Shown: piece by piece, positions 1 to 44,032 of the stretch
Position numbering within the stretch: position 1 is the stretch's first letter
Layout: the number at the start of each line of letters is the position of its first letter
Notes under the pieces: generated by a model
Told to the model about the DNA's origin: nothing
Database searches by the model: none
Seen by the model: the letters and a program-made list of their open reading frames with translations, nothing else
DNA from: an uncultured Gammaproteobacteria bacterium
GTDB lineage: Bacteria; Pseudomonadota; Gammaproteobacteria; GCA-001735895
Direction: 5' to 3'
Assembly: GCA_937984095.1 (NCBI GenBank)
Contig: CALJYH010000057.1
Coordinates: 1 to 44,032, forward strand
Length of the DNA: 44,032 nucleotides
Position numbers and translations under genes: made by a program

Positions 1-275
1 AGGTGATCATGGTCGAGGAGGTCAAAAAGGTCCCGGGATTCTTTAACCAGGTAGTCCAGGCGCACACAAATCACCGACAATGTATCCGGAACCAGTTCGG
101 ACGGATGCAATCGCTTAGTGACATTGCGAGCCATGTAGCCCATTTCGCCGTGATAATTACGCGCAATCCAATTCGCATAATGCTCATGATACTGATCGAG
201 CTCGACATCGGTAATACCAACCTGCTGAAAACCCAGCTCAAGCCCGATCGCTTTTATTGATTCTGATTTGGACAA
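1..275 (-). CDS. queG: Epoxyqueuosine reductase QueG, N-terminal part (runs off the left window edge)
   Basis: Reverse-strand translation reads (M)SKSESIKAIGLELGFQQVGITDVELDQYHEHYANWIARNYHGEMGYMARNVTKRLHPSELVPDTLSVICVRLDYL..., matching the QueG N-terminal pattern (GFxxVGI, YHGEMGYMAR, PxELVP). Start assumed at TTG 273-275. The + strand ORF 3..260 is its shadow. Confidence 0.75.
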   Translation of the reverse strand, partial: MSKSESIKAIGLELGFQQVGITDVELDQYHEHYANWIARNYHGEMGYMARNVTKRLHPSELVPDTLSVICVRLDYLVKESRDLFDLLDHDH

Positions 276-373
276 GAGATTAATTAAGTGATACCTAGCC
301 GGTTTATTCGCGTTGATGCGGGTGCATCTTTCCTATTGACTGGTACAATATCTCATTTTAATTCAAACCTGAA

Positions 374-2034
<1,661 letters not shown>

Positions 2035-2077
2035 AAAGCTATACTCTTCGGATTATGTTGCGGATTCGGAAATCCTG

Positions 2078-2584
2078 ATGAAATTATTCGCGAAAACTAT
2101 GATCGCAGCATTGTTTATCGCAATGCTGTTACCCTTTACAATCCTGAAGGACGATAGCGGTAATACCCTGATGAGTTTTTCAGAAATTAGCCTGCCCGAT
2201 TTTTCGATGCCTGACTTACCGAAAATTTCCGATGCGAAAACTACTGCGCCGCTGGACGAAGATCTAAGCGGCAAGGATATTTTTTACAAGTGGTACGATA
2301 GTGATGGCAACATTCAGTTTACCAGCGAACCACCGCCAGATGGGATCCAGTATACGCTCAAGGGTTTTGATCCTGACACAAACGTGATACAGGCGGTAAA
2401 CGTACCACCCAAAGAATCAGCTACGGATGAATCAACACCGACCCAGGAAAAATCAGGCGATCCGGAGGAGATTGGCAATCCGTATTCGCAAGATAGCATT
2501 AAGAAACTGTTCGAAGACACGAAGAATATCGAGAAACTGCTCAAGCAAAGATTGCAGGATCAGACCTCCCAAATTAATCAATAA
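2078..2584 (+). CDS. DUF4124-domain protein with N-terminal membrane/signal segment
   Basis: MKLFAKTMIAALFIAMLLPF hydrophobic N-terminus, then IFYKWYDSDGNIQFTSEPPPDG, a typical DUF4124 core. Confidence 0.65.
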   Translation: MKLFAKTMIAALFIAMLLPFTILKDDSGNTLMSFSEISLPDFSMPDLPKISDAKTTAPLDEDLSGKDIFYKWYDSDGNIQFTSEPPPDGIQYTLKGFDPDTNVIQAVNVPPKESATDESTPTQEKSGDPEEIGNPYSQDSIKKLFEDTKNIEKLLKQRLQDQTSQINQ

Positions 2585-2597
2585 GAGACATCAACGC

Positions 2598-3086
2598 ATG
2601 AAATTAACAACGTTTATATTACTCGCAATGGTCAGCATCGGCCTGAACGCGTCTGGCAAGACTGCTTTCATCAACTCCAAGATATTACTTGAACAATCAC
2701 CACAAGCTATTGCCGCCAATAGCGAATTGCAGAAACAGTTTGGCGAGCGCGAACAAAGCCTGCGTAAACTCGCACAAGAAATCCAGCAAATGGAAAAAAC
2801 CTATCAAACCGATAGTGTAGTGATGAGTGCTGAGCAGAAAAAAAAGGCCGAGGACAATATCATCCAGAACAAGCGTCGTTTTCAGTTTGAACAACAGTCG
2901 CTCAAAGAGGATCTGCAAGCGAAGCAAAGAGAGCTATTGCAGGAAGTGCAGGTATCGATAAAGTCGGTTATTCAAAGCTATGGCAGCAAGAATGGATACG
3001 ATTTCATATTTACTGATGCCAGCATTGCCTACGCCAGCGATGCAGTAAATATTACCGAGCAAATTCTCGAGGAGCTTAAGAAATAA
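2598..3086 (+). CDS. OmpH/Skp-family periplasmic chaperone-like protein
   Basis: Signal peptide, then KTAFINSKILLEQSPQA and a long charged coiled coil ending YDFIFTDASIAYASDAVNITEQILEELKK, typical of OmpH/Skp. Confidence 0.75.
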   Translation: MKLTTFILLAMVSIGLNASGKTAFINSKILLEQSPQAIAANSELQKQFGEREQSLRKLAQEIQQMEKTYQTDSVVMSAEQKKKAEDNIIQNKRRFQFEQQSLKEDLQAKQRELLQEVQVSIKSVIQSYGSKNGYDFIFTDASIAYASDAVNITEQILEELKK

Positions 3087-3093
3087 TGGTTAC

Positions 3094-3125
3094 CTCACCC
3101 GAATCATTTGAATGATTCGGATGAG
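3094..3125. terminator. Hairpin between convergent ompH-like and rne genes
   Basis: ctcacccgaatcatt-tg-aatgattcggatgag: about a 15-bp inverted repeat with one mismatch; no strong U-tract. Confidence 0.5.
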
Positions 3126-3133
3126 GCTTGATC

Positions 3134-5668
3134 TCAAGAATCCTGTCCGACACCCGTTGGGCTGGTTGATGAAGCCGGGGTGGTTACTGCCGCTCCAGGT
3201 TTAGTGGATTCAACTTTAGGCTTCGACTCTGCGCTTTCAACACCCGGTTTAGAGCCGTCGTCATTTATTTTCATTGATTTCGCAGGCTCGGTCGTTGCTT
3301 CTGCTCGGGGGGTATCCGGCTTCGCCTCATCAGCCTTGTTCTTATGACCAGCCGCGGGTTTTTTACTTTCCCCTGACTTTTCGGATTGCTGCTGTCCCTT
3401 TGATTCGGTCGCCTCAGCTGTTTTAGGTTTTCGAGTACTTTTAGGGCGCGGTTTTCGAGCTTCACTCTTGCTAGAGTCAGTCCCTGCAGCCTGTTCGGAT
3501 TCACCCTGCTGTTGACGATTACCCTCTGGTCCTGGTTTGCTCTCTTGTCGACGATTACCATCTGCTTCAGGTTTATTTTGCGCTTGACGATTACCATCTG
3601 CTTCTGGGTTTTTAGGCGGTTGTCGTTTTGTCCCTGTCGCGGGTTTGTTCTCCTGGGGAGCTTTATTGTCTTGCTGACGAGCTCGATTACCGCGATTTCC
3701 GCCACGATTTCCACCGCGTGAACGTCCCGTCCGTGACTGGTTAGCGCGTCTTGTATCGCCCGCGTCAGACTTTTCGGACTCGCCCTGGTCTTTGGTTTGT
3801 GCGTCGGCAGTTTTGTTTGCGTCTTTGTTTCTCGCCGTTGCATTACTGCGTTGACGATTTTGACCACCACGATGTTTACCGCGCCGACCGCGATTTCCAC
3901 CGCGATTCGGACGATTCTCAGGCTTGGCCGTTGTTTCCTCCACCTGCTCAGGGGGCTTTTCGCCACTGCCGATCAGAAGGTTTACAATCTTGCCGAGAAA
4001 ACCACTTTCACCATTAGACGGTTTGACGGGTGGTGGTGATGCTGCAGGCCTTGGCGTAGGTGGGGTTATGCTTTGTACGGCTGCCGTTTCAGGAGTAGAA
4101 ACATTGCTACTCGCCATTCCTACCAGGTCAACCGGCTGTTCGGGAGTTGTCAGTTCGTAAGATTTCTTGTAGTTCGATTCGTGACGATGAGTATCGTTAT
4201 CCTTGACGCGCTCAATTTCGTAATGCGGGGTTTCGAGCTTTGGGTCCGGGATAACGACGATATGGACCTCGCGTCGTTGTTCGAGACTATCGATTTTCTC
4301 GCGCTTTTCATTCAATAAATAGGTTGCACATTCGACCGGCATCTTGGCCAGAATTTTACCGGTATTGTCCTTGAGCGATTCCTCTTCCAAAAGCCTCAAT
4401 ACGGCCAACGAAAGCGACTCGACATCACGTATCGTGCCCTGACCACTGCATCGAGGGCATACTATCTGGCTCGATTCCTCAAGCGAGGGCCGCAACCTTT
4501 GGCGAGACATTTCGAGTAAACCGAATCGAGAAATTCGCCCAATCTGGACTCTGGCGCGATCATCATAAACTGCGTTGCGTAACCGATTTTCCACCTCGCG
4601 CTGATTTCGGTTCTGCATCATATCGATAAAATCAATCACGATCAGGCCACCCAGGTCTCGAATCCTTAACTGTCGAGCAATTTCGTCGGCCGCTTCGACG
4701 TTTGTCTGCTTCGCGGTTTCCTCGATATCGCTGCCCCTGGTAGCACGCGCAGAGTTAACATCAATTGAGATTAATGCCTCGGTATGATCGATTACTATAG
4801 CGCCGCCCGATGGCAGACTGACTTCTCTGGAAAAAGCCGACTCGATCTGGTTTTCGATTTGAAATCGATTAAACAACGGCAACTTGTCTTCGAAGAGTTT
4901 AAGCTTGTTGAGCGAACCCGGCATGACCATTGACATGAAATCGTGAGCCTGTTGGTAAGCCTGCTTCGAATCGATCAGGATTTCCCCTATATCGTTGCGA
5001 TAGTGATCGCGCAAAGCTCGTACCACGATATCGGATTCCTGGTAAATCAGAAAGGGTGCCGGCTTGTCATTGGAAGCCTTTTCAATCGCGCTCCAGACCT
5101 GGGACAGATAATCAAGATCCCACTGCATTTCTTCAGTAGAGCGACCAACACCCGCGGTGCGTACGATCACGCCCATACCTTCCGGCATGGTTAATTCCGA
5201 AAGCGTCTTTTTAAGTTCGTCACGGTCTTCACCCTCGATACGTCGTGAGACACCGCCGGCACGAGGGTTTTGCGGCATTGCTACCAGGAACCTGCCAGCC
5301 AGGCTGATAAAACTGGTTAAAGCAGCACCCTTGTTACCACGCTCTTCTTTTTCGACCTGGACAATTATCTCCTGGTCAACTTTAAGCGCGTCCTTAAGGA
5401 TTGGTTTACCGTTATTGTCCCGCTGGGCATCACCGAAGTATTGCTTGGCAATTTCTTTAAACGGAAGGAAACCGTGGCGTTCGGCGCCATAGTTAACAAA
5501 GGCGGCCTCGAGACTGGGTTCGACTCGAGCTATTTTACCCTTGTATATATTTGACTTCTTCTGCTCTCGAGAGGGTACTTCGATATCGAGGTCGTAAAGT
5601 AGTTGGCCATTGACCATTGCCACCCTGAGCTCTTCGGCCTGGGTGGCATTTATTAAAATTCGTTTCAT
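3134..5668 (-). CDS. rne: Ribonuclease E
   Basis: MKRILINATQAEELRVAMVNGQLLYDLDIEVP start, S1 region (NIYKGKIARVEPSLEAAFVNYGAERHGFLPFKEI), CPRCSGQG Zn-link, long disordered basic/Pro-rich C-terminus. Start set at 5668. Confidence 0.96.
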   Translation of the reverse strand: MKRILINATQAEELRVAMVNGQLLYDLDIEVPSREQKKSNIYKGKIARVEPSLEAAFVNYGAERHGFLPFKEIAKQYFGDAQRDNNGKPILKDALKVDQEIIVQVEKEERGNKGAALTSFISLAGRFLVAMPQNPRAGGVSRRIEGEDRDELKKTLSELTMPEGMGVIVRTAGVGRSTEEMQWDLDYLSQVWSAIEKASNDKPAPFLIYQESDIVVRALRDHYRNDIGEILIDSKQAYQQAHDFMSMVMPGSLNKLKLFEDKLPLFNRFQIENQIESAFSREVSLPSGGAIVIDHTEALISIDVNSARATRGSDIEETAKQTNVEAADEIARQLRIRDLGGLIVIDFIDMMQNRNQREVENRLRNAVYDDRARVQIGRISRFGLLEMSRQRLRPSLEESSQIVCPRCSGQGTIRDVESLSLAVLRLLEEESLKDNTGKILAKMPVECATYLLNEKREKIDSLEQRREVHIVVIPDPKLETPHYEIERVKDNDTHRHESNYKKSYELTTPEQPVDLVGMASSNVSTPETAAVQSITPPTPRPAASPPPVKPSNGESGFLGKIVNLLIGSGEKPPEQVEETTAKPENRPNRGGNRGRRGKHRGGQNRQRSNATARNKDANKTADAQTKDQGESEKSDAGDTRRANQSRTGRSRGGNRGGNRGNRARQQDNKAPQENKPATGTKRQPPKNPEADGNRQAQNKPEADGNRRQESKPGPEGNRQQQGESEQAAGTDSSKSEARKPRPKSTRKPKTAEATESKGQQQSEKSGESKKPAAGHKNKADEAKPDTPRAEATTEPAKSMKINDDGSKPGVESAESKPKVESTKPGAAVTTPASSTSPTGVGQDS
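3514..3622 (-). repeat. Three degenerate 36-bp (12-aa) repeats inside the rne C-terminal region
   Basis: gacgattaccNtctgNtNctgg recurs at 3514, 3550 and 3586 (spacing 36); encodes NPEADGNRQAQN/KPEADGNRRQES/KPGPEGNRQQQG. Confidence 0.7.
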
Positions 5669-6031
5669 TGGAATTCTTGCCTTGCTTGAACGGCCGTGCA
5701 CTGCGGTTTATCTGTTCTGTCACCCGGTTTTCGATTTTTATCTGTGCAGGCGTCAATTCTATGCACACGGGTTCCTGTAAACCGCTTGTGAATAAAAAGT
5801 TTTTAATCAGAACAAAAATTTGTATGAGGCAGTACATTGGCCTATGTGAAACTGAGAGTCATGGGGTCAGACGCTAATACACCGTCTGCCACGGACTAAT
5901 TTGGTTGAGGAAACACTCCTTAGGGAGTCTGCTTCCCATTAAAAAACTGATTTGGTAGTGTTTTGCCAGGAACTTAGGCAGTACAATACTACGGCAGGGA
6001 ATATAACACAGTTTCTGCAGACTGCCATCCA

Positions 6032-6988
6032 TTGAATTCAAATAATCCACAAAAAAGCGCCGTTAACCTGGTCGAGATTTCTGCCGCCCAACTCGGACAA
6101 AGGCTTGATAACTTTCTATTCAAGCAGCTCGCAAATGTTCCCCGAACCCGTGTTTATCGCATCATCAGAAAAGGTGAGGTTCGCGTCAATAAGAAACGTT
6201 GTAAACCGGAATACAAACTAAAAATTGGTGATCAGGTCAGGATCCCACCTTTGCGCATGGAGCTGGAATCAAGAGAAAAATTGCGGCCGTCACAACAGTT
6301 ACTCGCACGGTTGAACCGCAACATACTCTTTGAAAACGAACATATTCTTATCGCTGACAAACCCCCGGGGCTTGCGGTGCACGCGGGATCAGGGCTGGAC
6401 TACGGGATAATCGATGCGATGCGCCTGCTGCGACCAGGCGAAGATATCGAACTTGTACACAGGCTTGATCGCGACACTAGTGGCTGCCTGCTATTGAGTA
6501 AGCATCGGCAGGCACTACTGGAAATGCAGGCAGCACTACAGGACAAATCACTCACAAAAAACTATTGTGCTGTTGTTAAAGGGCGTTGGCCGCAAGGGAC
6601 TATCGAGATCCGACTTGCGTTGAAAAAAATCCATCTTCCCAACGGGGAAAGACGGGTGCGGGTTGACATCAACGGGAAACCGGCTATTAGTCGGGTCAGG
6701 ATAGTGCAAGCCGGTAAGCTATACAGCATTATCCAGGTGGAACTTGTAACCGGTCGTACTCACCAAATCAGGGTGCACTGCCAGGCGCAAGGACACGAAA
6801 TCGCAGGTGATGACAAGTATGGCGATGGGGAATTTAATCGTGCCATGCGAAAGCGCAGGATCAACCGCTTGATGCTGCACGCTTCCAGTCTCGAGTTGCC
6901 AAGCAGTAATTATACGCCTGAACTGGTTGTCAATGCGCCGTTGCCTGCCGAATTTGAACGGCTATTTGGCACTACCGATGACGTATAG
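6032..6988 (+). CDS. rluC: Ribosomal large subunit pseudouridine synthase C (S4 domain + RluA-family)
   Basis: S4 domain (QRLDNFLFKQLANVPRTRVYRIIRKGEVRVNKKRCKPEYKL) and HRLDRDTSGCLLLSK catalytic motif; divergent from rne as in E. coli. TTG start. Confidence 0.9.
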   Translation: MNSNNPQKSAVNLVEISAAQLGQRLDNFLFKQLANVPRTRVYRIIRKGEVRVNKKRCKPEYKLKIGDQVRIPPLRMELESREKLRPSQQLLARLNRNILFENEHILIADKPPGLAVHAGSGLDYGIIDAMRLLRPGEDIELVHRLDRDTSGCLLLSKHRQALLEMQAALQDKSLTKNYCAVVKGRWPQGTIEIRLALKKIHLPNGERRVRVDINGKPAISRVRIVQAGKLYSIIQVELVTGRTHQIRVHCQAQGHEIAGDDKYGDGEFNRAMRKRRINRLMLHASSLELPSSNYTPELVVNAPLPAEFERLFGTTDDV

Positions 6989-7026
6989 GCCAGCTAAAAC
7001 AATTTGCACAGGAAACAGGAATCAAG

Positions 7027-8001
7027 ATGTCTGATAACGAAACCAATACCAGCCAACCCGGTTCCGGCGATGGTAAACAGGCCCAGAAAATTGTTGACCG
7101 CCTGGTCTTTGCCGCACTGAAAGAGCAAACCCGAGCCCGGCGCTGGCGGGTAGGCTTCATGTTGTTTTTCATCGTTTATATTAGCGTCGTAACAGTCGTA
7201 TTCCTGACCGATTCGGGTGACATGGGTTTAGAGGTGGACGGGGACAAACATACCGCGCTGGTCAAGCTTTCTGGAGTAATCGCCAGTGGTGAGGCAGCTG
7301 GTGCCGAGAACGTGATCGCCGGTCTTAATTCGGCCTTCAAGCACGACGATACTGCCGGTATTGTCATCGAAATCAATTCCCCGGGCGGATCTCCAGTACA
7401 GTCAGCCTATATTTTCGATGAAATCATGCGCTTGAAGCAGGAACACGAATCCATACCTGTCTACGCGGTGGTTGTAGATATGGCCGCGTCCGGTGGTTAT
7501 TTTGTCGCGGCTGCGGCAGATAAAATTTATGCAAATCAATCAAGCCTGGTTGGCTCGATTGGTGTTCGAATGGATGCTTTTGGATTTGTCGAAATGATGA
7601 AGAAGATTGGCGTTGAAAGACGATTACTGGTTGCAGGGGAGAACAAGGGTCTATTCGATCCATTTCTTCCCGAACAAAGTGAACAAAAAGCTCACTTGCA
7701 ATCGATGCTCAATGAAGTTCATGGTCACTTTATAGCCGCGGTAAAACGTGGAAGAGGGGATCGCCTGGTAGAAAATGACGATACTTTCAGCGGCCTGATA
7801 TGGAGTGGTGAAAAGGCCCTGGCGCTGGGTCTGGTGGATGCCTACGGCACAACACAGAGTATCGCGCGGGAACTTGCAGCGGAAGATGTCGTCGATTTCA
7901 CCCCCAAAGCCAAGCTGCTTGAACGAATTGCCGATCGTATCGGCAGCAGTGCAGGACGCGGGATCAGTGAGTACTTTCTGGGCAATATGGCAATTAACTA
8001 G
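7027..8001 (+). CDS. S49-family signal peptide peptidase SppA-like
   Basis: N-terminal TM segment, EINSPGGSPVQSAYIFDEI and VDMAASGGYFVAAAADKIYANQSSLVGSIGV motifs. Confidence 0.88.
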   Translation: MSDNETNTSQPGSGDGKQAQKIVDRLVFAALKEQTRARRWRVGFMLFFIVYISVVTVVFLTDSGDMGLEVDGDKHTALVKLSGVIASGEAAGAENVIAGLNSAFKHDDTAGIVIEINSPGGSPVQSAYIFDEIMRLKQEHESIPVYAVVVDMAASGGYFVAAAADKIYANQSSLVGSIGVRMDAFGFVEMMKKIGVERRLLVAGENKGLFDPFLPEQSEQKAHLQSMLNEVHGHFIAAVKRGRGDRLVENDDTFSGLIWSGEKALALGLVDAYGTTQSIARELAAEDVVDFTPKAKLLERIADRIGSSAGRGISEYFLGNMAIN

Positions 8002-8025
8002 AGCCCCGACATTCGATCCTCAGCC

Positions 8026-8622
8026 CTAGACTACCTCGACCCCCGCGTTCTCCAGCATTTTTGTCAATTTAATCAAAGGCAATCCGATCAGCGCCGTGGG
8101 ATCACTTCCGTGCATTTTTTTGAACAGGCAGGCGCCATAGCCTTCCGACTTAAAACTACCGGCGCACTGGTAGGGTTCTTCGATGCGCAGATAATGATCT
8201 AGCTGTCGGTCGCTCAGATTGCGGAATTCAACTTCGTATACGACATCCTCAACTGCCCTGAATTCCACTGACGGGTTCAATACACAAACAGCAGTATGAA
8301 AAACCATGGTCTTTCCCTGGGCCTCTCGTAGCTGACGTAAGGCGTTTTCATGCGTTCCTGGTTTACCAAGGATTTTTTCGCCCAGCAGGGCACATTGATC
8401 CGAGCCGATCACTACCGCTTGAGGGTGATCGACAGCCACGCGATCCGCCTTCGATTCGGCAAGTCGACAGACGTAACTACTCGCGTCTTCACCCGGGATG
8501 ATTGTTTCATCGATATCCGGAGCAAGACATTCATAATCAAGTTGTAATCGGCCCAGCAGCTGTTTTCGAAAAGGGGAGCCGCTGGCCAGGATAATTTTAG
8601 GTTGCACAGGGTTAAGTTCCAA
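8026..8622 (-). CDS. Maf/YceF-family nucleotide pyrophosphatase
   Basis: IILASGSPFRKQLLGRL start, SDQCALLGEKILGKPGTHENALRQLREAQGK; position next to yceD-rpmF as in E. coli yceF. Confidence 0.9.
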   Translation of the reverse strand: MELNPVQPKIILASGSPFRKQLLGRLQLDYECLAPDIDETIIPGEDASSYVCRLAESKADRVAVDHPQAVVIGSDQCALLGEKILGKPGTHENALRQLREAQGKTMVFHTAVCVLNPSVEFRAVEDVVYEVEFRNLSDRQLDHYLRIEEPYQCAGSFKSEGYGACLFKKMHGSDPTALIGLPLIKLTKMLENAGVEVV

Positions 8623-8775
8623 TAAAATTCAGACTGGCACCAGACCCATAATCAGGCTGGCCTGGCACCGGTGGCGCAGTATATTACAAGCTCGAATTGA
8701 ATACATTATTAGCTCGAATATTAGCAGCGAATTGAATAGACATTGTTATCCACAAGCATGTAGAATCGCCGCCTT

Positions 8776-9297
8776 ATGCGGGATAAGTTGCGTAAGAATT
8801 ACCAGGTTCAAAAGGAAGTGACCCGAAACGGCTGTTTCGAGGGAGAAATATCATTATCGGAAACCGAGCGCCTGGGCGAGTTGCTACATGGTAGCGAATC
8901 TGACCGAAAGGGCCGGAAAATAGCCGTCAGTTTCGAGTTTTCACGCAATGAATACGGTACTCCAATGATCATAGGCAAACTGGAGACCAGTCTTGAACTG
9001 GAATGCCAGCGCTGCCTCAAGGCACTGGAACTGCCGCTGAAGCTGGATTTTAAACTCATGATTGATGCCAGCGACGAAATAGTCAGCAATAGCGACATGG
9101 ATACGATCTATAGTAATGATGGATATATCGATATCATTGAGCTGGTTGAGGACGAGTTGTTACTGGCAATACCATTGGTAGCCACGCACAAAGACACTAC
9201 GTGCAATGAAGCCTGGAAGGCTGGGCCGGCCGAGTCCGAAGCAACCGCTAGAGAAAACCCGTTTGCAGTTCTACAGGAACTGAAAACTACTGATTAA
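8776..9297 (+). CDS. yceD: YceD/DUF177 family protein
   Basis: LECQRCLKALELPL motif, acidic LVEDELLLAIPLVATH segment; directly upstream of rpmF. Confidence 0.88.
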   Translation: MRDKLRKNYQVQKEVTRNGCFEGEISLSETERLGELLHGSESDRKGRKIAVSFEFSRNEYGTPMIIGKLETSLELECQRCLKALELPLKLDFKLMIDASDEIVSNSDMDTIYSNDGYIDIIELVEDELLLAIPLVATHKDTTCNEAWKAGPAESEATARENPFAVLQELKTTD

Positions 9298-9315
9298 GTT
9301 AACTGGAGATACATA

Positions 9316-9510
9316 ATGGCTGTTCAGAAAAGTCGTAAAACCCCATCCAAAAGGGGTATGAGACGGTCCCACGATGCACTGGGAACTGCAACCCTGGCGG
9401 TTGAACCCACGACCGGTGAGACCCATCGGCGACACCACATCAGCGCCGATGGTTACTACAAGGGACGTCGGGTCATAGCAGACAAAATCGTCGAAGATGA
9501 TGACGAGTAG
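9316..9510 (+). CDS. rpmF: 50S ribosomal protein L32
   Basis: [22 protein letters not shown]...[19 protein letters not shown]. Confidence 0.97.
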
Positions 9511-9534
9511 AATTGGCGAGTTTAGTCAGTAATT

Positions 9535-9564
9535 ACGGGCGGCAATAACCGCCCGTATTTTTTT
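9535..9564 (+). terminator. Intrinsic terminator/attenuator between rpmF and plsX
   Basis: acgggcgg-caataa-ccgcccgt followed by atttttttt. Confidence 0.8.
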
Positions 9565-9577
9565 CAGATACAGCGAA

Positions 9578-10609
9578 ATGGGACAGAAAATTATCGCACT
9601 CGACGCCATGGGAGGGGACCACGGCCCTGTCGTGACCGTGGCTGCGGCAAAGCTTGCCCTGGATGAGATCCCTGATCTGGAACTAATTCTCGTTGGCGAT
9701 GAAAGGCAACTCACTGCCGAATTCGAAAAACACAATTTAAACCAAAATAGTCGAGCTCAGATCTACCACGCCTCACAAGTTGTTGACATGGACGAAAAGC
9801 CCGCCATAGCCCTCAAAAAGAAAAAAGACTCCTCGATGCGGGTCTCGATCAACCTGGTGAAAGAGGGAAGGGTGCAGGCTTGCATCAGTGCAGGCAATAC
9901 CGGTGCTTTGATGGCTACCAGCAAGTTCGTATTAAAAACCATCCAGGGGATAAGCCGACCTGCAATCTGTACCACGCTACCGGGCATCAACGGGCACACC
10001 CATATGCTTGACCTCGGGGCTAACCTGGAGTGCACTCCTGAAAACCTGGCCGAATTTGCGTTGATGGGGTCGGTGCTAGCGCAATCGGTAGAGGGCATCA
10101 AAAACCCTTCCATCGGATTACTGAATATCGGTTCGGAATCAGTTAAGGGTAGCGAGTCGGTCAAAAGGGCCAGCCAGCTTATTGATGAAAGCAGTCTAAA
10201 CTATTATGGATTTGTTGAAGGCGATGATATTTATAAGGGTACAGTTAACGTGATCGTAACCGATGGCTTTGTTGGCAACGTCTCGCTGAAGACTGCCGAG
10301 GGGCTCGCGGCATTGGTCAATCATGTGCTTAAAAGCGAGTTCAGGCGCAACTGGCTGACTAAACTGGCCGCGTTTTGTGCTTTACCCGTACTATCGTCAG
10401 TAGGTCGCAAACTTGACCCGCGTCGTTACAATGGAGCCAGCCTGTTAGGTCTCAATGGCATTGTTGTGAAAAGCCACGGCAGTGCCGACACCAGTTCCTT
10501 TTTAAACGCAATCAAGATTGCTGCTCTCGAGATTGAAAATAATGTGCCGCAGCGAATTTCGGGCGCGATCGAAAGTTACTTCAGCCAGACTGGGGAAGCA
10601 GTCACATGA
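9578..10609 (+). CDS. plsX: Phosphate acyltransferase PlsX
   Basis: [27 protein letters not shown] and [16 protein letters not shown] motifs. Confidence 0.97.
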
Positions 10610-11574
10610 CCTATGCCCGCATTATCGGCACCGGCAGTTATCTGCCGGAGAAGGTCATGACGAACCATGACCTGGAAAAAATTGTAGAAACCTCCGATCA
10701 ATGGATTCGGGAGAGAACCGGTATCGAGCAACGTCATATCGCCGGTGATAATGAAACAACGGTTGATCTTGCCGAGAAAGCGTCACGACTGGCGATAGAG
10801 GCGGCTGGAATTGACCCCGCAGAAATCGATCTGATCGTGTTAGCGACTTCGACCCCGGATAAAATCTTTCCGAGTTCAGCCTGTATTTTGCAGGCTCGGC
10901 TGGATATCCACGGTTGCCCCGCATTCGATATCCAGGCGGTGTGTACCGGTTTTGTATACGCATTAGCGGTGGCCGATAAGTTTATCAAGACTGGTAGTGC
11001 GAAAAAGGCATTAGTCGTTGGCGCGGAAATCTTTTCCAGAATTCTTAACTGGGAGGACCGCGCAACCTGTGTGCTATTCGGCGATGGTGCAGGGGCGGTG
11101 ATTCTGGAAGCCAGCGAGGACACCGGAATACTGTCCACGCATATACATGCCGACGGCAAATACGAAAACCTGCTTTGGGTACCGCATGGCATCGGCGATG
11201 GCTTTGAAGAGGTGAAACAGGGTAAAGGCGTTGTTGAAATGCGGGGCAACGAAGTTTTCAAAATGGCCGTCAACACGCTCGGACGTATCGTCGACGAAAC
11301 CCTGGCTGCAAACAGTATGGTCAAGTCCGATATCGACTGGCTGGTACCGCATCAGGCGAATATTCGGATTATCACTGCCACCGCCAGGAAACTGAAAATG
11401 TCGATGGACCAGGTTGTTGTCACCGTTAATAAGCATGGCAACACCTCGGCGGCCTCGGTGCCCCTGGCGCTTGATGTTGCTGTGCGCGATGGTCGCATCA
11501 AAGCCAATGAACTAGTAATGTTGGAAGCTTTTGGCGGTGGTTTTACCTGGGGCTCGGTACTACTGCGTTACTAG
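10606..11574 (+). CDS. fabH: 3-oxoacyl-ACP synthase III (KAS III)
   Basis: [28 protein letters not shown] (catalytic Cys), VPHQANIRI and [15 protein letters not shown]; overlaps the plsX stop by 4 nt. Confidence 0.97.
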
Positions 11575-11646
11575 GCGTTTTGGTAATGGATTACATAGAG
11601 TAGGATCGCTGTGATATGATGCCAGTGGATTACCTGGTGTTAGATA

Positions 11647-12294
11647 ATGATAAGCGTATTACTCACCGACGACCATGCGCTGGTACGCACTGGGATTCGT
11701 CGCCTGCTGGAGGACAGCAAACAGGTCAGGATAGTCGGTGAAGCCGACTGTGGAGAAGAGGGCGTAACACTCGCTCAGCAGCTTAATCCCGACGTCATTT
11801 TAATGGATGTCAACATGCCTGGCATTGGTGGCGTCGAGGCCTGTCGTCGTATTTTACAGCGCAATCCCGACCAAAAAATCATCGTGCTGACGATTCACAG
11901 CGAACAGACTTTTCCCAAGAGAATGCTGGAAATTGGTGCCAAGGGTTACCTGACCAAGGACTGCGGCGTCGAAGAAATGTTGACTGCTATCAAGCAGGTA
12001 AGTAATGGCGGTGCCTACATAGCCCCGAGTATTGCGCAGCAATTGGCCTTATCGTTACTTCCCGGAAATGAACATAATCCTATCGACCGTTTGTCACGAC
12101 GTGAATTCCAGGTGATGCTAATGATTTCTCACGGTTTAACCAATGCTGAAATATCCGACAAACTCTGCCTTAGCCCCAAGACTGTCAGCACCTACCGCCT
12201 GCGGCTGCTGGAAAAACTGGGTGCACATAACGAAGTCGATCTCATTAAAATAGCGGTAGAGCAGGGTATGGTCGAGTTCGCAAATTCGGACTGA
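11647..12294 (+). CDS. uvrY: UvrY/GacA-type response regulator (REC + LuxR HTH)
   Basis: MISVLLTDDHALVRTGIRRLLED, MDVNMPGIGGVEACRRI, C-terminal LSRREFQVMLMISHGLTNAEISDKLCLSPKTVSTYRLRLLEKL; upstream of uvrC. Confidence 0.93.
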   Translation: MISVLLTDDHALVRTGIRRLLEDSKQVRIVGEADCGEEGVTLAQQLNPDVILMDVNMPGIGGVEACRRILQRNPDQKIIVLTIHSEQTFPKRMLEIGAKGYLTKDCGVEEMLTAIKQVSNGGAYIAPSIAQQLALSLLPGNEHNPIDRLSRREFQVMLMISHGLTNAEISDKLCLSPKTVSTYRLRLLEKLGAHNEVDLIKIAVEQGMVEFANSD

Positions 12295-12300
12295 TCGACG

Positions 12301-12927
12301 GTGACCAACCTGCTAGCCTGCCAAAGGTGCCCGCGTCTTAACGCTTACCGGATAGAACAAAAGCACAGGTTCCCTGATTACCACTGTTTGCCGGTTGCGG
12401 GATTTGGCAACTTCGACGCACGCCTGCTGGTAGTCGGTCTCGCGCCGGGTTTGCACGGTGCGAATGCGACCGGGAGGCCGTTTACCGGTGATGCATCTGG
12501 TGACCTGTTGTTTGCAACCCTGCACAAGTATGGTTTTGCCAGTAGTCCGGCTTCGCGCGTATCGAGCGACAATATGCGATTGGTCGATTGTCGAATCACC
12601 AACGCTGTCAAATGCGTTCCACCGGGAAACCGGCCAACTACGTCTGAAGTAAACCACTGTAAGGGTTTTCTGCGTGAGGAAATTTCAATGATGAGGCCCG
12701 GTTCCGTGCTGCTGGCACTGGGTACTATCGCACATCAGGCAACTTTGAAGGCGCTTGGCTTAACCCAGGCGCAATATCGATTTTTTCAGCGCGCCGAATA
12801 TGAATTACCGAACGGATTGACATTGATAGACTCTTTCCATCCCAGCAGGTACAACCAGAATACCGGCAAGATCACCCCAAAAATATTTGAAAACGTATTT
12901 GATCGGATCAGGCTGAGATTGCAATGA
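12301..12927 (+). CDS. Uracil-DNA glycosylase, family 5 (UdgB-like)
   Basis: GTG start; CQRCPRL Fe-S cysteines, VGLAPGLHGANATGRPFTGDASG and HPSRYNQNTG motifs. Confidence 0.85.
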   Translation: MTNLLACQRCPRLNAYRIEQKHRFPDYHCLPVAGFGNFDARLLVVGLAPGLHGANATGRPFTGDASGDLLFATLHKYGFASSPASRVSSDNMRLVDCRITNAVKCVPPGNRPTTSEVNHCKGFLREEISMMRPGSVLLALGTIAHQATLKALGLTQAQYRFFQRAEYELPNGLTLIDSFHPSRYNQNTGKITPKIFENVFDRIRLRLQ

Positions 12928-14753
12928 AGCAGCAACGGGATTTCGACCACAAGGGTTTTCTGGCCACGGTCAGTAGCAAGCCCGGCGTATACCGCATGCT
13001 CGATCGACACGACAAGGTTATCTACGTCGGTAAAGCCAAGAATTTAAAGAAACGGCTGTCCAGTTATTTTCGCAAAACCGGTTTGTCGACCCGTATCATT
13101 TCGCTGGTTAATAATATTAATTCAATCGAGGTAATTAACACGCGCACCGAAAGCGAAGCCTTGCTGCTGGAAAACGATTTAATCAAAAATCTTAATCCAC
13201 GTTACAACATATTGTTCCGTGACGACAAGAGCTACCCCTACATATGCCTTTCCAATCACGACTTTCCCCGCTTAACCGTATTCAGGGGTAAACCTGACAG
13301 ACGTAAGGGAACATTTTATGGTCCGTTTCCAAGTGCAGGGTCGATTCGTTATACGATTAATCATGTGCAGCGTATGTTCCAGCTGCGCAATTGCGAAGAC
13401 TCTGCCCTGTCGAATCGCACGCGCGCCTGTTTGCAATACCAGATCAAGCGCTGTACCGGGCCTTGCGTGGGACATACCGATAAAGAAAGCTATCGATTAC
13501 AGATCGAACAGGCACAAATGTTTTTAGAGGGCAAAAGCAACGAACTGATCGATCAACAGATCGCTCTCATGGAAAAATATTCCAAGGACCTGGAGTTCGA
13601 GCAGGCTGCACAGATTCGCGACCGGATTGAAACCTTACGCAGGGTCACGGAGAAACAGTTTGTCACCGATTTCAATGGCGACATCGACATCATCGCCTGT
13701 GAACTGCGCCAGGATTTCAGTTGTATTCAGCTGTTCATGATCCGCAACGGCACCTCGCTGGGTAATAAACCCTTTTTTAATCGCGCCAAACTTGATACTG
13801 ATCCGGCAAGCCTGATCGAGACATTCATCATGCAACATTATTCCAATCATCCAGCACCGGCGGAGATTATCGTAAGCCACGATCTTGAAAATACCGAGTT
13901 ACTGACTGAATCGTTACACCTGCTTAGCCATTCAAGGGTCAGGATTGCGCACAACGTACGCGGCAAACGCCAGCGTGCACTGGAAAGCGCAATCGCCAAT
14001 GCAAAACAGGCATTGGAAAGCTACTTATTATCAGCGAGTTTATTGAGCAAACGATTTCAAAACCTGGTCGAGGTTTTGCATCTTGAAGGTCCGCCCGAAC
14101 GCATTGAATGTTTTGACATCAGTCATACCATGGGCGAATCGACCAGGGCATCCTGTGTGGTATTTGGAAAGGAGGGCGCGATAAAGAATGAATACCGCCG
14201 CTACAATATCAATGATATTCAGCCCGGCGATGACTACGCCGCAATGCGCCAGGTACTCGATCGACGCTATAGTAAACGCCAGAATTCACCTGAACAGCTC
14301 CCCGACCTGATTCTAATCGATGGTGGCAAAGGTCAGCTCGGTGTGGCAATGGACGTTCTGGAGTCACTTAATATACTCAACGTCAAGGAGAACCTCAGGG
14401 TTTTCGGGATTGCCAAAGGTGTTGAGCGCCGCGCTGGATACGAAGAAATAATCGATGAAGAGATGACAGCTCTGAACTTTCCAATGGATTCACCGGCGCT
14501 GCTTCTGATCCAGCAGATACGTGACGAGGCGCACCGATTCGCAATAACCGGTCATCGCCAGGCGCGCGCAAAAACCCGACGCAAATCCCGTCTCGAAGAA
14601 ATTCCAGGCATCGGCATCAAAAAACGACAGTTACTCCTGAATACCTTTGGTGGATTACAGGGTGTCCAGGCTGCTGGGGTTGAAGAGTTGATGCAAATCA
14701 AGGGAATTAACCGAGAGACCGCACAGGCGATCTATGATACTTTTCATGGTTAA
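12924..14753 (+). CDS. uvrC: Excinuclease ABC subunit C
   Basis: GIY-YIG domain (SKPGVYRMLDRHDKVIYVGKAKNLKKRLSSYF), UvrB-binding region, IDGGKGQLGVA, C-terminal HhH. Confidence 0.97.
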   Translation: MKQQRDFDHKGFLATVSSKPGVYRMLDRHDKVIYVGKAKNLKKRLSSYFRKTGLSTRIISLVNNINSIEVINTRTESEALLLENDLIKNLNPRYNILFRDDKSYPYICLSNHDFPRLTVFRGKPDRRKGTFYGPFPSAGSIRYTINHVQRMFQLRNCEDSALSNRTRACLQYQIKRCTGPCVGHTDKESYRLQIEQAQMFLEGKSNELIDQQIALMEKYSKDLEFEQAAQIRDRIETLRRVTEKQFVTDFNGDIDIIACELRQDFSCIQLFMIRNGTSLGNKPFFNRAKLDTDPASLIETFIMQHYSNHPAPAEIIVSHDLENTELLTESLHLLSHSRVRIAHNVRGKRQRALESAIANAKQALESYLLSASLLSKRFQNLVEVLHLEGPPERIECFDISHTMGESTRASCVVFGKEGAIKNEYRRYNINDIQPGDDYAAMRQVLDRRYSKRQNSPEQLPDLILIDGGKGQLGVAMDVLESLNILNVKENLRVFGIAKGVERRAGYEEIIDEEMTALNFPMDSPALLLIQQIRDEAHRFAITGHRQARAKTRRKSRLEEIPGIGIKKRQLLLNTFGGLQGVQAAGVEELMQIKGINRETAQAIYDTFHG

Positions 14754-14771
14754 ACCGTTTACTGGCCGGTA

Positions 14772-15332
14772 ATGAAAATAACCCTGCCTACCGCCGTCAC
14801 CCTGTTCCGAATCGCACTGATTCCGATTTTTGTTATCGTGTTTTACTTGCCTTTCAGTTGGGCAAATGTTGCGGCAACCTCTATTTTTGCTATTGCCAGT
14901 ATAAGTGACTGGGTTGACGGATACCTGGCCCGTTCGATGCAGCAGGAATCCTCGTTTGGCGCTTTCCTCGATCCGGTTGCCGACAAGCTCATGGTCGTGG
15001 TGATTATTGTATTGCTGGTCGAAGCCCACCCAAGCATTTACATGTCTCTGCCATCTGTGGTCATCGTCGCCAGGGAAATATCGATTTCAGCCTTGCGTGA
15101 ATGGATGGCACAACTAGGCAGCAGCACTACGGTAAAGGTATCGTTTATTGGTAAGGCGAAGACGGTTTCACAGATGCTGGCCCTGGGTTTCATGATATTT
15201 TCCGAGCCATTCATGGGATTACCGATTTACGAAATTGGCCTTGGGATTTACTATGTCGCCGCCTTTTTAACAATTGTTTCGATGCTGCTTTACCTGCGCG
15301 CGGCCTGGCCTGTAATAAGCCGGCACGGTTGA
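14772..15332 (+). CDS. pgsA: CDP-diacylglycerol--glycerol-3-phosphate 3-phosphatidyltransferase
   Basis: CDP-alcohol phosphatidyltransferase signature SDWVDGYLARSMQQESSFGAFLDPVADKLMV. Confidence 0.95.
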   Translation: MKITLPTAVTLFRIALIPIFVIVFYLPFSWANVAATSIFAIASISDWVDGYLARSMQQESSFGAFLDPVADKLMVVVIIVLLVEAHPSIYMSLPSVVIVAREISISALREWMAQLGSSTTVKVSFIGKAKTVSQMLALGFMIFSEPFMGLPIYEIGLGIYYVAAFLTIVSMLLYLRAAWPVISRHG

Positions 15333-15353
15333 CGTAATCAGCCATGTCCTTGC

Positions 15354-15381
15354 TTGACAGCTAAGGTTGAATCTATAGAAT
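15354..15381 (+). promoter_or_regulatory. Sigma70-type promoter upstream of the tRNA cluster
   Basis: TTGACA (15354-15359) - 16 nt - TAGAAT (15376-15381), 12 nt before tRNA-Gly. Confidence 0.6.
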
Positions 15382-15393
15382 AACGGCTCTTTT

Positions 15394-15469
15394 GCGGGAA
15401 TAGCTCAGCTGGTAGAGCACAACCTTGCCAAGGTTGGGGTCGCGAGTTCGAATCTCGTTTCCCGCTCCA
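15394..15469 (+). tRNA. tRNA-Gly (GCC)
   Basis: gcgggaatagctcagctggtagagc...cttgccaag...ggttcgaatctc-like T arm...ttcccgctcca; cloverleaf and encoded CCA. Confidence 0.95.
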
Positions 15470-15477
15470 GTTTTCAT

Positions 15478-15503
15478 GCCTCGATTCGATCGGGGCTTTT
15501 TTT
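15478..15503 (+). terminator. Intrinsic terminator-like hairpin between tRNA-Gly and tRNA-Cys
   Basis: gcctcga-ttcga-tcggggc followed by ttttttt. Confidence 0.55.
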
Positions 15504-15567
15504 GGCCATCACTATTCAGTAAAGTAGGATGTCCTGGGCTCTTCATCAGGCGGAATAGCCTTTCTTC

Positions 15568-15641
15568 GGCTGGGTGGCAGAGTGGTCATGCAGCGGCCTG
15601 CAAAGCCGTGTACGGCGGTTCGATTCCGCCCTCAGCCTCCA
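15568..15641 (+). tRNA. tRNA-Cys (GCA)
   Basis: ggctgggtggcagagtggtcatgcagcggcctgcaaagccgtgtacggcggttcgattccgccctcagcctcca. Confidence 0.95.
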
Positions 15642-15648
15642 TTCAAAT

Positions 15649-15736
15649 GCCCGGATGGCGAAATTGGTAGACGCAAGGGACTTAAAATCCCTCGACCTTA
15701 ACGGTCGTGCCGGTTCGACTCCGGCTCCGGGCACCA
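15649..15736 (+). tRNA. tRNA-Leu (TAA)
   Basis: gcccggatggcgaaattggtagacgcaagggacttaaaatccctcgaccttaacggtcgtgccggttcgactccggctccgggcacca; class II variable arm. Confidence 0.95.
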
Positions 15737-16098
15737 AATATTATTCCTTTATTAACAATAGCTTAGTGGCTTTACTTTATGTAAAACCTAATTTAGCTAT
15801 AATCCTAGAATTTCATATTTAGTCCAGTATGAAGCAGTACCAATCATTATTGAAGCAAGAAAAGGTGAGGGTTGTTGAATAGTTAAAAACCGAGTTATGC
15901 TGGACTACTCTCCATTAAGCAGACGCTCAATATAGAGACTATTTTTGTAGAGAAATAAAGCTATCGGGCTATGGTCAGCTATCGCTATATCGCGTTGGGA
16001 ATATCGGAAGAAGAAATAAAAAATCCATCTCAAATGAAATGATAATTTTCCGATTTGTAAAGTGGCAATGAACTAGCGTCGCGTGACTACGAATAAAA

Positions 16099-16317
16099 TT
16101 AATATCTATTCAGATCATCTTCTGGGATTAAATCAAAGCCAATGGGTATCTCGGCAATCTCTCTATCAATCACTATGTGATGCTGTTCCAGGTCTTGGAT
16201 TCGATGACGCAAAGTTTGTGTCAGTGTGTTTAAATGCCGGTTCTCGGTTAACAACTTTTTTATTAGTTCTCGTTGTTCCCGTGTAAGCGCCTGCAGATGT
16301 TCGAATTGCTTTTTCAT
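16099..16317 (-). CDS. Small hypothetical protein, predicted coiled coil (72 aa)
   Basis: MKKQFEHLQALTREQRELIKKLLTENRHLNTLTQTLRHRIQDLEQHHIVIDREIAEIPIGFDLIPEDDLNRY; SD-like GAGGGCAG just upstream of ATG 16317. Confidence 0.45.
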   Translation of the reverse strand: MKKQFEHLQALTREQRELIKKLLTENRHLNTLTQTLRHRIQDLEQHHIVIDREIAEIPIGFDLIPEDDLNRY

Positions 16318-16503
16318 CACTGCCCTCGGTATCGTAATTAGGAGTTTCCACCAAATCCTACATAAAACGCTGACCCTTTTCAATTCGGGCTTACCAACAG
16401 CCCAGATAATCAGGCAACTTAGGTAGACGTTAACAATTGGGTCAATCGATATACCAAATCGGAATCTGCTCATTGCTTTTCCTTGTCAAGGTGGAGATTA
16501 CTG

Positions 16504-16701
16504 ATGGACTCGGTTACAACATATGCGACGGGCAAAGTAGTCCTGGCTATGAGTCCTTATCACTATTCACCGGCAATCGAACCGAGGCTAAAAAGTGTGG
16601 GGGAAACACTAATCATCGTGGGTAGATCATATTTTTCCGGAGGAATGATACCCTTAGAAAAATCGGCGAATAACATTCTTAACTTGAAATTCATAAAGTA
16701 A
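16504..16701 (+). CDS. Hypothetical small protein (65 aa)
   Basis: ATG with SD-like AAGGTGGAG upstream; MDSVTTYATGKVVLAMSPYHYSPAIEPRLKSVGETLIIVGRSYFSGG...; no family recognised. Confidence 0.25.
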   Translation: MDSVTTYATGKVVLAMSPYHYSPAIEPRLKSVGETLIIVGRSYFSGGMIPLEKSANNILNLKFIK

Positions 16702-16813
16702 AGTGATAAGTATGTCTTATAAAGTATTGTTACATAATGCCATTTAGCGATAATTAGATTGGCAGTCTAGCGGGTTTATACATAACCAGAAGGTGGAATT
16801 TTTCTGCAGAACA

Positions 16814-17467
16814 ATGGGAATAGTAGAAAAACTAAATGCGATTGGAATAAAGCAGGGTCAACCTGCAGATATTCTGGTGGACAGTAGCAAACAACTCAAG
16901 TTGATACATGACTACGATATCGACACAAAGAAAGACAAATTTACCAAATACCGGTGCTTGATTTCATTGAATACCGGCTCTCGCAAGTATCGATCTCCGA
17001 TCCTGGGACATACACGCGAATCGATGCTCCCTGCATCGTCCCTGCAATTGGGAATTTTTAACATGCTTTATTTCGATAAGGTTCTGCCGCTGAATCCGAC
17101 CGACAAACACAAACCCCTAAACTGTTTTGAGCTAACGTTATTTAAGATTCCCGACGACAAGTATGATTTGCGGGATCTCGTGATTCGATACAATCTCCAA
17201 AAAGTTTACCGAACTTTCCTGAAACTGGATGATGTTTTTAAAAAAGATCAGGCCAAACTGATAAATGCCTACGAATCCGAAACCTATCCGAAGTATCGGG
17301 AACTTATGAAGATCGGCAGGAAGGCCTTCATAAACAATTGGAATAATTCATATTCGACCGACCAGCCATTGATAGAGGTTATCGAGTGCACTGACGAAGG
17401 AAGCCTTTCTGAATTCGAAATTTTGATGGCAGCACGTAGCCACCCCGACTGGGAGTGGACTAAGTAG
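16814..17467 (+). CDS. Hypothetical protein, no recognisable family (217 aa)
   Basis: Long ORF (MGIVEKLNAIGIKQGQPADILVDSSKQLKL...) with protein-like composition in an otherwise ORF-poor stretch. Confidence 0.6.
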   Translation: MGIVEKLNAIGIKQGQPADILVDSSKQLKLIHDYDIDTKKDKFTKYRCLISLNTGSRKYRSPILGHTRESMLPASSLQLGIFNMLYFDKVLPLNPTDKHKPLNCFELTLFKIPDDKYDLRDLVIRYNLQKVYRTFLKLDDVFKKDQAKLINAYESETYPKYRELMKIGRKAFINNWNNSYSTDQPLIEVIECTDEGSLSEFEILMAARSHPDWEWTK

Positions 17468-17798
17468 AAGCCCAACCCGGCATCTAATAATCGTACCCAC
17501 GATCCGATTTATCCGATTGTAGCCAAATATGTCCAGATCCTGGAATACAGGTAAGACCTCCATGAGCAGGGGAACTACCAGGCGCGGATGGCCGCGATTG
17601 TTTGAAGTATTACCCTCCATGCCCAGACTTTTAGAACCTGTTTGTCTTCGCCCGATTTTATAAGCATCATTTAACTGACGCGCCACGGCAGACCTTGACT
17701 GGGCCGAAAAAGGGCGTGGTATCGTCGAAGGTAGTCTGATGGTACGATTTACATAAATCTGGAATCATCGGATGAACGCCAACTAAAGGGGGTGCATC

Positions 17799-19187
17799 AT
17801 GCAAAGAGTGATGATCAGGGTTGCGTTGGCGGAGCTTCTGTTTCTAGGGATAGTCGGGTTTCACGTCGGCTACGGTTTAACACCTGCACAGGCACAAAGT
17901 GCCAACATCGAGGTTCCACTAGCTAGGGTGGAAACAGGCCACTGCGAAGCTGACGATACCTTCACAATTGTAATACACGGCGGCTCGGTTTTCTGGCGGG
18001 GTATTCATGCTCCTAAGATCCCCTTCATGCAGAAAACACTAACCAATGCACGATCCCTGCTGGCTGCTGGTGCGCGCGCAATTGATGTCGTCGAGGTAGT
18101 CATTGCGGGTATGGAAAACTCTGGTCTTTACAATGCCGGAAAAGGTGCCATTGCCAACCAGGCCGGGGTGATCGAACTGGATGCCTCGATCATGGACGGG
18201 CGCGAACTGAAGGCGGGCGCCGTAGCCGCGGTCAAGGCCGTGCGTAACCCGATCATTGCAGCCAGACTGGTGATGGACAAGTCCGAACACGTCATGATGG
18301 TGGGACCGAATGCGGACCGTTTCATCAAGCAGAATGGTGGCTCTGTTGCAGATGTTGCCTACTATCTCCACGGCGGACAAAACTTCAGCGATGTGCCTTT
18401 GCCAGATGACACGGCGATTGCGCCTGCCGATGATAGCGTCGCGTCAGCCCGGACGGGCTATCTGGGCATCTGGGGAGGCGTCTTCCTGGGTGACTTGAAC
18501 GCCATTCTCGTGGTCGAGAAAATTGAGGCCGACAAGGCACAAGTCATCTATGCCTACGGGACACATCCTTTTTGGGGTGAGGCCTTCTATCGGCGTCTTC
18601 CCGGCGTGTTCGTGGATGGTGCATTGCAGGTAATGGAACCGACCGACCTCGGCGGTTACAAGATGACTTATCGATTGAACCCGGACAATACGCTTTCAAT
18701 GAAAGCAACTCATCCGGACCAACCGGACGGCAAGGGGATGATGAAACGCTTGCCATCCAAGCCCGGTAGCGACGATAACAGTGGTACCGTGGGCGCGGTG
18801 GTTCGGGACCGTTGCGGCGATCTGGCAGCGGGAACCTCCACCGGTGGATTCGACTCCAAGACACCGGGTCGGGTTGGTGACTCCCCTATCATCGGCGCCG
18901 GCACTTATGCAGACAACGAAACGGCTGCGATCTCCGCAACCGGTCATGGTGAGTTCTTCATGCGGCACGTGGTGGCTTACGACATCACCGCCGCAATGAA
19001 ATACAAAAGCCTTTCGCTGGAGCAGGCCGCGACAAATCTTATCAAGAAGGAGTTACGCTTCAAGGGCTTGCGTGGTGGCGTTATCGCCGTTGATCGTGAT
19101 GGCAACTTTGTAATGACTTATAACACCGAGGGCATGGTGCGTGGCGTCACGACTAACACTCTGGAACCTTCAGTCAAGGTTTATTGA
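17799..19187 (+). CDS. Isoaspartyl peptidase/L-asparaginase (Ntn-hydrolase, plant-type), predicted secreted
   Basis: Signal peptide; FTIVIHGG, GKGAIANQAGVIELDASIMDG, DNSGTVGAVVRD (Thr nucleophile), STGGFDSKTPGRVGDSPIIGAGTYADN. Confidence 0.9.
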   Translation: MQRVMIRVALAELLFLGIVGFHVGYGLTPAQAQSANIEVPLARVETGHCEADDTFTIVIHGGSVFWRGIHAPKIPFMQKTLTNARSLLAAGARAIDVVEVVIAGMENSGLYNAGKGAIANQAGVIELDASIMDGRELKAGAVAAVKAVRNPIIAARLVMDKSEHVMMVGPNADRFIKQNGGSVADVAYYLHGGQNFSDVPLPDDTAIAPADDSVASARTGYLGIWGGVFLGDLNAILVVEKIEADKAQVIYAYGTHPFWGEAFYRRLPGVFVDGALQVMEPTDLGGYKMTYRLNPDNTLSMKATHPDQPDGKGMMKRLPSKPGSDDNSGTVGAVVRDRCGDLAAGTSTGGFDSKTPGRVGDSPIIGAGTYADNETAAISATGHGEFFMRHVVAYDITAAMKYKSLSLEQAATNLIKKELRFKGLRGGVIAVDRDGNFVMTYNTEGMVRGVTTNTLEPSVKVY

Positions 19188-19471
19188 GTACCTCCTTTGG
19201 AGATAACAGACACCAAAAATTCACAAATTAGCGGCGATATACCGGACGCCGAGTCAGTCATGCCGGCCTGCGAGCCGACATTCATTATATCGTCCTTCCC
19301 GAATCTTATTCTAGCAACGACCAATCTGAGACCCTCAGGAAGCCTTTGAAGTAATACAAACACACCTCTTATCCTTTTGATTAATTACCCTGTTATTGCC
19401 GAGGATCAATGAACAATACTGAAACAAGCCTAATATTGGTCGTCCTGACCTAATACATCGAGAAAAGACAA

Positions 19472-19945
19472 ATGAGTAAGCAAACAATTGAGGATTATTT
19501 GTCCACCCATGCTTTCTTTTCCGGAATGGATAACAGCTTTGTGAGGTTCCTGTCAGACTCCGCGACTGAGTTGCAGATCACGAAGGGTGGTGTCTTGTTT
19601 CAGTACGGAAAGCCTGCGGATAAATTTTATTTGGTGCGCAAAGGGAAAGTATCTGTACAGGTGCCAGCATTGATGGGACCGACGCTTGAGATACAGACGC
19701 TTGGTGAAGATCAATTACTCGGCTGGTCCTGGCTAATACCACCATACCGCTGGAACTTCCAGGCACGCGCGTTAGAAGATTCCGATTTACTCGAGTTTGA
19801 TGGCAGCGCCATATTGGCGCGTTGCCAGGAAGACCCGAAATTCGGCTACGATGTGTTCAAGCGTTTCGCGACATTAATGTCCGAGCGCCTCGATGCCGCC
19901 CGTCAGAAGATGATGGATGAGTGGAATCCACCAGGATTCGCCTAA
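19472..19945 (+). CDS. Cyclic nucleotide-binding domain protein (Crp-like effector fold, no HTH visible)
   Basis: ITKGGVLFQYGKPADKFYLVRKGKVSVQV...LGEDQLLGWSWLIPPYRWNFQARALEDSDLLEFDG. Confidence 0.8.
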   Translation: MSKQTIEDYLSTHAFFSGMDNSFVRFLSDSATELQITKGGVLFQYGKPADKFYLVRKGKVSVQVPALMGPTLEIQTLGEDQLLGWSWLIPPYRWNFQARALEDSDLLEFDGSAILARCQEDPKFGYDVFKRFATLMSERLDAARQKMMDEWNPPGFA

Positions 19946-20096
19946 GGATCGAATTCGTCGCATGTAAGTTGCCACCCCAACAGAAGACAATGCTTTGAGA
20001 CGAAGTAATGAATGCCGGCTTTAGCGAGGTTTTTTGGTCCGACTCGTTCTCGAGTTTCTGCTAATCGGACGAAATTTCGATTTTCTGATCTTGAGT

Positions 20097-23000
20097 CTAC
20101 TGCCCAAATCCACCGCCACCGGGAGTTTCAATTACGAACACATCACCTGGGCTCATTTCCGTGCTATCGGCTCCTGCCAGTTCCTCCTTAGAACCATCAA
20201 CCCTGACAACCCAGTTACGGCCCACATGCCCGGATTCACCGCCCTTAATGCCAAAAGGTGGTACCTGGCGATGGTCTGACAAAATGGAGGCTGTCATAGC
20301 TTCCAGGAATCGAACGCGGCGTACGACTCCGCAACCGCCTCGGTGGGCACCATTGCCACCCGATCCAAAACGTATGGAGAAGCTTTCCAGTATTACCGGA
20401 TGACGCCATTCCAGAATTTCCGGATCTGTAAGTCGGGTATTGGTCATATGGGTATGGATCGCATCGGTACCATCGAAATCAGGGCCAGCACCCGAACCAC
20501 CACAAATGGTTTCATAATATTGATGCTGGTCATTGCCAAAGGTAAAGTTGTTCATGGTTCCCTGGGAGGAGGCCATTACACCAAGGGCACCATAGAGAGC
20601 CTCGGTGACGCTTTGGGAAGTTTCAACATTTCCGGCAACAACAGCAGCTGGATAGCGCGGGTTCAACATGCATCCATCGGGAATGATAATTTTCAGTGGT
20701 TTCAGGCAACCCGCGTTCAGAGGTATATCATCATCCACTAGCGTTCGGAAAACATACAGCACCGCGGCGATACACACGGCAGACGGCGCATTGAAATTGC
20801 TGCTTAACTGGTTCGACGTTCCAGTGAAATCGATCACCGCTTTTCGGTTTTCATCGTCAATGGTTATTACTACATGTATGCGATGGCCCTGGTCCAGCTT
20901 GTACGTGAATGCACCATTCTTCAGTACACCCAGAACCCTGCGCACGGATTCTTCTGCATTGTCCTGGACATGGCGCATATAGGCATTGACTGTCTCCAGT
21001 GTGAAGTGATCCACCATTTTGTGAAGTTCCCGCACGCCTTTTTCGTTGGCTGCAATCTGGGCTGACATGTCAGCAACATTCTGCCGCGGGTTGCGAGCCG
21101 GATATTTTCCACTGAGCAACAATTCAGTCAGGGCTTGCTCACGCAACCGTCCATTCTCGACGAGCAGAAAGTTATCGATCAGTATGCCTTCTTCTTCCAC
21201 CGTCTTGCTATTGGCAGGCATGGACCCTGGCGTGATGCCGCCAATATCCGCGTGGTGGCCACGCGAGGCGACGAAGAACAGCAGCTTCAAGGCAACTTCG
21301 TCAAATACCGGGGAGATCACCGTGACGTCTGGCAGATGCGTGCCGCCGTTATAGGGCGCATTGAGGGCATACACATCACCGGGTTTAATGGTATCGGCCC
21401 GTTCGCGGATGACGGTCTTGATACTCTCACCCATACTGCCCAAATGCACTGGCATATGGGGTGCATTGGCGACCAGATTGCCGTCCCGATCAAAGATGGC
21501 ACAGGAGAAGTCAAGGCGTTCCTTGATGTTGACGGAGTAAGCCGTGTTGGCAAGTGTCGCTCCCATCTGTTCAGCAATGGACATAAACAGGTTGTTGAAT
21601 ATTTCCAGGAGTATCGGGTCTGCGCCTCTATCACCTGTCACGCCGTGGTCCGTGCCGATGGCAACACGGGTGGGTAGTGGGATAACGCGCTTCATTACCA
21701 GGTGGCCCATGGACGTCGTGGTCGCCAGCCAGCCCGGCTCGACCAGGGTGGTGGCCGTGCTTTCGATGATAATGGCGGGGCCATTTATCTGTTGCCCCGA
21801 TTTCAGGGCATCGCGATCATAGATTGGTGCCTGGTGGGTCTCGCCACCGCTATACAGAGACACTGTGTCCAGTGTTTCCAGTGCTGAGGTATCGGATGCG
21901 AGTGCGATAGCATTATCTTCCGCACGCTCCATCAGTCCAATGGCTTCAGCCGATACAGTGCCGACGATGTGGGCACGATCAGGTACGCTAAAGCCAAATC
22001 GGCTCATGTGTGAATCCTCAAATTCAGCGATCATTTCATCCAGGGTTGCAAAGTTGACGATTAGCAGGGTGTCGGTTCCCTCGTAACGAAGATGAATTTT
22101 ACGAACCACATCGATATTGGCGGCGGGCACGCCTTGATCCGCAACCTCGGACCGGGCTGCTGCATCCAGGACATCCAGAGTCTTGTTGAGGGTTTCCAGG
22201 GCTTCGGCCGTTAGCGGTATTTCCACCGTTTGCTCACGCATGGTCCTGATATCGGCCAGACCCATGCCATAGGCCGAAAGGACACCCGCAAAGGGATGCA
22301 GGAATACCCGCTTCATACCCAGCGAGTCGGCGACCAGACAGGCATGCTGCCCGGCCGCGCCGCCGAAGCAATTCAAAGTATATTCTGTTACGTCATAGCC
22401 GCGTTGAACGGATATCTGTTTGATGGCGTTGGCCATGTTTTCAACGGCAACCTTGAGGAACCCTTCGGCAACTTCTTGCGCTGTAGTGAATTGACCGCTG
22501 GCCTTCGAAATATCATCGGCCAACGCCTTGAACTTGTCATGCACGACCTCGGCATCCAGCATTTCGTCCGCATTTGGCCCGAAGACACAGGGAAAGTATT
22601 TCGGCTGAATTTTGCCCAGCATTACATTACAGTCGGTAACAGCGAGTGGACCACCACGGCGATAGCATGCCGGCCCGGGATCGGCGCCAGCAGAATCCGG
22701 TCCGACGCGATATCGCGCACCGTCGAAATACAGGATAGATCCACCACCGGCAGCAACGGTGTGGATGCGCATCATGGGGGCGCGCATGCGAACACCCGCC
22801 ACAAGCGTTTCAAATTCCCGTTCGTACTCGCCATCATAGTGAGACACGTCGGTAGACGTGCCACCCATGTCAAAGCCGATAACTTTGCGAAAGCCTGCCA
22901 TAACGGCGGTGCGGACCATGCCAACGACGCCTCCGGCAGGACCTGACAGAATACTATCCTTGCCCTGGAACAGGTGGGCGTCAGTGAGGCCACCATTGGA

Positions 23001-23738
23001 TTGCATGAACATCAGCCGGGTGGCATCCGCAGAATTGCCTGTTATCTCGTTGGCGATCCCATCCACGTACCGGCGCAGGATCGGCGACAGGTAGGCATCC
23101 ACCACGGTTGTATCACCGCGGGACACCAGCTTTACCAGCGGACTGACTTCATGCGAGACCGACACCTGGGTAAAGCCGATCTCACGGGCTATTGAGGCGA
23201 CAGCCTGCTCATGCGCCGGGAATCGGTAGCCATGCATAAAGACGATGGCCGCCGAATGAATATCTTTGTCGTAAGCAGCCTGCAGGTCTCTGGTCACGGT
23301 ATCACGGTTAGGCTCTTGCAGAACTTCGCCATTGGCGGTGACCCTTTCGGCCACTTCGATAACCTGCTCGTAGAGCATTTCCGGTAACACGATATGGCGG
23401 TCAAACAGGCGGGGACGGTTCTGGTAGCCAATGCGAAGGGCATCGCCGAAACCTTCCGTGATGATCAGAATCGTGCGGTCACCTTTGCGTTCCAGCAACG
23501 CATTGGTAGCAACAGTGGTGCCCATTTTTATTGATTCAATGTCGGCGGCTGGGATCGCTGCACCCGTGGAAATGCCCAACAGATCGCGGATGCCCTGCAG
23601 GGCGGCGTCTGCATATTGTTCGCGGTTTTCCGACAAAAGTTTATGCGTCTTCAGGCCTCCATCAGGAGTACGCATCACCACGTCAGTGAAGGTGCCACCG
23701 CGGTCAATCCAGAACTGGCATTTTCGCTTGTTGTTCAT
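20097..23738 (-). CDS. 5-oxoprolinase / hydantoinase A+B fused polypeptide (1213 aa)
   Basis: QFWIDRGGTFTDVV, GTTVATNALLERKGD, GFDMGGTSTDVS (HyuA part); NLFMSIAEQMGATLANTAYSVNIKERLDFSCAIFD, APHMPVHLGSMGESI, NAPYNGGTHLPDVTVISPVF, RGHHADIGG (HyuB part). Confidence 0.95.
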   Translation of the reverse strand: MNNKRKCQFWIDRGGTFTDVVMRTPDGGLKTHKLLSENREQYADAALQGIRDLLGISTGAAIPAADIESIKMGTTVATNALLERKGDRTILIITEGFGDALRIGYQNRPRLFDRHIVLPEMLYEQVIEVAERVTANGEVLQEPNRDTVTRDLQAAYDKDIHSAAIVFMHGYRFPAHEQAVASIAREIGFTQVSVSHEVSPLVKLVSRGDTTVVDAYLSPILRRYVDGIANEITGNSADATRLMFMQSNGGLTDAHLFQGKDSILSGPAGGVVGMVRTAVMAGFRKVIGFDMGGTSTDVSHYDGEYEREFETLVAGVRMRAPMMRIHTVAAGGGSILYFDGARYRVGPDSAGADPGPACYRRGGPLAVTDCNVMLGKIQPKYFPCVFGPNADEMLDAEVVHDKFKALADDISKASGQFTTAQEVAEGFLKVAVENMANAIKQISVQRGYDVTEYTLNCFGGAAGQHACLVADSLGMKRVFLHPFAGVLSAYGMGLADIRTMREQTVEIPLTAEALETLNKTLDVLDAAARSEVADQGVPAANIDVVRKIHLRYEGTDTLLIVNFATLDEMIAEFEDSHMSRFGFSVPDRAHIVGTVSAEAIGLMERAEDNAIALASDTSALETLDTVSLYSGGETHQAPIYDRDALKSGQQINGPAIIIESTATTLVEPGWLATTTSMGHLVMKRVIPLPTRVAIGTDHGVTGDRGADPILLEIFNNLFMSIAEQMGATLANTAYSVNIKERLDFSCAIFDRDGNLVANAPHMPVHLGSMGESIKTVIRERADTIKPGDVYALNAPYNGGTHLPDVTVISPVFDEVALKLLFFVASRGHHADIGGITPGSMPANSKTVEEEGILIDNFLLVENGRLREQALTELLLSGKYPARNPRQNVADMSAQIAANEKGVRELHKMVDHFTLETVNAYMRHVQDNAEESVRRVLGVLKNGAFTYKLDQGHRIHVVITIDDENRKAVIDFTGTSNQLSSNFNAPSAVCIAAVLYVFRTLVDDDIPLNAGCLKPLKIIIPDGCMLNPRYPAAVVAGNVETSQSVTEALYGALGVMASSQGTMNNFTFGNDQHQYYETICGGSGAGPDFDGTDAIHTHMTNTRLTDPEILEWRHPVILESFSIRFGSGGNGAHRGGCGVVRRVRFLEAMTASILSDHRQVPPFGIKGGESGHVGRNWVVRVDGSKEELAGADSTEMSPGDVFVIETPGGGGFGQ

Positions 23739-23828
23739 CGGGTTGGTAGCGCACCGATTGTTTCAGTAAGGGTAAGGATAAATGCTCAGTTTAGAATGGT
23801 CTATGCACCCGTTCTCGAGAAGGTATTG

Positions 23829-24224
23829 CTAGATCTCTTTTATTTCCTTAATAAGCCGAATTACCATGTCCCGGATGGTATTGCGAACCTGTCGAAAATC
23901 CTTCATCTCCATATGCTTTGGATCTGGTATCTTCCAATCCTCACGTTTCTTGGTCTGGACATAAGGGCATTCATCACCACAACCCATGGTGACCACATAG
24001 TCGAATTCTACCTGGGGAATATCATCCAGGGATTTTGACCTATGGATTGTTAAGTCATATCCGATCTCTTCCATTGCGGCAATGGCTTTTTCATTTACAA
24101 CTCCGGATGGGTGCGAACCACTTGAATATGATGTAATAACTCCCTTTCCATGAATATTTCCGAATGCCTCCGCCATCTGGCTGCGACAGGAATTCTCAAC
24201 ACACACAAATAGGACTTTAGTCAT
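23829..24224 (-). CDS. ArsC-type/low-molecular-weight protein tyrosine phosphatase (thioredoxin-type arsenate reductase-like)
   Basis: MTKVLFVCVENSCRSQMAEAF P-loop; VVTMGCGDECPYVQTKKREDWKIPDP. Confidence 0.85.
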   Translation of the reverse strand: MTKVLFVCVENSCRSQMAEAFGNIHGKGVITSYSSGSHPSGVVNEKAIAAMEEIGYDLTIHRSKSLDDIPQVEFDYVVTMGCGDECPYVQTKKREDWKIPDPKHMEMKDFRQVRNTIRDMVIRLIKEIKEI

Positions 24225-24411
24225 GACCAACAATCTTCCGTTCCTTACCTTACGACACCAAAAAATGAGCAATGCGGTATATTACCTAAAAACTGATCGC
24301 GGTGTGGACTGCTTCACATCGCGCCATGGGTCTAATTAGTTAGGCTTGAATCGTTGCTAGATTCCACGCTTCCCAAAAAAACGTTTTGGAACTGGCGACT
24401 TTTTATATACT

Positions 24412-24447
24412 GGCCCCGTTACTTGCAGAAGTGCGGGGCTTTTTTTT
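24412..24447 (+). terminator. Intrinsic terminator with no annotated gene upstream on the same strand
   Basis: gccccg...cggggc followed by tttttttt. Confidence 0.65.
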
Positions 24448-24614
24448 GCCTGTCGATTATCCGTTTTTAGGCATTGGATTTTGTATCATTCCTTGGGTTT
24501 GAAAACTTGGGTACCCGCTTTCGGAAAGATGTAATTTACTAAGAATGGTCTTTGCTTGGTTCAGGTGTGCAACCTGATAAAAAATGCTAACCTGGTGCCG
24601 ATATAGCAAGAGGA

Positions 24615-24770
24615 TTAGCGACCCTTGCAGATCTTTGCTGCCCGTTTCCGGGTGAGTTTTTGAGCTTGTTCAGTTTGATGCGCGCTCATTCTCTGGGATG
24701 CGCCACGGACAGTTTCAGTAGCTGACCCATGTATTTTTAGATGATTTGTTGATTCGCTGACATAGTTCAG
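24615..24770 (-). CDS. Candidate 51-aa small ORF overlapping the csrA-like stop (CTG start)
   Basis: (M)NYVSESTNHLKIHGSATETVRGASQRMSAHQTEQAQKLTRKRAAKICKGR*; plausible composition but no ATG at the overlap (internal ATG gives 24 aa). Confidence 0.25.
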   Translation of the reverse strand: MNYVSESTNHLKIHGSATETVRGASQRMSAHQTEQAQKLTRKRAAKICKGR

Positions 24771-24955
24771 ATGTCTCTTTTTTGCGATTTCTCGATTTTT
24801 TCAATCATGGAAAATTTGTCCTTACGCCGAATTTCAATGCCTTCGGGAACATCAATTCCAAGCACAACCTGCCCCTGTTTGTTGTTGAGAACAGTTACCT
24901 CGATAACATTATCGATGATGACAGATTGATGGTTTGTACAGCCAAGAACCAGCAT
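24767..24955 (-). CDS. Divergent CsrA/RsmA-family protein
   Basis: MLVLGCTNHQSVIIDNVIEVTVLNNKQGQVVLGIDVPEGIEIRRKDKF aligns without gaps to CsrA 1-48; strong SD (GGAGGGGGAAG) before ATG. Confidence 0.85.
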   Translation of the reverse strand: MLVLGCTNHQSVIIDNVIEVTVLNNKQGQVVLGIDVPEGIEIRRKDKFSMIEKIEKSQKRDI

Positions 24956-25231
24956 CTTCCCCCTCCATTTTCATTACAATTTCCGGGAAATATATCGCTT
25001 TTACCGGTGATAAGTATGTGATCAGCGTCTCGTTAAGATCGAACTGCCTAAACCGAAGATTTCAGAACCTTTCTGAGCAAATTGCAAAACGTGAGTAATG
25101 TATGACTGGTTAGTATCGAACATCAGGTACCTGGATCAATCTTAAGCTATTGCATCTAGACCCTGGCGCGAGTCAATATTCGATATTAGTTAAATCGAAA
25201 GTAATGAGAGCTACCTCATGCGGTGAGCCGG

Positions 25232-25792
25232 TTAATTATTGTTATTGGACTGATAGTGCTCGGGCCAATGCATCTTGACAACAGGGCTGTCCGCCGCATA
25301 AGAGTGGCAGCTATTCAGAAATGCATTCGAACTGCCCTGCGGTTTGCCCTCGCTGCGCTTCATTCTTTCGCTAACGATGGTCTGAATGGCAGTTGTCGCA
25401 ATGGGCCCCAATAGTTCGGTCAGGTGGGTACAACCTCGATTACTGCCCATTGCCTTTTTCGATTTATCGGTCCATCCAGGGGCAATCTTGAGACCGATTA
25501 AATTTTTCGCTACCGTAATGACGGACTGGCAGTAATTGTAGGGTGATGCATCGATTATGGCATCGACATCCTGCACCTCAAGATCAAGATTAATCGTCAG
25601 ACGAATCGACATATCATGTAGCGCTTCGTCAGCCTCGATCCAGCCGCCGCGATCTCGATTTTTGAAACGATAAGGCTTGGTATCGACGATACGTCCTTCG
25701 ATATCCCATAATCCATCCTCACGTTGATAACCCTGACAGGTTACGACACGGGTATGTGCCAGTTTGCGTTTGACAGGTTTGGTTAAAGGCAC
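25232..25792 (-). CDS. DUF2889 family protein
   Basis: CQGYQREDGLWDIEGRIVDTKPY...IHDMSIRLTI-like core, CTHLTELLGPIATTAIQT. Confidence 0.8.
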   Translation of the reverse strand: MPLTKPVKRKLAHTRVVTCQGYQREDGLWDIEGRIVDTKPYRFKNRDRGGWIEADEALHDMSIRLTINLDLEVQDVDAIIDASPYNYCQSVITVAKNLIGLKIAPGWTDKSKKAMGSNRGCTHLTELLGPIATTAIQTIVSERMKRSEGKPQGSSNAFLNSCHSYAADSPVVKMHWPEHYQSNNNN

Positions 25793-25873
25793 TGCGTTTC
25801 TCCGGCAATCAAATTTTACTGATTAAACTGGAGCATGACATTATCATGCAGTATTGGACTGGAACACCCGTTA

Positions 25874-26764
25874 ATGAATAAATCACGCCATTATGTGCAA
25901 CTAAGCGACCGTGGCAAAGGAATCCTGATGTCTCTTGGTGGGGTATTCGTGTTAAGCCCCGACAGCCTTTTGATTCGGCTAGCAGCACTGGACGATTTTA
26001 CCCTGATATTTTACCGGGGCTTGTTCCCGATATTTGCAATCAGCCTGATACTCTGGCTTTACTATCGGAATCGTTTTCTGCCAGTGCTGATCGCCATCGG
26101 CTGGGCTGGAATAATCAATGGTTCCTTGTTCGCGGCTGTGAACATCACCTTTATCAGCGCGATTCAGAAAACCTCGGTAGCCAATACCTTGCTGTTTTTA
26201 TCATCGGCCCCGATCTTTGCTGCGATCCTGTCATTGCTGGTGTTGCGTGAGAACCAGCGTCCCACGACATGGCTTATTATCGCGGTCTCGCTGCTCAGCA
26301 TATTCATCATTGGCTGGGGCAGTTACGGTAGCGCCAGCCTGCTGGGTGATCTGTTTGCTCTGGGCTGTGCCATGTTTACCGCCTGCAGTGCCGTACTGGT
26401 GCGTTACAAAAAGGACATCGACCTGGTGCCTTCAATCATTATCGGCAGCTTTTTCACGGCCTGCTATGCACTCACCAGGTCACCGGATCTGGCAATATCC
26501 GCGGTGCAAATGGTCTATGTAGGTATCATCGGTTTTATATTGGTGCCTTGCGCCTTCATTGTTCTTACGATCGCACCACGATACGCCAATTCGGCAGAAG
26601 TGCAGCTGGTTTACCTGCTGGAGAGCATACTTGGCCCACTTTGGGTCTGGTTGGTGATCAAGGAGACGCCTTCACTGAATACCATTGTAGGTGGCAGTAT
26701 GCTGTTGATTTCAGTAGCCTGGTTTGCCCACCATACCATCAGGGAAGAAGCCAAACTGGTTTGA
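25874..26764 (+). CDS. EamA/DMT-family transporter
   Basis: About 10 hydrophobic segments with the duplicated EamA pattern; start at 25874 (MNKSRHYVQL) or 25835. Confidence 0.88.
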   Translation: MNKSRHYVQLSDRGKGILMSLGGVFVLSPDSLLIRLAALDDFTLIFYRGLFPIFAISLILWLYYRNRFLPVLIAIGWAGIINGSLFAAVNITFISAIQKTSVANTLLFLSSAPIFAAILSLLVLRENQRPTTWLIIAVSLLSIFIIGWGSYGSASLLGDLFALGCAMFTACSAVLVRYKKDIDLVPSIIIGSFFTACYALTRSPDLAISAVQMVYVGIIGFILVPCAFIVLTIAPRYANSAEVQLVYLLESILGPLWVWLVIKETPSLNTIVGGSMLLISVAWFAHHTIREEAKLV

Positions 26765-26772
26765 ATGCGCAC

Positions 26773-27723
26773 TTAGTTTTGACAGGCGACCAGGTTCACC
26801 ATTTCAAATGCGATCGTCGCCGCCGCGAGCGAAGTTATTTCCGCATGATCGTAAGCCGGGGCGACTTCAACCACATCGGCAGCCACCAGGTTCAATCCCT
26901 GCAGACCGCGAATGATACCGACAAGTTCACGACTCGTGATACCCGCGATCTCGGGCGTTCCGGTGCCGGGCGCATGCGCCGGATCCAGAACATCTATATC
27001 AATCGACAGGTATAACGGATTATCCCCGACCCGCTCCCTGATGCGTTTTACTACGTGGTCAACACCATGCGCCTCCAGTTCGTCGCAGTGCACAATCTTG
27101 AAGCCGAGCTCTTCATCTTTAGCCAGGTCATCTGTGCTGTAAAGAGGTCCGCGAATGCCGACGTGCATCGATGCCTCATCGTTAAACAAGCCTTCTTCGG
27201 CAGCTCGGCGGAAGGGAGTGCCATGGGTGTAGGGCGCCCCGAAGTAAGTATCCCAGGTATCGAGATGTGCATCGAAATGCACCAATGCAACCTGGCCTGC
27301 AACCTTGTTTACCGAGCGCAATAGTGGCACCGCAATGGTGTGATCGCCGCCAAGGCTTACAATGACCGGCGCTTTCTGATAGAGCTCATCGGCTGCAGCC
27401 TCGATCTGTGCAATCGCCTCCTCGATATTGTAGGGATTACAGCCAACATCCCCGGCATCGGCAACCTGTATCGTCTTGAAGGGTTCGGTATCGTAGGCTG
27501 GATGAAAATTAGTGCGCAAATGGCGCGAGGCCTGGCGTATCGCCTGTGGTCCGAAACGTGCTCCCGGTCGGTAACTGGTGCCTGAGTCGAAGGGAATACC
27601 GAGTATCGCAACGTCGCAATAGGGCACGTCACGCAGTTCCGGCAGACGACAAAACGTCGATGGCCCGGCATATCTCGGAACAACTGTGCCGCTGACCGGC
27701 TCGATTGGAGGTGTCTTTGCCAT
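26773..27723 (-). CDS. Agmatinase/ureohydrolase family (agmatinase or guanidinobutyrase-like)
   Basis: [64 protein letters not shown] metal-binding motifs. Start at 27723 (MAKTPP). Confidence 0.92.
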
Positions 27724-27806
27724 TTTGCTCCCTCGCTCTGTGGGCGAATTTGTTATATCACCGATATCTGGCACAATCAAACCGACTCAATCAACCGGTA
27801 ACGCAA

Positions 27807-28358
27807 GTGGCGATACGAACCATCTTGAAAATGGGTGATCCCCGACTATTAGAAGTTTCCGCTGAAGTCAATCCCATAGAAAATTCGTCCCTGGAGTCGC
27901 TATTGCAAGATATGTGGGAAACCATGACTGAAGCAGACGGGGCAGGGCTTGCAGCACCGCAAATTGGAGTCATGCAGCGCGTGGTGATTTTTGGTTGCCA
28001 GACTAATCCCCGCTATCCAGACGCACCCCCGGTCCCCGAAACCGTGCTGATCAATCCGGTCATCACGCCACTAAACGAGGTTCAGGAGGATGGTTGGGAA
28101 GGCTGTCTCAGTGTGCCAGGGATGCGCGGCATCGTGCCGAGATTTCGCGATATTCGATATCGGGGATTCGATCAGTACGGAAACACGATCGATCGTGAAG
28201 CATCGGGCTTTCACGCGCGCGTAGTGCAGCACGAATGTGATCACCTAGATGGTGTGCTCTATCCGTTTCGAATCAAGGATATGCGCCATTTCGGCTTTAT
28301 TGACACCCTGGCGGAAAAAGGCGTTATCGAGCTTCAACCCTGTGATGATGAGCCCTGA
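27807..28358 (+). CDS. Peptide deformylase (probably accessory copy)
   Basis: GTG start; [43 protein letters not shown]. Confidence 0.93.
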
Positions 28359-28983
28359 AACCAGTCTGCCTCGGGACCGCTTTGCATTACTCGCAAGTGG
28401 TGCTGATTTTTCCTGCGAGGTGTTGCAGGCGTTGCGCCGGAAAAACTATCAACCGACTTTATTAGTATTACCGGAGTATCCGCCCGCAAAAAATATGTCG
28501 GATCCCGAAACTGAAATTGTTACGGCTGCACCCCGTCGTCGATTATTAGAGCTGGGTCAGGATATCGAGATTGGCTATGCCCCTGCGGCTCGACAGACAG
28601 AATTTGCCAGCCTGATTCAACAAGCTGAAATCGATTATCTACTGGTTGCCTGCTGGCCTTACCTGATCGGTGAAGCTTTGATTACAAGCCCGAACAAGGC
28701 TGCTCTCAATCTGCACCCATCTCTATTACCTGATTTCCGTGGACCGAATCCCATCGAGCAACAACTTGCCCGGGGGATGTCGAGGTTCGGGGTGACCCTG
28801 CATCTGCTTAACCAACAATTCGATCAGGGCGATATTATCGCCCAGGCAAAATTGATCGATATTGACGAGAATGTAGACCGCGCGCACCTGGAATATCGCA
28901 ACGCGGTTCTGGGTGTCGAACTATTTATCGAAGCGGTAAAAAACCATGACCACGGGTGGAAGCCAATTCGGCAAACCGCGTAA
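28345..28983 (+). CDS. Single-domain formyltransferase-family protein
   Basis: [48 protein letters not shown]: formyltransferase N/H/D catalytic pattern; about 212 aa; overlaps the deformylase stop. Confidence 0.85.
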
Positions 28984-29036
28984 CCGCACGAGATGGACGG
29001 AAAGGACGTCCTGACGAATACAGCAGGACACTGATC

Positions 29037-29578
29037 CTAAAGGCGTGCTGAAACATCATTGATATCAATAGTAATGTTCGTTGTTTCGTTGAGCGTGTTA
29101 GCAGTTAGTTGCGACAGCACGGAACTGGTATCGAGAACATCACTGCCGGTATTCTGAAGATTACGACCGGGGTGCTCGATAATTTTGGCACGTACAATCT
29201 GGGTTATCATTGTCAGTGCCGCGTGACCTTTCTTAATGCGGTACGACAACAGCACGATATCTCCATGATCAAATCCAATTTGAAACGAATGATTGCTGTC
29301 GCTAACACCGGTAATCAGACCGCTGAAGGCATTGAAATGATGATTTCTTACCCGGTCAACAAAATCGTCGTAGAGTATCCAGTTGGTCACCGCTGCCCCC
29401 GGTGTCTATGGCGACAGGTTGGTGGGGTCATTGCCGTAATCAAGTCCTGCTCTATCGACCCGGATCCATACAGTGGTGCCCACTTTGCCGTGAGCATTGT
29501 AATATCACGCGCATACACGGTACTGGTCAGGCTAACGGTCGATAATATTAAATTAGTGAGTAGCTTTTTAAATTGCAT
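29037..29578 (-). pseudogene. Disrupted secreted-protein gene (frameshift + in-frame TAG)
   Basis: MQFKKLLTNLILSTVSLTSTVYARD signal peptide in one frame; another frame continues YYNAHGKVGTTVWIRVDRAGLDYGNDPTNLSP*TPGAAVTNWILYDDFVDRVRNHHFNAFSG.... Confidence 0.45.
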
Positions 29579-29788
29579 GATACTTTTGAGCCTTACATTT
29601 CATATACTTTCGTCAGCCATCTTCTATCAACAACCGATGGCATTATAAATAAGTTAAAGCTTCTAAGTTCTTTCCCTTTAGAATCAAAGCTATACGGCGA
29701 TTATTTAAAGTTAACTTGAATCAGAAGCAAACAAACACTGTCAGATGAGTATGGACCATAAATTAGTTTTTTCCTTAGAAACGAAGCG

Positions 29789-31084
29789 ATGATTAACCCT
29801 TCTCTCGAAACGCAAATTACAATCGATTATGAGCACATCTGGCATCCTTATAGCTCGATGCATAGCAAGTCCCCGGTGTTTCACGTCGATTCGGCTGCGG
29901 GCGTATACCTGCATCTTTCAAACGGTAAAAAGTTACTAGACGGAATGTCTTCCTGGTGGTGTGCAATCCATGGTTACAATCATCCGAGGTTAAACCAGGC
30001 GCTGGAACAGCAACTACAGCAGGTTGCACATGTGATGTTTGGTGGATTGACCCACAAACCTGCGATTCGTCTAGTTGAAAAGCTGGTAAGGCTGACACCG
30101 CAGGCATTGCAGTCGGTCTTCATCTCGGATTCAGGGTCTGTCGCGGTAGAAGTAGCGCTCAAACTGGCCATTCAATACTGGAATGCAAAAGGTGAGCCCG
30201 GCAAACAGCGCTTTGCAACATTGCGCAACGGTTATCACGGAGACACCATGGGCGCAATGTCGGTTTGCGATCCGGTAACCGGCATGCACAGCCTGTTCAA
30301 TGACGTCCTGACCCAGCAGTTTTATGTCGAACGGCCGAAATCCAGATATGGTGAAGCCTGTGATGAAGGCGACACCCATGCGCTCGAAAATTTACTGCAA
30401 CAAAACCATCAGCAGATTGCCGCGTTGATTCTTGAGCCTATCGTACAAGGGGCAGGGGGCATGTATTTTTACTCGAGCGATTATCTGCTGCGGGCGCGCG
30501 AGTTATGCAATCACTACCGGGTATTGCTGATCGCGGACGAAATCGCGACCGGGTTCGGACGTACCGGCAAACTATTTGCCTGCGAACACGCCCCGATTTC
30601 ACCCGATATCATGTGTGTCGGCAAGGCGCTCACAGGTGGCTACATGAGCCTGGCGGCGACGTTAACCACCACCGAAATCAGTAGTACGATCGATAATGGC
30701 AATCCGGGTGTATTTATGCACGGACCGACCTATATGGCCAATCCGCTAGCCTGTGCGGTCGCTAACGCGAGTATCGAGTTACTGCTGGAATCTGAATGGC
30801 AAGCGCGGATCCAACAAATTGAAAGGAAATTGACAGAACTACTTTCACCCTGCGAGGCGCTATCGCAGGTAGCCGAGGTTCGATGCCTGGGTGCTATTGG
30901 TGTTATCGAAATGAAAACACCGGTCGATATGGCATCAATTGTGCCCCAGTTCGTCGACGCCGGTATCTGGGTTCGCCCATTTGGCAAACTGGTTTACCTG
31001 ATGCCGCCTTATGTAATCTCGGATGCGGAACTGGAGCAACTCTGTGAAAAACTGGTCGAGGTTCTTGGACGTCAGGCCGATTAA
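29789..31084 (+). CDS. bioA: Adenosylmethionine-8-amino-7-oxononanoate aminotransferase
   Basis: HIWHPYSSM, DGMSSWWCAIHGYNHPRLN, NGYHGDTMGAMSVCDP, LIADEIATGFGRTGKLFACEH, CVGKALTGGYMSLAATL. Confidence 0.96.
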   Translation: MINPSLETQITIDYEHIWHPYSSMHSKSPVFHVDSAAGVYLHLSNGKKLLDGMSSWWCAIHGYNHPRLNQALEQQLQQVAHVMFGGLTHKPAIRLVEKLVRLTPQALQSVFISDSGSVAVEVALKLAIQYWNAKGEPGKQRFATLRNGYHGDTMGAMSVCDPVTGMHSLFNDVLTQQFYVERPKSRYGEACDEGDTHALENLLQQNHQQIAALILEPIVQGAGGMYFYSSDYLLRARELCNHYRVLLIADEIATGFGRTGKLFACEHAPISPDIMCVGKALTGGYMSLAATLTTTEISSTIDNGNPGVFMHGPTYMANPLACAVANASIELLLESEWQARIQQIERKLTELLSPCEALSQVAEVRCLGAIGVIEMKTPVDMASIVPQFVDAGIWVRPFGKLVYLMPPYVISDAELEQLCEKLVEVLGRQAD

Positions 31085-31124
31085 GATATTTGCGATGCGG
31101 CCGATATAGAGCAGGGAGGCTGCA

Positions 31125-31454
31125 ATGAAAATTATCCTGATCCCGGTTTTACTGTTATCGAGTTTACTGTCACTCGGCTGCGCTGAGCCACCTTTGGTCA
31201 TCGGCCAGCCAGCAGCGAGTATCAGCAAGGAAGAAGTCGTTATTTATTATATCGATCGTCCGCCTTGCAACTTTGAAACTCTGGCTTATATACGTGTGAC
31301 CGGTGGCTACTTTACGCTTGAATCGATGCTTGGAAAAATGCAACAACAGGCCGCCGGGGTTGGCGCCAACGGATTGTATGTGCTGCATACGCAGCAACTG
31401 GATATAAAGGAATACCTGGGAACCGCCAAAGCCATCCGTTGCCTGCCCGCGTAA
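31125..31454 (+). CDS. Small predicted lipoprotein
   Basis: MKIILIPVLLLSSLLSLGC lipobox, 109 aa. Confidence 0.7.
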   Translation: MKIILIPVLLLSSLLSLGCAEPPLVIGQPAASISKEEVVIYYIDRPPCNFETLAYIRVTGGYFTLESMLGKMQQQAAGVGANGLYVLHTQQLDIKEYLGTAKAIRCLPA

Positions 31455-31467
31455 CGGGTAACGATAT

Positions 31468-31575
31468 CTAGCTTTCCTCTTCTTCTTCGTCGCCCTGTTG
31501 CTCGTCTTCGGGAGCGTCCTGCAGGATTTTTTCCTTTTCGTCAGGGGTTAATACCACTGTGTCTTCACTACCCAT
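31468..31575 (-). CDS. Candidate 35-aa acidic small protein
   Basis: MGSEDTVVLTPDEKEKILQDAPEDEQQGDEEEEES*; GAGGAGGTCATA SD directly upstream of ATG. Not in the supplied ORF track. Confidence 0.5.
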   Translation of the reverse strand: MGSEDTVVLTPDEKEKILQDAPEDEQQGDEEEEES

Positions 31576-31765
31576 TATGACCTCCTCAGTAGAGTATAAA
31601 TATGGTGTCATTGATCATTCAATATGAACGGATTATAGACCAGTTCAAATGCTTTTGTGTTACTGCATTTGTAGTTTCTAAAGGAGATTATCTTTCATTT
31701 CTGGCGCATAAATTTTAAGTCCAGGTGTTACAATTAGGCGATACTTAAGCATTGCGTGACAATTC

Positions 31766-33151
31766 ATGGCTAAAAAGAAAATCAAGGTCACCGATAGCAT
31801 GGGTACGGTAGAAATTCCGGCCGATGCGCTCTACCAGGCCCAAACTCAGCGTGCCCTCGACAATTTCCAGATTAGTTCGTTGCGACTGCCACAATCGATG
31901 ATACGGGCACTTTCACTGATTAAAAAAGCCTGTGCCGAAACCAACCTCGACCTGGAGAAGATTGATCAGGAGCGGGGGCATGCGATTGCGCAGGCAGCGG
32001 ACCTGATTATCGCGGGTAAACACGAGGATCAGTTTTGCGTCGATGTTTTCCAGACCGGGTCGGGCACCAGTAGTAATATGAACGTCAATGAAGTAATAGC
32101 TTCACTTGCCTCGACCAGGGCACTGCAGGTACACCCCAATGACCACGTCAATATGGGGCAGAGCTCTAATGACGTCTTTCCCTCGGCTATTCATATTGCG
32201 GCCGCCGAAATGATCCATGAACAATTGCTGCCGGCCTCGCAAATGCTGGAAATCGCCCTGGAAAAACGTGTGGATGAACACCGCAAAACTATCAAGACCG
32301 GACGCACTCACCTGATGGACGCAATGCCGATATCCCTGGGTCAGGAAATTTCCGCTTGGGCGTCGCAGTTAAAAAATGACCGCTACCGCATTCAAACAGC
32401 CCTGAGCAGGCTGCAGCAGCTCGCCATTGGCGGAACCGCAGTCGGTACCGGGATTAACACGCCACCCGATTTTGGTCAGCGTGTCTGCGAAAAACTTCAT
32501 GCCACAACGGGTATTCGGTTTAAACAAATGGAAAATCTGTTTGAGGGTTTGAGTACTCAAAACACGGCACTGGAGGTCAGTGGACAGCTGCGAGTAATGG
32601 CGACCTCGCTGACTAAAATTTGTAACGACTTGCGCTGGATGAACTCCGGACCACTCACAGGATTGGGCGAGATTCGGTTAGAAGCTCTGCAACCGGGTAG
32701 TTCGATTATGCCAGCCAAGGTCAACCCGGTGATTCCTGAGGCCGTGTTGATGGCGGCTGCACAGGTTAACGGCAACGACAGCACTATCGCACTGGCAGCG
32801 CAGTCAGGAAATTTCCAGTTAAATGTCATGCTACCGGTCATCGCTTATAATTTACTGCAGAGCATTGAGATCCTTGCTAATGCGATTCGCCACCTGGTCA
32901 GGGTTATCGAGTCCATGTCGGCAAATAGTGAAAACATGGCTCAAAACCTCTCTTTCAACCCGATTTTGGTCACCGCTTTAAATCCCATCATCGGCTATCA
33001 GAAAGCGGCCGAAATCGCTAAAGCCGCATTGGTTCAAAATCGATCTATACTTGAAGTAGCACTAGAAATGACCGATATCGATGAAGCCAGACTTAAGAGT
33101 TTGCTCGATCCAGCCAACCTCGTTAAAAATCAACAGGAAGAACCTGGTTGA
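31766..33151 (+). CDS. fumC: Class II fumarate hydratase
   Basis: TGSGTSSNMNVNEVIA, GQSSNDVFPSAIHIA, PGSSIMPAKVNPVIPEA signature. Confidence 0.93.
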   Translation: MAKKKIKVTDSMGTVEIPADALYQAQTQRALDNFQISSLRLPQSMIRALSLIKKACAETNLDLEKIDQERGHAIAQAADLIIAGKHEDQFCVDVFQTGSGTSSNMNVNEVIASLASTRALQVHPNDHVNMGQSSNDVFPSAIHIAAAEMIHEQLLPASQMLEIALEKRVDEHRKTIKTGRTHLMDAMPISLGQEISAWASQLKNDRYRIQTALSRLQQLAIGGTAVGTGINTPPDFGQRVCEKLHATTGIRFKQMENLFEGLSTQNTALEVSGQLRVMATSLTKICNDLRWMNSGPLTGLGEIRLEALQPGSSIMPAKVNPVIPEAVLMAAAQVNGNDSTIALAAQSGNFQLNVMLPVIAYNLLQSIEILANAIRHLVRVIESMSANSENMAQNLSFNPILVTALNPIIGYQKAAEIAKAALVQNRSILEVALEMTDIDEARLKSLLDPANLVKNQQEEPG

Positions 33152-33218
33152 AACTCTTGCTTAATTGATAATTTACTTTTAGAATTTGGTCTAAATTTTT
33201 GAAATATAAGGATTTATA

Positions 33219-35180
33219 ATGCCAGTGGCATTGTTAAATTTAAGATTTGACACTTGGGTCAGAAGCGTCGGAGTTTTGCTTTTTCTGATAGCCGGTGCAT
33301 TTAGCCCGCAGCTTCAGGCGAAGCAGGGTATCGAACAACAGCGCCAGTTGTTTCATGACGCGTCGTCAGCGCTTGAGCGCAACCAGATAACAAGATTTAA
33401 CCGCCTGCTCAAACAACTTGGTGATTACCCGGCCGCCCCTTACCTCGAGTACGATGCCTTCAAACGGGGTGCGAATCGAGTAAAGACAACGCAGGCCGAG
33501 ACATTTTTTAAGCAATATGCCGAATTTCCGTTTGTATACCATGCTCGCGGGAAATGGCTTAACGTGCTTGCACAGCGTCGAGACTGGGAGAATTACTTGG
33601 AGTTTTTTGATAATCGAGAGAATACGCGACTGAAATGTCTCGCTTTTCAGGCAAGATTGAATCTTAACCAGCTCGAAGGATTAAACGACGAAATTGCCAA
33701 AGTCTGGTTGCGTGGTTATTCGCAACCTTCGCAATGTGATCCGGCATTTTCTTATTTCCTTAAGAATTATGACCAGGCAGAACAGGCCATCTGGTTGCGT
33801 ATTGAAAAGGCGTTCAAGGCCCGCCGACCCAAGTTGGCGCGCCACCTTAGCAAGCAACTAGATCGGGAAGGCCAGGCCACGGTCGAGACCTGGTACCGGG
33901 CACATCAACGCCCCGAGCGAGCGCTTAAAAAACTGGGCGATGCCGAGGACACTTTCCATAACCGGGCTATTATTGTCCATGCGATAGATCGCCTCGCTCG
34001 CAAAGATAGCTTGAAGGCGCTCGAGTTCTGGAATTTGAACCGCGATCATTTTGCTTTTACCGTGGAGCAAAAGAATCAAGTCCAATTGCGTATCGCCTTG
34101 TCCGCCGCTTACCAACACGAATCTGAAGCTCGAACATTACTCTCTAATCTCGAGCCATCCGCCATGAATGACCAGGCCTATCTCTGGCTGGCGCGTATTC
34201 AGTTACGTAGTCACGACTGGACCGGATTACTGGATACCATCAAACGAATGCCACCGCATTTGCAGCAGGAAAACGAATGGCAATACTGGTTATCTCGCTC
34301 CATGGAGGCCGAGGGTAAGCTCGTCGAATCGCTCTCCTTGCTTGAGCAATTATCGGAAAAAAGCAGTTACTATGGCTTCCTCGCGGCCGATAAACTCAAA
34401 CGCGAATATCGAATCAACCAGGAAGATGCCTCCAGTGTCAAAATCGATGAAGAAGCGATTCTGGCGACCAATCCTCACATGCTGCGTGCACGCGAACTTT
34501 TTTACCTCGATCGCCTGGTTGACGCCAAGCGCGAATGGTTCCAGGCCTTGCGTTACCTCGATCAGAACCAGATAAAACAGGCGGCCACACTCGCGTCGAA
34601 TTGGCAATGGCACGATAGTGCGATCCGTACCGTCGCCAAAACCCCGCACCGCAATGACTTCAGCCTGCGTTTCCCAACGCCATACAAACAGCAGGTGTTC
34701 GAACATGCCCAGTCTCGCGATCTCGATCCCTCGCTGATTTATGGTGTCATGCGGCGTGAAAGCCTGTTTGATCCGCTGGCCCGGTCGAGCGTCGGCGCGC
34801 TGGGGCTGATGCAGCTAATGCCGAGCACCGCGCGTCTGGTAGCCAGTTCACTGGGAATGAAACGCCCGCGCAAGTCAGATATCCTGCATATCGAGAATAA
34901 TATCCGCCTGGGCACTCACTACCTTAAAACGGTTATGAACCGGTTCGACAATAATGTCGCGCTAGCGGCGGCGGCTTACAATGCCGGTCCCAGGAATGTG
35001 AAACGCTGGCTACCAAAGAACTCCGCCATGTCAGCCGATTTATGGGTGGAAACCGTTCCCTTCAAAGAAACCCGTAATTATGTACAGGCGGTGCTTGCAT
35101 ATTCGACGGTATTCGATAAATCGCTGGGTAAAAATACCTTGATGTCCAGCCGCATGGGTGATATCAGAACCGAGTACTAG
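33219..35180 (+). CDS. slt: Soluble lytic murein transglycosylase
   Basis: Signal peptide, alpha-superhelical middle, SLT domain SLIYGVMRRESLFDPLARSSVGALGLMQLMPSTARLVA...AAAYNAGPRNVKRWL. Confidence 0.93.
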   Translation: MPVALLNLRFDTWVRSVGVLLFLIAGAFSPQLQAKQGIEQQRQLFHDASSALERNQITRFNRLLKQLGDYPAAPYLEYDAFKRGANRVKTTQAETFFKQYAEFPFVYHARGKWLNVLAQRRDWENYLEFFDNRENTRLKCLAFQARLNLNQLEGLNDEIAKVWLRGYSQPSQCDPAFSYFLKNYDQAEQAIWLRIEKAFKARRPKLARHLSKQLDREGQATVETWYRAHQRPERALKKLGDAEDTFHNRAIIVHAIDRLARKDSLKALEFWNLNRDHFAFTVEQKNQVQLRIALSAAYQHESEARTLLSNLEPSAMNDQAYLWLARIQLRSHDWTGLLDTIKRMPPHLQQENEWQYWLSRSMEAEGKLVESLSLLEQLSEKSSYYGFLAADKLKREYRINQEDASSVKIDEEAILATNPHMLRARELFYLDRLVDAKREWFQALRYLDQNQIKQAATLASNWQWHDSAIRTVAKTPHRNDFSLRFPTPYKQQVFEHAQSRDLDPSLIYGVMRRESLFDPLARSSVGALGLMQLMPSTARLVASSLGMKRPRKSDILHIENNIRLGTHYLKTVMNRFDNNVALAAAAYNAGPRNVKRWLPKNSAMSADLWVETVPFKETRNYVQAVLAYSTVFDKSLGKNTLMSSRMGDIRTEY

Positions 35181-35197
35181 TCAAGATACTCGATCCG

Positions 35198-35797
35198 ATG
35201 AAAATTTACGGTGATGTCTATTCCGGAAACTGTTACAAGCTGAAACTCATCTGCACGTTGCTCGCTATCGAGCACGAGTGGATTCCTGTCGATATTCTGA
35301 AGGGCGACACCCGCAGCGAAAAATTCCTTGCACTGAATCCCAATGGCCAAATCCCAGTTTGTGTGACCGACAGGGGAGACGTACTCACCGAATCCAATGC
35401 GATTCTTTATTACCTGGCACAGGATAGCCATTACTGGCCGAATGATCGACTGGCGCAAACCCGGGTTCTTGAATGGCAGTTTTTCGAGCAATATAGCCAT
35501 GAGCCTTCGATAGCAGTCGCTCGTTTCATCAAGCTTTACCAGGGCATGCCGGAAGATCGAAAAGATGAATACCAGGCCAAACTGAAAGCAGGTTATCGAG
35601 CTTTGGACCTGATGGAAAAGCATCTCAGCAATAACAGCTTCCTGGTAGATAATAACTGCAGCATCGCGGATATCTCGCTGTTTGCTTATACCCACGTCGC
35701 AACTGAAGGTGGATTCGAACTATCGGATTTTCCTGCCATCGAGGCCTGGATTGCCCGAATTCAGGCACTGGAAGGCTTCATTTCAATGGCCGGCTGA
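35198..35797 (+). CDS. Glutathione S-transferase family protein
   Basis: MKIYGDVYSGNCYKLKLICTLL...NPNGQIPVCV, LTESNAILYYLA. Confidence 0.9.
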   Translation: MKIYGDVYSGNCYKLKLICTLLAIEHEWIPVDILKGDTRSEKFLALNPNGQIPVCVTDRGDVLTESNAILYYLAQDSHYWPNDRLAQTRVLEWQFFEQYSHEPSIAVARFIKLYQGMPEDRKDEYQAKLKAGYRALDLMEKHLSNNSFLVDNNCSIADISLFAYTHVATEGGFELSDFPAIEAWIARIQALEGFISMAG

Positions 35798-35895
35798 GCT
35801 AAGACAATTGTATTAAAAAATCACTGTGTTTATACTTCGACCGCACTGCTAAAAACCTGTTTTTTTGTCCACTCAAACCGGAAGAACTCTAGACC

Positions 35896-36789
35896 GTGAC
35901 CTATTTTAAACAACAACTCGATAAGATCAGAAACGAACCCGGATTCATCGCTGCACTAGATCAAAGCGGCGGCAGTACTCCGAAGGCCCTGGCGAATTAC
36001 GGTGTCGGTGCCGACGCCTACAACAACGACGAGGAAATGTTCGCCGTTGTCCATAAAATGCGCAGCAGGATAATGACCAGTCCCGCGTTTAACGGAAATC
36101 GCATCATGGGTGCCATCCTCTTTGAAAATACCATGGACCGCGAAGTTGAAGGACAAGCAACCGCCGACTACCTGTGGAATGTGAAACATGTGGTTCCATT
36201 TCTGAAGGTTGATAAGGGGCTCGCCGATGAACAGGACGGCGCCCAGGTCATGAAACCAATGCCAGGGCTGGCTGAATTACTGCAAAAAGCGGCTCAAAAG
36301 AACATATTCGGTACCAAGATGCGTTCAGTTATCAAAACCGACAATCCTGTCGGCGTTAACGCAGTAGTTGATCAGCAGTTCGAGATCGGGCGACAAATAC
36401 TAGCCGCCGGGCTGGTGCCGATCATCGAACCCGAAGTCGATATCAACAGTCCGCAAAAAGCGGCTGCCGAGGAATTACTGAAAACAGCGCTGTTAAAACA
36501 TCTGGACCAGCTCGACGAGGACCAACAGGTAATGCTCAAGTTGACCCTGCCTGAACAGAATAATTTTTACGCTACCTGTATAGATCATCCTAACGTCCTG
36601 CAGGTAGTCGCGCTATCCGGCGGTTATTCCCGCGAAGAAGCCAATCAACGACTTGCTCAGCAAAACGGAATGGTTGCAAGCTTCTCACGTGCACTTAGCG
36701 AAGGTTTGAGCGCGCAGCAAAGTGACGATGAGTTCAATAATGTCCTGGATGCTTCGATCGAAAGTATATTCCAGGCATCCAGTACCTGA
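35896..36789 (+). CDS. Class I fructose-bisphosphate aldolase
   Basis: GFIAALDQSGGSTPKAL, MGAILFENTMDREVEGQ, FLKVDKGL, KMRSVIK (Schiff-base region), PIIEPEVDI. Confidence 0.92.
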   Translation: MTYFKQQLDKIRNEPGFIAALDQSGGSTPKALANYGVGADAYNNDEEMFAVVHKMRSRIMTSPAFNGNRIMGAILFENTMDREVEGQATADYLWNVKHVVPFLKVDKGLADEQDGAQVMKPMPGLAELLQKAAQKNIFGTKMRSVIKTDNPVGVNAVVDQQFEIGRQILAAGLVPIIEPEVDINSPQKAAAEELLKTALLKHLDQLDEDQQVMLKLTLPEQNNFYATCIDHPNVLQVVALSGGYSREEANQRLAQQNGMVASFSRALSEGLSAQQSDDEFNNVLDASIESIFQASST

Positions 36790-36815
36790 CCCCAGACAAG
36801 AGAAGATAACCAGAG

Positions 36816-37136
36816 ATGAAGACAAAACTAACCATCATTGCCGCGACAATCCTGCTCAGTGCCTGCTCCACGTTGAAACTAACTACGGGAGGTGAAAAGG
36901 TACGTGTACTCGACCCGAGCGAAGTTGAATCCTGCCGCGAACTTGGCAAGACGAATAACTCGGTAACTGCGAAAGTAATTCTTGAAAGGCCGGAAGACGC
37001 GGTTGCGAAGGAACTGCGTATTATGGCGCGCAATAGCGCTGACCGCATGGGCGGTGACACGATTGTGCCTTTAACCGTGATCGAGGAGGGGCATCAAACC
37101 TTCGTTGTTTACAAGTGCGTTAATCCTGACGGCTAA
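36816..37136 (+). CDS. DUF4156 lipoprotein
   Basis: LLSACS lipobox; VRVLDPSEVESCRELGKTNNSVTAK, ELRIMARNSADRMGGDTIV. Confidence 0.8.
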   Translation: MKTKLTIIAATILLSACSTLKLTTGGEKVRVLDPSEVESCRELGKTNNSVTAKVILERPEDAVAKELRIMARNSADRMGGDTIVPLTVIEEGHQTFVVYKCVNPDG

Positions 37137-37162
37137 CAACGCTCGCAGAGTTCAGATTCCGT

Positions 37163-37199
37163 TGCTGTTATTACCCGGTCAAACCGGGAAATAACAGCA
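37163..37199. terminator. Bidirectional hairpin between convergent genes
   Basis: tgctgttatt-a-cccggt-caa-accggg-a-aataacagca: near-perfect inverted repeat. Confidence 0.65.
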
Positions 37200-37206
37200 T
37201 CCGGTT

Positions 37207-38433
37207 TTATTGATTTTGCACCATCACCCGAGTCGCAAGCGCATGCGATATTTCCGCATGCGTTTTAGTGATTTCGTCACCCGGGGAAAAGTGAATTAAC
37301 TCATCGCACATGGCTTCGAAACGCTGCTGACCCCGCCCCTTGGCGGCCTGGTCAGAGGTTATTCCATAAATATACTTGCCACGCGCCCGGGCATAACCGC
37401 ATTCAAAGCCGGTCCAGGCTTCGGCTTCCACGCCTTCCAGGATTACAATGACGATATCAGCTTTATCGAGTTCATTCTCGTAGCAGGCCTGCAACTCTCG
37501 TTGGGTCATATTCTCGATATCAAGTTCCATGTCATGTTGCGGAATGAGTATCTCCATGTAGGGATTATCTTCGGTAATCATATCGCGTAACGCGAGATTC
37601 CAGACCCTCGCCGCCTGCGAGCTGTTGTAGGCAGCGAGATAGGCTCGCACGCCATGATGAATTCCCATGTTGACGTTATGCGTTATCGATTCAGGCTCCA
37701 GGTTGGTTTCCTTCTCCGCCGCAATCTGCAATGCATCCTTGAGTGCGATTTCGCCTGTTATTAGTGCGTGACTGACAATCGCGCCATTGATATTTGGCAA
37801 ATATCGCTGCCTCGCGATATCGTCGAGCGTTCTCACGGTGCCGCTGGTGTAAACCGGGATCGAGACGTCGTGACTGAGTTGTTCCGTCAGCGCCAGGACT
37901 TCGTCGGTTTCAGAATCCAGCCGTTCTGTGCCCTTGTGTACGATTCCAGCAATTCCCGTCATCTGCAGGTCTCGCACTAAATCCTGAGGCATGAACGCAG
38001 TTTGCGTCTTCCAGCCATCGATCATGACATAGCCGCCGCGAGTGGCGAGATGGACGATTATTCCGCCCGGATGACGACTCGCAGCCTCAACCACCAGTGG
38101 CGAGTCGGTTATCGCGATAGGACCGAGTACAACGCGTGCCGCGCCCGCTTCGAACCAGTCATTGATCTGGGTCAGGGTTCTGATACCACCGGCAACCTGG
38201 ATCGGAACATCGGTTTCATTCAGTAATTCCTTGATCAGCTCGGCGTTATTGGCAGGTTTCGATCTCGCTGCATCGATATCGACTATTTGCAGCATTTGCG
38301 CACCATCAGCGACAAAATTCTGCACCGCTTGCCGTGGCGTTATATCGTGGATAATATCGTCGCCTTCGATAGCGGCGCGGGTTATTACCTTTCCTTCCTG
38401 AATTTGAATCTCTGGTATTATCATCATCGCCAT
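37207..38433 (-). CDS. HisA-like TIM barrel fused to nucleoside 2-deoxyribosyltransferase-like domain
   Basis: N-terminus MMIIPEIQIQEGKVITR...QVAGGIRTL...HLATRGGYVMIDGW resembles HisA; C-terminus RAYLAAYNSSQAARVW...NELDKADIVIVILEGVEAEAWTGFECGYARARGKYIYGI resembles NDT/YtoQ-type proteins. Confidence 0.8.
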   Translation of the reverse strand: MAMMIIPEIQIQEGKVITRAAIEGDDIIHDITPRQAVQNFVADGAQMLQIVDIDAARSKPANNAELIKELLNETDVPIQVAGGIRTLTQINDWFEAGAARVVLGPIAITDSPLVVEAASRHPGGIIVHLATRGGYVMIDGWKTQTAFMPQDLVRDLQMTGIAGIVHKGTERLDSETDEVLALTEQLSHDVSIPVYTSGTVRTLDDIARQRYLPNINGAIVSHALITGEIALKDALQIAAEKETNLEPESITHNVNMGIHHGVRAYLAAYNSSQAARVWNLALRDMITEDNPYMEILIPQHDMELDIENMTQRELQACYENELDKADIVIVILEGVEAEAWTGFECGYARARGKYIYGITSDQAAKGRGQQRFEAMCDELIHFSPGDEITKTHAEISHALATRVMVQNQ

Positions 38434-38525
38434 TTACTCCCCGGATACATTAGGGCGCATTATACCAAATAGTATTGTCGCGGGGATTAAGATTTCGTGT
38501 CACTTGTTCACATTGGATTATAGGA

Positions 38526-39014
38526 ATGTCGTTAGAAAAACCGGTAAAAGTACTGTTCGTTTGTATGGGCAACATCTGTCGATCGCCGACCGCGCATGGC
38601 GTGTTTCAGTCAAAGGTCGATGCCCTTGGCCTGGGGGAGAAAATACTGGTCGATTCGGCCGGCACCCACAGCTACCACATCGGCAGTGCCCCCGATATGC
38701 GTTCACAGGCTACCGCACAGACCCGGGGCGTTGACCTTGAGGAGCTAAGTGCACGCCGATTTTTAACAGAGGATTTTCTCAAATTTGATTACCTGATCGG
38801 CATGGACCACTCCAATGTGGCCGATATGCTTGCTATCAAACCCGATAACACCGATGCCCGGGTTAATTTAATGCTCGACTATTCGAATAATTTTGCGCAG
38901 CAGGAAATCCCCGATCCCTATTTTGGTAACGATGGCTTTGATCTGGTGTTTGACATGATCGATGATGCCGCAGAAGGATTACTGCGTGAGATTCGTTCGC
39001 AGCATAAAATCTAG
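38526..39014 (+). CDS. Low-molecular-weight protein tyrosine phosphatase
   Basis: VLFVCMGNICRSPTAHGVF P-loop, DSAGTHSYHIG, IPDPYFG. Confidence 0.93.
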   Translation: MSLEKPVKVLFVCMGNICRSPTAHGVFQSKVDALGLGEKILVDSAGTHSYHIGSAPDMRSQATAQTRGVDLEELSARRFLTEDFLKFDYLIGMDHSNVADMLAIKPDNTDARVNLMLDYSNNFAQQEIPDPYFGNDGFDLVFDMIDDAAEGLLREIRSQHKI

Positions 39015-39631
39015 CTGGGATTTAAAAAATGTCCGGCAGCACTAATGTATTTTTTACGCGACCAGAACAGGGTCCACTTATTACCGCCCAGTTGTTGCCA
39101 CAATACCGCCGCGCGTATTCCGGCCAGCAGTAAGACCCTGATCCTGGCGGCATTGTCGCTATTGCGCAGATAATTTTGTTCGCCTCGCACGATGATCCGT
39201 GGGCTCAGTGAACTGATACAATCCTGATACAGGCCGTCGATCTTGTTGATAACACTGCTGCGGCTCATATTAAAATCACTGGCATTGCTTTCAATGTTGC
39301 GCAAACCCTGAAGCAACTCGCTCGACAGATTTTGATCGCGTAGAACCTGAACCGCAATTTTCAATATCGATAACAGGTAATAAGCGATGTTTTTACCGGG
39401 CAATCGGTTTTCGCCACCGAGATAGTCGCTGAGCGCCTCAAAACCTCGCGCGAGCCTAGCAATGTTGCCCAATGCCTGTTCCGTCGTCTCGGCATCAATG
39501 GTAAACAGGCTATCAAAACAGCAATCGAACGAATCGGAGTCGCAACTTCCATGAAGCGCAATTTCATCTACGAGGACAGCCGCCTGAAACATTCCCGCCA
39601 GTGCCAGGGTCTGATTTTCAAGCCGTGTCAC
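39011..39631 (-). CDS. hflD: High-frequency lysogenization protein HflD homolog
   Basis: [19 protein letters not shown]...[14 protein letters not shown]; immediately downstream of mnmA as in E. coli. GTG start. Confidence 0.88.
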
Positions 39632-40728
39632 GAGTTGTAAGCTCCCTCGATGGTGCCACCACCCAGGCATTGCTGCCCGCTATACAAAACCAGCGCCTGA
39701 CCCGGAGTAATCGCACGCTGTGGCTCAGAAAATTCAATAGTTGCAGTATCGCCTTCAGAGTCGATGATCCGGCAAGGGGTATCCTGTTGCCGATAACGGA
39801 TCTTGGCACTGCATTCTTCGGGCGATTTATTTGAGGTTTCTGAAATCCAGTGCAAATCGGTGATGCCGCATTTAGAGTGAAACAAAACCGGATTATCCAC
39901 TCCCTGGGCAACAACCAGTTGATTTTTATCCAGCTCTTTATCGACCACGTACCAGGGCTCGTCACTGCCCGATTCGATTCCGCCAATGCCGAGTCCCTGG
40001 CGTTGCCCGATGGTGTAGTACATCAGGCCACTGTGCTCACCAATCCGGGTACCATCGGTGGTAACAATATCACCCGGTTGGGCTGGAATAAAACGTTGCA
40101 GGAAATCCCTGAACTTGCGCTCGCCAATAAAACAGATCCCGGTACTGTCTTTTTTCGCATGCACGATAAACTGCTGCTGCTTAGCGATTGCCCGCACCTC
40201 CGACTTGTCCAGCTCTCCTATCGGAAATAGTGCATGTGCAAGCTGATGTTGGTTTAAGGCGTAAAGAAAATAGGACTGATCCTTATTTTCGTCCACGCCA
40301 CGCAGCAACTCGAAACTACCATCGTACTGGCGCGTGCGCACATAGTGACCGGTTGCGATACGTTGCGCACCGAGCACCCGCGCATGATCCAGGAACGCCT
40401 TGAACTTAATTTCTCGGTTGCACATGATGTCAGGATTCGGGGTACGTCCAATTCGGTATTCATTCAGAAAATGCTCGAATACATTATCCCAGTACTCGCC
40501 AGAGAAATTAACCGTGTGCAATTTTATACCAAGACGATCGCAAACCTGTTGCGCATCAGCCAGATCGACGCTTGCCGAACAGTATTCCTCGGTGTCGTCT
40601 TCCTCCCAGTTTTTCATGAACAGGCCTTCGACCTGGTATCCCTGCTGTAACAGCAGATAAGCAGAAACCGATGAATCAACACCACCAGACATGCCGACAA
40701 TGATTTTTTCTGGAGAGGCCGTGCTCAT
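39628..40728 (-). CDS. mnmA: tRNA-specific 2-thiouridylase MnmA
   Basis: [61 protein letters not shown]. Start set at 40728. Confidence 0.97.
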
Positions 40729-40735
40729 GTCTGAT

Positions 40736-41308
40736 TCAGTTGGCGGCAAGTTCCGGATTGAAGGCGGCCGGGAATTCCCGTTTGCGTTGCCAGTCTTTGA
40801 GCGGTTGAATGTAGGGCAATTCACCGTTATCGCGGTACCAGGAGTCAACCGCGAATCTCTCGTTGCTGTCAATTTCGACTATCGTCGCAGTCCAGTGTGT
40901 CAGAAACCATACAATACGGCGGTCCTTAAGATCGACGCGATGCCACTTCAACAGTTCGAGATCTTCTAGCGCCCGCAGGTACTGAAAGGTGTTGGTTGAT
41001 TCATCGATACAGTCCATCTGACCGAAAATATCAGACCCGGGGTAATTTCCCGCTTTATCAAGATAGGCACCGGATAGTTCGCCACTGATACGCTCCATGG
41101 TTGCAACAGCACGCCTGATCGCCTGTTTTTCCGAGTAGCTGTCGACAACGCCTGTCGCAAATATGGCCCTGACCTGGTTCCAGTGCGCGTCGTTGTAGTG
41201 AATTTCCTGGGTTGTCTTGCAACCGAAGTCATAGCATTGCACGAAGTAGGGCGCGGCGACCGTGGGAGTCGTCACCACGAGTAAAAACAAAATTCGTAGA
41301 GCTAACAT
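40736..41308 (-). CDS. Hypothetical predicted periplasmic protein
   Basis: Signal peptide ([19 protein letters not shown]), then [16 protein letters not shown]...[28 protein letters not shown]; lies between nudJ and mnmA. Confidence 0.7.
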
Positions 41309-41310
41309 GT

Positions 41311-41769
41311 TTATGCAAATACCTTACTAAAAATGTCCAGTGGATAACCGGGTCCATCACGAAAATCCTCGATGCACTGCAGAACCATTGGACTGCGATG
41401 TTGTGCACGGCAGGCCAGGACCTCGTCGTAACTCAGCCACTCCGCGGCAATAATACCCTGATCCAGTTCACCTTCAACCTGCTCGCCTACATTACCGCGA
41501 AACAAAAACCGGAGATAGGTTTTATCCTTCTCCGGATTTGGACGAAATCGGTAAACCCCTTGCAAGGACTGCGGCGTAAATGGATAACGGGTTTCTTCCA
41601 GGGTTTCACGAATCACCGCCTCGATCAGGGTTTCACCGGGATCCAGATGACCGGCAGGTTGATTATAGACAATTCGACCATTGGCGCTCTCCCTGACCAA
41701 CAGGTACTTGCCATCGCGTTCACAGATCGAGGCAACGGTGGTGTGGGGTTTCCAGACGTTATTATCCAA
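41311..41769 (-). CDS. nudJ: NudJ-type Nudix hydrolase
   Basis: WKPHTTVASICERDGKYLLV, Nudix box GHLDPGETLIEAVIRETLEETRY, SPMVLQCIEDFRDGPGYPLDI; TTG start. Confidence 0.88.
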   Translation of the reverse strand: MDNNVWKPHTTVASICERDGKYLLVRESANGRIVYNQPAGHLDPGETLIEAVIRETLEETRYPFTPQSLQGVYRFRPNPEKDKTYLRFLFRGNVGEQVEGELDQGIIAAEWLSYDEVLACRAQHRSPMVLQCIEDFRDGPGYPLDIFSKVFA

Positions 41770-42700
41770 TTTGTGTATTTCTCCACCAGTACGCGAGACC
41801 CTGGGCATTGAGCCTGATATCGGTTTTTAGAACGCGCGCTATCTCGCCGTTGGTATCTGCACCATCCAGTCCGTTTAGGATCATTTCGCCAAGCGCTGCT
41901 TCAAAGTCTTTATCAGCACCCGGCAGTGCTGGATTCTCCTGTTCACAAAGGCCGACGTAAGCGTCGATCCAGCGATGAAAACTCGCTACCTGTGCCGTCG
42001 GATTTTTGAATTCCCCGTAATGGGTCAGGTACAGTTTTGTCGGGTTGAAACTCATGATACGCGTCACGGACTCGTGTAGCGGCTGCGGATCAAACTGGGT
42101 CGGTGGGGTAGTCGGAACCAGTCCCCGGTCGAATTGTTTCATCGCAGCGTAACTGATCCCGAAAGTATCCCCGGTAAAGACACCGTCGCTGACCTTGTCG
42201 TAAATACAAAAATGATGACGTGCATGGCCCGGTGTATCAATAAATACCAGTTCACGCTTGCTTAACTCGAAACAGGCCAGATCCTCGGCAATAATAATGC
42301 GATCCTCGGCGATCGGTTCGATAGTCCCATAGAGTTGTTTGAATTTTTCTTCGCCGTAGACACCAATCGTTCCCGCGATCAGTTTTTGTGGATCGATCAT
42401 ATGAACGGCACCACGCGGATGGATGATCAGGCTGGCCTCCCTGAAATGTCTTATCATTTCACTGGCACCACCCGCATGATCCAGATGCACATGGGTCGGA
42501 ATCACATATTTGACCTGGGATTTGGCGATGTTCAATGCTTCCAGGGTAGCCAACACGTTACTAACCGAGTGATAGGTGCCAGTTTCAATAATGGCAACTT
42601 CATCACCTTCCCTAAGCAGGTAAATTGAAGCTACCTGGGGGTGAACATAAAGTGCATCAACGCAATAGATGCCATGCTCTAGAGCAGCATATTCGGCCAT
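41762..42700 (-). CDS. Metallo-beta-lactamase-fold hydrolase
   Basis: IPTHVHLDHAGGASEM (HxHxDH), FIDTPGHARHHFCIYD, FTGDTFGISY. Confidence 0.9.
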   Translation of the reverse strand: MAEYAALEHGIYCVDALYVHPQVASIYLLREGDEVAIIETGTYHSVSNVLATLEALNIAKSQVKYVIPTHVHLDHAGGASEMIRHFREASLIIHPRGAVHMIDPQKLIAGTIGVYGEEKFKQLYGTIEPIAEDRIIIAEDLACFELSKRELVFIDTPGHARHHFCIYDKVSDGVFTGDTFGISYAAMKQFDRGLVPTTPPTQFDPQPLHESVTRIMSFNPTKLYLTHYGEFKNPTAQVASFHRWIDAYVGLCEQENPALPGADKDFEAALGEMILNGLDGADTNGEIARVLKTDIRLNAQGLAYWWRNTQIG

Positions 42701-42703
42701 AAA

Positions 42704-44032
42704 TCAGTCAGACTTGCAGTGCTCTGCCATGAACAACCAGGTTTCGATAACGGAATCAGGATTGAGTGATATACTGGTTATTCCCTGTTCCAGCAACCAT
42801 TCCGCAAGTTCCGGATGATCCGAAGGGCCCTGGCCACAGATTCCGACATACTTACCCGCCGCCTTGCAGGCCTCAATAGCCTGTTGCAACAATTTCATTA
42901 CCGCGGGATCACGTTCGTCAAAGCCATCCGCTACCAGGCCAGAGTCACGGTCGAGGCCAAGCGTCAATTGTGTCAAATCATTCGATCCGATTGAAAAACC
43001 GTCAAAGTATTCCAGGAACTCCTCAGCAAGAATGACGTTCGAAGGAATCTCGCACATCATAATGACCCTGAAATCATCGACCCCGCGCTCAAGGTCATTT
43101 TCACGCAGCAACTCATGCACAGCCTTGGCTTCCTTAAGCGTACGTACGAACGGAATCATGATTTCCAGGTTCTTCAGATTCATATCGTTGCGGACACGTT
43201 TTATCGCCTCGCACTCGAGTTCGAAACTGGGTTTGAAGTTATCACTGATATAACGCGAGGCTCCACGGAAACCCAGCATGGGGTTTTCTTCATGTGGTTC
43301 GAAAATATCGCCGCCCAGCAGATGCGCGTATTCATTTGATTTGAAGTCGGACATGCGTACGATGACCCGCTCCGGTGCAAACGCCGCCGCCAGGGTTGCG
43401 ATTCCCTCGCTCAATTTATCGACATAATATTCTACCGGACCGTCATACCCGCTAATACGCTGCTGTATGGCCTGCTGCAACTCGCTGTCCATACTGTCAA
43501 ATTCGAGTAATGCCCGGGGATGGATGCCGATGCTGTTACTGATGATAAATTCGAGTCGAGCCAGCCCGATCCCCGAATGCGGTAACCTGGAAAAACTGAA
43601 GGCGCGTTCCGGGTTGCCGACATTCATCGACACCTTGACCGGGATTTTCGGCATCTTCGATAACTCGTGCTGTTGGTAGTCGAATTCCAGTAATCCCGAA
43701 TATGCATAACCGGTATCACCCTCGGCGCAGGTTACCGTGACATCGCTGTGGTGCGGAATATCCTCGGTACAGCTGCCGGTACCGACCAGCGCGGGAATAC
43801 CCAGTTCGCGCGCAATAATGGCAGCATGGCAGGTGCGCCCACCTCGATTGGTGACAATCGCGGCGGCCTTTTTCATAATCGGTTCCCAGTCAGGATCGGT
43901 CATATCGGTCACCAGAACATCTCCGGTCTCGATCTGGTCCATCTGCGACAGGTCGTTTATCACCTTCGCCTGACCCTGGCCGATACGATTACCGACTGCG
44001 CGTCCGCTCACCAGCACATCCGATTGCTGCTT
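42704..44032 (-). CDS. ppsA: Phosphoenolpyruvate synthase, C-terminal part (5' end beyond the window)
   Basis: [26 protein letters not shown] (phospho-His), [52 protein letters not shown]. Confidence 0.96.

Follow-up and report, generated by a model that had tools for sequence, protein, structure and literature searches.

A conserved gammaproteobacterial gene fusing a HisA-like barrel to an NDT-like domain

Introduction

What does a HisA-like barrel do once it is joined to a nucleoside 2-deoxyribosyltransferase (NDT)-like domain, and is it still an enzyme of histidine biosynthesis? Textbooks use HisA as a model of how barrels evolve (HisA/HisF/TrpF/PriA). The question is raised by one gene in a 44,032-nucleotide stretch of DNA from an uncultured gammaproteobacterium; we refer to the whole analysed stretch as the window. 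An original prediction, made from the sequence alone, described the gene as a HisA-like barrel with lost catalytic Asp residues fused to an NDT-like domain. Here, we follow up that description by comparison with genomes of the same genus and beyond, and consider what the fusion protein may do.

Gene and domain architecture

A single uninterrupted frame of 408 amino acids plus stop, the complement of positions 37207–38433 (ATG at 38431–38433, stop at 37207–37209), holds both domains. The gene is thus on the minus strand, a point on which the original prediction was silent; the motifs that it quoted (IPEIQ, HLATRGG, IVHKGTERLDS and GFECGYA) all occur in the translated protein exactly as given. 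The N-terminal part is HisA-like, as proposed, with a Pfam match to PF00977 (His_biosynth) over residues 4–229 (E = 8.5e-40, 137 bits; positions 37747–38424, minus strand). The NDT-like domain (residues ~265–365; positions 37339–37641, minus strand) matches PF05014 (Nuc_deoxyrib_tr; E = 2.3e-9, 37.9 bits against a cut-off of 28.8), and relatives of the fusion likewise exceed this cut-off. PF15891 is also matched, at 30.3 bits with a cut-off of 30. The proposed NDT-like nature of the C-terminus is borne out further by matches to PDB profiles and by profile alignments to solved NDTs and, in hhalign at 97.9%, to NDTs found here, and family conservation extends past residue 365 to residue 408.

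The fusion of a HisA-like barrel and an NDT-like domain is confirmed. It also appears to be undescribed, as the original prediction supposed: no paper combining HisA with a nucleoside 2-deoxyribosyltransferase in a fusion was found in the open-licence literature, which is weak evidence of absence. Other fusions of HisA/F proteins are known, with HisH and HisIE (PMC11237513).

An AlphaFold model computed from 16 close sequences has a mean pLDDT of 55.6. The C-terminal half is mostly below 50 and the barrel half alone is usable; the latter matches HisA and PriA structures.

Conservation and genome context

The C-terminal domain of the fusion occurs in 24 of the 31 genomes of the genus (the window's own counted), and one additional genome, G001, has a contig-end fragment of the fusion only. 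The genus members include a scaffold of the Olavius algarvensis Gamma 3 endosymbiont. Two of the 24 copies (L057 on G018:C61 and L056 on G023:C95) are split into two overlapping frames within the NDT-like half, by a frameshift or an assembly error. The fusion was not found in ten genomes from two sister genera of the family. A draw of 369 genomes from the class yielded one more fusion (G253/L072, positions 1417–2718 of that locus, minus strand), from another gammaproteobacterial family. This homologue has 433 amino acids and is 40% identical overall; its barrel is 44% identical to that of the fusion, versus 31% to canonical HisA. There was no further strong match in a phylum draw of 399 genomes, and another draw from the class, with G253 at its centre, brought no additional fusion lineage.

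Comparison of the window copy with a relative (L003) gives dN of 0.020 and dS of 0.414, hence dN/dS of about 0.05, with both halves similarly constrained. A chance fusion created by assembly or frameshift, or a paralogue in decay, is therefore very improbable. Such an origin would fit the two split copies, a Thr-to-Pro change in the phosphate loop of the window copy alone (T105P), and the fact that most of the assemblies compared are metagenome-assembled genomes (MAGs), but it is contradicted by a frame that is intact in most independent genus assemblies, mostly in the same chromosomal place, as well as by the dN/dS value, which is not that of a decaying pseudogene. Conservation this strong means that the joined gene has a useful function.

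The gene is solitary, and the genes next to it are encoded on the other strand. One flank carries, on that other strand, fumC, a lytic transglycosylase gene (slt), a glutathione S-transferase gene (gst), a class I aldolase gene (fba) and a DUF4156 lipoprotein gene; the other carries a low-molecular-weight phosphatase gene and hflD-mnmA. Most relatives share the order fumC-slt-gst-fba-lipoprotein, fusion, phosphatase. These neighbours are functionally unconnected and provide no pathway link; because the gene stands alone, a nucleotide role has no pathway context.

An anti-phage defence function was rejected, as PADLOC models gave no match to the fusion at E ≤ 0.1, and phage origin was rejected because PHROG matches are weak. 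A plasmid location for the fusion was also rejected, as no plasmid match spans 80% of the protein and the C-terminal domain by itself matches nothing there. Rfam places no RNA element at the fusion gene, its three tRNAs lying elsewhere. Conserved next to mnmA in the genus is a gene (window positions 40736–41308, minus strand) for a 190-amino-acid protein with a signal-peptide-like start and no Pfam match at E ≤ 0.001.

The HisA-like barrel

The fusion resembles HisA (ProFAR isomerase; PF00977, TIGR00007) in having a (beta/alpha)8 domain from end to end, GGIR (residues 82–85), D52 and D54. It is unlike HisA in that the catalytic residues are all replaced, a C-terminal domain is added, the gene lies outside the his operon and the protein scores below the equivalog cut-off. 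Residues were compared with L055, the canonical HisA of this genus, using an alignment of 17 fusion sequences from the genus. As had been claimed, both catalytic Asp residues are lost: D8 of the reference is replaced by Q10 (Gln in 16 of the 17 sequences, His in one) and D130 by A130 (Ala, Val, Ser or Thr in genus fusions, with Asp retained solely in the distant L072). Loop 6 is altered too, T167 being replaced by K167 and D172 by L172 (Lys or Arg, and Leu, Met or Asn, respectively, in the aligned genus fusions). The corresponding HisA motifs are IPAID for the first Asp, GID for the second (D127 in T. maritima) and TDINRDG for loop 6. The loop-6 Thr and Asp make up a third catalytic element of HisA, the loss of which adds to the earlier description.

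None of the 17 sequences restores the lost residues or has an acidic residue back at those positions, and the window protein scores 141.5 bits against TIGR00007 (the NCBIfam HisA equivalog), for which the cut-off is 228.95. For these reasons the losses, as read from the alignment, are not due to chance, and the alignment shows the barrel to be stripped of its ProFAR isomerase residues.

Could it nevertheless be a diverged HisA that still carries out the histidine step? The strong PF00977 match speaks for this, but both Asp residues, the Thr and the loop-6 Asp are all replaced and the equivalog score is low. In addition, a canonical hisA adjoins hisH and hisF in one genus genome (G002) and was detected in most others, strong evidence that the fusion has no part in histidine synthesis. 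The placement of the fusion barrels in a clade of their own (support 100/99) agrees with this. The window's own assembly, which is 62.7% complete, has no second hisA in view, so the point about a separate hisA rests on close relatives. We consider a retained histidine function scarcely credible and rejected it, in agreement with the original prediction. The fusion is a paralogue from the HisA superfamily with a novel domain architecture, neither a functional HisA nor a proven NDT enzyme. This serves as a warning for annotation pipelines, given that the label HisA would be wrong for this gene.

PriA, the HisA/TrpF bifunctional isomerase, is among the closest solved folds and sequences to the fusion barrel. 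Its catalytic Asp (D175 in M. tuberculosis PriA; PMC9088769) has no equivalent in the fusion.

Comparing both ProFAR phosphate sites by sequence, we see that GGIR and G104 of the N-terminal one are kept and that the C-terminal motifs are changed from SGG to SGT (T199) and from GRAL to SHAL. At a position of the GGIR phosphate loop next to G104, codon 105 (window positions 38119–38121) encodes Pro in the window copy alone and Thr in 16 aligned relatives. The barrel also has a new conserved set: E8, H29, H128, T131-R132, D139, T143-Q144-T145 and H166. That replacements such as E8, H29, H128, T131, D139, T143-Q144-T145 and H166 are conserved speaks for a new function and against free decay.

One way to account for this set is that the barrel itself is the active enzyme, catalysing a new reaction through E8, Q10, H128, T131, D139, H166 and K167, with the NDT-like domain as an accessory or as a second step. 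The new residues are coherent, (nearly) invariant and located on the strands that bear the HisA active site, and the GGIR phosphate loop is kept. However, the set in L072 is another one (D6, E8, N127, D129 and T166), so that the new residues are not constant family-wide. We regard a catalytic barrel as rather unlikely.

The NDT-like domain

The NDT half has the strand-1 Tyr, the IPQxD stretch and the nucleophile Glu of the NDT family (PF05014, PF15891). The Glu of GFECGYA, which was stated to be kept, is E344; it is invariant within WTGFECG and aligns with the nucleophile Glu of the FELG motif. Y265 is also invariant and aligns with the strand-1 Tyr of IYLA in NDTs. Both residues are present in the distant L072. 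The conserved tyrosine of NDTs positions the catalytic Glu (PMC12645435).

To regard the NDT active site as intact is, however, an oversimplification: a Tyr takes the place of the acid/base Asp, which had been overlooked. In an ungapped profile alignment, Tyr318 occupies the Asp position of the Tyr-Asp-Glu triad in every member, the distant one included; the position is eight residues before D326, and NDT enzymes mostly have Asp or Asn there. One helical turn beyond Tyr318 is E321, which L037, the genus member that has diverged furthest, lacks. The triad of DNPH1 consists of Y24, D80 and E104; E104 is the nucleophile and D80 is the acid that protonates the base (PMC10603095). The nucleotide N-glycosidases DNPH1/Rcl and MilB share the fold family and the Tyr and Glu of the triad with the fusion. 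Unlike the fusion, which has no D80 equivalent and whose NDT-like domain sits behind a HisA barrel, they are stand-alone enzymes. With the triad Asp missing, the C-terminal domain may have no activity.

The main rival to the reading developed below is a double pseudoenzyme. Both halves may be catalytically dead, the protein acting as a metabolite sensor or regulatory partner that binds phosphoribosyl metabolites or nucleotides. This would explain why all HisA catalytic residues are gone and the NDT Asp is Tyr in every member, yet purifying selection is strong. What it does not explain is the invariance of Glu344 and Tyr265 even in the distant homologue, since neither would be needed in a dead site. 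A protein without any catalysis is, in our assessment, somewhat unlikely, although a better candidate than a catalytic barrel.

A putative function

So, what might the fusion do? In the NDT fold, a Tyr-Glu pair attacks C1' of a (deoxy)ribosyl group. The reading that we favour, tentatively and short of even odds, is a neofunctionalised HisA paralogue in which a ligand-binding barrel is combined with a putative N-glycosidase or ribosyltransferase that uses the Tyr/Glu pair. The barrel would most likely bind a phosphoribosyl-type or related small ligand, as suggested by the kept N-terminal phosphate loop (GGIR...LG) and the conserved set of its own that it has gained. The C-terminal domain would most likely cleave or transfer the N-glycosidic bond of a nucleotide-like substrate via a covalent Glu344 intermediate, and the barrel may supply, select or sense the substrate for it. 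Given the loss of the acid Asp, the leaving group might be one with little need of protonation, such as a pyridinium (nicotinamide), a speculation from general glycosidase chemistry; alternatively, another residue, for example E321, might conceivably take over.

This assignment draws on the single uninterrupted frame, the recurrence of the fusion, the separate canonical hisA, the low dN/dS, the invariant E344 and Y265 and the alignment of Y318 with the Asp position. Several observations weigh against this tentative assignment of a binding barrel and a glycosidase or transferase domain. The triad Asp is absent, genus members have changes (SGT, SHAL) in the C-terminal one of the two phosphate sites, and the gene is solitary. 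Further, the structure model is poor, so any active-site geometry is provisional. The original prediction, in which the barrel may feed a glycosidase or transferase in nucleotide salvage, sanitation or signalling, is partly supported; nucleotide binding, feeding between the domains and those roles are conjectural. The NDT-like partner domain points toward a testable function.

In a bolder version of the same idea, the family would represent a novel class of N-glycosidases or ribosyltransferases: the stripped HisA barrel would hand a phosphoribosyl or pyridinium nucleotide, such as NMN, NaMN or a ribotide intermediate, to a Tyr-Glu NDT-fold domain that dispenses with the acid Asp. It would link histidine and purine ribotides with nucleotide turnover. 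We consider this a long shot.

Evolution and related fusions

In the barrel of L072, Glu replaces the first catalytic Asp, but the second one is still there, as are GRAL and the Thr of loop 6. HisA chemistry was thus probably lost stepwise, and L072 is an apparent intermediate, judged by its residues, in the repurposing of HisA. A natural family without the HisA catalytic residues, together with a member that looks half-way, would constitute a real evolutionary series of repurposing.

In the tree, the clade of fusion barrels is apart from canonical HisA, from HisF and from a second HisA-derived fusion found in this genus. How these clades branch relative to one another is uncertain because several branches are long. 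The second fusion (504 amino acids; L054:1306–2820, plus strand; L049:481–1995, minus strand; L050:1535–3049, minus strand) combines a HisA-like barrel with a class I SAM methyltransferase. It parallels the HisA-NDT fusion in being a HisA paralogue that has His instead of the first Asp (FPAIH) and a new C-terminal domain, but it belongs to a separate clade, its C-terminus is a SAM methyltransferase and neither its second Asp nor the Thr and Asp of loop 6 have been lost. Its gene directly adjoins dapB and is present in about half of the genus genomes. An NDT-like domain was also seen in a 407-amino-acid frame around positions 1501–1779 (plus strand) of locus L094, behind an N-terminus that by eye resembles a PfkB-type sugar kinase.
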